Positions 1 to 64,000 of a stretch of DNA of 64,000 nt are shown piece after piece (within the stretch, counting starts at the first letter, position 1; each line of letters starts with the position of its first letter). The stretch is from Polyporus tsugae (lineage: Eukaryota; Basidiomycota; Agaricomycetes; Polyporales; Polyporaceae), in contig JAHRBS010000004.1 in the NCBI GenBank assembly GCA_024305745.1, positions 2,294,001 through 2,358,000 on the forward strand, given 5' to 3'. The position numbers and the translations under genes were made by a program. Below the pieces are notes generated by a model. It did no database searches, was not told the DNA's origin, and saw only the letters and a list, made by a program, of their open reading frames with translations.

Positions 1-3000
1 GGATCTGCAGCACCTTCTGCGCGATCTTGTCACTCTTCTGACTGATGCCCTCGTCGACGGCCTTCATCCCGTCATGCTGCTCGACGTCCGCGCCGGCCGA
101 GAACCGCTTCTTCTTCTTCTCCGTCCCCTTCACACGCTCGTCCGGCTCCGGCTCCTCCTCCTCCATGACCGTCCCCGTCACCCGCTCCGTCTTGATCAAA
201 TCGTCTCCGTTCGCAAACGACTCGGCGAGGGTCGACTCCGTGCTGAACGAGCGGAGCGGGCGCGTACGGCCATCCCCGGGGAAGCGGTGCGCGCCCCCGC
301 TCGTGCTCGGAGCAGAGCGCGTCGAGAGGCGGCTGCTGGGGCGCGAGCCGCCATAGTCCGAGTCGTCGACATCGACGTCGACGGCCATATGCACCAGGGC
401 GCGCTCGATCTGCGCCTCGACCTCCGCGATCATCTCCGCGCGCTCCTCCTCCATCCTCTCCATCTGGGTCCGCATGTCCTCGAGCTCCTCGAGCGCCGTC
501 CTGTGCGCGTCCTCCGTCTCCGACAGTTCTAGCGGCGCGAACGCGAACAAGGCACCAGTTAACGTCCTGCATTCGAGCGGAGAAGAGGGGGGAGGAGAAC
601 CGAATACTCACTGCTCTGCAGCTTCGACTTCTCCGCAGCGGTCATGGTGATCATGCTTGACAGCCGCTTCGTCTCCTTCTGCTCCCTGTTGATCTTGGCG
701 CGCAGGTCGCTCGCCTCCACGCTCAGCTTCTCCGCGTACTGCTCGAACGTGACGAACTTGTCGCGCCAGAGGTCCGACTCGGTCATGAGGAAGTTCAAGC
801 GGCGCGACAGCCGCCCGATCTTCGTCTCTAGGTCGTCGCGCGCGTCGACGAACGCGGACGCGCGCTTGCGGATCGACAGCTGGATGTGCTGCTCCGCGAC
901 GGTGAGGCGCGGCGGTGAGCGCACGGTGCCAAAGGAGCTGATGCGCTTGAGAAGCGAGGGCTTCTTCAGCTTGTCGGCAAGCACGCTGTCGAAGGCCTGG
1001 ATGATGCGCGTCGAATGCCACCACTCGGGCGGCTTGACCATATCCGCGACGGCCGTCGACACTGCGCCGCGTTTCGCCTGGATCTTGCATACCGGGCGGA
1101 ACCTGCCTGCGGGGAAGGCCTCCTTGAATTCGCTGCGGAAGAACGTAAGGGCCGTTTCTACTGCGCGAAGAACTGCTCACAGCGTACCTGGGAACACAGT
1201 GGTCTGGGTGGTAGTGAGGCTCGAAGGCGGCGAGCAGCCTCTGGCGGAAGCGATCGCGCTGCTGCTTCGTCGACACGACCCCGGGCGGAGGCGAGGCGCA
1301 GTTGAGGTAGTTGATGTCGCTGCACGATGCGCGGTCATATGTTAGAATACACCACGAAGCAATCGAAGGGACGGAGATAACGGGACTCACAGATCGACGA
1401 CGCACACCTCGGGCGGCGCGCGGATTGCATATCGGGCCTCGGTTGCGAGGCCAATGATCCACGGGCCGGGGTCGTCGATGTAGATTCTTGCATCACGAGA
1501 GTGCACCGCAGCCAACGCGACGCCGCTCCAGCCGCGAAGCTCGACCAAGTACTTGATGGTGAGCACGGCAATGCCCAGCATAGCAGGATGCCGCGAGTAG
1601 AAGAGGATACGGCCGGTCGGAGCAAGAGCAATCTATCAATTGTTGTAAGTCAAAACGCTTCCTGAAGGGACCCACGCGGACGTCCAACATTACCTCGCAG
1701 ATAGTCAGGATGTTGTCGATATTCAAACACTTGAAGAGCGGCCACATGGTGAAGTTGACGTCGACCAAACCGCGCCCGAAGTCGAGGCCGCCAGGGAAGC
1801 GCGCGACGACTTCCAAGCTCGTCTCGGAAGCGCCGGCATAGTTGGACGAGCCGGAGGTGGTCGAGGAGGCGTCCAAGCGGACGAGCTCGCCAGGGCGGGG
1901 TACGGGATGGGAGAGGATCTTGCTGATCTGGAGAGTGTGGGACTGGACGTCCTTGGAGAACCGCGCCCAGGAGAGTGTGAGATAGTCGCGCATGAGGTCG
2001 TATATCGGGAAGCGCGACACCAGAGCTAGAAGCAACGCCATTATTTCAATCAGCTTCTCTCCACTTTCCGGCTTCAAGAACGCTGCTCACTCAGCGCGTA
2101 TGGCAGCCAGAAGACCGCGTCCCCGGGCAGGAACAACGTGCTCTCCCCCGGCGTATGCCCGACCGTGCTCGCGACCTCGTAGTCGCTCTCGCTCACCGCC
2201 CCGCCCTCACCGTCCGTCTCCGGGTCCAGGTCGGTCTCCGCGTCGGTGCCAGCGCCGCCCCAGGGTCCACGCGCGCTCAGCTTCGCCCGCCGCCGCGCCT
2301 GCATCGCGGGATCGCTCGTCGCGTCGGATGCAGACGGGCCACCCCTGCGACGAGACCCGGGGCGAACAAGGCTGCTCTGCGCGCTCTCCTTTCTCGCACG
2401 ACCTGCTTCTAGCGTGCGACGGATGGCGGCCGAACGCTCCGCATCTGCATGGGACCAGACGGTCAGACAGACTCCGTGATAGGTTATCTGCCCGTTACCC
2501 CCGCTGTTCAGAGCCGAACCGAGCTCGGGCTGCGACCGCGCGCTTGCGCTCTGGCCGTGTGGCAACAGGAACGGGGTGGGGGGCCCGAGATACGCTGACG
2601 ACGGCCGAGCGTGGCGCGTGAAGGGATCGTCTGCATACGGGTAAGCGAACGAGACGTCTGTCGTCGTCGTCAAGACGGAGGCGCGTAACATGTCGGTCGA
2701 CGGGCTCGGCGCAAGCGGGGTCGAGGGCGCCGGGAGCGTGAACGTGAAATTGTGCACCGTCGAGGCCGGCTGCAGCGTCGACGCGATGATTTCCACTTCG
2801 CGCGTGAAAGAGAGCTGCGGTGACGCGCTTCATTAAGCCGCAGCCGGCGCGGAAGCGCGCGGTGAGACGTACCTTGAGTGCCTTGGAGAGCATCTTCCCG
2901 ACCTCCTGCTTGCTCATGTGTCCTGACGAGCTGAAGACGGTCGAGCCTTCTTCGGCCTTGTTCTTCTTCTTGCGCTTACCTCCTCCACCCGCTCCAGGGC

Positions 3001-3847
3001 TAATGGTGCTGCCCAGGACTTCCGGGCGCCACCAACGGCCAACTGCACCTTCGCTATGGTGCAGGCCCATTACGGAGTCGGGGTCGGCGAGGGTCCATGT
3101 CTGAGGACTCTTCGGAAGGCCGGAGACAACATAGAGAGATGCGAGAGGCTGCGTCGGGCCCGACGGTGAGGGGGGCGGGGCACTGACCGAGATGGGTGGG
3201 GCAGAACGCGCGGAAGCGACGGAGTTTCTGTTACTCCCAGGGATGGGTTCCATACTCTGATGCCTTAGGCCGAGGATGCGCGCGGCCTTGTCGGTGCGTG
3301 CGGGGACGAGGGCGTTGACGTAGTCGGCGGGGCCGTCTGTGGGGTGGTCGACGGTGACGTAGTCGAAGTCGTCGTCGAGGGCGGAGTGGAAGGTGGTGGT
3401 GGAGGGGATGTGGGAGCGAGCATTGGAGGAGAAGGGCGAGTGGGCCTGACCGCCGGCCTGACCCTGGATGTGGCCGGATCCGAACTGACCGTCGTCCTTG
3501 TCACTCCCTCCGCTGCCCGAGATGGTGATGATCGGGTCAGGCGCCGGGATGGCTCGCGGCCCTCGCCGTCCGCCTGAAGGCGGCGCTGGCGTCGTCGACC
3601 GCGGGTTAACGTTAACGTTCAGGTTCAAGGAGTGCGTGCTCGTCGCGGAAATGGACCGCATGCTGGGGTTGGACTTGACGGTCGTCCTGCGGGACAGAAT
3701 GGAGCTGGTGGGATTCGTTTTCGCCGCTTCGTCTTCCGAAAAACGAGACTGAGACTTTGCAATCTTCTCACCGATAGGCGGGCCTGGCGTGGCAGAAACA
3801 GCGAGCGGCTGCATGGGCGGTTTCGCTTTGGTGCGGGGACTGTGCAT
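1..3847 (-). CDS. DENN-domain protein (tripartite uDENN-cDENN-dDENN), 3' end outside window
   Basis: Proteins with uDENN-cDENN-dDENN act as Rab GDP/GTP exchange factors in vesicle traffic. Exons read on the minus strand: 3847-2873, 2814-2091, 2025-1694, 1632-1391, 1319-1188, 1132-612, 528-1; all junctions are GT-AG and in phase, giving at least 1151 residues. The first about 230 residues are low-complexity Ser/Pro/Thr. The uDENN part includes YHGVCLTVW and then LFLPGDAVFWLPYAL, continuing across an intron into LVSRFPIYDLMRDYL. The cDENN part includes LFKCLNIDNILTICE, IALAPTGRILFYSRHPAML and LRGWSGVALAA. The dDENN part holds SEFKEAFPAGRFRP and PPEWWHSTRIIQAFDS. A long heptad-rich coiled coil follows (about residues 870-1000), then a basic and acidic tail that leaves the window. 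The start is the first in-frame ATG. The family call is firm; the substrate Rab cannot be read from the sequence. Confidence 0.85.
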
Positions 3848-5382
3848 GTCAATGACGATCTAGAGGAGGAGTGATGACCCTTGGCCAGAGCTGGAGGTGG
3901 AGAGACAAAGAGGAGGGGCCGTGACGGTCGGTAAGGACAGGTTTTAGCTCGCGGAGACTAGGTGAAATGAGCGTGGGGCAAGGACAGAGGGACAGCCTTG
4001 CAGAGAGGTCAGAGGAGAGCGCAGTGCGTTTTTGGTTTGGCTCGGGAGAGCAGTCGGCGATGAAATCGAAGGGGGGGAAGAAGGTAGGCGTTCCTCGCCC
4101 TAGGCCGCATAAGTATGTTTGTTTGCAGACCTCGTCCACGTTAAGCGGCCGGGAGACTAGCTGGCGCGATTAATAGGCGGTGTGATATCCCTGGCTGTTC
4201 TCAGCCTCTCATATCCGACCCTTCCCAAATCCCAGCCTGCCTTCGGACCCTTGCACGCCACGTACCCATGCCTACCCGACTGTTCTATTCCTCCCCTCTC
4301 TGAATTGTAAAACGAGGGAGGGCTATGTCCTCTCCCAGAGTCCCAGGCCGGAGCAGAGCAACTACGCGATCACGTGGGCCCTACCGCGAACCATCTCGCG
4401 TATCTCGATCTCAATCTCCGATGGTTGGCGCCCAATCTCTGATCTGCTTATGTCTATGCAACTTCCGCTTATGGAACCTCCTGGCGGCCACCTTGCGATT
4501 GAAAAGGCCCCGCCCGCACCTTCGTTTTCCAACACTTGTTCCGACACGGCATACTTACAGCTGGGCGTTGCAGTAAGCATCCTCTCTCATCCAACCCCAC
4601 CCCAGCATCAACCCCATGCTGCATGCACTGGCAAGCAAGATAGGCGGCAAATGTTAATGAAAGCTGTCTGATGTCACCCCGTATCCCGCCTTTGGTTCCT
4701 GACGCACGGGTGGTCTCATTCATTTTGACTGTCCGGCGATCCTGCCACCCCGCGGCCAAGAGCCCAACCGGGCAAGCCCCGCGCATCCCACATGCCAAAT
4801 GCTCCGTCGGCCGCGTCAATCCCTGACCAGGGCAGACCAGGGCCTTATGATAAGTAGTACTAGTGCCGCCCCACTCAAGTCTTTAAAAGTTAGTTAGATC
4901 CGTGTGCAATTTGCAACTTTTCAACGTGCATACTCAGTGCGCGGGGAAGCTCACTGAAGCGTGCGGTAACAGGTAAGTATTTTGGCCGGCAGAAATGGTG
5001 GTCACCGCACAACCTGCATCGAAACGTACCCCTGCATCAGTGCGTCATGGATTTAAATCGCCGGCCAAGGAACTCAGGGTTCCAGGTCGCATTCTTCGGG
5101 TGATGCCATGGTCCAAACCCAACTCGCCCTCGCCGGCACCCATGCACCTCCGGACTGCACGGGTGTTGCGTGCCGTACTGTATGTTACCTTTTCAAGTTG
5201 GCAGTCTCAAATGGCGCACACTCCTGGTCCACGATTATTGGTACTTGCGCAGCATGAGGCTGAACGACAGTGTGGTTACTATATATGCTATGCAAATGAG
5301 TGCAGAGTAATTGTCAATGTCAAGACTCAAGAAATCATCCCATCACGACGACCGGCATCACCTCATCTCACCTCATCTCGCC
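3848..5382. other. Intergenic region, no gene seen
   Basis: About 1.5 kb between the start of the DENN gene and the stop of the NIPA-type gene. Open frames here are short, lack recognisable domains and cannot be joined into a conserved protein. It should hold the DENN-gene promoter on the minus strand. Close to the NIPA stop there is a short tandem run of about three copies of a 10-mer of the form CCTCATCTCR at 5371-5400. Confidence 0.6.
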
Positions 5383-7764
5383 TCATCTCGCCTCCTCGCC
5401 TCCGCCCCGAACGACGCGTTCCACGACCGTCTGCAGCCACTTCCACCGCCCCTTCGCGCGGCGGCCGCCCCGACCGTAGGCCTGATTCACCTGCGTCCCA
5501 TCGTCCTGGTCCTCGCCCTCTCCCTCGCCCTGCGCCGCACTCCGCTCCAAATCCCGGTCCGTCCCGTACGGCAGTCCCTCCTGACCAGCAGGAGCCGTCC
5601 GTCGCCGCCGCCTCTCCGCGTCCCCCTCGCTGACGACCCGCCGCATCGTCCACGAGGCTGCACGCGGCGGGAGCCGTGCGCCACCCGCAGCCTGCGCCTC
5701 GCGGTGGCTATGGCTATCAGCTCCGCTCGCCGGCGACACCGAACTAGTCGCCAAACTAGCACCGGCGGCCCCGAAGCTGCCATGCACGCTGTTCGACAAG
5801 CCCAAGCCCGAACCCGAGCCAGACAGAGGTGTTGTCCGTCGTCTTCGCTCCCTGGGCACGATGGAGAACCCCGGGCTGAGCGGTGACAGCCCAATAGAGA
5901 ATCCTCCCAACGCGGACGCGCTCGGGGAGAGCGGGTGTTGCGACATGAGTGCGCCGGGGTTGAGCGACGAGCCCGCCTCGACCGTGGTGCGGCGGCGGCG
6001 GCGACCCGGTGTCGCTCCTGACTGTGTGTCGCTGTGGTCTGGCTCGTCTGCGCTCGAGCGCGAGCGTCGCGGCGGGGACGTGACCAGCGCGGAGTCGCTC
6101 TGCTCCCGGCCGTGCCCGCGCCCGCGCGAACGTGAGGAAGTGCCCGTGGGGCTCGGTGGCGTTGGGGAGACTTGGGGGGCGGCGATGGGCGTGGGGGGTT
6201 CCGTGATGACGTGCAAGCCCAATCCTGCTTGCGTTTGGGTGCGGCTATGCGGTGACTCCGGGCGCGCTTCGTCCTCCATGGGCAGAGGCTCGTCCTCGAA
6301 TTCTTCCTCCTGCGCTGCGATATCGCTCTCACCTGTGCTGAGGAGCTCTTTTGGCGGTTCGCCTTCGGTCCAGGTGCCGATGTCGACGCCGCGGCCACCT
6401 TCAGGTGGGAAGCTGATGACATATACTCCGGCGAGAAGTACGGCGATGCCAAGCAGAACGAGAAGTAGGTGTGTGGTAGACAGTAGCGAGAATTGGTCGA
6501 AGTATATCAGACCATTCACGATTGACGAGAGGTTGTAGAAGCAGAATGCCACTACGGGGTGCTAAGTTTCAACATGAATGTATATTGGGAGTGCATGTAC
6601 TTACATGGGCAGACTAGCGTGGGGTCAGCGAGTACCAAGCCCTTGTGCATGTACCAGAGCTGCAAAAGGGCGAAGACGATTAGACCGAGCAGGAGGACCC
6701 ATGCCTGCCATCTCCAGAATTGATTGTCACCGCCAAGGGTGAGCAGCAGTAGCTCTACGCCACTCTTGGCGAAGAGTAGGCACATGCCTGAGAGTATTCC
6801 TGAAATGGAAGCGTACGAAGAAGCAAGGAAGAGGGGCGTGCGTGGGGATCTGGACGCATAGGATAGAGGGCTCGCAATCATAGAGCTCGCAGTGGGAGAA
6901 GGGGATGGAGAAGTTGACTTGGAGCGGGGATGCGGCTTGCGGTCGATTAGAGGAGTCCGCTCGGTGGGGGAGGTTGGGTCAACAGCATGGTGCGCGGTGG
7001 TAGCTGTTGTCAAGATGGAAGGCGCAACGGTAGGCATCACGAGGGGGGACAGGGGAGGACTGACGTCCACCGGCTTGTAGTGGCGGTGGTAGGAATACTC
7101 CACTGCATGAGCCTGTCAAATGGCTTAGCGTGCACACGACCAACAGGGCTGGTATTACGTACAGTTGCCAGCCAGACAAAAACGGCAAAGCCAAGCAAGG
7201 AGAAGTAGGCTATGAACGTTGGGCGATTGAAAAGGCGTAAGAGGTCCTCGAGAGAGCGGGTGGGTTCAGGTACGATGCCGAAGACAGCGATGAGGACGGC
7301 GCCGCCAGCAATGAGGAGAGTGCCAAGGAACATCCATGGGGAAAAGACGTCGCCGAGGAGAAGACGGGCAAAGAATGCGTTCCAAAGGAGGGAAACTGCG
7401 CCGAGGGGGGCAAGAATGACCACTGGTAGGGAGGCGATTTGGAAGACAGAGCCGAAGAGGTTGGAGGAGAGGAATATGGCTGTGAAGGATGAGTAGGTGA
7501 CCGCAGCAAATGGTAGAACAGGCACACATACCAAAGCCGAGAAGCCACAATCTACGGAACGGTCAGTGGCGGAGATGAGCGCGAGACGGAAGGGACTTAC
7601 GGCCTGCGGTGCTCGACCTTCTGGTGCTCCTCGGAGAGGGCTTGATTCAATATATGGCTCTTGCGCTGGATTGTGAGACCAAGGGATTGGACGAATGATG
7701 CGAGGAGGCCAATAGTGATGCCGATGGGTATAGAGATGCTGAGGTCGCCCGAGTCGACGGCCAT
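5383..7764 (-). CDS. NIPA-family magnesium transporter (DUF803) with long cytosolic tail
   Basis: Exons 7764-7601, 7551-7532 (only 20 nt), 7479-7163, 7112-6605, 6551-5383 give a 725-residue protein in frame. The N-terminal part carries the NIPA multi-helix core, with motifs IPIGITIGLLASFVQSLGL, QIASLPVVILAPLGAVSLLW, NAFFARLLLGD and LIAGGAVLIAVFG; further helices occur at GVELLLLTLGG, WVLLLGLIVFALLQLWYM and LVLLGIAVLLAGVYVISFP. Proteins of this family move Mg2+ across plasma or endosomal membranes. A hydrophilic Ser/Pro/Arg-rich loop sits inside exon 4, and about 300 residues of low-complexity Ser/Arg/Gly tail follow the last helix, much longer than in animal NIPA proteins. The chosen start (MAVDSGDLSIS) puts a short polar leader before helix 1. 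Substrate is inferred from the family only. Confidence 0.85.
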
Positions 7765-8008
7765 AAGGAGAGTGGGGGAAGTGAACCTGGGTAGGATGTT
7801 GTCGTCGAGACAGACACTAGATCTGGGATGCTTCAAGTCCTCCAAGTCGCGGAGAGGCCCGCACATGCCCCCATCCATGCATTGCTATCGTCCGCTTTGG
7901 GAAAGCACGTGCCACCGCCTCTGCCGCCGTCGGCCAACGACGACGTTCAATGCCGTACTTACTTAACGTGGGTAGTGTGGGTAGTACGAGAGAGGCTGAT
8001 AAGGTCCA

Positions 8009-10034
8009 ATGTCCGAGTCCAAGTCATCCTTCTCTTTAGAAGAGCTGCTCAATGAACCCTTCGGCCCATTCCTCGAGGTCTGCGCTCTTACTCCACGTCT
8101 CTCTAGCACGACCTTGAAGAACCCGCTCGTCTTGAAGTGTGTGTTGTTGGAAGCGGGCCCAGGGGTCATCACAGGGTATGTGTAACTCCGACATTCACAA
8201 TGCTAGCTCACCTTTCCTTGAAGCCTCGACGAATGTGAAACATGCCAGCCGGGTCACGACGTGGAGCGCTTCAATGATGGTCTACCAGTTCTGTTCACAG
8301 GCATTCTGGATATCGATAACCCCTCATGGCTCACGTCCCAAGCAATCAGCACCATCGAAAACACCCTTCGCGAACGCAACTACACCGCTCGTCTCGCCAT
8401 TGACTCACAGGCCCAACGCAGAGACATCACGCTTGACTTCGTGTACAAGTCGATTGCCCGCAGTTCGAAGAAAGTCCAAGTCATCATCCAAGGGATAAAG
8501 TTTCAAACAGTCTCATTTATGCAATGTACGCACAGCATCGCTTCACACGCATTCGGTCGAGACTAATGAGATTCACGCCGTGTATCGGTTACAGCTAGAG
8601 AAGTTCCAAACGGCTTACGCTTGGCCAGCTCGCTCAGAAACCAGCCCAACCCGGAGCGCAGCACGTCTAGCAATCCAATCCGCAGATATCAAGTCTCTTC
8701 GCTCCACATAGCAACTTACGAGCGCAGCCGTTGTGTATGTCCCCTGTTTATCCCCCATGCTCGACGGCTGAATACAGCATAGTATCTCCGCCGCTGGCGG
8801 CTTTTTAGCCAACTGCAGGAATTACTCGCGCTTGATGCCGGCCCTGGAAAGCCGTTCAGAGACAATAAGACGCCCCTCGCCGAACGTACGCCCGAGTGGT
8901 TTGTCGAGCTGTATATCCGGCACAAGGCTTACGCTAACGAACAATGTCGATATCGCATTCACTACGACTCGGACTCGGACTCTGACATCGAGTCCGGTGC
9001 CAATGGGTCCCTGAAACCCGGTCTTCACCACGTTCCTCGCCACGTATCGCGGGCAGAGATGCGCATCCGCCTTGAACGAGACGGAGAATGGATCAAGGAC
9101 CAGGTTGGCTTGAGGACGCAGGGCAGATGGCTCGACGTGGGTGTTTGGGCTGACTGGCTTGCGAGTATGCGGTGTGTGCAGAGGACCCTCGTCCGAGTTG
9201 GCAGCCCGACGTCTCAGAGACTGAGTATGACTCTTCGGACAGTGATGTGAAGATGGAGAATTTGCTCCACGCTCCCGAAGGCAACCCAAGACGTAGTGCG
9301 CCCAGACCGAACACAACCGAGGTGAGGAGCCTCTCGCGCGGATCGCATTGAGTACTGATGCCGCCTTTTTACTACAGAGAAAAGTCTCAAAGCCAATCAT
9401 CTCACGCCCCTATTCACCGGTGGTGAACCCCGACGACGGACTCGAAGTGGACGAAACGATGCTGCGAACTTATGATCCCGACTTCTCGCCTGCCTCGACA
9501 ACGCTCGGCTCCCCGATCAGTACCCCTTCGCGCCCGAGCACGCCCGTCGATCCCGACCTACTCGCCTCGCTTCCCGCGGAGTTGTGGCACCCACCGAACG
9601 TCAACGCGCTGCTGATATGGACTTGTCCGTGGAACGGCTGCTCTCATGTGATCGACCTCCTCCACCCGACGGACGAAGACATGGATCATCCGGCAATTCC
9701 GGAGGACGACAAGCGGCGTTTTCAAAGCCAGGACGCGAGTTGGGACGGCAGCGACGTGTGGGCGCGTGACGCGTTTGCGTACATGGCAGACAAGCACCAT
9801 TTCTGGCATCTGGACCAAGCAGGCATTGATGTCGAGGCCATTGGTGGTCGTGTGAGTACTGCCTTTTCCTCTTCGGCGGCGCTGGCGTTGTGGCCAATGG
9901 TGACCTTGTATGTTACACAGTACTTGTTCCGTTGGAGGCATCCGTCTAGTCATCCTCGATCCTCGCAGTTCAGACGCGTGAGGATTGATGACAGAGAGCC
10001 TAGACCCGAGACGATCAAGCAGGAAGATATGTAG
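8009..10034 (+). CDS. CPWxGC-motif family protein, copy 1 (apparent frameshift)
   Basis: Paralogue of the gene at 10358-12386 and lying head to tail with it. Exons 8009-8175, 8224-8525, 8595-8734, 8783-9321, 9378-9851, 9921-10034. Shared features: N-terminal EPFGPFLE; CLDECE-like start of exon 2 (GLDEC); a middle block REVPNG...RRYQVSSLHI; LLALDAGP followed by RTPEWFVELY; HHVPRHVSRAEMR; then TYDPDFSP and LGSPISTPSRPSTP; and a C-terminal block CPWNGC-x-H ... DVWARDAFAYMADKHH ... H with a last exon HPRSSQFR. The C, C, H and H residues could bind zinc. No known domain is recognised; the protein looks nuclear or cytosolic (no signal peptide or membrane helix). The exon total is not a multiple of three: between VWADWL (about 9160) and the acidic stretch starting DPRPSWQ (about 9180) the frame shifts by one. 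Either a base is missing, or 41 nt are spliced out. Confidence 0.7.
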
Positions 10035-10357
10035 CTTGTTCTATAATGGACTGGCCTGAATGCTTTTGCCCGTGGGCCGCGGTGCGATTTTTTTGTCAAG
10101 TTTCTATGTGATCCTCCTGTGCATCAAGCTCAAGCAATCGCTGCCCTTTCCCCGGCTGGACCGTCGCGTTAAGTAACGTTCGGTGCTCAGCGCTTAGTGA
10201 GTCTACAAGGTTTCCCTGTGAATCGCGTTGTCAGTCCAAAATGGATACACATCCCTTCGCTTCTTCGGAAGTTTGCACGTGTTGTACGTAAGATTTCACA
10301 CACGACGAACCTTGTCTCCCCAGTTCAAGTTGTTTGTTCATTACAGTGACCACCACT
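10035..10357 (+). other. Spacer between the two CPWxGC paralogues
   Basis: About 320 bp between the stop of copy 1 and the start of copy 2, carrying the terminator of one and the promoter of the other. No separate gene is seen. Confidence 0.5.
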
Positions 10358-12386
10358 ATGTCGAGATCCCTTCTGGACCTCATCAAGGAGCCCTTTGGTC
10401 CCTTTCTCGAAGAAGAAGCATTGACAAACAGCGTCCCGAATACAACAGTGAAGAACGTCGTAGCTTTGGAATGTCTTCTTCTCGAAGGAAACGGTAGGAT
10501 TACAGGGTATGTACGATCTTATGCGGATCCTGCGCGCACGTGCTCAAGCTTGTAATTGACAGTCTAGACGAATGCGAGAAATTTCAGCCCGAGTACGACA
10601 AGGAACTTTACGAGGACAAAAAGATCCCAGTGCGCTTCCACGGGATCCTCGTGATTCAACGCCTTTCCTGGCTGACCCCCGAGGCCCACGCCGCCATCGA
10701 GGAGGAATTGCGGAACCGCGACCTCGCAGCTCGTCCCAGGTCCAACCCGGATGCCCGCCCAAGCAACCTCACGCTGAAGAACCTTTATGGCCCCGGTAGC
10801 CACCTCAAAGTGAAGGTCAAGATTCAAGGGACTCAAGCGAACTCAGCAGTCTACCTCTTCTGTAAGCGCGACCTCGGGTGGGTGAAGGAGATCGGAGTTA
10901 ACCAATCCCAACCCTAATTCGTAGCAAATGAGGTTCCAACGGGTTTGATGGTCACTACACAGTATGTCCACCTATTGTAACTCGTCTTTAACTTTCCTCA
11001 GTGGAACAACCACAGCAATCGACGATACGTAGTCACTTCGATGCATATCTGCACATACGAACTCAGTCGTCGTGTGAGCGATCAATTTGCGTAGATTCAT
11101 CGCTCTCTTTAAAGCTGATCATACGAACCCAGTACCTCTCGCGGTATCGCTTGCACTATATCCTCCGCACGGTCCTCGCTCTTGATGCAGGATCCAACGT
11201 CCACGCAAACAACAAAACCCCTCTGGAGAAGCGCACTCCGAGATGGTTCGTCGAGCGGTATTGCACATATGTGGCGTACCACGGCCCAGCGAGGCAGCAC
11301 AGGCCCATCTTCTCCCAGGCAGACTCCGACATCGAGCGGGGCACTCCTGGACGGATGAAGAGCGGTTGCGAGCATGTTCTGCGCCATGTCTCCCGAGCGG
11401 AAGTGTGCTCGCGTATTGCGGAGCATGCAGAATGGCTGATACACGAGCAGAGCATGGACAGCAAGGGCAAATGGATTGACGTCGAGGTTTGGACGGCGTG
11501 GCTTCGCCGACTGGACCGCTGGCGTAAGGCAGCGAAGGAATCTGGTCGCAGTTTCGGCGTTTGGGACGCGGACGAGGTCGATATTGAAGACGACATGAGC
11601 GTCGACGGTCTGCCGCTTCCTACAGACCCTACCAAGCGTAGAAAGAAAGCCGCGAAGGTGACCGCCTTTCTTTTTTCTCCCCCCGTAATCATGGTACTCA
11701 CACTAAGTCCATCCCGCCGCGTGTAGACAAATAATAAACGAACGTCGGGTGCTACCTCACCTACAGCAGATGACGTTTACCCCCCACAACACCCTGAAGT
11801 AGACGAGTCGATGATGCGGACGTACGACCCCGACTTCTCGCCTCCATCCACTACCCTGGGTTCCCCCATCAGCACCCCTTCACGCCCGAGCACGCCCACC
11901 GATCCCAGCCTTCTCGAAGTGCTTCCTCTGGAATTCTTCCACCCACCGAACGTCAACGCGCTGCTCATATGGCCGTGCCCATGGGAGGGCTGCTTCCACA
12001 TGATCGACCTCCTCCACTTGACGGACGAAGATCTGGACCACCCCGAGATTTCAGAGGAGGACAGGCGGCGGTTCCGGAGCAAAAACGTTAGCTGGGATGG
12101 AAGCGACGTTTGGGCGCGCGATGCGTTCGCGTATATGGTTGACAAACACCATCGCTGGCATCTTGAGGAGTCGGGCATTGCAGCCGACGAGGTTAAGGGA
12201 CGGGTAAGCATTCCGCCCTTTCCTGACATATTCTTTGGTGACCGCTGTGACCGATCTCGCCCAACTCTACAGTATCACATGCGCTGGAAGAACCCAGCCA
12301 GTCATCCGCGGTCTTCGCAATTTCGACAAGTCAAGGTGGACGACAGGGACCCGGTTCTAGAAAACGTCAAAGAGGAGGATTCGTGA
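10358..12386 (+). CDS. CPWxGC-motif family protein, copy 2 (intact)
   Basis: Exons 10358-10506, 10563-10861, 10925-10961, 11016-11073, 11133-11657, 11727-12203, 12273-12386 sum to 1659 nt, a 552-residue protein. It matches copy 1 along its length: LIKEPFGPFLE at the N-terminus, GLDECE at the start of exon 2, NEVPTG, RRYVVTSMHI, LALDAGS, RTPRWFVERY, HVSRAEVC, VWTAWLRRLDRW, TYDPDFSPPSTTLG, then CPWEGCFHMIDLL and DVWARDAFAYMVDKHHRWH. The last block has two Cys and several His at spacing that resembles a stretched CCHH site; zinc binding is my inference. Intron positions are shared with copy 1 except that copy 1 lacks the intron between exons 3 and 4. Start chosen to align with copy 1; an in-frame ATG-less extension upstream exists. 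Function unknown. Confidence 0.8.
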
Positions 12387-12651
12387 GCAGCGAGTCCTGC
12401 GCTCATGTACATGGATATATTGTTGCTTTATTTGAAACCCGTATGAATTAACACCACCTAGTGCTTGTTCATCATTGCATAGCAAAAATCCTGGAAAGCA
12501 GAAACCAGATCCGATTACGCTATCATATAGTGTTTGCGAGGATGTTCTCTACTGATACAATGCAATGCAGGAAGTCAACTATACATTAGATCCGATCGTT
12601 CCAGAACCGCGAGACCAAATATCCGTCATCTATTTCCCCCTCATGACACTT

Positions 12652-15600
12652 TCAATCCATCTCCTCGATATCGACATCATCTTCGTCCATATAGTCGACG
12701 TCCATCGCTTCGCCCATCCCCTCGTGGTTGGGCATGATGTACAGGCGGTTGTGGGGCCCGTCGAACTGCACGTTCACGAGCTCGCCGTCGCGGATGCGCT
12801 CCGAGAGGATCATGACCGAGAGTGGGTTCAGGAGCTCCTGCTGGATGGCGCGGTTGAGCGGCCGCGCACCGTACGTGGGCGAGTATCCGATAGACATCAG
12901 GTAGTTCTTCGCCGCATCGTCGAGCTCGAGCCTGATCTTGCGGTCTGCGAGGCGCTCCTGGACCTCCTTCAGGCGAATGTCGACGATCTTGAGCACGTTG
13001 TTCCGGGAAAGCGTGCGCTGTGATGACACGAGTTAGCACAACGGCTCGAGTCGGTTAAGACAGGGACACTTACATAGATGACGATTTCGTCGATACGGTT
13101 GATGAACTCCGGCGGGAAGTGGTTGCGGATCGCGCCCATGACGAGGTCGCGAGTGGCCGACTTGACCGGGCCTTCGCCCATGTCGTTGAGGAAGGCGGCG
13201 CCGAGGTTGCTCGTCATGATGATAACGGTGTTGCGGAAGTCCACAACACGGCCCTGACCGTCCGTGAGCCGTCCGTCGTCGAGCACCTGGAGGAAGAGCT
13301 GGTAGAACTCGCGCGATGCCTTCTCGATCTCGTCGATGAGCACGATCGAGTACGGCTTGCGGCGGATGTACTCCGTGAGCTGTCCTCCCTCGTCGTGACC
13401 GACGTATCCCGGAGGGGAACCGATGAGACGAGCGATGGAGTGTTTCTCGGAGTATTCAGAACCGTCGATACGAATCATGGCTTCCGGCGAATCGAAGAGG
13501 AGCGTCGCAAGCTGTTGAACCGTGCATCAGGATCACGGTTAACAGGAAGATGCGAAACCACTTACCGTCTTGCTCATCAACGTCTTACCAGTACCAGACG
13601 GCCCAGCGAACAGGAAGCTCGCAATAGGCCTGTTCGCGTCGCGGAGACCCGAGCGGCTCAGACGAATCGCGTTCGCGACCGCCTTCACTGCCTCGGGCTG
13701 GCCGACGACGTTCTCCGCCAGAATCCGCTCCATGCGCAGCAGCTTCTCCTTCTCCGTACTCATCAGCCGCGTCACGGGGATGCTCGTCCACCGCGCGACG
13801 ATCTCCGCGATCTTCTCGGGGGTCACGCCGTCGTCCGCACTGTCACCGCGCGCCAGGTCGTCTTCGGCCTTCTTCGACTCCAGTACTTTGAGCCGGCTCT
13901 GCAGATCGGGCAGGGCGTAGTAGCGAAGGTCGGATGCGGTCGCAAGGTCGTAACGGCGCTCTGCTTCGTCGGCCTTAGCCTTGAGTTCGTCGATGCGGCG
14001 CCGGACGTTTTGAATCTCATCTCCGCGCTGCTTCTCAGCTTCGTATGCGGCCTGGCGAGGCTGGAGCTGATCGTCGACGTCGGCGATCGCCTTGCGAGCA
14101 TTGACGAGTCGTTCTTTCGAGGCGTCGTCCTTCTCGCGCTCGAGGGCATGGATCTCAACCTCAAGCTCGAGCTTGCGCCGCCGAAGCTGGTCGATAGCCT
14201 CGGGCGCGGTCTCCCGAGTCACGCGAACACTGAAAATTCAAAGTCAGCTCGTCCGAGAATGATTCTGAGGAGCATAAATAGCTAACCTTGCACACGCCTC
14301 GTCGACCAAGTCGATGGCAGAGTCCGGGAGTCGCCTTGTGGTGAGATAGCGGTGGGCCAGTTGAGCTGCCGAGATAAGCGCACCGTCGAGGATCCGCACA
14401 CCGTGATGGACCTCGTACTTCTCCCGGATACCACGGAGAATGGAGATGGTCTCCGGCACGGTCGGCTCGCTGACGATGACCTGCGCGAATCGACGCTCAA
14501 GAGCGGGGTCCTTCTCGACGTATGTCCTGTACTCCTTGAGGGTCGTTGCACCGATGCAGCGGAGCTTGCCGCGGGCAAGAAGGGGCTTAAAGAGGTTCGC
14601 AGCGTCCATGCCACCACCGCCAGCGCCGCCGCCACCAGCCATGATGAGGTGGAACTCGTCGATAAAGAGGATGACGCCAGGACCTTCCTCTGAAGCCTTC
14701 TCGACTTCGTTCAGGACTGACTTGATCCGCTCCTCGTACTCGCCCCTGTACTTGGCGCCCGCCATGAGCGCACCCATATCGAGAGAGTAGAGTCGCGCGA
14801 TGAGTGAAGCCGGAACGTCGCGGTTAACGATACGCTGTGCAAGGCCCTCGGCGATGGCAGACTTTCCGACACCGGGTTCACCGATGAGGATTGGGTTGTT
14901 CTTGGTCCTGCGCGTTGGCGATTAGAACACATTCGAAACAATTTATCTCGTCGCGGCTTACCTACGGCAAAGGATACGAACGACGCGGCGAATCTCGTTG
15001 TCACGGCCAATGACGGGATCGAGCTTGCCCTCCTCAGCAAGAGCGGTGAGATCAGTAGCGTATTTGTTCAGGGCGTCAAAGCCTTGCTCCGCGTTTTTGG
15101 TGTCCACGCGACGGTTGCCTCTGATCTGCTCGATGGATGTCTTGAGAACGTTTTCGGTGAGCCCTGCCTCCTTGAGGACAGGCGTGATGGAAGAGTCCTT
15201 GATGAGGGCAAGGAGGATGTGGTCCTGGGCAATGTAGGAATCGTGCATGTTCTTCCTGAGAGAATCGGCCTCGCGAATGATCTTGGCGGCGGCAGAGCTG
15301 AGAGAGGTCTCATCGGGTGGTGGTGACTGGGTGGGTAGTCGGACGATGAGTTTCTGGAGACCTCTCCGAACTGTTGTCTGGAGCGAACGTTAGTACCTCG
15401 TTTCACGGTTCGAAGATAAACTAGTTACTGACCGAATCGCCGCCCGCTTTTTCGATAACCGAACTGAAGAGAGAATGAAGAGTGGGGGATGCGCCTGCTG
15501 CTGCGTCACCCTGGCCCTCATTGAGGAGGGCGAAGGCGATGTGCGCGGGATGGACTGTGAAAATGGAGGTCAATATCAGGAAGATCGGGGGGGCGGATCG

Positions 15601-15698
15601 CTGGGAGACTTACCTTGTGCATTTGCATAGTCCTTTGCGAGTTGGATCGCTGCTTGGAGCGACTCCTGAGTCTTGTCAGTGAAGTCCAAGTTGTTCAT
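12652..15698 (-). CDS. HSP104: HSP104 protein disaggregase (ClpB-type AAA+ ATPase)
   Basis: Hsp104 rescues proteins from aggregates together with Hsp70/Hsp40, threading them through a hexamer. Exons 15698-15614, 15554-15433, 15377-14962, 14907-14287, 14229-13566, 13511-13074, 13017-12652 give 903 residues, close to the yeast length of 908. N-domain: [14 protein letters not shown] to about residue 150. First ATPase domain: Walker A GEPGVGKS, pore-loop [12 protein letters not shown], Walker [10 protein letters not shown] coiled middle domain rich in Glu/Lys/Arg is present (about residues 400-500). Second ATPase domain: Walker A GPSGTGKT, pore loop [13 protein letters not shown], Walker [10 protein letters not shown], sensor TSNLGA and the GARPLNR motif. 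The protein ends in an acidic tail [11 protein letters not shown], like the TPR-cochaperone-binding tails of cytosolic Hsp104. A heat-shock element lies upstream. Confidence 0.97.
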
Positions 15699-15862
15699 GG
15701 TTTGAAGAGAATGTGACAGGAGGGGTATCTAGTTGAGGGTAGTTGCTGTTTGAATGAGAGTTGGATGAGTGGCATGGGGTTGATATAAGTACTGGTAGCC
15801 AGTTGTAGTCCAGGGCGGTCCAAGGACAACTGGAAGGGAGCGGAACTGCCTCGAGCGAGAGC

Positions 15863-15875
15863 GGAATGTTCGAGC
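15863..15875 (-). promoter_or_regulatory. Candidate heat-shock element upstream of HSP104
   Basis: The stretch GGAATGTTCGAGC contains inverted GAA and TTC pentamer cores separated by two bases, followed by a degenerate third unit (GAG). It lies about 165 bp upstream of the HSP104 start codon, and a TATA-like TTATAT lies between them on the minus strand (about 15783-15788). HSF1 binds such arrays in all fungi; binding here is inferred. Confidence 0.55.
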
Positions 15876-16072
15876 ACTGTCCATACTTGGCAGTGGCAAT
15901 CCGTACAGTACGCCATCTCGCTCGACGCGTTGACGGTCTGCTTGACGTCACCTGCTAATCATCATCATGCGCCCAGCCCTTCGCCCGGTCCCTGCCGATT
16001 ATTTTCCCACGCTCCCCCGGCCACCCGACGTGCCTTCCTAATTCGGACCCGCCCAACTCTGCGTTGACCGCC

Positions 16073-16710
16073 ATGCTTGCTCGCCGGGCTCTGCAGGGGC
16101 TCGCTCGCCCTCTCACCCGCCTCTCCTCATCGACTCCCCCAGTCCCTGCCCACGAAGCACCTTCTCCTGCTGCCGCCGTCCCCCAGTCGCCCAACTTCGC
16201 CAACACATGGTCGACTAGTCAGCGGCCCCGCCCTCAGCAGCATTCAGGCCCGCGTTTCGAGCAGACTATCATGGAACTCCAGCCTAACCCCCTCAGCGCC
16301 ATGGAGATGGTCAACAAGGAACCCATTCGTGTTGTTGATGGCCGCAAGGCAGTTTGCGACGGCGGTACGTTGTTCGACCTCCTTCCTCCTGGCGCTTACT
16401 TATCCCGGTTATAGGAGGAGGCCCTCTTGGTCACCCCAAGATCTTCATCAACTTGGTAAGCCTTTTGGCTCGTGAATTCATAACCAAAGCATTCATGGTG
16501 GTCTCCAACAGGACAAGCCAGGTCCTCGGGCATGCGGGTATGCCTCTGTTCAACACCCTTTCTGCAATAACTCAGAGCCTAATCACCCGTTGCGTCACTT
16601 CCCATTCACAGCTACTGGTGCGCTCCTTTCCACGTTTCGCTACTACATGCGCCGCTGACCCTCCGCCCCTCCTCAGCGGCATCCGCTTCGAGCAGGCACC
16701 GCACCACTAG
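16073..16710 (+). CDS. NADH:ubiquinone oxidoreductase 13 kDa subunit (NDUFS6 type, zinc site), contains a 6-nt exon
   Basis: This zinc-binding subunit sits in the N-module of mitochondrial complex I. Exons 16073-16364, 16415-16455, 16512-16537, 16612-16617, 16677-16710 total 399 nt, 132 residues. The N-terminus MLARRALQGLARPLTRL is Arg-rich, free of acidic residues and fits a mitochondrial targeting peptide. The conserved core is VCDGGGGPLGHPKIFINLD, then RACGYCGIRF, matching the CxnH..CxxC zinc site of NDUFS6. The fourth exon is just CTACTG; it supplies most of the GYC of the CGYCG motif and keeps the frame. Leaving it out would stay in frame but remove a zinc-ligand Cys. Divergent from HSP104, with 374 bp between start codons. 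Confidence 0.93.
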
Positions 16711-18541
16711 ATGGTTCTCCACGTTCTGTATTCAGTTGCCTAATATCTCCAGTTCAGTGGACCAATGCATTATCTCTCCACAACCGCGCTCATATTCACT
16801 CACCTGCCCCTTGTTTGCCCAAATCCCGAGTCCGACCGATCGTTCTTCACATATCCCGACTGTTTCGCGTGTGAAGCCGGCGATCGTGGACCTTGTACGA
16901 GACCCCTCCCCAGCGCCCAGCCTTCCCGGCGTGCCTCCGTCCTCGTCCAGCGGCCCCTGTCGCGAATCCCGAATCCGAACCACTTGCTTCTCAAAACTCG
17001 GTCCTGCCGCCGCGACATTCAACACCGTACGCGCCCCTGTCTGGAAGCCCGGTCATACAGTAGATTTGGTACGACCTACCCACACGTCCGCACGCGGCCG
17101 ACGGGGTCGAAGCCCGTCAGTTCCGTGTCGCAAACAAGGTTAGCGTTCAGATCTCAGACACCCGCCGGTCAACCCACGATCGCCCACCCAGTGCTGCCTC
17201 ACCGCTCGCAATCCGCCCTGTGCTTACGGCGAAGAGGCAGATCGCCCTGATGCATTGTTCCGAGGGCAGCGTTTCGCAGGATCTCGAACGTCCGCAAGGC
17301 TTCATTGACGTCGGCCTCCCAGGAGTGTGTCTGTCGCCCACCAGCAGATGCCGTTGAAATTCTTCACGTTTCGTACAGGCCGTCAGACAGAAGACGCATC
17401 GATACAGTGTCCTTGTCCGCAACGGGGCACCTCGCGAGTGCGGCCGCCGCACTGCGCGGCGAATTTCGAAGTTGAATCATGGCTGTGAACGGCTGCCGCG
17501 CGCCGACCGCCGGTGTCCGTGTCCGGGGCCAGCCCTCGAACGTTCCAGCTCCCCCCCCCCTCATGGCCATGCGCACCATTTAGAACTCTTCTCCCGGACC
17601 CTTCTGCGCGGCTCCTTCTCTGCCATTGAAAATACTGACACATAACCGGCGTCCCCGCGGCAGGTCCTCGCGCGCCCCCCTCTAAGCTCGCGAGCTCACA
17701 CGCCAAGCGGGACACACGCTCACACTGACACGCAGAGAAGATGTGTGCTGCTGTTTTAAGTCCTTTGCTTTGGTTCGACCACCTCGAGTACTGTACAAAT
17801 ACACATGAGATGTAGTCTATGTATGATAAATGAGAAGCCGCGCTCGGATGGGGGAATAAGACGAGACGGGGGATAATGCGATGCGCGCAGCAAACGCCAC
17901 GGCGCGCTGCCTCAGGCGCGCGCGCGTCGTCGAATAGTTGTAATTGTAGGGTACGGGTAATGTGAAAGCGAATGTAGAAGCGCGGGGGTGAGGAGAGAGA
18001 TACAAGTGTCAAGCGAGTGTGGGGGGGACGTGCCAGCGCCGTTCCAGCGCCGTCCTCCGTCGTGCGCGACGGTCCGAATGCGAAGTGCAGGTGCGGATGC
18101 GGATGCGGCGTCCCAAAGAGGGGGTGCAAAGAAGATGAAGAACCGTGTGAACTGTGCACGTACAACCGAGTCCGAATGAGTGTCGAGTGCAAGTGATAAG
18201 TTCAGAAGAGGAAAGCCAGAGATGCAAACGGAGACGAAGGATGTGTATGTGTGCCGATGAGGGAAGCGATTGAGAACGACGTGGAGAGGATGGGAATATT
18301 GATGGTCGAGAACTATGGTGCGGATTACAGCGGGGAATAGACAAGTCGATGCGGGTGGAGTGCGCGGGAAGCAGGAACGCTTGCAGAGCCAATGATGAAA
18401 GATGCGGGCACGAGTGAGCCGTTAAATACGAAGCAAGAATGAGCGTGATGTGCGACAAGTGGCCTAGAGGATGTACAACGGTGGAGGCGTCATGACGGAG
18501 GGCGATGCAGCGGAAAGAGGATGGGAAGCAGACCACAGGGG
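16711..18541. other. Intergenic region with no confident gene
   Basis: About 1.8 kb between the complex I subunit and the 3' end of the kinase gene. Several GC-rich open frames overlap on both strands but show no conserved protein. One minus-strand frame (17452-17147) includes a single C2H2-like pattern; see findings. A run of ten C lies at 17551-17560. Confidence 0.5.
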
Positions 18542-21500
18542 TCAGCCGAAGTCGTTGCCGACGTCCTCCGGCGATGTGAAGGACATGGGTGATAATGGGG
18601 GATACTCGCCCTCCGCGACGGCCTCGAGCTGTGAGAAGGGAGGCAGAGACCCAGGTCGCGTTTGGAGTGAAGATAACGGCGGCTATAGTAGACGTACACA
18701 ATCAGCCCGCATATACCATGTACCGCATGACGAAATAACTCACCACTTTGAATATGGGGTTGATCGCAGACTTGGGCGCAATGCCAGGACTGGACGGATA
18801 GCTCCCATTGCCTTTCGGCTCGTAAGGACTCGTTGGCCCTGAAAGTTGGAACCCTGTTGGATATGTCGGTTGTGGGGGAATGATCAGTGTCGGGCGCTCG
18901 TCTGCAGGTGATCGCCCGCCGGCGTTGTCCACTGTCGAATTACTTCCGTTCTCGCGCGACCACGGGATCGGCGACGATAGCGAGAGCATGTGCATCGGTG
19001 GCGCAGCTGGTGACCCACCGTCTGAGATAGACGAGGAGTCCACGGACGCGCGCAAGTGGAAGTCGTGCGCGAACTGCTGCTCCATCGCCAGCGACGTCGA
19101 CGAGCGGCCACGAGGTGAGAACTCGTCGGACAACGTGCCCAACGACGACATGGATGTCATCCGGCTGATACCCAGTGCGCTTGGTCGATTTCGTAATCGT
19201 GGCGGACCGGGGTCGCTGTCGACTGTCGCGAACGAGATCACAGACATGCCGCTTGGCATGTCTGTCGATGACATGGAGTGATCGTCATCGAAGTCCCGTC
19301 GACGAGCCTTCGGTAGTCGTTCGTCACGCCCACGCCAGTCGCCCCGTGGATGTGATTCAGCAGGAGGATTGACGAAGCTCCCTCCGGCAGCGTCGATGGA
19401 AGACACACCGTGACTCTGCGTCTGCCGGATGGGCCCGGCGGCCGCAGGTTGCTTGCCGTTTTGCCGCTGGTTGTTGGGGGCGGCGTGCATCATAGCGAAA
19501 CTGCTGCGCCACTCGAAGTCCAGTGATGCTGAAGGATCGCGGAAACGCTTGCTCTTCTCCAAGACCGCACGCGCCTGTTCCTTCTGCATCTTCTCCGCAA
19601 GCAGACGTCGCTGTTTCTCCGACTCCCTCCGTATCCGCTCGGCCTCCTTTTTCCGCTGCTTAGGGTCCACGATACGAGGAGGGACTTCCTGTATTGGGGA
19701 GAGCTCAGACAGCGAGCGACTGTCTGTACTGGAGGACTGCGTGCGCTTGAGTGACGGAGTCGAACCAGCCGAGCTGACAGAATGTGGATGCTCCGGCAAG
19801 GGTGGAAGAGGGGGTTGTGCACCTTTGTCGCCGTGCCCGCCGAACATGTTCGAGATACCCCATTTGCTTGGCTTCTTGAAGAGACCCGAGCGTTCGCGGC
19901 CCTTGGAGGTTTGATGCGAGGTGATATCTTGGATGTTGCCGTTCGCGATGTCGCGAACCGAATCCTCAACGTGAGGTCTTGCGAAGTCCTCCCTGAGCAT
20001 GGGAGAAGTCTGGACATCGATCGACTGGGGAAACCCGTCTGGGGGAATCTCGACATGTGGTGAGATCTCCATTGGATCCCAGGTTCCCTGGGAGTCCGAG
20101 GCGTAGGAAGGCCATCCATGGGACTGTTCCGAAGGTGTACGAGATCGTACAGGATACGAACCGTTGGGTAACTGGACATGCACGACCTCTGGGGGGTATG
20201 GAGAAGTTCTGTCCGCATCTGAAAATGGCGTTCGTGACGAAGGCACGTCGTAGAAAGGTGTGCGATGAGATGCAGAGGCATCTGGTATCTGTACAGTGGC
20301 TGCTGGCGGTTGCTCCTCGAACTCGGGTTTGCCTGGAACGGAGTTGTGAGAATGGGACGGCGGGACGCTGCGAGGCGTAACGGAGGGTAGCGACCGCGCC
20401 GGAGACGCGCCATTCCGGTGCGAGGGCCGGGCGGGTACGGCATGTCCGTTGGAGACCGTCGTCGGTAGAGAACCCGGAGGACCGGGCGGGTTGTTGAGGG
20501 GCGTCGTCTCAAGAAGGTATGGGTGCTCGAAACACTGCTTACTCGTCAAGCGCAGTTCAGGATCATACTTGAGAAGATCTGCTATGCACTCGACCAGCTT
20601 GATCGGGACTGAGCGATCGAACAGGGAATAGATGTCCCTAGGAGGGATCTATAAGGTATACCGAGTCAGAAGACTCAAGGAAATGGGTTCCCAACTATGC
20701 ATGCGCACCTCTGGAAACGAGAACCCCACTTGTCGAGCCATCTTGATCCCTCGTGGCCATTTCCCGCCGCCGACAGGCTTCCCTCTCGGGTCGTGACCGT
20801 AGTCTCTGCAAGGATCGCCCAACAGTTCGCATATTCTCGCCACCTGATCGACCTCTCCCTGACCGGGAAACAACGGCCGCAAGTTGACCAGCTCCGCCAT
20901 GATGGTTCCAAGTGCCCACATATCCACAGGGTTGGAGTAGTCCCTGCTTTTGAGCAGAACCTCTGGTGCGCGATACCACCGCGTCGACACATACTCGGTG
21001 TAAGGGGGCTTGCTCTTGGTCTCCCTGGCCAGCCCGAAGTCGGCGAGCTTGACAATGACAACGACATCGCTCTCGGGAGGGGCGTCTGGAGAAGCGTGCG
21101 GGGACACAGGTCGGTAGTCGTACAACCCGGTTGTGGTGACAAGCAGGTTCTCCGGCTTCATGTCGCGATGAAAGTAGCCTGATTCGTGGATGTGGTGGAG
21201 GCCTTGTACGACCTGGGAAAAGATGGAAGAGACCAAGCCACCAGCCAAAGGTTTACCTTTGCGGGTCTTGATGAGTTGGTAGAGGTTGCCCTCCATGGAC
21301 TCAAAGACGAAGTAGAGCTCCTTAGTGTCGGGGAGGAGGAAGAAGTCGTAGAGCGGGATGATGTTCGGGTGATAGGGAATCGCACGTAACGACTGTCATG
21401 CACTGACATATGAAGAGGTGGGCTTGTTGTAGAAGGGATAGGGACACACCTCGAGCTCCTTCAGCTTCTTGCACTCATCCCAACCGCCGTCCCACTGCTT

Positions 21501-22000
21501 CTTCATCCTCTTGACGGCGACCAGCCTCTTGCTCGCATATTCGGGCCGCGCCCCACGACCGCATTGCATGGCAGACAAGGGTGTATTGGGCGGTAGCGTC
21601 CCATGCCAATCGCAGAGCCAGACCGTGCCAAAGGATCCATCTCCGACCAACTTGAGCGGCGTATATGATCGTATGGAGCCTGGAAAAGGGGAGGGGACTG
21701 AGAGTGAGCAGGAGACCTACCATGGGGACGGTCGAGGACGACAGGAGAAGACGAGAGGTGAGACTGACTGCTTCTGGAGTCGCCAACGACAAGTTGGTTG
21801 TCCTGCACGGTGACCGAGGGGATAGCTTGAACCGTGATGCGCTCCTTCGCGGTCGGCGCTTGAGCGCGGTGGGACGGAGGGGGGTGGATGGGTTGGATTG
21901 GGGGATGGTTGGCGTGGGGGTGGCCGTTTGGCATGTGTGGGGGGTATGGGTGTTGGTGGACGTGGGGATTATGGCCTTGGTGGACATGGTTTGTGTACAT
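18542..22000 (-). CDS. CRK1: CRK1/Ime2/MAK-type protein kinase with TEY activation motif
   Basis: Exons 22000-21721, 21679-21450, 21392-20709, 20648-18744, 18682-18542 give a 1079-residue protein. A His/Pro-rich leader of about 90 residues precedes the kinase domain. Kinase landmarks: glycine loop LVGDGSFGTVWLCDW, VAIK-type Lys in RLVAVKRMKK, catalytic loop YFHRDMKPENLL, DFG in KLADFGLARE, activation segment YTEYVSTRWYRAPEVLL, and VDMWALGTIMAELVNLRPLFPG. The TEY followed by STRWYRAPE places it with the Ime2/MAK/RCK group, and the TEY form is that of the Ustilago and Cryptococcus Crk1 kinases, which link nutrient and mating signals. About 600 residues of Ser/Pro-rich tail follow, including a KKEAERIRRESEKQRRLLAE coiled stretch. 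Orthology is inferred from motifs; kinase identity is certain. Confidence 0.92.
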
Positions 22001-23525
22001 GATATGAATGTGACTTGCATCGCCCGAGGAGTCGCGAAACTAGGAGTAGCGCGAGGGATTCAATGGTGCATGTGGCGGGAATAAAGATAGGGCGGGGAGG
22101 GCGGGGGCGGGAAGGGGAAGAGAGCGACGGGAGAGGAGGGGAAGAAGATGGCAGGGAGAGCAGAGCAGAGCAGAGCGAGCAGCGAGCGCTGGGACGTGCA
22201 GTCGCCTTGGACTCAGAGACTGGACGAGGACCAGGACGAGAAACAGAATCCTCGCCCATTCCGTCTCCAGCGCTCATCCCCAGGTTATTTTATTATTTTC
22301 CCCTTTATTTTCTCCCCATATCGGTCCCGCAATCCGCCCTTCTTCCCTTTTCGGGGCCTATTCCTGCCCGATACAGCACCCGGCTGCGTTTCAGCGCGAT
22401 TTATCAATGTCATTTCTGCGTCGGCCTCCGGGCTTAGCCCTGCTTGCCTGCGCTCTGACCGCTCTTCTATTCCCTCCCGCGTCCACCCAGCTGGCTGTGT
22501 CTGCCTCTGCTAGATCCGGCAGTTGGGCCGGATGATCACCGCGATCGCATTTATTGCATCGGTAATCATGGCCAGCTAGCCTCGGGCTGATCGCACACCG
22601 CGTCGAGCGTCGACGGCGGCGGTTCCATGCCTCGGCGTTGCACCGCGCACGACAGGGAGCATGAGATGCGACCCCCACCCCGCTAACGCCACAGAGACCG
22701 TGGACTCTGTGAGTCTGATGGGCTGATTGGGTAGGTGCTTGATGGGACGAGAAGCACTGTGCGCGTGGACATGGGCCTCCCTGCTTCATCGAACCTTTCT
22801 TTTTTAGCCGCGCCCGCTTCCTGACGTGTGCCCCAGATGCGTCCCACTTCGCCTCAGCCACGTCGCCAGCCTTGATCACCCTCAGACCCTGCCGGTCTTC
22901 CCCCCGACCCCCATCTCCAACACTTCCCGGCCAGCGCCATCCGTGGCTAGCCCCGTCGCCAACCACCCCGACGCAGCAAGTCTAAGATCGCCCGCGTGCT
23001 ATCGTCCCCGACCCAATCTCCCCACCTGTCACTCTGATTCGCCGCGATCAGCGGGTGATGACCCGCAGCCGTGCTGCCTTCTCAGCTCTTCCCATCTCGA
23101 GCCCGCACCCTTCCCCACGCGCACAACTGAGAACATTGATCGCGATTCGCATCGACTCCTCCCCTTCCGCACTCGCACAGCCCATCGCCTCGGACACTCT
23201 CCCGGCAGATCGGTTCACCCGCAAGTTTCCGCCGTCCGCCCATGATCTGCACTGAATACCAATCTCGGCTTGCTCCACAACGCCTCGGAGCACAATTGCC
23301 ACTCACTTCACTTCTGCACCGTCTCGACCTTGTTCACCCTCTCACCCACGTACTGCAAGCTTCGGCACAAAGGATGGTATAGAGACTAATAGGCCTAGTG
23401 TCATTATAGCTTTGAGTACATAGTACAAAAACTTCATCCGCATCTATATCCTCTGTGTCCACAAGCCCGTTCGGTAGATCAATCGTCCCCACCCCACGCA
23501 GGCCGACGTCTGATAATAAGGGTTT
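22001..23525. other. Kinase promoter and intergenic region
   Basis: About 1.5 kb upstream of CRK1 and downstream of the PRS gene. The minus strand next to the start codon is pyrimidine-rich, as is common in fungal leaders. Open frames in the region have no recognisable domain and I take them as chance. Confidence 0.5.
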
Positions 23526-24868
23526 CTAGTACGGCACCTCGTCGAAGAGCTTCGACACGCTCTCGCCATAATGGCTTCGCCTAATCACCTCGGCAAGCAC
23601 ATTCCCGATGTCGATGACCTCGAGCTTGGAACACTTGGCGACATTTTCCGCCTGCGGCAGGGTGTTCGTCACGATCAGCTTCTCGAGCGCGGACTCGTCC
23701 ACGTTCTTCAGCGCGTTTCCGCTCAGGATGCCATGCGTCACCATCGCATACACCTTCGCGACCCCGGCCTCTGACAGATGTTGGGCGGCCAGACAGAGCG
23801 TGCCACAGGTGTCGGCCATGTCGTCCACGAGGATCGCGACCTTGTCCTTGACGTGACCGACAAGGATCATACGTGACACCTCGTTTGCCTTCTTGCGTTC
23901 CTTGTGGAACAGCGCGAAGTCGACACCCAGCCGATCAGCCATGGAGGTTGCACTATCGGGCGGACACGGGAGAGCCGTCAGCATTCCAATCTTGTCATTC
24001 CCGAATTGATCGCCACTGACCGTTTCGCACCGCCTGCATCGGGCGACACGATGACGACGTTGGGCAAATGGAAGTTTGTGCGGATGTACTGGATTGATGA
24101 CGGCTCCGCATAAAGCTGAGACAAACGCCGGTGTGAACGTCACTAGCACGGAAACAGGCGGCCGGCACTCACGCTACGGGGAGCCGGGGAAAATGTGAGC
24201 TCTCAGACGAAGCTGGCAAGAGCGACCAAACACCCACTTGTCTACGGGCACGTCGAAGAAGCCTTGTATTTGTGAGGCGTGGAGATCCATGGTCTGTTCG
24301 CGTTCCACGGATGCGGCCCAAAAATTGCCCGTCAGACAACTGGCCAAACGCCCATGAACGCAACACTCACGATGACATGGTCGCAGCCTGACTTTTGGAT
24401 CATATTCGCCACGAGTTTGGCGGTGATCGGAGCCCGACTCTTGTCCTTCTTGTCTTGGCGGGCATAAGGAAAGAGAGGGAGGATGGCGGTAATGCGCTTC
24501 GAGCTCGCGATTTTGCAGGCGTGGATCATAATGCAGACCTCCATGAGGGCCGTGTTGATCTCTCCGCACCCAGTGTTGATGATGTACACGTCGTCCTCGC
24601 GGACGGATTCGGCGATGCGGACGTGACTTTCCCCGACGCCGCTCTTGGTCACTTCCGCCCTTGCGAGAGGGACACCGAGTCTGGAAGCAGGGAACGTCAG
24701 ACGTTCGCTTCTAGGAATGTTGCAGCCGTGAATGTGCACCGTCTGGCGATGATCTCTGCTAGCTCAGGGTGGCTAGTGCCTGCGAGGGGAATTGAGGCGG
24801 AGAAAATAGGCGGTCTCGACAGAGGAAGACGCACCAGTGAAGATTTTGATACCGTTGCCAGTGAACAT
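23526..24868 (-). CDS. Ribose-phosphate pyrophosphokinase (PRPP synthetase), needs a 1-nt exon
   Basis: Makes PRPP from ribose 5-phosphate and ATP for nucleotide, His and Trp synthesis. Exons 24868-24835, 24779-24740, 24680-24371, 24293-24238, 24173 (single base), 24115-24021, 23952-23526 sum to 963 nt, 320 residues, against 318 in human PRPS1. Motifs: [51 protein letters not shown] with the flexible-loop region, [47 protein letters not shown] and the PRPP-binding loop [14 protein letters not shown]. The exon ending in VPVD-AA is in phase 2, while the next coding block begins LYAEPSS in phase 0. Only a one-base exon, a C flanked by TAG and GTGAGT, restores VDNLYAEP. See findings. Confidence 0.95.
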
Positions 24869-25763
24869 GGTAGAAGAGTGAAAGAGTCGGCCTAGCAGAA
24901 GTCCATGAAACAAATAAAGATAGAGGTCCAGAGGATCAAGGAAGAGAAAGTGGAATAGTGTCAGAGTTGTTTCTGGCGCAAGACGTCGAGGAGAGCCGCA
25001 ATTCAGATCAGGCAACTTTTGCAACCATGATGGTTACATAACCTCCGATAATCACGTGCATGGGGCTCAAGACGGCGTTGCGCCACTGCCAGTGCCATTG
25101 GTTGCGCCTTGCTACGCGCTGCCGCTCGTCCACAGGAAACGGATGCGCGATACAGACAATTGGTCCACGGTGTTGGACACCTGGATATGCACTTCACCGA
25201 TGGGGAACTTTGGGGTGTTCAAGCCCTTTTCCCGATGGAATAAGTAAGGTCATGGTGACCATCTCACGTCCGCGTTTATCCGGTTTTACTCACCATTGTC
25301 AGCCTATGTTAATTATGTACTTGGAAGAAGAAGTTGGATGTCGGGTCGTGCGTACCATCCGCGCCTCCAACGTGTTCGCACTCACAGCAGCTCCCAACGC
25401 ACCCTGCGCTGTGAAGAAAGCCTGGAATCGTGGCTAGAAGACATCCGGCGGGCACTGTCGTCGCCTTGTCGTCGCCATCGGCTGCTTGCTTCTCCTTCTA
25501 TCAGGTATGCAACATGCTGCTCCGGTATGCTACAGTTTCATGGTCCTATTTGGGTGGTGAATTTGTGACTTTGCCAGCTAACCCATCTTCCTTTCTTCCA
25601 TGCAGTGCCACTTCTCTGGTTGCAAGATACCTTCCGGATAGACGAATGACTGCGCGTAGTTCTTGCCAGAACTGCCTCACCCTCCCTCGCCTCTTCTGGA
25701 AACAACAACCTTGCAATTCCGGACACTTTGGCTTACGGGGTCGCGCCTCACTTCCGTTCCCCG
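24869..25763. other. Intergenic region, no gene seen
   Basis: About 0.9 kb. Contains the PRS promoter on the minus side and what would have been the promoter of the oxidoreductase pseudogene on the plus side. Short overlapping open frames show no conserved motif. Confidence 0.5.
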
Positions 25764-27866
25764 ATGCCCGTGATGAACCTTGTTCATCTTCTCATGCTCA
25801 TCTACCTCGAGGTCCTCGCGCTCTTCAGTTCCTTTGTTACCGGGCTCGAGGCGCCCTCCTCGTCCGGCTGCCGTTGTCTGTTCAGGGATGCCTGTTGGGC
25901 AAACGCGACCGAGTTCTCCCGCCTGCAAGAACAGCTCTCACAACCTCTCCTCCATCCACTCCCTCCGGCCTCCCCATGCTATCTGCTCTCTGACCCGTCC
26001 GGCGACTGCGATGAAGTCCATTGGCTCTGGGCGAATGCGTTGTTCAGAGCGACCCAGCCTGGGGCCATGCAGGGTTCCCACCTTCGAGACGTTCGTGTTC
26101 AAGAACGGGATGATCAGCGCCTGTTACAACAACACTTCGCTTGACGTCCCCTGCGAGCAGGGCAGCGTGCCCGGCGTCGGCGTCGACGCGCGCGGCGACG
26201 CAGACATCCAGGCAACTGTCAAGTTCGCAGCCGCGCATAATCTCCGGGTCGTCGTCAAGAGTACCGGGTAAGCGGTAGCCATCCGCCCTCGCATATACAT
26301 TCCTCGCCTGCCTTCTTGATGATTCTGATGATGCGCCCGCAGGCATGACCTTTCTGGACGGAGCACGGCGCGGGGTTCTTTCGTTATCTGGACGCACAAC
26401 CTCAACGACATCACATTTCACGACACCTTTACCCCCTACCGGCGCACCTAGGTCGGAGACACATGACAACGGTCAGGCGCAACCCTGCCTGCGCGATCCA
26501 GCCCGTGGCTAATTGTTTGTTACGCAGCCATTAATTACGCTTGGCGTTGGCGTTCAATGGCAAGAAGCATACGAAGCCGTCAACGCGAGAAATCGGGTCT
26601 TAGTCGGGGGGGCTGTAGGCGCCGCGGGGGGGGGGGGGGCTAGATACTCGGTGGCGGCCACAACAATGCACTTTCGCCGACGTTTGGGTTAGGTGAGTGT
26701 CTACGTCGTCGGTCCGGCTCAGACGGTATTCACGCGAATGTCACGCGAATGTCAGGTGTGGATAATGTACTGCAGTTCACGATGATCAGCTCGAACGGGA
26801 CGAGCGTCGTCGTCAATGCGCATCAGCACCCGGATCTGTTCTTCGCTCTCAGAGGCGGCGGTGGCGGGACATACGGCGTCGTCACCTCGGTCACGTATCA
26901 GACACACGAAAACCTCCCCCTCATCACCGCTGTCTTCTCGGCGTCCACGAACAGCGCCTTGCCGTCTTCCTCTCTGCAAAGCCTCTTCATGGAACTGGTG
27001 AAGGAACAATCCAGGTTGTCAGATGACGGCTGGGCTGGCTTCGTGGCGCTCGCGCCTGACGCGACCAGCGGCACCCTAAGCCTCTCAGACACATACGTCC
27101 TAGTCAACGGAACGCAGTCGGCAGCAGATGCCAGCAGGCAGCCTTTCTTCGCGGCCGCGCAAAACTTCGCGGCCAACAGCTCGGACGCCCTCGTCATCCA
27201 GTCTGCGCTGACGACTCCAGTCGAGTCGTTTTCTGACTGGCTCGCGACGTTCTTCCCCTCCGGCTTCGGGAACGCTGGAACGAACGGCGCCGTCGGCTCC
27301 TGGCTCCTCCCGCGCGACGTCATCCAGAACAAGCCAGAACTCGTCGCGGACACACTAGTCCCGCTCCCTGGTTTAGTCATGCTGTGAGCCCACGACGCCG
27401 AAAACTTCTGAGTCCTAGCCTGTCCTAGCCTGTCCTAGCTGCGATCTCTGACGTCTTGCATCTAAGTTATCTATTTCTCCACTCTCCAGGCTAGTTGGGG
27501 GTGGTGCAGTCTCAGCCGTGGATCCCGTCGCGATGGGGCTGAACCCTGCCTGGCCGCCGCTGGCGGGCCGCCCTCGTGCACACCATTTTCTCCACGAGCT
27601 GGGCAGAAGGCACCCCAAGCGATGTCATAAACTCTATTATGGACGAGGTGAAGCAGAACATGACCACTCTGCGAGCCCTCGCACCCCACTCCGGCGCGTA
27701 CTTCAACTAGCTCATGTCCTGCGTCCAGTCGCACTGACATTGAATGTCTTGCTAGGCTTCCCTCGTCGAGCCCCACCCTTTGCAGGCCTTCTTCGGGGAC
27801 CACCACGTCCAGCTGCGGCAGATCAAGGCGATCTATGATCCTATCGACTGGTCCGGGAAGGGATAG
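25764..27866 (+). pseudogene. Decayed FAD-linked oxidoreductase (isoamyl-alcohol-oxidase-like, PCMH-type FAD domain)
   Basis: Homology runs along the whole length. A hydrophobic secretion-type leader starts at 25764, then CRCLFRDACWANATEFSRL and a PPASPCYLLSDPSGDC block. The FAD domain has QGSVPGVGVDARGDADIQATV, LRVVVKSTG and GRSTARGSFVIWTHNLNDI. Then come ITLGVGVQWQEAYEAV, ILGGGHNNALSPTFG and DNVLQFTMISSNG, with ALRGGGGGTYGVVTSVTY, and finally the C-terminal FFGDHH...IKAIYDPIDW. Lesions visible: a one-base frame change at about 26070-26085; an extra C in ACCCCC (26431-26436); an expanded run of 14 G (26626-26639) with loss of nearby conserved residues; an amber TAG at 26641-26643 where the family has Trp before ILGGGH; about 10 nt inserted near 27550; and TAG at 27708-27710. 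No joined product is expected. A live family member would oxidise alcohols or sugars using covalent FAD. Confidence 0.88.
26626..26639 (+). repeat. Homopolymer run of 14 G
   Basis: Fourteen consecutive G inside the FAD-domain pseudogene, at the place where the conserved Gly-rich segment before ILGGGH should be. It is a likely slippage site and is followed directly by C and the amber codon. Confidence 0.9.
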
Positions 27867-28545
27867 GTTCGGATGAGTGGGACACTGATCTTGTATGTAA
27901 ATGTTGGCGATGTTGTATCTTGTATCTTGTACAGTTGTATGGGCGGGAAACAAACACAACAGGTTGGATTGCGACGTTTGACGGACATAAGCAGACATTC
28001 GAGCACTACGCTACAAAACTACAGGTGACGTACGCGACTGGGGAACTGCGACAACTGAATGAAATATAAGGAATGGAAACAACGGTGGTGGAGTAATCTG
28101 GGAAAGGAAGACGCACGAAAGCCGTGTTAGTCTGGGGAATCTGGGGGTGATAACGGAGAAAAGAGTGTGGTGAGAGTGAGATCGAGGGCTAGTTGAGGGG
28201 TAGAGACAAGACAAGGAAACCGGTGGTAGGGAACGCGAGCCACAGCTGACCTATGGCGGTAAAGGTATCGGAGCAAAGGAGACAGGGAAAGAGAGCGAGA
28301 GGATAGGCAAGGTGAGAGACACGAAAGGGGTTACACCGTGGCTGCACTGTCCATGTACTTCAGCAGATGCGGGGAGTTTGGTTTGTGTGTATGAGGTAGG
28401 AAGGGGGAGGGAAGAATGAACATGCGATATGCGACGATGGACAGACAAAACCAATACTATGACTAACCATATCAATACACGAAATGAGAGCGCACTGCTC
28501 AAATACCATCAACATTATCTAGGACCGGTACTGTTAATGACTACT
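27867..28545. other. Intergenic region, no gene seen
   Basis: About 0.7 kb between the oxidoreductase pseudogene and the DCP2 stop codon. The plus strand is purine-rich over 28020-28450. It probably contains the DCP2 3' UTR. Confidence 0.5.
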
Positions 28546-30918
28546 TCACGCCCGGAAGCCGCGAGTCGGGGTGTTAAGAATAGATAGTAGCTGAGCGTTG
28601 TTGGAGGATCGGATAACATTATTATGAGCTGCAATAGACAGATGAGGAATGGAAAAGTTGGTCGCATCACGAATGGACTTACCAATATGAGGTGCAGGGT
28701 AGTGGGGAGGGAGAGAACGGAGGGGGCTAGTGGATGCTTGGAGCGGTACAGGATAGAGAGGTGGAGGAGCGAAGGAAGATACAGCGCCATTGCGAGGACC
28801 GTTGAGCGGCAGCAAAGCGCGCAGTTGATGCTCGTTCATGCTCTGGCGGGGAACAGCAGCAGGGGCGAAAAAAGGGGCGTGGTATGCGTGGCTGGTCCTG
28901 GGGCGAGCCACGAAAGCATCGGGAACCTGCGTCCGGTACGAGGGATAGTGCCCCATCGGGAGTGGCATGTGGGGAGCAGGAGAGGAATAGAGGACCGACC
29001 GGTCAAGCTGGGGCGGAGGGACAGAAGGCGGTGGCAGAGGCACATAGGCAGGATGAGGATGCATCGCCATGGGTGAACGATGACCCATACGAGATGTAGC
29101 TCGGTCGGATTCTTGAGCGACGCTTTCCAGGATAGAGATGTACCGCATCTCCTTGGTGATGTTGCGAGCGTGTGAAAGGTAGGGCGAGATGTCAGCTGTT
29201 GAGCCACGGCGCGCGTGGCCAGCACTACCTGCAGCGCTGAGCGAGGGGGAGTTGGCAGACGGTGCAATAGGGGCGGGTCCAGTTTGCGGGGGAGGGCGCT
29301 CCTGCGAGTGGGGCGAGGTAGCAGGAGATGATGCAACGTGAGAGGGAGTAGACAACTTGGCCGGGGCATGAGCAGACCAGTCGGGACTCGCGGAAGGCAG
29401 AGCAGGTGCAGGGTAACGAGGAGACGATGCAGGTGCAGGCGCAGTCTCAACCGGCGTCGACTGAACCTTGGTGGTATCATCCAAAGCGACAGGCGCGGCC
29501 GAGCGCACGAGTGCGTTGAGGAGTCCAGCCAAATGAGAGTCTCCGGTGTCCAAAGTGGCGGTGGCGACCTGTCGAGCTGGGTCGGGGGTGGCAGTGCTGA
29601 TGGTCGACTCAAACGTCGAGTCATGAACGCGAGCAGCACTGTACTGGGGGGAAGGCGTATGAGGCTCCGCAGACGACGCCTGAGAGCTGAGCTCCTGAGC
29701 ATTCTGGTCGTGCGCAGCAACACCATCCTCCTCACTGGAAGAGTGGGGCTCTTCCTTGACTTCCTGTACAGAAGGTTTGTGGACTTTGCGTGGAAAGTTG
29801 TGAGGCTTGCGGTCGTGAATGAAAGCTTTGAGAGGTCTGCCCAGGGATCAGCCGCCGAAGACGTTGCATCTATGCCACAAACATACCCAATGAACGGTGA
29901 GATGAGATAGAACTTGCCAGGCGCAGGCCTGTTGCGCTTCCACGTTGGGAGATCACACAATCGGAACCATTCGATTTTCTGATCGGGCTTCAGATCAGTG
30001 TTTTTTAACGTGTCAAAAAACCACACCCACGCTGATCTCCTTCCTCGTCTTGGTCTTGAATGGAAAGTCTTCCGGTACTCCCGGTACTATATACAAAGAG
30101 ATTGACTGCTCCTTAATGGACATCTGAAGAACGTTTTCGGGAACGAGCTGGTCCTCCAAGTCGTACCCGGTCTCTTCGAGTACCTGGGGAACGGCGGAAG
30201 CATGAACGGAGCGCCACTGGGGGCACAATAGAATCGACGCACCTCACGAATGGCACATCGATACTTCGGCTCCTGCTCATTAATTTTGCCCTTGGGAAAA
30301 CCCCATCCTGCTGATGACTTCCAGCCCTTCACAAGGACGACCTGCGGTAGGGTGGAATTCCTTACGTAAGCGAGAGAATCGCGAGCATTTTGCTGGAGCT
30401 GACCTTATCCCAGGTGTTGTTGAGCATGATGGCGCCACAGACTGGAACGCGGGTCTTGTATTTCATGAAGGAATCGAAGGTGCGGTCATGATCCTCTGCC
30501 CAGTGTGTGAGGAGAGGGCATGCGCGGAAGAGGGCTTCGGAGAAGGTCTTGAGCGTATATGAGGGGAACTTGGAGGGGTTTTGCTCGCGGATGAAGTCCT
30601 CGTAGTACCAATGACTGATAAAAGCCGTTCAACAGACGAGCGAGGATGGATGAATGGCAACACTGACGCTTGTTCGACCTGGAAGCAAACTCGCGCGACT
30701 GATGCGAGCTCCTCCTCAGGGAGGTTCAGGATGAAACGACTGATAACATTCAGGGATGTGCTGTGTGATGCATGACGAGTGGTGGAAACACACCTGGACA
30801 AATCCTCCAGAACCTCGTCTCGACTGAGATCCGAGTACTGGACGGAGGCATATGCGTGTGATGATGAGGCTTGCGCGGCCGCGCAAAGCTCTGGCGATGA
30901 GGATGATGAGGAAGCCAT
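28546..30918 (-). CDS. DCP2: mRNA-decapping enzyme DCP2 (Nudix hydrolase)
   Basis: DCP2 removes the 5' cap from mRNA in P-bodies with Dcp1. Exons 30918-30794, 30739-30668, 30614-30404, 30341-30243, 30183-30031, 29978-29887, 29836-28683, 28628-28546 give 662 residues. The N-terminal regulatory domain is clear: SRFILNLPEEELASVARVCF, QAHWYYEDFIREQNP and RVPVCGAIMLN. The Nudix box reads GWGFPKGKINEQEPKYRCA followed by IREVLEETGYD, with the catalytic Glu cluster present. Box B is IEWFRLCDLPTWKR. A disordered Pro/Ser-rich C-terminal half of about 400 residues contains leucine-rich short motifs, HLAGLLNALV and NAQLLSILN, like the helical motifs that bind Edc3. The last intron (54 nt) is itself open and in frame, so retention would add 18 residues. 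Divergent from the TPR-MYND pair. Confidence 0.96.
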
Positions 30919-31216
30919 GTTGAGTGGCGAAAAGGAGAGGGAGAGGGATGAGGGGCGATATATAAGAAGGAACGGGACAGAGGGCGAGTATGTGGGCAGA
31001 GAGACTGTGGTGGTGGTGGCTGGAGAATGAACGCCTGCAGAGCCGAGGGCGGTTGGCTCCCTTGGCGCCGCCACAAAAGAAACAGGTGCATACAACTACA
31101 ACTCACTCCCTCTCGGCGTCTGTATAAGTCTCGGACTTGTTTGGTCCGAAGCTTGCCATCTCCGCCTTCCGCCTTTACAACCATCGTCTCACCTTCTATC
31201 TCCGTGTGCGTCCGAC
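30919..31216. promoter_or_regulatory. Divergent promoter region of DCP2 and TPR-MYND gene 1
   Basis: 298 bp between two diverging start codons. A TATATAAG lies at about 30958-30965. No binding site can be assigned with confidence. Confidence 0.4.
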
Positions 31217-31974
31217 ATGGCCTTCTACACCAATTTCAATGTCAACCCCACCGATGCGCAAGTCACCAGCCTAACCGACAGTGTCGAGCCAACAACCAAG
31301 CTTTGCGTCTCGAGAGACAGGGGGATTTCGCAGGTGCGGAGCTCAAGCACCTCGAAGCCATTCGGGGCAAAGAGGCGGGCGTGGGCACAGACCATATCAC
31401 CACAGCGGTGTCTTACAATGGCCTGGGTGAGCTCTACCTCAAGATGGAACAGCTCGACAAAGCGGAGGTATACCTCAACAAGGCTTTGCGCGTGCGCGAG
31501 CACTTGGGTCCCGCGTCCGACCTCGCAATGACCCGCGACGACTTAGGGAGGCTGTTTGAGATGAAGGGCGAGTTGCAAACCGTCCAGGAGATCCGTTTGA
31601 AGGGCGCACCCGACAACATTGCCTGCGGCAACTTCAGCGTGAGTTCTTGCGTTTTCCTTACGTTTCCACAGATGCTCACCCTGATTTGTGTCTTCAGTGC
31701 TCGAAGCTCCAGAACTCTTTGAGTAACTTGTCCAAGTGTTCTGTGTGCAAGGTAAGCCCTTGACCATCTCATGCTGAGTGCCTGCAGATGCTCACTCGCG
31801 TTTCAGGCGGTGTTCTACTGTTCGCAATCCTGCCAGGTGAGTCTGCCCTTTGTTTAGTCCCCTTTGTTTGCAGGTTGCCGATTAACGCGAATGCAGCAAG
31901 CAGACTGGAAGCGGCACAAGAAGTATTGTCGTCGCACTGAGGGCGGCGTCAGCAAGGAGATTTCACCACTTTGA
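31217..31974 (+). CDS. TPR-MYND protein, tandem copy 1 (frameshift near the N-terminus)
   Basis: Exons 31217-31638, 31698-31751, 31807-31836, 31897-31974. The body carries TPR-like repeats (GDFAGAELKHLEAIRGKE, SYNGLGELYLKMEQLDKAE, LGRLFEMKGELQ) and ends in a MYND-type zinc finger: Cys pair, then KCSVCKAVFYCSQSCQ and DWKRHKKYC. MYND fingers bind short Pro-rich peptides. The start frame gives MAFYTNFNVNPTDAQVTSLT, clearly aligned with copy 2, but the TPR frame is entered only if one base is added near 31285-31290 (GAGCC instead of GAGGCC). Without it the product stops early. A 41-nt intron ending CCTAACCGACAG is an alternative. With one base added the length is 194 residues, close to copy 2. 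The base may be a sequencing error or a true mutation. Confidence 0.75.
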
Positions 31975-32358
31975 GGTAAGCTCGTCGGCCCGTGGCGAGC
32001 CAACCCCTTTGCCTTGCAAGTTATTACTCCGATCAAGAGTCGGTTACAGTGATCTTGGACTTTTTTGCGTCGATTTGGACAGTGTCTAGAGGCCATATGT
32101 ATCTTAGTTTTTCAGTCAGTCGTGATCAGTACAACATTCTTCCGGAACAGCATAACCTTGACTTGTGCAAAAGCGCCATCCATGGAAGAGCGACTCGAGG
32201 GAACGGCATCCATATTTGTCTCCAGCCACCGCGGCAGCCGAGTCCGTCACCCGCTATGGCTGGCTTGTTCGGATACCCATGGTTGGCCTCAGGGTGATAC
32301 TCTAAGTGCGCCCCCACCTCTCTTACACTCACCAGCACTCGTGCCTAGCCATCATATC
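31975..32358. other. Spacer between the TPR-MYND paralogues
   Basis: 384 bp. Holds the terminator of copy 1 and the promoter of copy 2. No gene seen. Confidence 0.5.
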
Positions 32359-33139
32359 ATGCCATCCGCCGTGAACACCACCATCGACCCGGCTGTCGCA
32401 ACCGCCCTTGGCGTCGGCAAGGGTGCAGAGCTCAACAGCCAGGCGTACCTGAAGCAGTGCTCTGGCGACCTGAAGGGGGCCGAACGCGCGTATCTGGAGG
32501 CCATAAAGGTCAGGGAGGAGGGCCTCGGTACGGAGCACCACCTCACCGCCATCTCCTACAACGGGCTCGGGGAGCTCTACATGGCGATGGCGCAGTTGGA
32601 CAAGGCGGAGGAGTACCTCAACAGGGCCCTGGCGATCCGCGTCAAGAAGGGTTTCCCAGAAGAGCTCGCCGTCACCAGGGACAACTTGGGGAGGCTGTTC
32701 GAGATGAAGGGCGACCTCCAGGCGGCGGCAGACATTCGTCGTCAGGGCGGCCCGGACAATGTGGCTTGCAGCAACCATAGCGGCGTGAGTGCACTCTCTC
32801 GTACTCCCTCTCGTTGTCCCCCTGGATGCTGATCGATTCATGCTTTCAGTGTATCAAGTTCTCGAACAGCTTGACTGATTTGTTGCAGTGCAGCATGTGC
32901 AAGGTACGTACCGTGTCTGTTCATTATGCCTGTGGGCAGAACTTAGACCTTGAACGTTACAAATCCAGGCTACGCTTTACTGCTCCGATTCATGCAGGGT
33001 GAGCATCTTTGATAGGTATAGCAACGATGTCGTACTCACTCCATTGCAGGACGCGGACTGGACCCGACACAAGCAGTACTGTCGCCGTGATAGCACTTCC
33101 CAACCAACCACCCCACATATGACATCGAGCATGGCCTGA
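32359..33139 (+). CDS. TPR-MYND protein, tandem copy 2 (intact)
   Basis: Exons 32359-32784, 32850-32903, 32969-32998, 33050-33139 total 600 nt, 199 residues. The four-exon plan is identical to copy 1, with internal exons of exactly 54 and 30 nt in both. TPR part: GDLKGAERAYLEAIKVREE, SYNGLGELYMAMAQLDKAE, EYLNRALAIR, LGRLFEMKGDLQAAADI. MYND part: CSNHSGC, then QCSMCKATLYCSDSCRDAD and WTRHKQYCRR, followed by a short Ser/Thr-rich end. The family is a small cytosolic adaptor type common in Agaricomycetes; partners are unknown. Confidence 0.88.
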
Positions 33140-33870
33140 TTCGTGGTCAGTTCAACTTTCACTTGGGTGATTGCATCACCCGACTGATTCATCGTCTGCT
33201 AATAATCGCTTCCGCGTTGTAGTAGGCGGCTTGTCAGTAGTGTTCGTGGTCTAGTAGGAGATGCCAGTAGTACTAGGACCCCGCTTTTGCAGACGACACC
33301 CCTGTGGAATTCTTCGCTTCAGTTTGGTTGTGTGAAGGGAATAATAACACACCTTCCTTTTGAAACATTGTCCGGATCTTGCACGGGGGATGCAGAGAGG
33401 AAAGAGCTGTTGTGGTCGCAGCATTTGCAATAACTTGAATGTCCCGGCGTCGCTGAGCCACAGACGCGTCGCGTTCGTCACGGTTGTGTCGCGCGTCCGT
33501 CACAGGGCCCACGTGGGTGTGAGTGACGTCAGGGCGCTCAATTGATCGAGCGGTGAGAGTTGACTGCAGCTGTGACGACGACGGCCGACGTTCGTTTTCG
33601 TTCTCCTGACTCCGTCCTTAAGCTTGTGTCGTCCTAGGCCTGGGGCGTCGCAAATAACTCATGAACACATCTGCTTTTGAAGAGCCCGTACTGCTTTCCC
33701 ATAGCGCCACTGTCTGGACACCGCGATAGTCCTACTGGAATTAGGCCGCTTAGGCTGCGCAGACCAAATATCAACACGACATCCCGACCTGACATCCTGC
33801 TGTTTCTGTTTGTCTCTATCCGTTTTCTTTGTATCCATTCAGCTTCTGCACGACCATCCAATAGGCCGCA
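33140..33870. other. Intergenic region, no gene seen
   Basis: 731 bp upstream of the GRAM-domain gene. Pyrimidine-rich leader just before the start codon; no conserved open frame. Confidence 0.5.
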
Positions 33871-36585
33871 ATGAGCGGTAACGGTGACTATGATGCAGGA
33901 CGTCTGCGCCCTCCAGTCCATCCGACACGGTCTTCTGCGGCACACTCGCCACCCTGCCCTCCTGCCAATTCCGCATCGCGCCCCCCTATTCACCCTTCTC
34001 ACCCTTCTGCCTACCTTTCTACTGCCAGCTCGAGCCCCAATCTGCCACCCGTTCCACCCCCTCACCCAAGCCCAAGGTTATCGCCCACACTCTCTCCACC
34101 TTCCACTGGTGCGAGTCCCAAGATTTCCCCCCTTCCAACTCAGCTGCAACCCTCTGGCTTCAATATCGACTCATCTCCGTCCGAGCGACCTATTCCCCAG
34201 CCCCCCTCCCTCCCTCCCAGGCGCAGCCCGCCAGTGCCATCCGTCACGGCCTCGTCTGGGCTCCCACCTCCTGCTCAGCATATAGTAGTCGAAGCAGACC
34301 AGGGTTCGGACACCGAGGTCGAGGTCCCCACCGCCGCCCCACCTCCATCCGGCCTCGGCGCTGGTCCATCCACGGAGACCTTGAGCTCTATCGGTTCGAA
34401 GGATGAGGAGGAGTTGTCAGAGGTCCAGCTGCGCGAGCTGTACGACGACGAGGAGATTGACAGGTTCTTGAAAGTGTTCTCCACGGTGAGTTCCCATATG
34501 GCGTCTGGCCGCCCTTCTGCAGAAATGGACTGAGAAAACGCTAGTATGTTCGGGAGGTCCGAACGACGCAGCCCGTCCAGGCCGGACCCACACATGCCGC
34601 GGATCCCACGTCTGTTGGTGCGCCGACGATTGCGGGGGAGGATGTTGCGCCACCGACTTCTGCTGGCGAGAGCCCAGTTGCGTCTCTGAAGACGAATTGG
34701 GATACGCCGCTGTCGGAAAGGATTGCAGTGGCGAGTTCTTTCACCCAGTCGCAGGATGTCATACTCAAGGGGCCGTCACTAGGAGCTTGTCGTTCCTCTG
34801 CTGCCTGCGCCTCGCGCTCCGCCGCCCGACTTCTCTCTAGGAAGGCTGAAGCAGACTGCGTCGCGGCTCTTTGTCGCTCTCGAACCAATGTATAGTCAGA
34901 TCGCCGTCCCATTGCTTAAGCTGGCCACATGGCGGGATACGAAGAGGAGCTTCGGATACTGTGCTGTTCGTGGCTCCTGGCAGCTCAGGATATGAGACCG
35001 TTCGCTGACCAAGCTTTCAGCTGTACTGGATCCTTTGGTATCACGGCCTGCTGTTCTCCGCATGCGCTTTGGGTCTCCTGTACGAGCTTCTCCGCCGGAA
35101 GCTTCATCCCTACCCAAGTCTGGCTGAGCTCCGGGCGCATCGGCGTACAATCGACCGTTCGCAAGCGTTCGGCGCACTACTCGCCACACGGTTGTCTGCT
35201 GCTCCCGCTTTGGGTCTGCAGGACGTCTGGGGTATCTTTGGGGACTACAAGCGTTTGCGGAAGGTCAAGAAACCGAAGGAGGGCTCTGCAAAGAACGGAT
35301 CCGCTGGCGCAGGCGAGGACCCGATGAAGGGGGACGACGTTTCCGGCCCCCATAGCGTATCGTTCAACACTGGTGACACTGCGGAACAACAAGCAGAAGA
35401 AGAAGCTGATCTGAAACGTCTGGGCCTCTTCCTCTTGAACGAGGTAGCAGACCTCCTGGAACGTCTCAAGAAGTATGTCCGCCGAATCTGCAAACGACGC
35501 CCATCTAATCCTACTTTAGCATCTTCCTTTGGCGTGAGCCTACGGCTTCGGCGATCTGTGGCGCTGTGAGTGTCAGGCAGGGTGGGGAAGCGCATGTGGT
35601 CAATCGCTAACGAGCCCCCTAGGTCATGTTAGGCGGGTTCATTCTTGGTTTGCTGCCTGCTCGATATCTGGTGAGGCTTGTTGGGCTCCTCGTCGGAGGG
35701 ACCTTTTGGCACGTCATACCTATTATGGCAGCGATTCCCGAATCGGAAAGACGTCGGTACGTCCCCCCGAACGCACAGGAGCATGTGTCTGTACTGACCT
35801 TGCCCTGCCTTTAGTCTCCCGTCTCCGCTCTCTTTCGTCCCGAGCGACACTGAGTACGCTATGGAGCTAATCTCACAGCGCGTCGCTCGGGGACTGCCTG
35901 TCAAAGCGAGGCGGAAGAGACCCGGAACGCAGTCTTCCGACTCAAGCATGCCCGAAGCCGAGGATTCTCAGGGAAGCAGCTCATCTGTCGACTGGAAGAA
36001 GGTCGGAGAGCGGATCGCCTCGACGAAGGAGATGGCAGGCGATTTTAAGGGGCTCTTCCGTGAAGGGCAGGTCAGTAGCTTGCATGGAAACCTAAACCCG
36101 ATGACGCACGCTGACCGCGCTGTGCGCAGTGGAAGAAGACGGAGAACTGGAAAGCGCTCAATCCGCTGGCACCCAAGGTCGTAACATCGCAGAACGGGGA
36201 TGAGCCGCGCATCGAAACACAGAGTATGTCCACCTGGCCTTCTCCGCTTGCGCCGCATGCGAAGGGCGAGTTTCTGACGCCAACCGAACTTGCAGCGTTC
36301 CCGGCGACGATGAGATCACATGGGCCTGGTTTGATCACTTTGACGCCGACTTCGCTCTTCTTCACCTCTTTGCTGTCGCCGCAACCGGTGCTAACGGTTG
36401 AGTTGGCGGATATCACCGGTGTCAAGAAAATCACAATGACTAGGGGTCTCGAGGTCCGCTATTCGCACCAGTACGAACACGGCGCGGTAGAGGAAACAGA
36501 TGTCTCCTTCCAGCTCGTTGGTGCCCGCAGCGAGTTGTTCGCTCGTCTCGTGAGCTTGGGAGGGAAGAAGTGGGCGAAAATGTAG
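33871..36585 (+). CDS. GRAM-domain membrane protein, GRAMD4-like
   Basis: Exons 33871-34485, 34545-34734, 34841-34965, 35021-35472, 35520-35565, 35623-35756, 35815-36070, 36130-36223, 36296-36585 give 733 residues in frame. The first about 200 residues are Pro/Ser-rich and disordered. A central part has hydrophobic segments WILWYHGLLFSACALGLLY, then IFLWREPTASAICGAVMLGG with FILGLLPARYLVRLVGLLV, matching the paired membrane helices after the IFLW motif in GRAMD4. The C-terminal GRAM domain runs from TFPATMRSHGPGLITLTPTS to the end, with GLEVRYSHQYEHGAVEETD. GRAM domains bind phosphoinositides or contact-site membranes. The donor at 34735 (GTTCTT) is weak and the intron after it is 106 nt, so that junction is the least certain. 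Role inferred only from the family. Confidence 0.82.
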
Positions 36586-36886
36586 ATGCATGCAGTCTAC
36601 GTATGTCGTCTCGTGTACTGGTAAAGCACCTTCTCTTTCTGCTTCTCCGAATCTAATATCTTTCGATGACAGTACCAGGGCTTCTGTTGTACTTCGTATC
36701 GTGTGCAATTAGCTTCCTACTCGATATGATGCGTCTTCCAAGAATTTCCCCTAAGCTCGATAAGACTTTCGTTCTGTCGGTGTCGCATCATCAAAGGAGT
36801 GTTCTATTCGGAAGCGATGCTATAGGGCTAACTCGATTTGTCTGCCACCGTCTTTTCTTCTTACTCTCTCTTGCCTCCCATCCGCT
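36586..36886. other. Spacer upstream of REC8
   Basis: 301 bp between the GRAM stop and the REC8 start; ends in a pyrimidine-rich leader. No gene seen. Confidence 0.5.
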
Positions 36887-39800
36887 ATGTTCTTCTCGCA
36901 GGACCTGTTGGAGCGAAGGGATAGTGGTTACGGTCTGTTATGGTAAGTCTACTCTGATTACATCTCAGAGTAGGATATCAAAACCTGCTCGGCGAAGGCT
37001 CGCAGCTACCCTCGGAGCAAAGTCCTCTTTCAAGAAATTGCCCAAGCGCTCCGTTCTGACCGCCGACATCTCCCAACTATGTGGTCTCATTGCGGAGCCT
37101 CCGGAGCCTCTCGCGCTGAGATTGTCGAGCAACCTCATGATCGGCGTTGCTCGGTACGTCCTTCAAGTTCTCGTTTGTATCTCCTTATGAGACGTGACTT
37201 ATGCGCGTGGTCCAGTGTATACAAAGGTGTGCACAATGTGTTGCGCACAGGACCAAGCTGACGGCTGCTCATGGGTTCAGTCAAACAGGAGATCTTTCTG
37301 GCAGATGTTACGACGTGTTTCAACGCGTTGAAGAAGGCGGTACAGGACCTTTCTACGCTATCAGCCGCAGCCACCGAGCTTCAAATGGGCCAACCGAGCT
37401 TGCGGCACGTTACCCTCAACTCTACGTCTCACGTTTCTGCAGCTCATGCCTTGAACACAGCCCTGAAGCTTTGACTTTGGTCACAGACCCGGAAGCCGCC
37501 TTCGGCATTGCCTTCGACAGCGTGTTCGTTGTACGTCTTTCCATGCTCGTACGCTTCGATGCACGCTAACTGGGATGTAGGTTTGGGACGAACGCATACA
37601 AGAGGGTATGACTGATGCTCGTTTGTTCATGTCAAAGTTGTGACATATTGCGCAGACGAGGAGAGCGACCGAGGCTCTGACGACGAGTTCGACCCCAAGT
37701 CCAAGAAGCCGAAGTCGAAAGGGAAACAGAAGCAGAACGATGTGCCGTCGTCGATCGTTCCAGAGCACGCCCGAGCGCTCCATACCTTGGCGGAAGATCA
37801 CAAGCATCTATTGACAGCAGCGTTCGACGGATCGCTGAGCGGCAGCGGCCAGGGAGGTACCGGCTTTGCGGCCTCTTCCTCTGTGATCAACGGTGGATTC
37901 GGTTTCGACGACGACGTGTTCGCGCTGCCGGACGGTGGCGGCGTTGCGGACATTGGCGATGAACTTGCTCGTGAGCTAGGAGAAGGCTGGGGAGGGTCCG
38001 TCGCCCAACTTGGACGAGAGTGAGTACTGTGCAATTTTACCCCAAAGAGCAGAAGCCTGAACCATATGCCGCGACAAAGACAGCATGGCGAAGCGTTAGG
38101 TTCAGATGCAGCCCCCTTTGGGCTGGATCACCATCAGGGTTTAGTCGACGACTTTAGATTCGACGACCAGCAGGATTACGGTGCACAGCCTCCCCATGCC
38201 CAAGGTGCCTAGCTTGCGACGTCATTCTGGGAGACGCATTACTGAACGTGCGATAGGTAGCCCGTCGGGAGCAGGTTCGTTGATCGTGGATTTGGCCCCT
38301 TTCAGCCCGCGGGGTTCAGATGTCCATTCGAACCACACGAGCAATGTCGTGGCTGAGAAAGACCAAATGGAGAAGGGCTTGGTCCAGCGCAAAGCAAAAC
38401 GCGTTAGATTGCTTCTGGATTCTCGAATTGAGCTTACCGACGAAGAGTTAAAGGTTGGTTTCTTATCCTCCATTCGGAACCTGCGTAGTTAATTTCAACA
38501 GAGAGCTCGCGCCAACTACGTTCAAGAACAAGAGGCCCTCAAGCGTGAGGTGGCACAGAAGAAGTTTGATAAGGAAAACAGCAAACGTATCGAGGAGATG
38601 ATTTACGGAGCACCGCGAGGAGGTTTGTGCAACAGTCAGACTACATACACGTTACGACTCTAATTTGTCTCGACCAGTTGAGGCGCCCGTACTTGTCGAT
38701 TTTTGGCTGGAGAACTTTAAATTGCATGTGGGAGCTCATTCCGGGCAGCTTCATTTGGAAGTCGAAGGTATGCTTGGGCGCAAAGGCGCATCACATTCTC
38801 AGACTAACTCCAAGCCTAGGTGAACCGCCAAGGAAACGGCGGAGGGTATCAGATCCTAGCGCGGAACCCTTTTTTATGGAACTGGGCCGAGATGGATCCT
38901 CGTCTCGCATTGTGGATTTCGGGATGGATGTAGACTGGAGCATGGGAGCAGAAGATCTCAGTGAGTAAGCGAGCCGTTCGTTACATGCGCGTGGGCTTAG
39001 TTTTTTCCCAAACTCCTTTGGGGAAGATATGAACCTAGACTCTAGATTGCGTTCATCGGAGGTTGGTTCACGGTAGACCTAGAATAAGGCGCAGACTGCT
39101 GAGATAGCGTAGGAACCTGGCCAAGCTCGCCATGCATCGCGCCCACCGTCTGCCCTGGGGAGCCACCTGGATTTCGACCTGGGTCCCACTCAAGACGTCA
39201 TCTCGGGTTCTCAGCGAAGCTCGTTCTTCCCCTGGGATCATGCTGGACCGAGTTCCTCTGCCGGTGGTGCCCCGTTTTCCGCCTACGGAAGTGACGGTCT
39301 TAGCGGTTTGCGTCCGGGTAGCAAGCGAGGGAGCTCAGTAGGGAGCAGACGAGACAGCCTTCTTCTTCCTCCGGGCGGCAGCACTGTCCTCCATTCTCCG
39401 ATAGACTTGGGCCTGAGGAATTCTCAAACGGGCGGAGAGGATTTCCAGTTCAACGGTGAGACGTCAACACTCCTCGCCCCCCCACCGTGTATGGTTATTG
39501 ACTCCTCTATAGTTCCCGAGGAAGAGACACAGGAGGAGTCGCAACAGTCGAACGTCCTGACTCTGGAGAAGAACTCCTTCAACTTCCTGGAGCGAGTAGC
39601 AGTAGCCACGTTGTTTGGGTATGCATAAGTACTGACCTACTTCTATATCATAGGTACGCCAAAATGCAGCTGAGTGCGTTCCCTTCAGCGACCGCCGAAC
39701 TGAGCTTCGACGACGTGGTGCCGAAAGCCACCAGTATGCGCCGCGTTGCAGCTGCCGCATTCTATCATTGCCTTGGTACGTTACTGCATAGCGTGACGCT

Positions 39801-39905
39801 TGCGTGCTATGGATTGACTGGTGAACGAAAGTGCTGTCTACGAAGGACCTCGTGAGCGTCAGTCAGAAGGAGCCTTACGCAGTTTTGAAAATTCGAGTGA
39901 AGTGA
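36887..39905 (+). CDS. REC8: Meiotic cohesin kleisin REC8
   Basis: Rec8 closes the cohesin ring on meiotic chromosomes. Seventeen exons: 36887-36942, 36998-37153, 37216-37226, 37281-37404, 37461-37530, 37581-37605, 37656-38019, 38080-38204, 38257-38453, 38502-38622, 38678-38767, 38820-38960, 39039-39061, 39113-39455, 39513-39591, 39654-39775, 39832-39905; total 2121 nt, 706 residues. The N-terminal Rad21/Rec8 domain is unmistakable: MFFSQDLLERRDSGYGLLWL, LAATLGAKSSFKKLPKR, PEPLALRLSSNLMIGVARVY. The centre has KRVRLLLDSRIELTDEELK; the C-terminal winged-helix has NSFNFLEYAKMQL, LSFDDVVPKAT and RRVAAAAFYHCL. WLAATLG and PLALRLSSNLMIGV favour Rec8 over mitotic Rad21. Two introns (after 37404 and 39591) appear to use GC donors, and two exons are very short (11 and 23 nt). 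Expression is probably meiotic. Confidence 0.9.
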
Positions 39906-40285
39906 ATGGATTATGGGACGACGGCCGAGTCGGACGATCGGATTAATGATCGCTTTTTCCCCACCGCCAGCTTGCTCTACTGCATCCTGCTGTATCGCTG
40001 TCTGTACTAGCATGTCTGCGAAACGTATAAGCTGTGGATTGTGTCCGAGTGCGAGTGAGTCACTGTCAAATATGTACAGTGAGCTTACATAAGCGGCCAT
40101 GGCAGTGGAGGAGGAGGAATGCAGGACTCGGAGTCGGATGCGAGGTCTGCCGATGGCTCTTGTGTCGGACCACGCTTGCTCTTTCCCGCCAACAATATAT
40201 GAGTCTCCGTTTGGTTTCGTTCCTTTCCACTTCCCTTCGTCCTAGACTCGCCCGCCCTTGCCCCTCATACATCCTACGCTGCACA
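39906..40285. other. Spacer between REC8 and IDI1
   Basis: 380 bp upstream of the isomerase gene; no gene seen. Confidence 0.5.
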
Positions 40286-41316
<1,031 letters not shown>

Positions 41317-41621
41317 GGGAGGGTTGGTAGCTTGAATACCTGGGGGTCGGTGCTTGGGCCTGTCTATATATGTGTAGAAGAGAGGAGAATAGATACAGTA
41401 TCAAGATTCTAGCGATTTTTACAATAGACTGTCGATCGGGTCATACATAGTTCGAATTCCTAGTTCGAATTCGTATAGGTAAAACCTAGAAAATCGGACA
41501 GCGATACAAGTGCCGTGCCGTTGAAGGCACAACCAGGCGGCGTGCTAGTACTACGTATACAGACGTTGGAAGACATAGAAGAAGGTCTAGAGATTCCCGA
41601 GCTCAAGGAGATGCTAGATTG
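41317..41621. other. Convergent 3' spacer
   Basis: 305 bp between two convergent stop codons. Contains a 12-bp direct repeat TAGTTCGAATTC twice in a row at about 41447-41471; no gene seen. Confidence 0.5.
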
Positions 41622-42506
41622 TTAGGCATGGGTAGACTGGGAAATGTGGAACGCTTTCTGCAGAGCCCCACTCAGTTGTTGTAGATACGTCCGGGCACCG
41701 TCGAAAAGTCCCACCGTCTTGACCTCGGACAGATGTTCGACGACGCGACTGTCGAACGCACCGTGAAGGACGTGATTTAGATGGATCAACCCTCCAACGA
41801 ACAGCAAAGCGAGGAGGATCGCGGGACTCCGAACGATCAATCCATAGAGGTCAACGACCGCACTCAGGATGTGGGCTGCCATGAAGAGGATCGACCAGAA
41901 CACCAGCGCGCGGGGCAAGCAATATGCCTGTGCGATGGGCTCGTAACCATATCTGTGCATTTGGACGCGCGCGAGGTGATCGGCCTATATGAAGCGGTTT
42001 TCAGAGATGATCGGCTGGTGAAGGTGGGAAAGGCGTACCACTTTGGTGGCGCTGAGCTTCTCAGCTCCGGAGTACCATTGCAAGAGCATGGCTCCCGAGG
42101 AGAGCCCGCCGAGAGCGAACACAACCGAAATGGTTCCCATGCACTGTGAAACGGCATTGGTCCGTTGCGCCGTCGACACCGAACCGATCCTGAAGGGATA
42201 CGGTGACCATGTAAGATAGGAGAGGAAACAGGAACGGTAGGGAACTAGTGGCTCACAGAGCTAGACCAACAGCCTGACATAGAAGTAGAAGAGAGAATCC
42301 ATCAGCTGGAGGCCTGCACTGCAACTGCCGAATGGCGGTACAGTTGCACATACCAAACAAGATGACTCCCGCCACCCTTGCAGCAACTCGGTCGCAAATT
42401 CGCGCCAATACATAGCGTAGGTTAGCTCATCCACAGAGAGCTCGTCAAGCTCAGCCGAGCGGGCCTTCGGCATTCCAAAGAGCAAAGCAGAACCCAACTT
42501 CACCAT
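41622..42506 (-). CDS. Small multi-pass membrane protein of an unnamed Agaricomycete family
   Basis: Best model: 42506-42354, 42273-42257 (17 nt), 42189-42039, 41984-41622, 227 residues in frame. An amphipathic N-terminus with DELTYAMYWREFATELLQGW leads into AVGLALIGSVSTAQRTNAVS, then helix GTISVVFALGGLSSGAMLL, a polar loop, EPIAQAYCLPRALVFW and helices SILFMAAHILSAVVDLYGLI and AILLALLFVGGLIHL. The arrangement (W-rich start, helix, Gln/Thr-rich turn, LPxALxxW, terminal helices) is one I recognise from predicted Agaricomycete membrane proteins of unknown role. The second exon is uncertain: it could be longer, reading FSLLLLCQ before AVGLAL, but that needs a 29-nt intron. Confidence 0.6.
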
Positions 42507-42629
42507 GCACGTGCGTTCAGTCCGGGCCTTGTCAAAACGCCTTTGCGTCCTGGAAATCTTTGCGTGGTCTTCGCCGTAGAAAGTGCTGAACTTGTGCCTA
42601 GCTATGAAGTGTGTGCCGCATTTCAGGGG

Positions 42630-44019
42630 CTAACTTGGTCTGTGACAATGTTGGACGTGCTCACAGATGGTACCCCAAAGGCGGGCTGGTGCGAAATCAA
42701 TCATGGGAAAGGCTACGCGTGAACTGCGAACATACCAACGGTCCAAGTCATATATGCGTTGCATTCAGCTGGAGAGAAGAAAAGGGAGGGATGTTCCTCA
42801 AACTGCCCCTTGCCTTGTCTATGTGAGGCTACGCACTCTCAACATCGATGATTTCCAAGTACTGCTTGCATTGCTCGGCACTATAAGGGAAGGTCGAATC
42901 GTCCGAGGTCAATTGATCTGAACCAGGTTTACGAGTAAGTCGGCGAATAGATCAAAAACAAACAAGGAACCGGACCCGCTCTGCCCTGACGAAATATATC
43001 CACGAGCTCTTTCTTCAATTTGCGGGGTACCGCCCTGTGTGGAAAGTATTCATTGTGGATCCAATATTGTTCTTGCAGGACGAAGCCTACGCAACCGAGG
43101 TGAAGTTAGTCGAAATGCTGGCGTTGCATCGTAGGTACACCATAATCACTTCCCTCGGGATAGCGGGGGAGCTGTCTCCAGGAGCATACGAGTATCATCC
43201 CTGCCCTCAAACGACAATAAATCGGATTCGACGGTAGGAAGAGCATCGTCATGCGTCTCGAGACAACTCCCTTCACGATACCCTCCGAACGTGATTGCAC
43301 CCTCGAGGATGGGACGTACGCATATGGGCAATGCCGCACACCTGGGCAATTTCCAGATCATGTCGTTCCGGATCAATTTCTTCCAGCCAAAACACGGTTT
43401 GAGTCGCGTGGTCGACGAAGTAGTACTTGCACCCGTCGGCGTCCTCGGCCGCCACAGTAACAAAGATCTCGTAGTCATCCGGGAGTACCAATTCATCGTT
43501 TTCGATCAGGATATTCATCTTTTGTGCGCATCTCGCGATTCTGCTGGATATATCTGGGTGACAGATAGGATCGTCGGTGACGAGGTGTATTGATTCGTTG
43601 ACATAATAAGGCGTTCCCTCGGGGTTGAAGGCCTGGACCCAGCCTACAGCGAGGTATGGAGGTCTGCAGAGACAATCAGCCAACAAAACGATTGTATACG
43701 GTGTCACAACGTACTCCGGAGACAACAGCGTTGAGTGTAGACCTCGTGGGATCCTGATTGACTCTGGCACAACGCTGTGGCGAGGCATCGCGGTGTAATT
43801 GCCGCAGTAGTTAGCGGGAAAGTTTCAAAAGTTGCTGCCCACGACGTACAGCGCAGTCCTTGCGTAGCGACCGTTTTGACTGGGTGCCATCGGGACAAGC
43901 GGCGCATTTGAAGAATAATTGGGGGGAGGTTCTTGGCATGGAACGAGATCCGGTCGGGATGAGCCGAAATTTGCAGATTCTGGACGCAAGTCGTCAGGTT
44001 GTTGCGGGGAGCTAGACAT
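42630..44019 (-). CDS. WW-like-domain protein of an unnamed Agaricomycete family
   Basis: Eight exons fit in phase: 44019-43850, 43774-43715, 43663-43342, 43171-43141, 43086-42976, 42917-42837, 42768-42736, 42685-42630; 864 nt, 287 residues. The N-terminal quarter is polar and Pro-rich. Then VPESIRIPRGLHSTLL, a WW-like unit YLAVGWVQAFNPEGTPYYVN whose second Trp is not conserved, and CKYYFVDHATQTVFWLEEID. The C-terminal half holds LQEQYWIHNEYFPHR, LTSDDSTFPYSAEQC and YMTWTVARLWGTI. I know this order (WW-like unit, YYFVDH..FWL, QYWxHxEyFP, STFPYS, TWxxARLW) from many unnamed Agaricomycete proteins, but no function. The product ends soon after ARLW, shorter than I would expect, so a C-terminal truncation is possible. 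Confidence 0.7.
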
Positions 44020-45509
44020 GGAGCGGAGGGCGATTGAAAAGGTGGGGGATACACAGGTGAGCACGGAACATAGAACCATGCCCGACTTTATGCATGGGAC
44101 TAACCTCACGTAAGCCTAGTAATATCCCAAACGTGAGGCGATATCCGTGACAGGGTACAACCGATATCCCGGCATGGGCGGCGGTCCGAAAATGCGAAGC
44201 TCTCCGAAGTGTCAATTCCAGCTTGAACATGCATCCGCCCGGTGGCAATGGCGATACTCGGGCGTGCCTGCGGAGGTCAGGAGCCTTGCGTGCCGGTCCA
44301 TACTCGAAGAGGCCATGCGCGATGAAGGGAGGTTCGAACTCCTATGTAGAAGGTAGATCTCTCGTCGGGGCATATACCGTGCCTAGGCTGTGTGTGACCA
44401 CATCGGGCGGCGTGCGTAGTGCCACGGAACTTCAACCACAGATTAGGCGGCTCACCGTACACGAGACGGTCCACCGGATATATACGCCATGCCAGCAGTT
44501 TGGGCCAGGAGATGTGATTGTTGGTCACGAGAGGGCTGTTACTGTCATTTCAGCCACCTATGACTCACGCCGAATTTCGTTAGACGCATATAGTGGGTGT
44601 ACGTACCTGGACGTTCCACAAAGACGTGTTCCATGTACAGCAGGAAGCCTGGAAAGAAGGCTGTGTGGACAGCCAGCGGCTTCATTCTATAGAGTGCCGA
44701 TCTGCTAGCGTCCTAGGCCTGGTAGTAATAAATACTAGTGATCATAAGTAGTATGAGTGGAAGCAGAATAACCTCCAGTGGACTGTGTACATACTCTGAA
44801 CTGTGTGCCACTGTCATAGCATACACACCGCCATGTGTGGGCCACGGTTGTGGCGAGTTGCAGGTGGCCGCAAGATGTTGATCAGCCGCTTGGGCCAAAA
44901 AACGCCCGTGCCGATATGGCCGTCATTGGCCGACCCGGAGGATCGATGGATATCGATAGCCTGAGGACCTACCTGTGGGCCGAGTTCAGGCCGAGTTTAT
45001 GCAGCAATATGTCTCCGCTCACCATCTCCGTCTCAAGTGACCAGCTGTTCTCTGCCATGTACACTCTTCTAATGCACGCACGCATTCTGCGTCGGTACAG
45101 CCCCGATAACTCCTCGAACTTGACTGGAACTCTTCCATTTGCCAGCCACTGATATGGCCGCCACTGGCGCCAGCCCTCTAGCTTCTCGGATACTTGGGTA
45201 CCGGCGTGTCCACAGCCCTGGGTGGTTTCTAGGCTTTCCCTTCCAACTACGAGTGCGCTCAACAAATTCGACCTTCCCTGAACCCCTGCCGCAGTGCTCT
45301 TCCTATGCACCTTATCGCGCTTACCGAAAACCTTCCTCCACGAGGATGGGATTGAATCGGATGAATCCTAGGGACCTGCCGCACAGCTTCACGCCGTAGT
45401 TGGGAGCAAACGTGAACGATGAATATATAAAGAAGGGCAGATGTGAGGAAGCTTCGTGCCTTTCTACATTGAGCCAGCTCACACCTTACTTGGTTCGCAA
45501 CGTCTCGCC
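44020..45509. other. Intergenic region, no confident gene
   Basis: About 1.5 kb. A 161-codon plus-strand open frame (44223-44708) has no recognisable motif, and two overlapping frames oppose it. I see no splice-joined conserved protein. Confidence 0.5.
45424..45431 (+). promoter_or_regulatory. TATA box of array gene A
   Basis: TATATAAA about 80 bp before the start codon of the first small acidic gene. Array genes B and E have TATA boxes in comparable places. Confidence 0.55.
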
Positions 45510-46187
45510 ATGTCCCTTCCCAAGCGCACTCAGCAGAACTTGGTTGCCAACGACGCATGTCCATCTCCGTCCGTTGGCGAGGTCACCCAGGTCATCCCAC
45601 GCCTCGAGGTGTTTACAGAGGTCCTACCGCAAGGACATCTGCTCACGTCGTGGCAAGGAGAAGCATCTCCGATCCCTGCTTCGCCGACTTGCAACACTCC
45701 CCGCGAGCTTGAGAAGTGAGTCATATGAGACCGGTATGAGACTTCTCAGTCTTTTACTCATGCTTGCCCGTCTCAGGCAACCCGGAGACCTAGGCGCGCT
45801 CGGTGCAGACGTGGGACTCCTCGCCATTGCGGATGGCGACGAAAGTATCAATGTCCCCTACACGGACATCAAACAAGGTCAAGACGACGAATACCCCGAG
45901 ACGTTGTATGTCATTTTACTCAACTCCCGAAATGGTTTGGTTTAACTCCAGTCTTTACAGTGCCCGCATGGAGATCATCAAGTGCGTCGTTCGTGGCCAT
46001 CTTCAGATCGCATCCACAGCTGACCCCTTCTCACAGTGGCTTCTACGAGTCTGAATCCGACGAAGAGGATGACGACGAGTGGTACCAACCCAAGGGCGGT
46101 TTGACTCCCCCAACCAACCCCAAACCGGCGGGTGGCCGGCCCCCAACTATCGCGGCCGTGGGCAAGCCTGCAGGTCCCGGGAAGTAG
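45510..46187 (+). CDS. Small acidic P-[KR]-G-x4-P-T protein, array copy A
   Basis: First of five tandem paralogues. Exons 45510-45715, 45777-45905, 45961-45981 (21 nt), 46037-46187; 507 nt, 168 residues, no signal peptide or membrane helix. Exons 2 and 3 both begin and end in phase 2. The C-terminal exon encodes ESESDEEDDDEWYQPKG, then four residues and PT, followed by a Pro/Gly-rich tail ending GKPAGPGK. In front, exon 2 encodes an acidic stretch (DDEYPET). No known domain is recognised. The protein should be largely disordered and strongly acidic in the middle. Confidence 0.72.
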
Positions 46188-47949
46188 GCCCCCGAGAGGT
46201 TTATGTATTGACTTGCTCTTCGGCCCTGTACGTTGGTGTTGTATGGTGGTGGCTTGGCAGCCTTCCGTAGCGTACATTGATGGACTACTACTACGTTTCC
46301 TTGGCTTGTGATTGTTCAACTCGGACATGTGTGGCATATTTCTCTACTAATGAACAATCCGTCTTTTTCCAAATCCTTGTGCCCCGTCTGGGCGTTCAGT
46401 GACTTTGACTTTAGATACGGGGTGCAGGACGCACCCTCTCGCTGGTTTCCATTGAGAAGCAATCATGGGGTTGCGGGATTCATGTGGGAGGAGGGGCTCG
46501 GTGTAACTGACTACGCTGTACGTTGGAACACAAGTTGTATCCCTATAGACCCCCCAATGGAGCCGAGATGAGAGACCCATTTGCGTCCTTGGACGGGTAG
46601 TAATTTCATGTGGCTGCCGCGTAAAAAAAAATTGAAGTGCAAATTAGGGTCTAATTCCTGAGCTCACTGCCGGGGATCGACTCGGAGCGCGGCGTTGATA
46701 GAGTGGTGAACGTGGTGGTTGAGAAGGTTCATACCTCTGCAGCACTGGCAACTTGAATATCCTAGGACGCTGGGCATAGCCATTCCCCCGCTTGGCGTCG
46801 TACACCGTAATGACTCGTTGGATCGTTGTCCCGGGCCCGCTTCAAGGCGAAGCGAAGTCATGTCAGTCTTCCGGGACTTAACCTCATGACCTTGGACCGT
46901 CGTGTCTATAGGCGCCACATGTACACTTGGTGGAATCTGAGCGCTGAGCAGCTGGCACTGGCAGCCTCATGATGATCGGGAACCACTGCTGAAGGCGAGC
47001 AGTGTTCGGTGCTCGACTAGGAGCGAGGCTGAGGAGATACTCTCGAGGTAGACGGTTATGGTGTGACCGTCTGATTCGTGCGTGCAAACTTGCATTTCCG
47101 AGCAAGGGTTTTTTCATCAGCAGTGGCTGGCGAAGTATGTGCTGATGTAAGCGTCCGTTTGGAGCATGTTTAATTACCAGACGCCTTCCGACGGCCACGT
47201 TCACTGTCACGGCAGTCAACGTCAACGATCGATGGCCGTGGACTCATCTTCAATGGACTCGTCCGCGACGACATCCAACCCAGCGATGATCACCCGTGAA
47301 TTCTGGCATCCTACAGTTGAGATGTCTGCTCCCACAGGCACTGAATGCTAGAAGGCCAATCCCTTAAAACCAAGTGACAGCCACCGTACTACTTCCATGC
47401 GTTTACCTCACCTTCACATCGCCTCCTGCCTTGTGATACGGTATGTGGTACAACCTATTGCTTCATGTAATCGTTCCACTTACCTGTGCGATAGAATTCT
47501 GTACCTCACGGAGCGAAGGCGTCAATTGCGGGCGAGCTTCGAAGTTCCGGCCTTCGCGCCGTCGCATGATGAGTCGCATTCATCTATCACCTCATGGTCG
47601 ACCGTCCGTGCCCCAAAGCGTCAGTCTAAAGTCAACTGCGGCACTTCATAGCGTTTTCGAGGCTGTATCGTCTTCGCGTTCCACACCAGATTTATCCCCT
47701 CGACTACTTCATTACAGTGGCACTCCGAAGTAAACGCTTCACGCAAAATCTTTCCGAAGGGCTTCCTCACCTGTGCTATACGGATTCTGAAGCCGCATCC
47801 TGCGCAAAAAGGAAGAACAATGGCAAGACTAAGAGCGCGTTGTCCCTCCGTCACACCGCCCGTTCCATCCTACCATATTTGTGTATGGCGGGACGACTAT
47901 ATGATTCTGTATAAAACCTGCGCAGAAGAGTTCACTATTCAACGGAGCC
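46188..47949. other. Spacer in the acidic-protein array
   Basis: About 1.76 kb, much longer than the other spacers of the array (about 0.55-0.65 kb). I looked for the acidic-run plus P-[KR]-G-x4-P-T signature here and did not see it; open frames are short. A lost or very degraded copy is possible but not supported. Confidence 0.4.
47910..47916 (+). promoter_or_regulatory. TATA box of array gene B
   Basis: TATAAAA about 34 bp upstream of the start codon of array gene B, implying a very short leader. Confidence 0.6.
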
Positions 47950-48511
47950 ATGTCCCACTCCTCCACTCCCACTCCCGAGCTGTGCTTCGACTCAAAGCCC
48001 TTCACCTTCGTTGCTAACGAGGTCGGCAAGGAACAGGACGGTGCTTTGGAAAGTACCGTCGAACAAGACACGTCCGTCGACAGCTCAGTGTACGCGGTGT
48101 GCTTTTCTTCGTTTGTTGGTGCTGGCTAACGCGCCTTCATTTGCCTGACAGGATGGGTGGATCCCTCACCGTTATGGTCGCTGACCAAGGTGATTCCAGG
48201 CCGACATCTAACGGCTCCTCGCCTACGATCAACCCTGCCTCCGATGCCGACATGTCGTAAGTTGCATTGGTTGAAGGTGGTTCGGAATCAAGCTGAACCT
48301 GTCCTTTTCTTCAGGGTGGCCGAAATTTCCACGTGAGTACACATCTCTCTCCACGTAGGCTTGCCGTAAGACTCATGTTGCGTTTAGGCTTCAGCAGGAG
48401 GAGGAGGAGGAGGAGGAGTTTTGGATCCCTAAAGGACCTCCTAGCGGGCCCACTGCCTATCCAAACAAGCCTACCAAGCCTGCTAGGCCGCCAAGCGCGA
48501 CGAATAAATAA
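47950..48511 (+). CDS. Small acidic P-[KR]-G-x4-P-T protein, array copy B
   Basis: Exons 47950-48089, 48152-48256, 48315-48332 (18 nt), 48388-48511 give 387 nt, 128 residues. The start reads MSHSSTPTPELCFDSKPF. Exons 2 and 3 are phase 2 on both sides. The last exon opens with a seven-Glu run, encoded by a GAG repeat, then FWIPKGPPSGPT and a Pro/Lys-rich end. This is the cleanest member: all sites are GT-AG, and the frame is intact. Function unknown. Confidence 0.75.
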
Positions 48512-49058
48512 CTGAGGGCTCCGACATCATCCCTTTCCAAGACTCCCCTTTTCATCCCTTACGCTCAACTACGCTCCAGTAGACGCATTCTGATATTTTG
48601 GACAGTTGTAGAATTCGCTTGCTGCATTTTCGAACTGGCATGCTTGGCTTGGCTGGGCAGTATGTTATGTCTGTAGTCTGATTCGACGTCCAAAATCATC
48701 AATCCGGACCTTTCGCCTGCTACTATATTACATATCCTCCCCCATCGCCTTACTGGACAAGGCTTGAGATGATGAAATTGGCCATCTTTCGAGATGTCTC
48801 CCACACTCGACCGCATGCGCGTCACCTGTCAACCTGACGCCGATTTGTGGCCACCACGTAGTCCGACATTGTTTAATGCGATACGGTTTCAAGTTACCTC
48901 AGCTGGGGAGTCTACTGTACTAGTATATCTACCAGGCCCCGCGCACTACCGGCGCGCAGTCCAACTCTTGGTTTCGCTCTGTTCTCCCAGCAATTCTTAG
49001 CACCTCTGTTTGCATCCAAGGAACGACCATCCATCCATCTCGAATCGTCCCAGTATTC

Positions 49059-49698
49059 ATGGCCCCAGCCATTCTCGATGAGGTACCCTCTGCGGCCAAT
49101 ACCAATGGCCCCGACGAAGTTTTGGTAGAAGAGTAAGTTGTTTCCGTACCTGATCACGCGCCGCAGATATCTCAGTGGGGGTCAGGTCTCATCTCAGGCA
49201 TAGTATGGGTACAGAAGAGGGTGCTTTCCCTGATGAGCCCGACAAGGAGAACATCTTCGTACAGTTAGCACAAGTCGTCGCTCGCCCCGGTTATCTACGT
49301 CTAACGTTTTACTGCCCAGGAACGAGGACGCAGAAATTTCGGTCCAGTACGATACCCATTCCGGGCTCCCGGCTCCGAACGGTCTAACTTGCAGTTCTAG
49401 ATCCGCGATCGAGGATGACCTCTTTGACGATGAGGCCTACTCGGACAAGGATGACGACAGTGACTTTGTCCCAAGGGGGAGTAAAAACAATCCCACTGAA
49501 CCCAAGAGTGTCGTGAAGAAGTTCGTTCCGAAGAAAGTGGAGACTGCGTTGGCGGCCACTAGTGAGACAGACAAGAATTCCGATGGGGCAGCGGGAACAG
49601 GGAACTCGAAGGTGAGTAACGCACTGCCTCCAGAGCACTGGCAACCAGATATCTCAATGGTAGAACCCAGGGCGCCAACACGCAAAAAACTAAAGTAA
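49059..49698 (+). CDS. Small acidic P-[KR]-G-x4-P-T protein, array copy C (exon 2 doubtful)
   Basis: In-frame model: 49059-49132, 49320-49346 (27 nt), 49395-49698; 405 nt, 134 residues. Start MAPAILDEVPSAANTNGPDE. The last exon encodes DDLFDDEAYSDKDDDSDF, then VPRGSKNNPTEP and a Lys-rich end. By analogy with A, B and D a second exon should lie between; an acidic block MGTEEGAFPDEPDKENIF (49198-49258) looks like it, but its donor leaves the wrong phase. Either it is skipped or this copy carries a lesion. Confidence 0.6.
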
Positions 49699-50225
49699 AG
49701 ACCCAGAAATAGAGGACCAGTGCAGTGGCTAGGTTAGAGGTCCGGTGTGTTATTGACGTCGTCATCCGGACCCGGAGAGAACCTGCGAGTGTGAGTGTAC
49801 GGTATACGGTGGGATACCTGCCCACGCAGAAAGACAAATGCAATCTGTAATATGCAGCCCAACCTCGCAACACTGACCGAGCATTCCTCCGGTCTCGTTC
49901 TCATATATACGAATGGAATTATGTCGATCAGCCTCGATTGTGTGCACAGTTTTCGACTTGACATGACATCGCAATCCACATCCAAGTCTCCCATGTTGTC
50001 AAATACTAGTGCGCCTGACGTTCGTCCACATAGGCGTCCCCTCTCACCTTCCAAGAATCGGCACTGGACAGTCCTGCCACCCACCGCCCCCAGAGAGCCA
50101 AGCGTCGGCGCTGCGTAGGAGTGCGGGTATTCATAAGGCGGTCTCTGCCTTGCCGTCCCAACCCGTACTGCACGACATCTCTCGCACCCGACTACCATTG
50201 CTAGTGCTCATACCCCCCTGCCCAT

Positions 50226-50240
50226 CCCCCCCCCCCCCCC
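50226..50240 (+). repeat. Homopolymer run of 15 C
   Basis: Fifteen consecutive C, 22 bp upstream of the start codon of array gene D, in the place where the other copies have a normal leader. Confidence 0.9.
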
Positions 50241-50262
50241 ACAGGCCTTTCTACGTTGCCCG

Positions 50263-51058
50263 ATGTCCGCGCCAACTATACCCAAGTCTCCCTATACGGC
50301 CGAAGCGTAAGATTACTCATTCGCACAATGAACGCGGATGAGCTCACCGCTTGGTATATAGAAACACTTCAGGAAGTGCTCCCCAGCCCGGGGATGTGCG
50401 GCCGTTGCCCGCTAGTGAGCACAAGGATAAATTCGACGCCGAAATGTCGGCCTCAGGGTAAGTCATCCAGTCACCTCTGTAATACCGTCAAAGATGGTGA
50501 CGCGTGATTTACAGGGAGCGGGGTGGAGACGGGTGCGGGCTCCTCGCAGTTCTACGAATCGGAAGATTCAATAACATTTCGAACAGTGATAGCCAATATT
50601 GCACCGAAGGCGAGGATGACGACGACGGTGACAGGTTCGTTCCAAGGGGATCTCCTAGACGACCAACGCGACCCCAAACCCAGGAAGTTGGGCCTGCCAG
50701 ACCTAGTGAGCCGACAAAGCCCACACAGGCAAGTGATGTCTCCACCGTAGCTCCGTTCAATGATGCCAACGACTTCTACATAGCAGACCGCAGGAGAGAC
50801 AGGGACCCATGGCGCCGAAGGGGGAAAGGAATGCTGCATCTTGATGTAAGTAGATGCAAAGCGGCTTGCGAAGCGCAAGAGATGGGAATATGCACAACGG
50901 AGACACTTACAATAGACGACGCTTGCCTAATGGATTTCCTGATAGACAGTGCTATGTTTCGGGTCCGCGGTGTAGGAGATAATGCTGGATATCTGCTCTT
51001 GTTCGAATTCGTTGCCTGTGTGATCGACTTGAATCTAGTGTGCAGATGGATTCGCTGA
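50263..51058 (+). CDS. Small acidic P-[KR]-G-x4-P-T protein, array copy D (extended C-terminus)
   Basis: Exons 50263-50306, 50362-50457, 50515-50532 (18 nt), 50587-51058 sum to 630 nt, 209 residues. Start MSAPTIPKSPYTAE resembles copy E. Exons 2 and 3 are again phase 2 on both sides, and exon 3 is 18 nt as in copy B. The last exon encodes CTEGEDDDDGDRFVPRGSPR, then RPT and a Pro-rich stretch. Unlike the others, no stop follows soon after: the frame stays open for about 100 more residues. A GTAAGT at 50845 could start a further intron, so the true end is uncertain. Confidence 0.6.
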
Positions 51059-51637
51059 ATGCTCCTTCTATATTGACAGAGAAGATGACAACGATAGGAA
51101 TAGAAATAGACAAGCTGAGCCTCGAGGTGCCGTGGGCTAGAATGGCGCTAGTTGTGGTTTTCGCCGCGATTGTCGCATGTTCAACAAACGTTCAATGTCG
51201 GCGGCGTTCCCCAGCGCCTGAAATCGGTTATTTCCGAGTCCATACGGCCTCCGCCTCAGCGCATCCGCGAGGCGTAAGCAAGGTTACGGTTATGCTGGCC
51301 AGGCGTCGTCCACCAACTGCCATCCCATGAGGCGTAACACAACGCGTTCATCTTCCAATGCTTCACCAATCACCGCCTGACGTCGCTCGGAGGCTCAATG
51401 TCTCGACGAAAAAGATCCCCTACACCCGAGCTGGACGACTCTTTCTGATACCGTGGGTTCATGACTAACCGTTGCGGGAATCTAGCCGGAGCGATGCGAG
51501 ATGGATTGCGTTGCTCGAATCCCGTGCATCTGTCTGGATAGCTTCCTCGTGGTGGATCTGTACGGTAGGCTCGCAGTGGGGCCGCTGGGCGGTCGCCTTT
51601 AGCTCTGGCATGCGTCTCCGAAAGCCCGGATGCAGCC

Positions 51638-51644
51638 TATAAAG
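51638..51644 (+). promoter_or_regulatory. TATA box of array gene E
   Basis: TATAAAG about 53 bp upstream of the start codon of array gene E. Confidence 0.55.
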
Positions 51645-51696
51645 GGGGAAGCTGGGAAGCGTTGGAGCTTATCGCCTCCCCCTTCTCGTCCTGCTC

Positions 51697-52256
51697 ATGT
51701 CGGCTGCACCCAACGATCCTCACCAAAGCCTCGCGGTTGACAAGGTTTCCTCGATTACTTCACCCGAGGCCAGTCGTGCCCGCGAACCACCTTCGCAGGA
51801 GAACTCCGGCTCGGATGCGGAAAACGGCTCGCACTCCCAAGACAGCAGTTTATCTTCGGATGGGCCGCCCACCCCGGCCCCCCGGCCAAAAGAGTATGTC
51901 GAGTGGCCCATCGCCCTGTCGATTGGAAACTCACGAGACATAATCACGCACCTTATAGTGAGAACTTCGCCGATCGGGTGGATAAGGTCCCCATCGCCGG
52001 TACTACCGACGCTTTCACCGCAATCCGTGAGCCCAAGCACAAAGGGTGAGTTTTGCGGTTGTTGCGCAGCTCCGCACTGCTGACAGAGTGCCTTGGTTTG
52101 CATAGGGTGCTAGTCGAATCTGAAGATGACGATGAAGAAGAGGAGGATGACGACGACGACGACGACGATGACGGGTTCATTCCAAGGGGCCTTCCCTCCC
52201 GTCCGACGGGATCTGCAGCGAATGCAGGTCTCAGACCCGTCAAGGCGGGTCGCTAA
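51697..52256 (+). CDS. Small acidic P-[KR]-G-x4-P-T protein, array copy E
   Basis: Exons 51697-51893, 51959-52045, 52106-52256; 435 nt, 144 residues. It starts MSAAPNDPHQSLAVDK and has a Ser/Pro/Glu-rich first exon. Exon 2 is phase 2 on both sides. The last exon opens LVESEDDDEEEEDDD and continues into a run of nine Asp encoded by a GAC/GAT repeat, then GFIPRGLPSRPT and a short basic end. It lacks the microexon present in A-D. Function unknown. Confidence 0.72.
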
Positions 52257-52600
52257 GCTGCTCATGTCGAGTGGCAGTGCAGCAGCTCGAAGGACCACAA
52301 GATGCAAGGTTCCTTACAGCCGTGCACGAACGTTGTACAATACTGTATTTCTTGTTCTAGTGTGACCGTCTCATCGCCCAAATGCACAACCTACACGAGA
52401 GCAACCATAATGACGGGCGATCGTACAGTAATGCTCCAGTACAAGTACAACAAACGAACAAAGTAAGTATAAAGCCCGACGATGCAACACCTTAATTGCC
52501 TCCACGAAGACAGAAACTATCATCAAGAGTAATCGTCAACGCCATCGTGATCAATGGGTCATAGATACGATCAAGGATGCGAGAGCAGCGATGAGGAAGA
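52257..52600. other. Convergent 3' spacer
   Basis: 344 bp between the last array gene and the stop codon of the minus-strand neighbour. No gene seen. Confidence 0.5.
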
Positions 52601-54027
52601 TCACAGTCCGTTCGCACTGTGACGACTCTGACGGCTCGAGGGTCGCCTGCCACCGAGCTCTTTCGCGCGCGGCCAGGCGTTCTGGAAGACCCATATCTCT
52701 TTCCGTTCACGGAGGTGAAAGAGGCTTCGAGTGCCCATCGGCACACTCCCGGCAAGTTTGAAACCAACATTCTTGAAGAATCGGAGAACGAAGGCGGTGA
52801 GAAGGCTCCTGTCCACTTCAACTGCGGGCGAGGGATCAGTCGAGAAGCAGAGAGGAAGGGAAGGGCAAAGGGGGCGGGACGCACCACCATAGCTGCTCCT
52901 CTTGATCTCGAAGATGTGCCGGCCATCCTCCGTGGCACGATCAGCGGTGATCTTCTTTGGGAAAGTTGCGCGTAACTCCATGCCTAGCATTTCGCTTAGC
53001 TCGTACGAGGCTTCCATGAGTGTTAGTCTGTCGCCTGCTTTCGAGAGCATCATGAGGAAGAATTCAGGCGCGGGGTCGGATGGGGATTCGACGAAGATGA
53101 GCTGTGGAGCCTTCCACTGGAGGAAGAGGAATGTCAAAAACGACCCTTAAGAGGATGCTAATGATGGCGACGCACGAGATTCCCTACGTTCACGGTCGCA
53201 AGATACGTGAAACCCTTCGTGACTCGTAAGTTGGCGAACGTCAGAAGAATGTGAGAACACACATTTAATGCAAGGCAATGATACAAGGCGAGAATCATCT
53301 TCCCCGCCCTAGCGCGTGCTGCATGTTAGCGAGGACGAAGAGTGCAACAAAGCAAGAAAGGAAGGTGGCGTACCATAAGGCATCTTGGCCAACTGCAGCC
53401 CACGGACTTCCAACAAACTCGATCTTCCACTTGCCCCGGCGGCTGTCTGCGCTGTTGTGCCCACGCGGCCACTGCTGCAGCACGCTCTCCTGAAGCTCAA
53501 GGATTATGTTTTCATGGGCCACGTTTTCCAGCCAGAGCCCGTTCGTCGATCGCAGGGTAAGGAAGATGTGATCTAGCCGATACATACGTAACTCGCCCGG
53601 GACGACCGCAAAGCTGAATGAAGCACGTACCAGGATCAAAGGCGCGCATCCGTGAGCCCGACCGCGTCCTCACACGGTGCATCCCGTTCGTGTCCATGGA
53701 TCGTCCTCTCGAGACAGGTCTGGGTAGCGGAGTTTCTGGCCCGGGGCCACCGTAGTCTGGGGTGCGCGTGCGCTTCAACGCGGACTTTAGTGGCTTGTTT
53801 CTTCCCGGGGTAGACGATCGCGAGACTTCTCGATCGAGCGGACGGGGTCGACCGGGCGCTGGGGTGCCAGGTTGCATACTCCCGGCGTAGACGGGATACG
53901 GCTGTGCGATGGGCTGTACGCCGGGCTGGCCATACCCGTAACCTGGGGGAAACTGCTGGAAGTACGGGGGTTGTGCCCCAAAGGGCTGCTGCTTAGCATA
54001 GTAGCCGCGGTCGTTTTGATATTGCAT
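52601..54027 (-). CDS. Unnamed Agaricomycete protein (394 aa)
   Basis: Exons 54027-53631, 53572-53374, 53308-53263, 53214-53188 (27 nt), 53116-52601; 1185 nt in frame. The first about 110 residues are Tyr/Gln/Pro-rich (YYAKQQPFGAQPPYFQQFPP) and then basic, Arg/Ser-rich, with KSALKRTRTPDYGG. A structured part follows: HIFLTLRSTNGLWLENVAHE, GKWKIEFVGSPWAAVGQDAL, GFTYLATVNWKAPQLIFVES, EFFLMMLSKAGDRLTLMEA, a FPKKI turn and a C-terminal KLAGSVPMGTRSLFHLRERK with EIWVFQ. I know this succession (GNPW-like box, TTVN, ...RKEMWVF) from predicted Agaricomycete proteins without known role. No signal peptide or helix span; probably cytosolic or nuclear. Confidence 0.75.
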
Positions 54028-54649
54028 GGTGTCCGGAGAATCCTAGGAAAGTCAGGGAGTGGCACAGCACAGATCGGGAAGCCTGCGGCCGCGTTGTGGT
54101 TGACGAGAAGGAAGGGAGGTCACAGGACGCGGGCTGGAGAAGCTAGCTCAGGTGGGCTGGGCGACTAGAGCGAAGATAGAGATGGGAGAAGGGGAGACAA
54201 GGGCGGGGACGAGGTGGCGAGCCTCGATTTTGCATGTGAGACTAGCGCCTGGGAAGCCGCTGCAACGAGGCAGATGTGCACCGGAAAGCTTGCTGTTTGC
54301 GATACACTCGAGCTCCGTCTCGATCAATGTCCTTCTGGCCCTCGCAATCCCAGACGGAAGGGGGTTGCATGCGCATTGTGTTCTGGACCGTGGCAGCAGC
54401 ACAGTCGACGACGACGTTGCAGGAGAAGACGATGCGAGCGAGACAGCGACAGTGTGTACAGTGAGGGCTCCGAAGGACTCCGTTGCGCTTGTCGTGGCCG
54501 GCGTCCTCGAGGCGAGCGTGCGCGCTAACCCTCAGGTGACCTTCCTCTAAAGGCAAGGGCGGCGGCAGAGTGGCGCCTCACCGACTCGGACGGTTTGCAC
54601 GAGAAATCCTGCTCGTCAGACTGCTTGCATTTGCTCCTCCATTCCCGTC
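54028..54649. promoter_or_regulatory. Divergent promoter region
   Basis: 622 bp between the start codons of the 394-aa protein gene and MPC1. Overlapping open frames on both strands have no conserved content. No specific site can be assigned. Confidence 0.4.
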
Positions 54650-55261
54650 ATGGCCTCCAAAGTCGTCCAATGGCTCCAGTCCCCCGCCGCTCGCGAATAC
54701 TTCCTCAGTGCGTCCCCTCTCCGACTCCCTGGAGTCCCCGTCTAACTGACTCGTCGGCAGGCACGCATTTCTGGGGACCGGTCCGTGCTTTTTACCAGGT
54801 TTTCGTCATCAACCGACTCACTTGGCATTGGCTCTAGGTCGCTAACTGGGGTCTTCCCCTCGCCGCCCTCGCCGACTTGACCAAGAATGAGGATGTCATC
54901 TCGGGGCCCATGACCACGGCGTTGGCGTCCTATTCGTGAGTGTCGTTCGAACCCACCTCATACCTCCAATTCACACTCGCGACCTCCTCCCAAAGTATGG
55001 TTTTCATGCGGTTTGGTACGTATTCCAACATGGTGATGTTTCAAGCTAGCTCGCTAAATGTGTCTTTTCTCAGCATGGCGCGTACAACCAAGGAATTACC
55101 TCCTCTTCGCCTGCCACGCGACGAACGCCACTGCACAACTCGCACAGGGTGCCCGCTTCGTCAACTATTGGTACATAGGTGGCAAGGATAACAAGGAGGC
55201 GACCCAACCTGTCGCTCAACAAATCGCGAACTCCGCCGAGGCTGCTTCTGCGTCAAAATGA
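54650..55261 (+). CDS. MPC1: Mitochondrial pyruvate carrier subunit 1
   Basis: MPC1 with MPC2/3 moves pyruvate across the inner mitochondrial membrane. Exons 54650-54707, 54761-54780 (20 nt), 54838-54935, 54996-55015 (20 nt), 55074-55261; 384 nt, 127 residues, normal for the family. Motifs: [20 protein letters not shown], then [38 protein letters not shown] and [20 protein letters not shown]. Two of the five exons are only 20 nt, and both are needed for the conserved THFWGP and MVFMRF blocks. The protein ends in a short Ala/Ser/Lys tail. Convergent with LIG1, 174 bp apart. Confidence 0.96.
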
Positions 55262-55435
55262 CCGTCGTAGAATGTATCCTACTTTATACAGTTCGGTTGC
55301 TCTGGGCGGACAACCTGTTCCACTATTTGCCCTATACATACCTTACCCTAATACTAGAACAGCGCGAAAGCATTATGTGCCAAAAGCATTTGAGACATGA
55401 GACACCAAGCGTCCGTGAGAGGTACGTATCCAAGG

Positions 55436-58400
55436 TCACCAGAATCCATCGTCCCCGTCCCCGCCCTTGCTCTTTTTCCCTCCCTTTGACTGAGCGAGGG
55501 CTTGACGCTGGTACATTTCTGCGATCTGTAAGGTATTTGTCACGAGTCATGACATGTCAATGCGGGGAAGTGTCGGCATACCTGCTCAGGCCCCGTCGCG
55601 TCGTCAGCACCCTTGTCATCCCGGATTTTGATGAACCGAGGAAATCGGAGCGAGATTCCACGCACTTCGACCTATAAGGCATTCTGTTAACTTTGCCACA
55701 TTGACTGAAACAGACCCGCAACGTCACCCACCAAACCCTGCGCAGCGGTGTAGATGGGACTCAGACTCAGGTCCGCCGTCAGGACCTCCCAGACGACCTT
55801 GGGCTCGAACCACACGTCAGGCTTTGCACCACCGACCTTCACGTCGCCACGGGGTGTCTGCGTCTCGAGTGGTTTGAGCGCCTCGTAGTGTGACTGTAGT
55901 GCTTCGTCGCTGAATCCGGTTCCAATCTTGCAGATTGTCTGGTACTCCTCCGAGTCGGAATCGTAACATGCTAGGAGGAACGCGCCGTAGACGTTCGTTC
56001 GCTTGCCTTTGCCGTGGTACCCGCCGACGACTACGAGGTCGAGCGAGTCCCCCACGCCAGCGAGGTAGTCCTTCTTGAGCTACGATAGCAGGGTCAGCTG
56101 CAACAGCGGGTGATTTGTAACAAACCGACCTTCAGCCAGTTTACTGTCCGCCGGCTAGGTTCGTAGCGGCTAAGCTCGCCCTCCAGCATCTTCACCATAA
56201 GACCCTCGCAGCCGTCCTTGACACTGTCTTCCAAAAACGTCTGGATCTCGTCCACCGTCTCAGCATCGGATGCCTTCGCGAACTGAAACTCCCGGTCCAC
56301 AGGCTGAAAGCACTCTTTGAGCATGCGCCGACGCTCGGCAAAATCCTTCTGCAGTAGTAGCTATTGGACGCGGAGCGTGACGCGCCAAGTAGGCCAGCGC
56401 GAAATGAGGTGCAGAAAGGGCACGGGGGAAAGAAATGAACAGTCAGTCAATGGTCATAACCATCAGTGGAACGGGAGCGGAACTCGGACCAATGGTCTGA
56501 GGCCGAGAAGGGTAATCCGATCGGAGACGGACGTACCTCGCCATTCAAGTACAGCAGATCGAACGCAAAGAGACACACGCGGACTTTGATATCTTCCACC
56601 TTGACATCTTTGCGTTTCCGTCTGGAGAGCTCCTGGAACGGGAGCAGCTTCGCCGTGTCCTTGTCGATGGCCACCGCCTCGGCGTCGAACACAAACGTGC
56701 CCGTGCCCTCCTTGACACACTGTTCAGGGCAAAGTGGTTAGACGCGCGGGTTTTCGGAAAGCGTGCTTGACAGCAGTTATAGCGGGAACAAAACGACATA
56801 CCCGAGGCAGTTGTTCCATAAGATCCGGGTACTTCTTGCTCATGTCTTCGGAATTACGGCTGAACACCGCAATGGTGCCATCCGCGAGTTTGTGCACCTG
56901 TGGATGTGACGCGGATCATGGATAGAAGCTCGGTGATGATTGTGGTTGATGGAGACCGTACCTGTGCACGTTCGCCGTCGTACTTGTACTCGCACGTGAA
57001 CTTCTTGCCCTCGAACTTGTCGAGAACCTCCCCAATAGCCTTTGTCGGCTTCGCCAACATGGGCTTGAGGGGTACCCCAGGGGTGAGCTTGCACTCGGCC
57101 GGGAGCCCGTCGATTCCTGCGTTGAGAAGGGCGGGGATGACGAGGTCATAATTCGGAAGATTGCTGTAGGACATGTCATCGCTTCATCTCCGCCAGTTCC
57201 TAGAATACCATACCTGTACACCTGCTTAATGATCCCGGCGGCCTCTTCAAGCCGGGCAGCAAGCTTCTCATTGTTCAGCCTCTTGTTCGCTGTCAACAAA
57301 AGTGGCGCCACCAGTGGCATCAGCACCCTCAGGTTCTCGTGGTCATGACAGATGTCAAGAAGACTGACCACTCTCTTGTTCGGCAAGGACAGCGGCGTGG
57401 GCGAGGGCGACGAGAACAGTACGCTCGGCGTTACCTATCCGGAGTTTGCCTTCCAAACTGCGGACGATGTATTTTGCCTCTTGGCCCTGGCAAGCTGCGA
57501 GCAGCTTCGTGATGATGGACACTTTCTTGTTCTGGGACTGAGATACCACCGCGTGTCAGACGGAATAAAGATGCACTTTATGGATGCTTACAGAATGACC
57601 AGTGCTCATAGCGATCTCTTTAAGATCCTTGAAGACATTAGGGAGTGTGAGCGGCTTTGGTTTGAACAACGTTTTCTGGCTATTCTTGGAGTTCTATGGT
57701 GGCAGGATTAGATTGTCAGCCGCCTTTCGTTGTTGTTACTGACCATCGCAACCAATCCTAGATCGCCTTCCTTCTTCAAATCTGCCTTGACGATGGCCAA
57801 GCTTCGGCCAGTAGACTCGCTGATAGCCTTGAGAAGCAAACTTTCGCCGATACCCAACTCTATCCCCACATAATCAGGGCAAAGCTAGAACATAGTAGAC
57901 ATGAGCAGTATATCCAGGAATAACAAACGCATGACGTACTCGGTTGATGCACAGGTAAACGGCCTGCAGCAGCGATTTCGTATCTCCTTCCGCTCTGCGT
58001 TGGATGACCAAGAGTAGAAAAGACGTCAACAAAGAGGTCTTCTCGATGCGTTTGGTGGTAGCCTCAATCAGTGAGAACACCTTGGCTAATGCGGCATAAG
58101 GCACACTGTGCATGCGGGTTAGCCCATAAATTGCAGGGAACCGTGAAGCACACGAACGGGTCTCCGACTTTCCATCCGTTAGGAAGGTCGACTTCCTTGG
58201 CCCTCAATAGTGCTGCTTCAGCGCTATAGCCAGTCAGTAAGTCGGTGGCTGGGATGCGAGGCTGAATCTCACTTCTGGGACGCGACACCCTCCTCCTCTA
58301 GCTCCTCGCCTGAGTCCACGTTCTCTTCAGCTGCGGAGGAGACGGTGGCTTCGTCCTCATCCATTGGGTTATCCACTTCTGTAGCCACCTTAGCCTTGGC

Positions 58401-58984
58401 TTTAGGTTTAGACTTCGAAGGCGATGATGATGCACTCTTCGACCCCTTTGCAGCATACGAAGACGGTGGTTTTTTCGCCTTCTTGACATTCGATGGACCG
58501 GCTACGCGGCGCATAGCACAATCAAGTGGATGAACATGGACTCGGAGCGGTACTCACGTTTGGGAGCCTCATCATCGTCAGATTCAATCACTCGTCGCTT
58601 CTTCGATGCAGGGGCCTTGGGTTTGACTACCAATTCAATAAACACGTGTTCAAGATGTAACTGAGCCGAGGACTCACCATCTTTGGGTGGTGACGGGGAG
58701 CGTGTGGCTGCTAACGCCCCTGGTTGACGATATGACGGGTAGTCACTGGACAAAAAGCGCACCTTTCTCTGGTTTCGCGACGTCCGCATTAGAATAATCA
58801 GCCTTCTCGTCCTTCTCCACCTTCGTGCTACGTTTCCTCTTCCCGCGGAACGCGTCCTCCAACTTGACTTGGACAGGGGGATCGCCACCCTTACCGAAGA
58901 ACTTGCCTGCGTGCGACACCGGTCAGCAGCGCGCACCCCACCAGAACGAATGAAGCGCGTACCGAGCGTTTGCTGGCGAGACAT
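55436..58984 (-). CDS. LIG1: DNA ligase I (ATP-dependent, Cdc9/LIG1)
   Basis: Seals Okazaki fragments and repair nicks. Eighteen exons: 58984-58963, 58906-58763, 58719-58678, 58626-58558, 58501-58273, 58223-58158, 58105-57940, 57884-57744, 57693-57592, 57537-57369, 57289-57214, 57163-56962, 56897-56802, 56719-56537, 56360-56130, 56079-55732, 55671-55582, 55525-55436; 2466 nt, 821 residues. The N-terminus [12 protein letters not shown] is a PCNA-binding PIP box. A Lys/Ser/Glu-rich region follows, then the DNA-binding domain ([20 protein letters not shown]). The adenylation motif is [10 protein letters not shown] with the active Lys; [33 protein letters not shown] and NWLKLKKDYL are motifs III-V; the OB fold has TICKIGTGF, and WEVLTAD and [10 protein letters not shown] lie near the end. 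The C-terminal tail is Lys/Gly-rich. Confidence 0.97.
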
Positions 58985-59588
58985 GATGAGTGCAGTCGAT
59001 GTGCGGATGGGGGAGAGCGTTGAGAGATGGAGACGCGATCGAGGCAGGAGGCGCGGTACCGTGGCTTTGACGCGTGTCGTGACTGTGACGAGCATTAGTT
59101 ACTCAACGCGACAACCCTTCAGCATGTGGGTCCCGAGCTTTGTAGTAGTCCATTCAATCGAAGCCCATGTGTTTCATGCAGGAAAATATGGGAAGTCGAG
59201 GAAAGGGGGAGCGGAGGAATGGGACAAGGTGTTAGCAAGTAATATGACGCACTGTCACGCCGCGACTCATGATGGAGCGCCCGTGACCGTCGCTCCGAGT
59301 CCGGGGCTATGCAATCCGTTCTCCGGGGCGCCCGCGCTACAATGGCCAGTGACTAGTGAGCCTGTGCCGTTCGGTGTTCCCGACGTCCATGACTGCGTGT
59401 GCTTTTCAACGAGGCAAACCATCCCAGTACTGAGTATTCCGAGCCTTTCTCATCTTCACTGCATTCATGTTTACCAGGCACTTACCTTGGAATCACCCAG
59501 TTGGACATGGTCATGCTCCATCTACAAGGCACGGTCCGTTCCCGTTCCATCCTAGATTCCCAGTGATCTCACAATGCTCAGACGCGTT
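58985..59588. other. Intergenic region between LIG1 and the hAT element
   Basis: About 0.6 kb with the LIG1 promoter on the minus strand. An open frame on the plus strand (58869-59555) overlaps LIG1 exon 1 and has no conserved content. Confidence 0.5.
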
Positions 59589-59596
59589 TGTCACCC
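59589..59596 (+). repeat. Left target-site duplication of the hAT element
   Basis: TGTCACCC immediately before the left terminal inverted repeat; an identical 8-mer follows the right terminus. Confidence 0.9.
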
Positions 59597-60727
59597 TAGT
59601 GCTGCCGTGGAGCAGAGCTGGAGTTCCTCTGGAGTGTCGGCTATCAACTCCGAACAACTCTGAAGCACTCCAGAGGACTCCGGAGTTAGTCATGTGATCG
59701 GGTGGTCCCCATGCGAAGATAGCGCGCAGCGAGAGAAAGACAAGGTGCTTTGGGGGTGAGTCATGCTGCCGTGGCAGATAGCTCGCGCGAACAGCATCTA
59801 CAAGTAGTGTACTACTGTAATTACTCGGTCAGATCGCCATGAGCTTCGTGTACCCGTCGTAAGAACTCTCGCATGTGTCCGGGCTGTAAAAGCTGCGCTG
59901 CGTCCTGATCAGCGTCCACAAGCCGCTCGCGCGCGTGCAACTCTACCGCCGTTGCAACCCCATGGCGTCCGCGATGCTCGCGACGTCGGCTTTTAAGTGA
60001 GAACTTGAGGACCTGAAGAATTTCCATCATAGCACCTGAAAGACCAGTGCGGCGAAGGGTGTCTGTCTCCTTGCTTGAGGAGAAGACGCGCTCGGATCCC
60101 ACGCTTGAGGCCTGCACCGCAAGCATTGTGAGCGCGACCTGGTATAGCAGGGGATAGCGTGCGCGCGATAGACGATCCTATATAGCGTATTAGTGCGGAG
60201 ATGAGCTGATATAAGCAGAAGACTTACATTCCAAAAGGACAAGGGGTCGCGCTGGACGTCAAGCCCATCAGACATATATCGTCGAAGCTCCTGTTCGACC
60301 GCTGCTTGATCCTCCGCATGTAGGCGTTCGAGCCGCTCTTCGTCCGTTTCCTCGATGGCGGCACCGTCCGGACTGGATGACCCCGATGTGGCGGGAGGGA
60401 CACTCTTCGCGCCATCTGAGAACTGCGCGGCCTTCTCTTCAAGTTTACGCTCGAGCGCCGCAAACATGACAAGCCCATGCTGTAATGAGCGAGCAGGGCG
60501 ACTGTTCCCTGTCGTGTCGAAACTACTCGTGCGCGATAGGTTGGAACGTGATCGCGTTCTACAAGGGCTCGTGCAAGATCATGGGAAGACGCAGCCACCG
60601 ATGTCGGCAGGCGACATTGACGCCCACTCCAGAGAAACTCCGGAGTTCCTCTGGAGTGACCTGCCGAGATGCCGTTCGGAGCGGAGTGGTCTGCACTCCA
60701 GAGCACACCGACTCCGCGGCAGCACTA
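59597..60727 (-). mobile_element. hAT-superfamily DNA transposon, internally deleted, both ends intact
   Basis: 1131 bp. Terminal inverted repeats of 16 bp, TAGTGCTGCCGTGGAG at 59597-59612 and its complement with one mismatch at 60712-60727, fit the hAT consensus beginning TAGNG. The element is flanked by a perfect 8-bp duplication TGTCACCC, the hAT size. Sub-terminal zones hold repeated motifs of the ACTCCAGAG / CTCTGGAGT type in both directions. Inside lies only the C-terminal part of a transposase, so it cannot move itself but may be mobilised by a complete relative. Confidence 0.92.
59821..60467 (-). pseudogene. hAT transposase C-terminal fragment (dimerisation domain)
   Basis: Exons 60467-60228 and 60177-59821 make a 198-residue open frame. 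DVQRDPLSFWNDRLSRARYP leads to LLYQVALTMLAVQASSVGSE, then RVFSSSKETDTLRR and EILQVLKFSLKSRR, the conserved hAT C-terminal dimerisation region. The zinc-finger and DDE catalytic parts are absent: the element has only about 260 bp upstream of this frame. Whether the fragment is expressed, for example as a repressor, cannot be told. Confidence 0.88.
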
Positions 60728-60735
60728 TGTCACCC
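60728..60735 (+). repeat. Right target-site duplication of the hAT element
   Basis: TGTCACCC directly after the right terminal inverted repeat, identical to the left copy at 59589-59596. Confidence 0.9.
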
Positions 60736-61026
60736 TGCGTTCCTTGGGCCGGCTCAGTATCCACGGCAGATACATCGCCGTCCAAGCAGTTAGCGCATAT
60801 GATCACCTATACTGTGGTCAAAACGTATCATGTTGCTGTGCTTTGTGCTTCTCTTCGAACAGATTTCTCATGTCGCCATCCAGTTAAAGTTAATCCTCCC
60901 CTCCGCTCCCGTCATCACATCTTTCAATCATGAGAATTGAGAATGACCAAGGTGTCCAGTCAAGGAGCGTGGCGACTTCCGTCCGGTGCTCCCTCCCTCC
61001 CACTCGTTAGTGCAGGGGCCCTCGCC

Positions 61027-62898
61027 ATGTCCGTAATCGAGGCCTTGACGACTTCCGTCATAGCTCTTGAGGTACGTCGCCCTCGTTGTTCCCCGTAAAC
61101 CATCGTGCTAATTGCACCAGTCCTGCAATATTTTCCTCTTAGTCCTCCTCTTGGTGACCCCAGCTCCCAAACATTCTATTGTCAAAGCTCTTATCATCTC
61201 ATGTCTTCTTCGCTCTGTGCTCGATATTCTACCTCCAATATTGCACAAGGTCTTCCCTCAACAATTAGGGATTCATATAACGAAATTTCCGGAGGCAGTG
61301 AGCTTCTGTGCCGTCGATTCGATGTTGTGAGTACCTGCCATCTTGCTCACTCCCAACTTCATGGAGTATTCAACAGGCTAGGCTACGTTACCGTGGTCAA
61401 AGCGGCGTTTGCTGTTAACTTCACCTTGGTACGATGCTCCCTACTCGCTGTGACCGCTCGCTTACGCCTTCCAGCCATTCCTGTGGCTCGCTCTCCTTCA
61501 AATCAGGCCGAAGTGCAGTGCGGACGACCATCCTCACCTCACCAAACGCATGGTCGTGATCCTTTGTATTTCTCCATTTGGTGAGTTCAATGGTGAGACG
61601 TGAGGCTCCATGTGTACTAAGAATTTCGCCTAGTGTGGGCTTTGCCTGTCCTGCTTATACCAATCGGCCGCATCGCACATGGTACTCCAGCACTCGTGCA
61701 GTATAATATTGTGAGTTACCTAGTCCTCAGTGCCCATCTTTCAACCGTTAACCAAGATTGCAGACGTCATGTTACTTCGACGATCCCGCCGTCACGATAA
61801 TTTCCCTAGTTTTCACCCTCATCCCACTCGGCATTTCAATTGTCACAACCATGGCCTTAGCATTCGTCATTTGGCGTTTCTCAGACAAGATGCTCGAACA
61901 CACCGGGTGGCTCTTCGTGAAGACGAAACGGTTTGCTCGCTTCGCAGCCCTTGTCCTTGTGTCCATGATTTCCGCAACCCTTTATACGGTGGTCCTCTCG
62001 CAATGGATTCGCTTACGCCACACCTGGCCCGACGATCCGACCCGTTGGAAGTCAAACATTGAGTGGCGCAATGTAATCCGGGCGAGTGTTCTTTGGGAAG
62101 GTTAGAAACTTGTCACCGAAACCACGCATTGCATGTACTGATGACGCAACTAGCCATAACTCCGATGTTCTTCTTCTTGATATTCGCGGCCCAAGAGGAA
62201 GTTTATGAAACATGGCTCGGATGGCTGTCCTGCATCACCAGCCTCCCGCGGAGGATGCGGGATGGGAAGCATGACGGTCGCTCTGGTAATAGCCCCCAGG
62301 GGTCGCAGTATGGTCTGTCCTCCCGAACATATCCTGCTTGTGCATGCATGGAAGAAGTCTGACCGCCTTCTCCGCCATCACAGGCACGTCTGCGGTGCAT
62401 GAATCTAACAGAGTGCCGCCAACTCGTAGCACGGTTACGCGCGACGCCGAGGCAACAATCGCAGCCTTATCGCCTCTGCCCCGCCCTGTACCCCCAGGAA
62501 GGATCGTCGCGCGCCCACTGTCGTCCCCCTTCGTTCGTCTTTCTTCATACAACGAGCGGGGCCGCACTCGGTCGCGGAGCGTTTCGGCATTGGATGGTCT
62601 CACGCCTGCGCCTCGACGTGTGGCTGCCAAAGCGGGTGCCATGGTGGAAACGCCACAATCTGCGCGGTCGCGCGCAGCTCTCTTTGGAGGGCCGTCTTTG
62701 ATGACATTCGGGAGCCAGATGTCCACGGGAAGCCGCGGCTTTGCGAGCTCGAGCGGCGGGTCGTATGAGGTGGAGGACGGTGGGCAGCTAAGCGCGACCG
62801 ATCCAGAAGGGTTGTTCAGAGAGTACACTAGAGCAGAGACACCAGGGTCGTCGACAACGTTCGGAAAAGTAGGGACAGGGAAACGACCTACGACTTGA
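61027..62898 (+). CDS. Seven-helix receptor-like membrane protein (unnamed basidiomycete family)
   Basis: Exons 61027-61071, 61121-61326, 61377-61428, 61475-61580, 61634-61710, 61764-62100, 62154-62285, 62384-62898; 1470 nt, 489 residues. Hydrophobic segments in order: CNIFLLVLLLVTPAP, KALIISCLLRSVLDILPPIL, YVTVVKAAFAVNFTLPFLWL, MVVILCISPFVWALPVLLIP, VTIISLVFTLIPLGISIVTT, FAALVLVSMISATLYTVVL and AITPMFFFLIFAAQEEVY. A Ser/Arg/Pro-rich cytosolic tail of about 190 residues follows. The layout (short N-terminus, seven spans, long tail) is that of GPCR-like proteins expanded in Agaricomycetes. It is not a Ste3 pheromone receptor by motif. The last intron (62286-62383) is the least certain junction. 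Ligand unknown. Confidence 0.7.
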
Positions 62899-63260
62899 CT
62901 GCGATAGGTGGTGTAACCTGTTCCGGCGGGGATGGAGACGTATCTCTCCTAGGCCTTCCGTATATTTCGCGTCGTTCCTCAGCATGTAACATCAGCTGGC
63001 TTTCCAGGCAAGAGTTTATCTACTGTAATATGTTCTTAATATATATCTGTATGTCATTCTGTGTCTCCATATGCAAGGTCGACACGTCATCCAAAATAGG
63101 AAACTGGGAGACTGGCGAGTCTAACCGGAAGAAGCCGAACTGTACAGTTCATTGATGGTGGCTTGCCCAGTCCCATTAGCGCCCATAGCCTGGAAACTCC
63201 AAGGTACCGTTCGCCACCGGCCCACCGCCAACCGCCTCCACCCTCAAGACTTCTTCAACC
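62899..63260. promoter_or_regulatory. Promoter region of the RPS11 gene
   Basis: 362 bp between the receptor-like gene and the ribosomal protein gene. AT-rich in the middle; no specific element assigned. Confidence 0.4.
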
Positions 63261-64000
63261 ATGGCCGACCAGGTGAGCACGCATATTCTTGTCGGGAAGT
63301 AGATTACACCTTTGACCTCGTTATATTGCCAGATCGAGAAGGCATTCCAGAAGCAGCAGATTTTCCAAAACGCGAAGGCTCGCGGTATGTTCTAAGCACG
63401 GGAGTGCAGAGGGGATTGGCTGCTCATGGCGGGATGGGTTGTAGCTGGCAAGAAGATATCCACCAAGGAGAAGCGGTGGTACAAGGATGTTGGTCTTGGT
63501 TTCAAGATCCCTGCCGAGGCGATCCAGGGCACTTACGTTGGTACGTACCTTTGGTCCTACGGCCATTATGCTCCGAGAGCCAAACCTGCCTTCCAGATAA
63601 GAAGTGCCCCTTCACTGGTGAAGTCTCTATCCGTGGTCGCATCCTCACCGGGCGTGTCGTCTCCACGAAGATGACCCGCACTCTCATCATCCGCCGGGAC
63701 TACCTCCATTATATCCCTAAATACAGTGCGTACCGTTCCGCGGTCTATATGCGCAACCATTCTTATTTCTGCCATGTACGCTCCGTGTAGACCGGTACGA
63801 GAAGCGCCACAAGAACCTTGCGGCACATGTTTCACCAGCCTTCCGTGCAGAGGTGGGCGATGTGGTCACTGTCGGTGCGTACGCAGGTTGCGGTTTTCAA
63901 TTTCGCATCTCTAAAATCCCAGTAGGTCAGTGCCGGCCGCTGTCGAAAACTGTGCGTTTCAACGTGCTCCGGGTGTCGAAGAACAAGGCTGCGGCGAAGT
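63261..64000 (+). CDS. RPS11: 40S ribosomal protein S11 (uS17), 3' end outside window
   Basis: Small-subunit protein that binds 18S rRNA. Exons 63261-63272 (12 nt), 63333-63384, 63445-63540, 63597-63725, 63791-63874, 63926-64000 and beyond. The translation begins [20 protein letters not shown] and continues [72 protein letters not shown] and [19 protein letters not shown]. It reaches AAAK at the window edge, only a few codons from the expected stop. The first exon carries just four codons, as is common for ribosomal protein genes. Confidence 0.97.

What the first reader, a model, noticed from the sequence alone, without database searches (positions are those of the whole stretch)
24115..24238. 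Apparent one-nucleotide exon in the PRPP synthetase gene
On the minus strand the exon ending at 24238 stops in phase 2 after VPVD plus AA. The next clear coding block starts at 24115 in phase 0 with LYAEPSS. Between them the sequence reads GTGGGT...CCGTAG, one C (24173), then GTGAGT...TCTCAG. The two flanking introns would be 64 and 57 nt, both normal here. Including the single C gives VDNLYAEP, where the Asn is near-invariant in PRPP synthetases, and makes the whole gene 963 nt in frame and 320 residues. No GT-AG alternative keeps both the frame and this motif. One-base exons are extremely rare in any organism.
Basis: partly seen in the sequence, partly recalled or inferred. Interest (0 to 1): 0.92.

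Follow-up and report, generated by a model that had tools for sequence, protein, structure and literature searches.

The report
One-letter exon in a mushroom gene
In a bracket-fungus gene for a core metabolic enzyme (PRPP synthetase), one lone DNA letter sits between two complete intron signals and is very likely spliced in as a whole exon; nearly all related gene models examined are garbled at the same site, so this tiny exon is probably ancient in mushrooms and widely misannotated.

Summary
On the minus strand the PRPP synthetase exons ending at 24238 and starting at 24115 are one nucleotide short of being in frame. Of all routes enumerated with up to two GT-AG introns, nested ones included, only one gives VDNLYAEP: removal of 24237-24174 and 24172-24116, keeping the single C at 24173.

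Relatives support it strongly, at protein level. In capped hit lists, 4 of 109 genome-annotated homologues read a clean VDN at the site; 77 of 78 transcript-like ORFs do. Near-identical pairs differ essentially only there, e.g. VDN in a transcript-like ORF where the Fomes fomentarius model reads VDKW. The same trouble shows in 10 Agaricomycete orders and two Tremellomycetes. The paralogue in the same genome is uninterrupted and reads GAC AAC CTC.

Best reading: a real, deeply conserved 1-nt exon, with its two introns removed one after the other. The kind is known (plant APC11 and VPS55, Fusarium CYP621A); my searches list no basidiomycete or PRPP synthetase case. No RNA from this species and no relatives' DNA were available.

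The parts
24173..24173 (-). Single-nucleotide exon (C), third base of the Asn147 codon AA|C
   Evidence: Only AG-N-GT in the 122-nt stretch; only enumerated route to VDNLYAEP
24174..24237 (-). Upstream flanking intron, 64 nt, GTGGGT..CCGTAG, phase 2; CTCAC branch-point-like motif, A 22 nt from the 3' end
24116..24172 (-). Downstream flanking intron, 57 nt, GTGAGT..TCTCAG, phase 0; TTCAC motif, A 18 nt from the 3' end
24835..24868 (-). PRPP synthetase exon 1 (ATG at 24868)
24740..24779 (-). PRPP synthetase exon 2
24371..24680 (-). PRPP synthetase exon 3
24238..24293 (-). PRPP synthetase exon 4, ends in GAC AA (phase 2)
24021..24115 (-). PRPP synthetase exon after the 1-nt exon, starts CTT TAT GCG
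23526..23952 (-). Last PRPP synthetase exon, with stop TAG
24116..24233 (-). Rival single 118-nt intron (donor GTGTTT) that would give VDKW-LYAEP
   Evidence: the reading of the Ganoderma leucocontextum model P0001

Best explanation
The C at 24173 is very likely a constitutive one-nucleotide exon of a PRPP synthetase gene, predicted to complete the codon of Asn147 when its two flanking GT-AG introns (64 and 57 nt) are removed. Inferred mechanism: each short intron would be recognised on its own across the intron; because the 3' splice site of the first and the 5' splice site of the second are one base apart, two spliceosomes could hardly sit there together, so the introns would be removed one after the other, like a recursive-splicing step that leaves one base behind. 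Inferred history: two intron positions one base apart have probably been kept since before Agaricomycetes and Tremellomycetes separated, because loss or shift of a single splice site would break the frame of a core metabolic enzyme.
For: Only enumerated GT-AG route to VDNLYAEP. An in-frame 320-aa protein that matches human PRPS1/2 (VDNLYAEP) along its length. The paralogue in the same genome has no intron at this site and reads GTC GAC AAC CTC TAC. Over 189 fungal or environmental homologues (190 less one fluke protein): VDN in 77 of 78 transcript-like ORFs, 2 of 2 with both kinds of source, 4 of 109 genome models. In the 85 genome models of the first two searches, insertions and deletions fall at residues 140-149 in 53, against 2 at the start and 1 each in two neighbouring bins. 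Near-identical pairs outside the site: P0094 with two Pleurotus ostreatus models 316/316, P0037 with two Postia/Rhodonia placenta models 316/316, P0044 with Suillus 316/316, P0056 with Leucocoprinus 316/316, P0006 (VDN) with Fomes fomentarius (VDKW) 315/316. The extra residue of all 41 VDK?L models is W, Y or C (20 of 20 in the first search, whose query read VDN), as expected if AA is followed by a donor GTGGGT, GTAYGT or GTGYGT and the caller shifts 4 nt to its internal GT; the window's donor is GTGGGT, matching W. Four models read VDN-VS, as expected for C followed by GTRAGT.
Against: No RNA from this species was examined. No DNA from relatives was available, so the 1-nt exon in them is inferred from proteins. 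The transcript-like status of lgn/jgi ORFs is inferred from source label and contig size (77 of 78 under 2 kb; P0066 6.3 kb), and their species are unknown. Hit lists were capped at 120 each. Splice-site scores are equivocal: in the 264-kb model the donor GTGGGT beat 69 of 151 and the acceptor CCGTAG 47 of 151, but in the window-only model of 23 both beat none and GTGGGT fell below the VDKW donor, as did two other donors of this gene. A bare AG-[CT]-GT arises in about a fifth of shuffles. 4 of 109 genome models already read VDN, which could be correct models or loss of one intron. One transcript-like ORF reads VDS (P0077).
Confidence: 0.92

Rival explanations
1. A single 118-nt GT-AG intron (24233-24116) is removed and the protein really reads VDKWLYAEP.
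For: Canonical ends and in frame; the annotated reading in Ganoderma leucocontextum, G. adspersum, Fomes and others. Its donor outscored GTGGGT in the small window-only splice model.
Against: 0 of 78 transcript-like ORFs read VDK, although one search was seeded with VDKW. P0006, 315/316 identical to the Fomes model outside the site, reads VDN. Donor GTGTTT was absent from 151 de novo introns (GTGGGT 3), a noisy set. The intron would be longer than the gene's other introns (55-77 nt). The paralogue and the human enzymes have no such insertion.
Confidence: 0.04
2. A non-canonical 121-nt intron (TG-AG or GT-CA, indistinguishable by sequence) is removed and the protein reads VDKLYAEP, 320 residues.
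For: 35 of 109 genome models read VDKL with unchanged length.
Against: Same-length transcript-like ORFs read N, including two identical outside the site to VDKL models (P0094 with P0107, P0037 with P0039). A spliced aligner that forces a transcript C onto the genomic G could produce this artefact (inference).
Confidence: 0.02
3. Assembly or sequencing error, or a decaying gene copy.
For: A single missing base would give the same phase clash.
Against: Models from many separately sequenced species are in trouble at the same site, and the rest of the gene is intact and conserved.
Confidence: 0.01
4. A stwintron (one intron nested in a splice site of another) rather than two introns flanking an exon.
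For: Stwintrons are known in ascomycete fungi (PMC5639578, abstract and outline seen).
Against: Nested routes with two GT-AG introns of 35-150 nt were enumerated; none yields VDNLYAEP, and those shown that keep frame give VDKW or the form without VD.
Confidence: 0.01

Closest known systems
1-nt exon of APC11 in Arabidopsis and other land plants (PMC4674806, parts 1-2 of 3 read; PMC8831610, passages)
   Same: One base between AG and GT, needed for frame, missing from annotations, conserved over a major clade; successive intron-defined splicing proposed there too.
   Different: Other gene, other kingdom; shown by cDNA and reporter mutants there, by sequence and relatives' proteins here.
1-nt exon of VPS55 in land plants (PMC8831610, passages)
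   Same: Well conserved single base with a GTRAGT donor; a duplicate gene lacks it, like the paralogue here.
   Different: In some lineages transcripts with and without it are both made; no alternative product was looked for or seen here.
1-nt exon of CYP621A in Fusarium (PMC12940212, parts 1-2 of 3 read)
   Same: Fungal nuclear gene, phase clash at a conserved motif, intronless relative as length marker, gene models wrong at the site with one exception.
   Different: Reported there for Fusarium orthologues, with the middle G of a Gly codon and RNA reads in support; here the C of an Asn codon in a core enzyme, probably over Agaricomycotina, without RNA of the species.
Stwintrons of ascomycete fungi (PMC5639578, abstract and outline)
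   Same: Two spliceosomal introns at one place, one inside the other's signal.
   Different: Nested routes do not give the conserved motif here.

Membership tests
Constitutive single-nucleotide exons | One base flanked directly by AG and GT of two complete introns | tested here: met
Constitutive single-nucleotide exons | Inclusion needed to keep frame and a conserved motif | tested here: met
   relatives
Constitutive single-nucleotide exons | Mature transcript of the same species contains the base | not testable with these tools
   No RNA of this species; 77 of 78 transcript-like ORFs of relatives read VDN
Constitutive single-nucleotide exons | Base change or deletion alters cDNA and frame (reporter test) | not testable with these tools
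   Done for APC11 in PMC4674806
Constitutive single-nucleotide exons | Orthologous genes in relatives carry AG-N-GT in their DNA | not testable with these tools
   No DNA of fungal relatives found; inferred from proteins
Stwintron | Internal intron interrupts a splice site of the external intron | tested here: not met
   No nested route gives VDNLYAEP
PRPP synthetase (ribose-phosphate pyrophosphokinase) | Full-length sequence similarity to characterised enzymes | tested here: met
   Human PRPS1/2, E about 1e-131, residues 6-319; Pfam labels PF13793, PF14572, PF00156 on homologues

The most novel reading that the evidence does not exclude
A one-nucleotide exon in PRPP synthetase that dates from before the Agaricomycetes-Tremellomycetes split, retained for several hundred million years (age recalled) in most mushroom-forming fungi and garbled in over 90% of their public gene models: the most widespread one-base exon known outside plants.
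Probability: 0.78. Interest if true: 0.78.

Novelty: new member of a known kind. Interest (0 to 1): 0.7.

Why it matters
If true it would be, as far as my searches of open papers show, the first one-base exon in a basidiomycete and in a core metabolic enzyme of this kind, and one kept over a subphylum. It makes an open question testable: how a spliceosome handles two splice sites one base apart, and in what order, in tractable mushrooms. It also points to a systematic annotation error: 105 of 109 genome models in my capped lists do not read a clean VDN at this motif; in the first list, whose query read VDN, 63 of 67.

Tried and rejected
DNA of relatives: a two-gap pattern for the exon-intron-C-intron-exon layout was scanned in genome contigs (5 matches) and viral contigs (5 matches). 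A motif scan of these 10 loci printed isolated short strings (such as GFFD or FAEPS) in 5 of them and no HASQI or DAGGAKR in any; I take them as chance matches.

Splice-site models: a first script found no candidates and stopped with an error. A window-only set of 23 introns and a 264-kb set of 151 are both noisy; 33 of the 151 donors have T at +5 and only 52 of 151 carry CTNAY. The larger set rates the four splice sites as ordinary; the smaller rates GTGGGT and CCGTAG below all 23, as it does two other donors of this gene. I treat this as inconclusive. U1 duplex energies do not tell which intron goes first.

Other routes: one search also lists GC-AG and AT-AC routes with long insertions and two with an acceptor at 24104; one search lists eight two-intron routes, one of which keeps the same C but starts at 24231 and reads VDKWV-LYAEP. 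None of these others gives VDN.

A fluke protein (P0149) was dropped from the counts. The sorting into transcript-like and genome models was done by hand from the tables.

Full report
The observation. Reading the minus strand, the PRPP synthetase gene has exons 24868-24835, 24779-24740, 24680-24371, 24293-24238, a single C at 24173, 24115-24021 and 23952-23526. Joined, they make 963 nt and 320 residues. The intron before the C is 64 nt (GTGGGT..CCGTAG), the one after it 57 nt (GTGAGT..TCTCAG). The gene's other introns are 55, 59, 77 and 68 nt.

Is it forced? Direct joining of 24238 to 24115 is one base short of frame. Two single GT-AG introns keep the frame and LYAEP: 24233-24116 gives VDKW-LYAEP, 24245-24116 removes VD. 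An enumeration of routes with up to two GT-AG introns of 35-150 nt between 24293 and 24021, nested routes included, gives 16 in-frame products that keep 24246 and 24115; exactly one contains VDNLYAEP, the two-intron route round the C at 24173, in either order. The C is the only AG-N-GT in the stretch. The context YAGCGTRAGT occurs 281 times in the 43.2-Mb genome on both strands, against 620 for the reversed pattern, and at a usable place in 10 of 20,000 shuffles; a bare AG-[CT]-GT does so in 4,233 of 20,000. So the motif alone is weak evidence, the full consensus stronger, and the main weight lies with the protein and the relatives.

What should the protein read? Human PRPS1 and PRPS2 read IPVDNLYAEP. 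The paralogue in the same genome (contig 7, near 749.9 kb, 66% identical over residues 23-183) is uninterrupted here and reads GTC GAC AAC CTC TAC, VDNLYSEP. It serves as a length marker, as the intronless CYP621B1 did in the Fusarium study (PMC12940212).

Relatives. Three protein searches, each listing the best 120 of several thousand, gave 190 distinct proteins. The first query read VDN, the second (P0100) VDKC, the third was a VDKW region chosen to look for support for the rival. I sorted the rows by hand: ORFs from lgn or jgi sources only as transcript-like (77 of 78 on contigs under 2 kb, P0066 on 6.3 kb), the rest as genome models, two with both kinds of source apart. The transcript-like label is an inference: an uninterrupted ORF of this length (most about 320 codons, some 199-301) on a 1-kb contig must come from spliced RNA or an intronless gene. 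One fluke protein was dropped. Transcript-like: 77 of 78 read VDN, one VDS. Both: 2 of 2 VDN. Genome models: 4 of 109 read a clean VDN; 35 VDKL, 16 VDKWL, 13 VDKYL, 12 VDKCL, 13 without VD, 16 other. In the first search: 50 of 51 and 4 of 67; in the first two: 60 of 61 and 4 of 85. These counts are not phylogenetically independent. Among those 85 models, insertions and deletions against the window protein fall at residues 140-149 in 53, at the start in 2, and in two neighbouring bins in 1 each; the 24 models added by the third search were not counted this way, and several of them differ in length elsewhere.

Matched pairs. Outside the site, P0094 is identical (316/316) to two Pleurotus ostreatus models, P0037 to two Postia/Rhodonia placenta models, P0044 to Suillus clintonianus, P0056 to Leucocoprinus leucothites; P0006 is 315/316 to Fomes fomentarius. 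The species of the transcript-like ORFs are not named; identity suggests, but does not prove, the same species. In each pair the transcript-like ORF reads VDN and the model something else: VDKL, VDKLTIGYLVSL, VDKC, VD lost, RGYYSL, VDKW. The last is the reading of the Ganoderma leucocontextum model, which is 99% identical to the window protein.

The errors decode the DNA (inference). A caller that must add one base modulo three can shift the donor 4 nt downstream to the GT inside GTNNGT. The added residue then spells the donor: GTGGGT gives W, GTAYGT gives Y, GTGYGT gives C. All 41 VDK?L models carry W, Y or C; 20 of 20 in the first search. Four models read VDN-VS, which is what C followed by GTRAGT encodes (P0063, P0083, P0084, P0101). 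I could not read the DNA of these species.

Breadth. Models with trouble at the site come from Polyporales, Russulales, Jaapiales, Amylocorticiales, Atheliales, Boletales, Agaricales, [14 protein letters not shown], Gloeophyllales and Sistotremastrales, one species looked up for each, and from the Tremellomycetes Cryptococcus depauperatus (VDKW) and Phaffia rhodozyma (VDKY). So the phase clash probably predates the split of the two classes.

Mechanism. Shown: sequence layout, uniqueness of the route, protein readings in relatives. Inferred: that this species splices it so; that the introns are removed one after the other under intron definition, as Guo and Liu proposed for APC11 (PMC4674806). 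The order is unknown. Splice-site scoring was equivocal.

Known cases. Searches of the held papers for single-nucleotide, one-nucleotide, 1-nt, 1-bp and single-base exon wordings, microexon with fungi and 1-nt, microexon with basidiomycete, micro-exon with Cryptococcus and microexon with PRPP synthetase wording point to nuclear 1-nt exons in plant APC11 and VPS55 and in Fusarium CYP621A, and to a mitochondrial one in placozoan cox1 (PMC5436844, listing only). Two papers on fungal mitochondrial introns use the wording too (PMC12308204, PMC8208691; listings only, not opened). The one microexon passage in the Cryptococcus neoformans transcriptome paper concerns an aligner setting (PMC3990503). 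I saw no basidiomycete nuclear case. Subscription papers and preprints were not searched.

Noticed in passing
31635-31644 (+): The same ten-base context CAGCGTGAGT occurs in what looks like a MYND-finger gene (recognised by eye), but there it reads as an ordinary donor after an AGC codon, followed by small exons.
   Followed up: partly
L017 (G000 contig 7, about 750480-749030, minus strand): A second PRPP synthetase gene with several introns but none at the VDN site; its later exons are less similar to the window gene (53-54%).
   Followed up: partly
P0002 and P0004; P0107 and P0143: Two Dichomitus squalens entries give different readings of the site (VDKL and VDKW), and two Pleurotus ostreatus entries likewise.
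   Followed up: partly
P0078: The Ganoderma boninense protein lacks the stretch of the whole exon upstream of the site (CDHVI joined to LYAEP), perhaps another way round the phase clash.
   Followed up: no
P0149: An Opisthorchis viverrini model holds a stretch of PRPP synthetase twice in tandem, perhaps a gene-model artefact.
   Followed up: no
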